Shown here: positions 1-5,941 of the stretch, piece after piece
How positions within the stretch are numbered: position 1 is the first letter of the stretch
Layout of the letters: every line of letters begins with the position of its first letter
NCBI GenBank assembly: GCA_020342025.1
Contig: CP070840.1
Location: forward strand, 1,349,819 to 1,355,759
From: Deltaproteobacteria bacterium
GTDB lineage: Bacteria > Desulfobacterota > DSM-4660 > Desulfatiglandales > HGW-15
Length of the DNA stretch: 5,941 nt
Direction of reading: 5' to 3'
Notes under the pieces: generated by a model
Told to the model about the DNA's origin: nothing
The model's database searches: none
What the model saw: only the letters and a program-made list of their open reading frames with translations
Made by a program: the position numbers and the translations under genes

Positions 1-288
1 TCAGAAAATAATGATCCCATTACTCTGGATGGATTTGGTTCAAATCGCGCTGGAGGGATCCTAGGGGGCATCTCCAATGGAGACGAGATCATCTTGAGGG
101 CAGCCATGAAGCCAATTCCTTCCATCAGCCAGGAGCAGAATACGGTTGACCGAGAAGGACAGCCATCCAAGCTGAAATTCGGTGGAAGGCACGACATCTC
201 TTCTATTCCACGGATTATTCCCGTGCTTGAGGCCATGGTCAGGATCGTCTTGGCTGATCACTATTTGCGAACAAGGGCTGTGGTATAA
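1..288 (+). CDS. aroC: Chorismate synthase, C-terminal part (5' end outside window)
   Basis: Chorismate synthase converts 5-enolpyruvylshikimate-3-phosphate to chorismate in the cytoplasm, using reduced FMN; it is the last step of the shikimate pathway. The frame is open from base 1 and ends at TAA 286-288, giving 95 residues of the C-terminus. Two family signatures are visible: SNRAGGILGGISNG (fragment residues 14-27), part of the flavin/substrate site, and GRHDISSIPRIIPVLEAM near the end, matching the GRHDP...PRAVPVxEAM block, followed by the usual IVLADHYLRTRA tail. The C-terminus ends where the family normally ends, so the 3' end is not truncated. A gap of 340 bases with repeats and hairpins separates it from the next gene, so co-transcription is uncertain. 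The identification is firm; the start and N-terminal two thirds are not visible. Confidence 0.96.
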   Translation, partial: SENNDPITLDGFGSNRAGGILGGISNGDEIILRAAMKPIPSISQEQNTVDREGQPSKLKFGGRHDISSIPRIIPVLEAMVRIVLADHYLRTRAVV

Positions 289-307
289 GCGAGTGAGGCC
301 GGCTTGG

Positions 308-338
308 TTTCCCCTCCGCCAGGAAAGCGGGGGGAAGA
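308..338 (+). other. GC-rich stem-loop just after aroC
   Basis: The arms TTTCCCCTCCGC (308-319) and GCGGGGGGAAGA (327-338) can pair over about ten positions, with one G-U pair and one bulged C, around a 7-base loop. It lies 20 bases after the aroC stop, where a terminator or a 3'-end-protecting hairpin would be expected. No T-run follows on the + strand, so it is not a canonical Rho-independent terminator. It could stabilise the aroC mRNA 3' end, or be part of the repeat sequence that follows. Confidence 0.45.
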
Positions 339-352
339 TTGGAGTGAAGGAT

Positions 353-505
353 AGGCTGTGTGACAACGTCATTGCGAGGGAGTGAAAGGACCGAAGCAAT
401 CTCATAAGTTATGGAAAACAGAGAGATTGCCACGCTCCCTTCGGGGAGTTTATCCTGAGGTACTCGAAGGGCGCGCAATGACCAAAAGGGATTGCGACAC
501 AGTCT
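353..505. repeat. MITE-like inverted-repeat element 1 (aroC to ADTHS-like gap)
   Basis: This is a nested set of inverted repeats. The outermost arms are AGGCTGTGTGACAA (353-366) and TTGCGACACAGTCT (492-505), which match at 11 of 14 positions as reverse complements. Inside them are GTCATTGCG (368-376) with CGCAATGAC (474-482), and a perfect stem GCAATCTC (396-403) with GAGATTGC (423-430). A further block, TTCGG...CCTGAG...TCGAAGGGC, lies at 440-472. There is no transposase, so if mobile it is non-autonomous. I recall GTCATTGCGAG/CTCGCAATGAC-type repeats as widespread between genes in deltaproteobacterial genomes; that is memory, not a search. Short open frames across it look spurious. Confidence 0.65.
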
Positions 506-612
506 GCGACGGAGGGGGATTTAAAAGGAAGCCATTCATCCCCGTTCTGCTAACTATGGCTCCTTTTGGGCCATTCAAGGGGGTCAGGTGCGCATTTTCA
601 ACTTACAGATCT

Positions 613-623
613 AAGAGGAGGAG
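613..623 (+). promoter_or_regulatory. Ribosome binding site that sets the start of the ADTHS-like gene
   Basis: AAGAGGAGGAG is a strong Shine-Dalgarno sequence ending 5 bases before the ATG at 629. It selects that ATG over an in-frame ATG at 566, which would add 21 unrelated residues and has no such site. An ATG at 624 is in another frame and meets a stop after three codons. Confidence 0.85.
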
Positions 624-628
624 ATGAG

Positions 629-1450
629 ATGTTAGGGAAAAAGATTCGTATGGAAAGGGTTATGGATCGCAATACCAGGAAAACCGTCATGGTGCCCCTG
701 ATCCATGGTGTGGGCATGGGGCCCATAGAGGGCATCAAAGATATCAAGAACACTGTGGACGTGGTCTCACTTGGGGGGGCCAATGCGGTTATTCTTCATA
801 AAGGGATTGTCGCAGCCGGACACCGGCACAGTGGAAAGGACATTGGTTTGATCCTTCACCTGACCGCCACTTCGGAAAACGGAAGACAGACGCTTGTTAC
901 TGACGTGGAAGAAGCCGTCATCATTGGGTCTGATGCGGTATCGGTCAGGGTAGATGTGGGGGGACCGGATGAAGGGAGCATGTTGAAACTGCTGGGCCGG
1001 GTGTCCAGAGATGCCTTCAGATGGGGTATGCCGCTCTACGCATTGATGGACCCGGGCAGCGTGAAAGACAAAGATAGACAGTTAAAAAACATGATGCGGG
1101 CCGCCAGGGTCGGGGCTGAAATGGGCGCAGACTTGGTACGTATACCCTATAGTGGATCAGCAGAGTCGTTCAAGGAAGTGGTCTCTGTGTGTCCCGTTCC
1201 TCTGGTCGCTATTGGGGGAGAAAAAAAGGCGAGGGAAAAGGAGTTCCTGGAGATGGTGCACAGTGTGATGGAAGCTGGCGCCTTTGGCATGTCTGCGGGC
1301 AGGAACATATTTCAGTATAAGAAACCGGGTAATATGATCAAGGCTATCGGCCAAATCGTGCACAAAGGCGTTTCCGTGTCCAAGGCTTTGGAGGTTCTCA
1401 AAGAAGAGCCCATCGAAAGCTATGTCTTTACCAGCAGTCCCATGTGGTAA
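629..1450 (+). CDS. ADTH synthase / class I FBP aldolase (DhnA) family protein with substituted catalytic residues
   Basis: The product has 273 residues and one TIM-barrel domain. It resembles archaeal 2-amino-3,7-dideoxy-D-threo-hept-6-ulosonate (ADTH) synthase along its whole length: LHKGIVAAGHR (56-66), KDIGLILHL (70-78), AARVGAEMGAD (158-168), AIGGEK (194-199) and AGRNIFQ (223-229) are all family blocks. The last two are the expected phosphate-binding loops. Aligned from memory with MJ0400, the catalytic Asp33, Tyr153 and Schiff-base Lys184 correspond to Ile25 (VPLIHG), Asp141 (LMDPG) and Arg171 (ADLVRIPYSG). Classical Schiff-base aldol chemistry is therefore doubtful. The frame is intact and has a strong ribosome binding site, so it looks functional rather than decayed. 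A tail of roughly a dozen residues ending SSPMW extends past the MJ0400 C-terminus. Its position between aroC and aroF suggests a role in aromatic metabolism, but the actual function is unknown. The family call is firm; naming it ADTH synthase would be an over-call. Confidence 0.9.
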   Translation: MLGKKIRMERVMDRNTRKTVMVPLIHGVGMGPIEGIKDIKNTVDVVSLGGANAVILHKGIVAAGHRHSGKDIGLILHLTATSENGRQTLVTDVEEAVIIGSDAVSVRVDVGGPDEGSMLKLLGRVSRDAFRWGMPLYALMDPGSVKDKDRQLKNMMRAARVGAEMGADLVRIPYSGSAESFKEVVSVCPVPLVAIGGEKKAREKEFLEMVHSVMEAGAFGMSAGRNIFQYKKPGNMIKAIGQIVHKGVSVSKALEVLKEEPIESYVFTSSPMW

Positions 1451-1535
1451 GGCATGAAGGCAATAAAGGCAATAGGGAAGTTTGTGATTTGGAATTCAAA
1501 CCCTCTATGTACTCCATACTGGCGCAATTTCTTTT

Positions 1536-1725
1536 GAGGCTGTCGGAAAACGCCCATCTGCCGTTCGGCAGGCTCATGGCCCTGAGCAAAGTCGAAGGGC
1601 TGCGTTACCTTGATCCCTCGTCACTGCGGCGTACTTCTATATACGCCTCATTCCTCGGGATTTCGGAAGCCTTGCATCTGGACATTTTCCATCAGCCTCT
1701 AAGAAGCCGGTTTTTCGACAGTCTC
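1536..1725. repeat. MITE-like element 2 (ADTHS-like to aroF gap)
   Basis: The ends are terminal inverted repeats: GAGGCTGTCGGAAAAC (1536-1551) on the left, and GTTTTTCGACAGTCTC (1710-1725), whose reverse complement is GAGACTGTCGAAAAAC, on the right; 14 of 16 positions match. Inside are a TTCGG...CCTGAG...TCGAAGGGC block (1564-1600) and a hairpin GGCGTA (1628-1633) with TACGCC (1642-1647). At about 190 bp with no transposase, it fits a non-autonomous miniature inverted-repeat element. No convincing target-site duplication is visible. The open frame running through 1444-1776 is an artefact of this element. Confidence 0.65.
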
Positions 1726-1746
1726 TTTATCGGTCTTAATCCCAAG

Positions 1747-1778
1747 CCTCATGGAAAAAGGGCACTGAATCCATGAGG
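1747..1778 (+). other. Inverted repeat in the aroF leader region
   Basis: A perfect 8-base inverted repeat, CCTCATGG (1747-1754) and CCATGAGG (1771-1778), is separated by 16 bases. It lies about 50 bases upstream of the aroF start. It could form an RNA hairpin in a leader transcript or be a spaced DNA operator. There is no T-run after it, so a simple terminator is unlikely. Confidence 0.4.
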
Positions 1779-1790
1779 CCCAGGTTTCGA

Positions 1791-1802
1791 GGTGCTAGCA
1801 CC
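1791..1802. promoter_or_regulatory. 12-bp palindrome upstream of aroF, possible operator
   Basis: GGTGCTAGCACC is a perfect palindrome 27 bases before the aroF start and just before its ribosome binding site. The symmetry and position suit a dimeric regulator, but no matching second copy was seen and no known regulator consensus is recognised. The operator role is conjecture. Confidence 0.3.
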
Positions 1803-1812
1803 CATGAAAGAT

Positions 1813-1821
1813 GGAGGAAGG
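1813..1821 (+). promoter_or_regulatory. Ribosome binding site of aroF
   Basis: GGAGGAAGG lies 8 bases before the ATG at 1830. It is the strongest translation signal for the aroF-to-aroD run and supports that start codon. Confidence 0.75.
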
Positions 1822-1829
1822 TATAACCA

Positions 1830-2678
1830 ATGAATAATCTCAAACTGTCATCATTAAACGGGGAGGTGGACAGGCGGACAATTGTCACCGTGGAGAATGT
1901 GAAAATAGGTGAGGAATTTGTCGTGATCGCCGGCCCCTGTAGTGTGGAGAACGAGGAGCAAACAATAAAAACAGCCCTGAAGGTCAAAGAGGCGGGTGCC
2001 AACATGCTGAGAGGGGGCGCCTTCAAACCCAGGACTTCACCCTATGACTTTCAGGGACTTGGTCTCCAGGGGCTAAAGATCCTGGAGAAGGCGAAAAAAG
2101 AGACGGGGCTCCCCGTGGTGACTGAGGTGACAGATCCTCGAGATGTCTCCTGGATAGGCGAATATGTCGATGTTTTGCAGGTCGGTACCAGAAACATGCA
2201 GAATTTCTCTCTCCTCAAAGAGGTTGGAAAAGCGGAGAAGCCTGTGCTTTTGAAGAGGGGGATGTATTCGACCCTTCAGGAATGGCTCAATTGCGCGGAG
2301 TACATACTCTCAGAAGGAAATCCCAACGTGATTCTTTGTGAAAGAGGGATAAGGACCTTTGAAACTTACACCCGGAACACTTTAGATCTGAGCATCGTCC
2401 CCTCAGTTAAGGAAGTTTCCCATCTCCCTATCATTGTTGATCCTTCTCATGGAACAGGTAGGTTAAGCCTGATTGAATCCATGAGCCTTGCCGCTATGGC
2501 GGCGGGTGCAGATGGTGTCATGATTGAAGTGCACCATAATCCTCAAGAGGCCGTATGCGATGCTAATCAAGCCATGCCACCCGAGATGTTTGCTCGCTTG
2601 ATGGAGAAGTTGTTGTCGCTACGGTCTCATTTGAATGGAATACGCCAGAGTGGGAAAAAGAGACTCGGGGGCGGGTAG
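1830..2678 (+). CDS. aroF: 3-deoxy-7-phosphoheptulonate (DAHP) synthase, type I beta, without a regulatory domain
   Basis: This enzyme condenses phosphoenolpyruvate with erythrose-4-phosphate to DAHP, the first shikimate-pathway step. The 282-residue product is one TIM-barrel domain with the family motifs in order: IAGPCSVE (33-40), [48 protein letters not shown] and EVHHNP. The expected metal ligands are present as Cys37, His207, Glu233 and Asp244. It belongs to the type I beta (KDO8P-synthase-like) group. Its length leaves room only for a short N-terminal stretch: there is neither the ferredoxin-like feedback domain of the Thermotoga enzyme nor the fused chorismate mutase of the Bacillus enzyme. 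Feedback control, if any, is therefore not built into this polypeptide. It opens a compact gene run; its stop is one base from the aroB start. The call is very secure. Confidence 0.97.
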
Positions 2679-2679
2679 C

Positions 2680-3726
2680 GTGAAGAGCTTTAAGATTCAT
2701 AGCGTTACAGGGGATTCAACCATACTGGTCGGAGAGAGTCTTCAAAATGTCAAAATGTACATTTCGTCGGAACAAGTGGTGATCATCACAGACAGTAATG
2801 TGAGGCGCCTCTATGCAAGAGACTTTCCACCCGGCGAAATCATAGAGATCGGTATGGGTGAAAAGATAAAAAACCTGGACACGGTCAAGACCATATATGG
2901 AAAGCTTTTGGAACTGGAGACTGACCGTTCATGTTTTATCGTCGGGATCGGTGGAGGTGTGGTGTGTGATATTGCCGGCTTTGTTGCCTCAACCTATCTA
3001 CGCGGCGTGCGGTTCGGGTTTGTTGCCTCAACGCTCTTATCGCAGGTGGATGCGAGTGTTGGGGGGAAAAACGGGGTGAATTTCGAGGGATATAAGAATA
3101 TGGTGGGCGTCTTTAATCAACCTGAATTCGTCATCTGTGACATGAAGCTCCTCAAGACCCTGCCAGAGAAAGAGATCTCATGCGGTCTAGCCGAGGTGGT
3201 AAAGCAGGCCGTCATAGGCGATACGGATCTGTTTTCATATCTTGAAAAGCATTACAAGAGAGTGCTTCAGCTGGATGCAGAGGTGATAGAGAAGGCTGTA
3301 TATGATTCGGTCCTCTTGAAATCATCGATTGTGAACAGGGATGAAAAAGAAAAGGGGGAGCGGAGAAAGCTCAATTTCGGCCATACCCTTGGACATGCCC
3401 TAGAAAAGACCACAGGTGCTCCCCACGGAGAGGCGGTCAGCGCAGGTATGGTGGTTGCTTCAGTCCTTTCTAAAAAAAGAGGGTATCTGAGTGCAGAGGA
3501 GATGGAGAGGATCGAGGGATTGCTCAAGAAATTCAAGCTCCCCACCAGGGTTCAACTTGATGGGAAGAGACTGCTTGATGCGGTGAGAAAGGATAAGAAG
3601 CGGGAAGGAGAGGGCATAAATTTCGTGCTGCTTCACGGCATAGGCAAGGCGGTTGTGGAAAAGATATCCATGAAAGAACTGGAGGCTGTGATCAGTGAAA
3701 TGATTTTGAATGTTAGCAATAACTAG
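2680..3726 (+). CDS. aroB: 3-dehydroquinate synthase
   Basis: AroB cyclises DAHP to 3-dehydroquinate, using bound NAD and a divalent metal. The GTG at 2680 gives 348 residues starting MKSFKIHSV, a typical AroB N-terminus, and lies one base after the aroF stop. An in-frame ATG at 2635 would add 15 residues inside aroF and has no visible ribosome site, so I prefer the GTG. The GTG itself has only a weak G-rich stretch upstream, so translation probably depends on coupling to aroF. Visible motifs are the NAD-binding GGGVVCDIAGF (91-101), QVDASVGGKNGVN (122-134), LAEVVKQ (170-176), RKLNFGHTLGHALE (229-242) and PHGEA (248-252). Metal ligands are Glu172, His235 and His249. The Asn before the GHT motif and the late DKK block favour dehydroquinate synthase over sedoheptulose-7-phosphate cyclases. 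The canonical PTT, GGKTG and FYQP motifs read AST, GGKNG and FNQP here, which looks like a subfamily variation. Confidence 0.95.
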   Translation: MKSFKIHSVTGDSTILVGESLQNVKMYISSEQVVIITDSNVRRLYARDFPPGEIIEIGMGEKIKNLDTVKTIYGKLLELETDRSCFIVGIGGGVVCDIAGFVASTYLRGVRFGFVASTLLSQVDASVGGKNGVNFEGYKNMVGVFNQPEFVICDMKLLKTLPEKEISCGLAEVVKQAVIGDTDLFSYLEKHYKRVLQLDAEVIEKAVYDSVLLKSSIVNRDEKEKGERRKLNFGHTLGHALEKTTGAPHGEAVSAGMVVASVLSKKRGYLSAEEMERIEGLLKKFKLPTRVQLDGKRLLDAVRKDKKREGEGINFVLLHGIGKAVVEKISMKELEAVISEMILNVSNN

Positions 3727-3759
3727 GCGCACATGGGTAGAGAAAACGTGGAAGCAGCG

Positions 3760-3766
3760 AGGAGGT
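3760..3766 (+). promoter_or_regulatory. Ribosome binding site that sets the pheA start
   Basis: AGGAGGT lies 5 bases before the ATG at 3772. The in-frame ATG at 3733 has no comparable site and would add 13 residues before a normal chorismate mutase N-terminus. Confidence 0.85.
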
Positions 3767-3771
3767 GTGAT

Positions 3772-4827
3772 ATGAGTTTGCTGGAGATCAGAAAAAAGAT
3801 CGACTTTATTGATTCCAAGATTCTGAAACTCTTAAATGACAGAATGGAAGTGGTCCTCATGGCCAAGAAGTTCAAAGCGCAGATAGAAGACCGGCAAAGG
3901 GAGAAGGAGGTCTTTGAGAGGATCAGGAAGAACTTAACAGGTCTGATCAATGCGGATTTTATAGAGAAGGTCTATACGGAGATTATTAAGGAAAGCAAAG
4001 CGCTTCAGCGTCAGGATTACAAACTCATCGCATTCCAGGGTGAACACGGCGCATATGGTGACGTGGCCTCAAGGGCATGGAACAGCGACCTGGTTCCTGT
4101 GCCGTGCAGTCAGTTCGCCGAGGTGTTTGAAGGGGTCAGATCTGGTCTCTATGACTATGGAATTGTTCCCGTGGAAAACACACTTGGCGGTTCTGTGGAA
4201 CAGGTGAACCACCTTCTCATCGACACGGATCTCAATGTGGTGGGGGCGGTTGAGCTTCCCATTCACCTCTGTCTGCTTGCCCTGCCCGGAACGGACCACA
4301 GGGAGATCCGTACCGTATACTCTCATCCCCAGGCCCTTGCACAGGCCCGTCGATTTCTTTCAAGGAATAAACTGGATCCTGTGCAGTATTATGATACGGC
4401 GGGTGCGGCAAGAATGTTGGCGGAAGAAAGGCCAAAAGGGTCTGCCGCCATTGCGAGTAGACTTTGTGCGGAGCTCTATCACCTTGAAATTATAAAGGAG
4501 GATATAGAGGATCTTGAGAGAAACATGACGAGGTTCCTGGTGGTCTCGAAGGAAGAGAACGAGGAAGAAGGCGACAAATGCTCCGTAGTTTTTTCAACAG
4601 AGCACAAGGCAGGCACGCTTTTCCGTGTCCTTGAAGAGTTCGCTAGGGAAAATATTAATTTGACAAGAATAGAGTCCGTACCGAGCGAGCCTGGGAACTA
4701 CGCATTCTTCGTGGATTTTATGGGGGCAACCAAAGATAAAAACGTGGTTGAAGCACTGGAAAAGGTAAAAGGGATTACTAGGCAATTTAAATTGATCGGC
4801 TGTTACAAGGAACGGAAAGTGTCATGA
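3772..4827 (+). CDS. pheA: Bifunctional chorismate mutase / prephenate dehydratase with ACT domain
   Basis: The protein turns chorismate into prephenate and then phenylpyruvate, the phenylalanine precursor. It has 351 residues in three domains. Residues 1-82 form an AroQ-type chorismate mutase; the residues matching the E. coli site are Arg7, Arg24, Lys35, Asp40, Arg43, Glu44, Ser75 and Gln79, with a helix-connecting loop about four residues shorter. Residues 84-260 form the dehydratase, with FQGEHGAY (88-95), VPVENTLGGSV (132-142), YSHPQA (183-188) and the catalytic TRF (253-255). Residues 270-351 form an ACT domain. In the ACT domain the phenylalanine-binding GAL and ESRP motifs read GTL (281-283) and ESVP (301-304), so feedback inhibition may be altered. 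A gap of 45 bases follows aroB, and the end overlaps tyrA by four bases. The function call is very secure; the regulatory inference is not. Confidence 0.96.
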   Translation: MSLLEIRKKIDFIDSKILKLLNDRMEVVLMAKKFKAQIEDRQREKEVFERIRKNLTGLINADFIEKVYTEIIKESKALQRQDYKLIAFQGEHGAYGDVASRAWNSDLVPVPCSQFAEVFEGVRSGLYDYGIVPVENTLGGSVEQVNHLLIDTDLNVVGAVELPIHLCLLALPGTDHREIRTVYSHPQALAQARRFLSRNKLDPVQYYDTAGAARMLAEERPKGSAAIASRLCAELYHLEIIKEDIEDLERNMTRFLVVSKEENEEEGDKCSVVFSTEHKAGTLFRVLEEFARENINLTRIESVPSEPGNYAFFVDFMGATKDKNVVEALEKVKGITRQFKLIGCYKERKVS

Positions 4828-5597
4828 GGATATGTATTATGGGTGCCGGGCACATGGGTGCCTGGCTTGTGGAGGAGTTCTGTCTCGACCATGATGTGGC
4901 TGTCTATGATACAGACAGAAGAAAGCTAAAATACTTTTTTAACGTAAAAAGGCTCCTTGATCTTGCGGAGGTCAAGGAATTTGAGCCTGAGCTTCTGATT
5001 AACGCCGTAAGCCTTCCCAATGTCTATAAGGCATTTAGCGACGCCCTTCCCCACATACCCGAAGACTGTATTCTTTCAGATATTGCATCGGTAAAGACGG
5101 GCATATATGATTACTACAAAAAAGTTGGCAAGAGATTTGTCTCCACCCATCCCATGTTCGGCCCCACCTTTGCCAACATCAGGGACCTTCGCGATGAGAA
5201 TGCGATCATTATTGAGGAGTCTGAGGAGGAAGGAAAAGAGTTCTTTAGAGATTTCTACAAAGGCCTTAATCTTCATGTCTATGAGTACACATTTGAAGAA
5301 CACGACAAGACCATTGCTTATTCCCTTTCAGTTCCCTTTGCTTCATCAATGGTGTTTGCTGCTTGTATGAAGAGACAGGAGGCACCAGGTACCACGTTTA
5401 GAAAGCACCTGGATATTGCGAAAGGGCTCCTTTCAGAGGACGATCATCTCCTGGCCGAGGTCATGTTCAATCCCAATACAGTGAGGCAGATAGAAGGAAT
5501 CAATTCGCAGTTAGCGTACCTGACGCATATTATCAGAGGCAGGGATTACGAGGAGATGGAGAAGTTCCTGAATAAATTGAGAAACAATATTGAATAA
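4824..5597 (+). CDS. tyrA: Prephenate dehydrogenase, short form without ACT domain
   Basis: TyrA oxidatively decarboxylates prephenate to 4-hydroxyphenylpyruvate, the tyrosine precursor; arogenate cannot be excluded as substrate. The 257-residue product starts with a Rossmann nucleotide-binding motif, GAGHMG (7-12). Asp29 at the end of the second strand (VYDTDR) suggests NAD preference. SDIASVK (85-91) and STHPMFGP (107-114, catalytic His109) are family motifs, and EEHDKTIAY (158-166) starts the helical dimerisation domain. Where several TyrA proteins have SHLPH after that motif, this one has LSVPF, so two histidines are replaced by Ser169 and Phe172. It lacks an ACT domain or fused chorismate mutase and is shorter than many family members. 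The ATG overlaps the pheA stop (ATGA), pointing to translational coupling. The call is secure; substrate and cofactor choice are inferred. Confidence 0.93.
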   Translation: MRICIMGAGHMGAWLVEEFCLDHDVAVYDTDRRKLKYFFNVKRLLDLAEVKEFEPELLINAVSLPNVYKAFSDALPHIPEDCILSDIASVKTGIYDYYKKVGKRFVSTHPMFGPTFANIRDLRDENAIIIEESEEEGKEFFRDFYKGLNLHVYEYTFEEHDKTIAYSLSVPFASSMVFAACMKRQEAPGTTFRKHLDIAKGLLSEDDHLLAEVMFNPNTVRQIEGINSQLAYLTHIIRGRDYEEMEKFLNKLRNNIE

Positions 5598-5619
5598 GTC
5601 TCATTTACCCCTTTAGCTT

Positions 5620-5941
5620 ATGATCTGCATTCCCATCACCGCCAAAAATACTGAGGAGGCCCTCGAAAGAATAGCCCGGGCCAATGCCGTCGGTGATATG
5701 CTAGAAATTCGTCTGGACATGATGGAGAACTTCGATCTGCACGAAATGATTCAGGCCGCATCCAAGCCTGCGCTGGTTACCTACCGATCCATAGGGGAAG
5801 GGGGAAAAGGAACCGCGGATGATAAGACGCAAGCTAGTTACTTGTTAAGTGCTCTTGAAGAAGGTGCAGAACTTGTGGATGTGGAGCGGCGTTTACCTGA
5901 AGAATGGCGGGGAAAAATCTTTCGGGCACGCGGTAAGTCCA
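5620..5941 (+). CDS. aroD: Type I 3-dehydroquinate dehydratase, N-terminal part (3' end outside window)
   Basis: This enzyme dehydrates 3-dehydroquinate to 3-dehydroshikimate, shikimate-pathway step 3; type I enzymes use a Schiff-base lysine. The ATG at 5620 opens a frame that continues to the window end, giving 107 complete codons. The N-terminus MICIPITA is typical of the family. EIRLD (29-33) and LVTYRSIGEGGKG (52-64) match the substrate-binding EWRxD and TxRxxxEGG blocks, and ELVDVE comes at the next barrel strand. The catalytic His and Lys would lie beyond the window. An in-frame TAG at 5614-5616 rules out an earlier start, yet no purine-rich ribosome site is visible in the 22-base gap after tyrA. 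Whether the gene is fused to shikimate dehydrogenase (aroE), as happens in some bacteria, cannot be seen here. Confidence 0.93.
   Translation, partial: MICIPITAKNTEEALERIARANAVGDMLEIRLDMMENFDLHEMIQAASKPALVTYRSIGEGGKGTADDKTQASYLLSALEEGAELVDVERRLPEEWRGKIFRARGKS

Follow-up and report, generated by a model that had tools for sequence, protein, structure and literature searches.

The window, by which we mean the whole stretch of DNA analysed (5,941 nucleotides from a Deltaproteobacteria bacterium), holds an operon-like row of genes, all on the + strand. A gene for a protein of 273 amino acids related to ADTH synthase (2-amino-3,7-dideoxy-D-threo-hept-6-ulosonate synthase) lies in this row between the end of aroC and a gene for DAHP synthase. 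The genes and the ribosome site are as follows:

1..288, + strand: aroC (chorismate synthase), 3' end (PF01264, 102 bits)
616..621, + strand: Shine-Dalgarno sequence AGGAGG, seven bases 5' of the ATG (sequence)
629..1450, + strand: pseudo-ADTH synthase gene, 273 aa, open ORF (PF01791, 144.5 bits)
1830..2678, + strand: type I-beta DAHP synthase without the N-terminal regulatory domain (TIGR01361, 401 bits)
2680..3726, + strand: canonical aroB, start codon uncertain (TIGR01357, 342 bits, cut-off 305)
3733..4827, + strand: chorismate mutase-prephenate dehydratase-ACT (profile match)
4824..5597, + strand: TyrA-like dehydrogenase (PF02153, 37.6 bits)
5620..5941, + strand: aroD, type I dehydroquinase, cut by the window end (PF01487)

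A preliminary description had credited the gene with a clean frame and a strong ribosome site, and the open frame at 629-1450 and the AGGAGG at 616-621 bear out both. The PRK08673 profile matches the window DAHP synthase only from position 78 on, and the nearest solved chains of this enzyme are 1vs1 and 1zco. Judged by the families of its genes, the operon encodes the common DAHP entry route. No Rfam element scored above threshold in the window, and the repeats around the gene (289-1829) were limited to three inverted pairs. Two non-coding gaps in the window are long, 289-628 and 1451-1829.

Replacement of the catalytic residues

The window protein was aligned by phmmer with the ADTH synthase MJ0400 (2qjg_A) at an E-value of 2.6e-71, and the alignment spans residues 2-258. 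Tyr153 is one of the catalytic residues of MJ0400. Asp33 is described as its proton acceptor and Lys184 as the residue that forms the Schiff base (PMC4162585). All three are replaced in the window protein, as the preliminary description had claimed, and the Schiff-base position is occupied by an arginine instead of a conserved lysine:

701..703, + strand: ATC codon of I25, at Asp33 of MJ0400 (sequence and phmmer alignment)
1049..1051, + strand: GAC codon of D141, at Tyr153 of MJ0400 (sequence and phmmer alignment)
1139..1141, + strand: CGT codon of R171, at the Schiff-base Lys184 (sequence and phmmer alignment)

A clade without the Schiff-base lysine

A sequencing error or a lone mutant, which had been considered as a possible source of these residues, is ruled out, since P0002-P0007, the six closest homologs among the matches listed (90-96% identity), carry the same I/D/R residues rather than Asp/Tyr/Lys. 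The wider comparison comprised 142 protein clusters (the query, the best 120 of 1420 matches and the best 120 of 2427 matches), a sample that leans to near relatives, and 113 of these 142 clusters have no Schiff-base Lys. Among the matches listed, the residue at position 171 of these 113 is Arg in 97, Ser in 9, Leu in 3, and Gln, Cys, Thr and Gly in one each; Asp at position 25 is found in none of them, two having a gap there. All 29 Lys clusters, again among the matches listed, have Asp, His and Tyr at positions 25, 107 and 141.

The preliminary description had proposed a tree as the way of seeing whether the variant forms a clade. The tree was built from 104 rows, picked for spread and length, which consisted of 72 of the 142 P clusters, 29 locus proteins, MJ0400, LsrF and the T. 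tenax FBP aldolase. Omitted from it were fragments, near-copies such as L030, L036, L049 and L073, proteins with an unclear start (L043) or an internal stop (L027), the fragment L047, the split gene of genome G006, and the more distant paralogs L075 (G128) and L076 (G092). A single clade, on a branch of 0.46, held 65 of the 66 non-Lys rows with an SH-aLRT value of 100, the measure of support used in this quick search, which had no bootstrap. The clade consists of an Arg subclade of 55 rows, which includes the window protein and five rows with L, S or Q, and of a mostly Ser subclade of 10 rows.

Positions lost, kept and newly constrained

The loss exceeds three residues, H119, N121, R155 and G156 (MJ0400 numbering) being replaced too. 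Together with D33, Y153 and K184 these positions are invariant in 36 of 36 Lys rows and kept in 0-6% of the 65 clade rows. Sixty-one positions are invariant among the Lys rows; ten of them (the seven named and query positions 87, 139 and 195) survive in no more than 6% of the 65 clade rows, and 34 are kept in at least 95%. The Schiff-base Lys is present in 0 of 65 clade rows, Asp at the Asp33 site in 0% and Tyr at the Tyr153 site in 3%.

As for Ile/Asp/Arg being a conserved form, the clade without lysine is real but the I/D/R combination is not fixed within it. At position 25 clade members have I, V, T, F or S; among the 55 rows of the Arg subclade, position 141 is D in 26, H in 23, N in two, Y in two, F in one and R in one; and at position 171 a few members have L, Q or S, and the sister subclade mostly S. 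Because Asp at 141 is not fixed, I/D/R is no new conserved triad, and the variability at positions 25, 141 and 171 leans to a non-catalytic role over a new Arg-based enzyme. The mean entropy of the seven lost positions in the Arg subclade was 1.58 bits, against 0.87 for all columns, and 98% of random seven-column sets were as variable or less, in a test whose seven positions were picked partly after the loss had been noticed. Among these seven, R107 is invariant in the Arg subclade and R171 is fairly conserved.

The phosphate-binding loops and the fold, which the earlier reading had taken to be intact, are indeed so in the clade alignment and in the fold tests. H34, K66, GG209-210 and GR237-238 (MJ0400 numbering) are present in every or almost every clade row, and the window protein retains H26, K58, the phosphate loops GG196-197 and GR224-225, and the (beta/alpha)8 fold. 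H26, H57, K58, R107 and R157 are invariant across the 55 Arg-subclade rows, a pattern that would also suit a new enzyme. Three features distinguish clade rows from Lys rows or belong to the clade alone:

947..949, + strand: codon of R107, at His119 of MJ0400 (Arg throughout the Arg subclade, 55 of 55; His throughout the Lys rows, 36 of 36)
1322..1333, + strand: KPGN motif, residues 232-235 (its Gly and Asn in all 65 clade rows and none of the 36 Lys rows)
1412..1447, + strand: clade-specific C-terminal tail, residues 262-273, with a Trp end (residues 268-273 at pLDDT below 50)

Newly constrained in the clade are N41, D44, G234, N235 and W273, with G234 and N235 in 65 of 65 rows and W273 in 64. 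Among the matches listed, 106 of the 113 non-Lys proteins and 0 of the 29 Lys proteins end in Trp; six of the seven non-Lys proteins without it are truncated (181-228 aa), and the seventh, P0054, is of full length. The Ser subclade (n = 10) has an altered pocket, with N57 in 10 of 10 rows, R107 in 5 of 10, Arg at 105 in 10 of 10 and S, T, C or G at 171, and retains KPGN and the Trp tail.

The clade gene is under strong purifying selection. The dN/dS ratio of the window gene was 0.091 against L001, 0.101 against L002 and 0.083 against L004, these being the three of six window comparisons in which it was computable, with dS saturated for L003, L050 and L051. Selection for a job other than Schiff-base chemistry, as had been suggested, fits the monophyly, the dN/dS values, the retained fold and loops and the new motifs, and it fits the canonical AroB and DAHP synthase of the window operon as well.

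Family profiles and nearest known proteins

The window protein matched the DeoC/LacD aldolase superfamily model PF01791 (144.5 bits, cut-off 23.8). With the ADTH synthase equivalog model TIGR01949 it scored 266 bits, below the cut-off of 299.45; four other clade members scored 233-262, and Lys-bearing controls 381-383. It was also below the cut-offs of NF040816 for archaeal-type FBP aldolase (141.2 vs 430), NF006081 for the LsrF thiolase (151.1 vs 297) and NF041223 for the BagB/FevI aldolases (151.7 bits vs 500). The NCBI subfamily model NF005556 gave 291 bits, above its cut-off of 241, and 5 of 5 clade members tested exceeded that cut-off. P0004 and P0023 are named ADTH synthase in a public source, a name against which the evidence speaks. 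Since this is also the name that NF005556 gives, pathway predictors trusting it would wrongly infer an ADTH route.

Compared with MJ0400, the window protein shares the fold and the phosphate loops, and differs in the replacement of D33, H119, N121, Y153, R155, G156 and K184, in its extra Trp-ended C-terminal tail and in its score below the TIGR01949 equivalog cut-off; the window operon, moreover, encodes the DAHP route. LsrF (3-hydroxy-5-phosphonooxypentane-2,4-dione thiolase) is 29% identical to the window protein and keeps Asp and Lys at the aligned sites. The BagB/FevI aldolases of aminohydroxybenzoate-type synthesis have the superfamily in common with it (NF041223 match); GriI is a further aldolase of this type, and BagB, FevI and GriI use Schiff-base chemistry. 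LacD.1 of Streptococcus pyogenes, which retains its catalytic residues, sets a precedent within the DeoC/LacD superfamily, as it is an aldolase paralog that acts as a regulator. LacD.1 belongs to another branch and another pathway than the clade protein. No description of a Lys-less ADTH synthase clade was found in the literature, searched mostly at abstract level, and the clade would thus be, per the literature found, a previously undescribed variant of a known superfamily.

Gene neighbourhood

aroC lies directly upstream of the clade gene at 8 of the 9 loci with a visible upstream gene (the window, L001, L003, L004 (= L057), L052, L053, L054 and L055); L002, cut too close, was left out of this count. 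The exception is L005, where a histidine kinase gene is found upstream and unrelated genes downstream. The clade gene is followed directly by DAHP synthase in the window, L001, L002, L003 and L055. In other genomes intact ADTH synthase genes fill the same slot, followed by their own PheA type, so that adjacency to aroC may go back to the ADTH synthase operon and is not necessarily a sign of interaction. L057 has a PheA of this ADTH-operon type (57% to that of L059) after the clade gene and ahead of DAHP synthase. Both entry routes stand side by side in L062 (G014), where a single cluster reads aroK-aroC-DAHP synthase-aroB-pheA and then canonical ADTH synthase, a second PheA and AroB'.

Host genomes and entry route

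Clade members were found in six (G001-G006) of the 85 genomes searched in the class of G001. No canonical ADTH synthase was found in these six at E <= 1e-50; for the weaker relatives that G001-G004 and G006 do contain, LsrF is the best-scoring model, and L022, L023 and L024 are fragments or partial matches. AroB and type I DAHP synthase are both present in five of the six (G001-G004 and G006), and AroB' (PF01959) in 0 of 6. G005 shows neither AroB, AroB' nor type I DAHP synthase, its PF00793 match being a KDO8P synthase.

A draw of 395 genomes from the phylum gave five matches at E <= 1e-104, in G001, G002, G092, G128 and G163, and only Arg-subclade members were matched. G092, G128 and G163, the three genomes examined from their class, all have AroB' and lack AroB, and none shows a type I DAHP synthase, the sole PF00793 match (G092) being a KDO8P synthase. 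Both G092 and G128 possess, apart from the clade gene, a canonical ADTH synthase (382 and 383 bits) whose catalytic set is complete; its gene is located in front of trp genes, and the clade gene follows aroK-aroC; no separate canonical copy was found in G163. All of these genomes are drafts, so the absences are weak evidence and may be assembly gaps. Since the clade gene is found with either entry route, it is not simply the remnant of a route switch.

Two other roles were considered and found little support. A prozyme-like activator of an intact ADTH synthase is not supported as the general role in G001-G006, which show no such synthase at E <= 1e-50. Nor is a TrpF substitute supported, as five of the nine clade genomes have a full TrpF match (G002, G003, G006, G092 and G128); G004 and G005 gave a weak partial match, and TrpF was not found in G001 and G163. 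The clade gene of G006 (L055 11413-12236) is split over two overlapping frames, through either an assembly error or a real frameshift.

Predicted aromatic attenuators

Four clade operons (L001, L003, L004 and L055) have short ORFs rich in Phe, Tyr and Trp ahead of aroK or aroC, and such ORFs also precede DAHP synthase (L001, L002 and L055) and canonical ADTH synthase (L077 and L078). The leader peptides, such as MIDLIEDYWRGFYFYWGKGPPTR, often end in GPP or GLPM-like motifs. Leaders were located at L001 6507-6578, L002 1364-1486 and L055 12243-12365, and further ones at L001 3458-3565, L003 3694-3822, L004 6514-6594, L055 9604-9675, L005 7710-7787 and L077 5569-5694. Each of the eight leader regions folded has a terminator-like hairpin, with z from -0.70 (L077) to -4.99 (L003), and the fold of the L077 leader, which belongs to a canonical ADTH synthase, does not stand out from shuffles in stability (43 of 200). 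Such a leader arose within 400 bases in 12 of 2000 Markov resamplings and in 11 of 1206 background windows, true leaders included, at a leader threshold fixed once the first leaders were known; the examination covered 18 gene starts. From their sequences, leaders and hairpins likely form an aromatic amino acid attenuator family in these Deltaproteobacteria.

The sequences ahead of aroK (L052-L054), the clade gene (L004 and L053) and DAHP synthase (L003) gave no leader ORF, and neither did the visible part of the window. The gap at 1451-1829 of the window is a poor match to the attenuator occupying this place in L001, L002 and L055, and the window copy of this DAHP-synthase-side attenuator seems to have been lost or replaced.

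At L005 the clade gene, standing away from aro genes, is preceded by a predicted Phe/Tyr attenuator of its own. The leader MHCNQSREDFYFYFYFSTGGGLPVD, with its FYFYFYF run, occupies 7710-7787 and ends 213 bases before the clade gene, and a hairpin with a T run follows at about 7805-7848. The fold of 7700-7860 has a z of -6.72, and 0 of 200 shuffles were as stable. This predicted attenuator is the best evidence that the clade protein serves aromatic metabolism and is more than a bystander.

Discussion

We lean, with modest confidence, towards the clade protein being a pseudoenzyme derived from ADTH synthase that acts as a phospholigand-binding regulator or scaffold of the shared chorismate trunk. 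The ancestor would have been an ADTH synthase that lost the residues making and using the Schiff base and kept its fold. Its clade descendants would be unable to form ADTH and may still bind a phosphorylated ligand, perhaps one of the aromatic pathway, in a more cationic pocket, and the new tail and the KPGN surface would be their means of acting on a partner within the shared chorismate trunk. The neighbours AroC and AroK appear to be the best candidates for this partner, because both are shared by hosts with either entry pathway. Expression of the clade gene is predicted to track the supply of aromatic amino acids in the hosts that bear attenuators. A fuller version is possible, and we offer it tentatively. 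These proteins, regulatory pseudoenzymes of Desulfobacterota-like bacteria that arose from an ADTH synthase duplicate, might sense a phosphorylated intermediate of the shikimate pathway (e.g. shikimate 3-phosphate or EPSP) in what was once the active site, control or channel the chorismate trunk via the C-terminal Trp tail, and have outlived the swap of their hosts from the ADTH to the DAHP route.

Because several charged pocket residues are kept in the Arg subclade, the main rival is a new enzyme that dispenses with the Schiff base. It would act on a phosphorylated substrate belonging to the aromatic pathway or close to it, by means of H26, H57, K58, the phosphate loops and the newly acquired R107 and R157. 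The zero entropy of H26, H57, K58, R107, R157, S222, G224 and R225 in the 55 Arg-subclade rows speaks for such an enzyme, as does the strong purifying selection. However, no missing step was found, aroA, aroB or AroB', aroC, aroD, aroE and aroK each occurring in some clade locus or genome (not tallied genome by genome); the TrpF step has its full match in five of nine clade genomes; and the Ser subclade alters the pocket yet keeps KPGN and the Trp tail. On balance we regard a new enzyme as rather unlikely. We find it improbable that the protein is a dedicated regulator or subunit of DAHP synthase in place of the missing N-terminal regulatory domain. The operon DAHP synthase does lack that domain and directly follows the clade gene at five loci, but G092, G128 and G163 show no type I DAHP synthase, and in L001, L002 and L055 the two genes have a predicted attenuator between them.

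An ADTH synthase that works with another lysine is very improbable. Most clade members do conserve K58, K199, K232 and K238, and NF005556 supplies the name; against this, D33, H119, Y153 and K184 are lost jointly, K58 and K199 occur in Lys rows too, G092 and G128 have a separate intact copy, and G001-G006 show no AroB' to use the product. It is scarcely credible that the gene is a vestige of the switch to the DAHP route, decaying or neutral, even though it occupies the slot of its relatives' intact ADTH synthase, is still trailed in L057 by the ADTH-operon PheA type and is split over two frames in the draft genome G006. A vestige would sit poorly with a dN/dS of about 0.1, with one clade of two deep subclades and new conserved motifs, and with coexistence alongside an intact ADTH synthase in G092 and G128.

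The clade is a clear natural example of an entry-step enzyme that gave rise to a non-Schiff-base paralog, one that stayed with the pathway in hosts that use two chemistries for that step. With the regulatory pseudoenzyme as the preferred reading, the clade protein would be a testable candidate for a so far unrecognised control point of chorismate synthesis.

Other ADTH synthase-like paralogs

Further paralogs were seen outside the clade. L076 (G092) and L075 (G128) represent a third, more distant ADTH synthase-like paralog, with 158 bits for the clade profile; L076 scored 202 bits with TIGR01949, below the cut-off. Two ADTH synthase paralogs per genome are present in G045 (L058 6658-7671 and 13901-14779) and in G074 (L065 and L066), and in both genomes both copies have Asp, His, Tyr and Lys at the catalytic positions. 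The one non-Lys row that falls outside the clade of 65 is L046 (= L064 8263-9168, G071), which has a long branch, carries I, Q, C and N at positions 25, 107, 141 and 171, is without the Trp tail and adjoins a LemA gene. By its residues and its place in the tree, it looks like an independent loss of the catalytic set.
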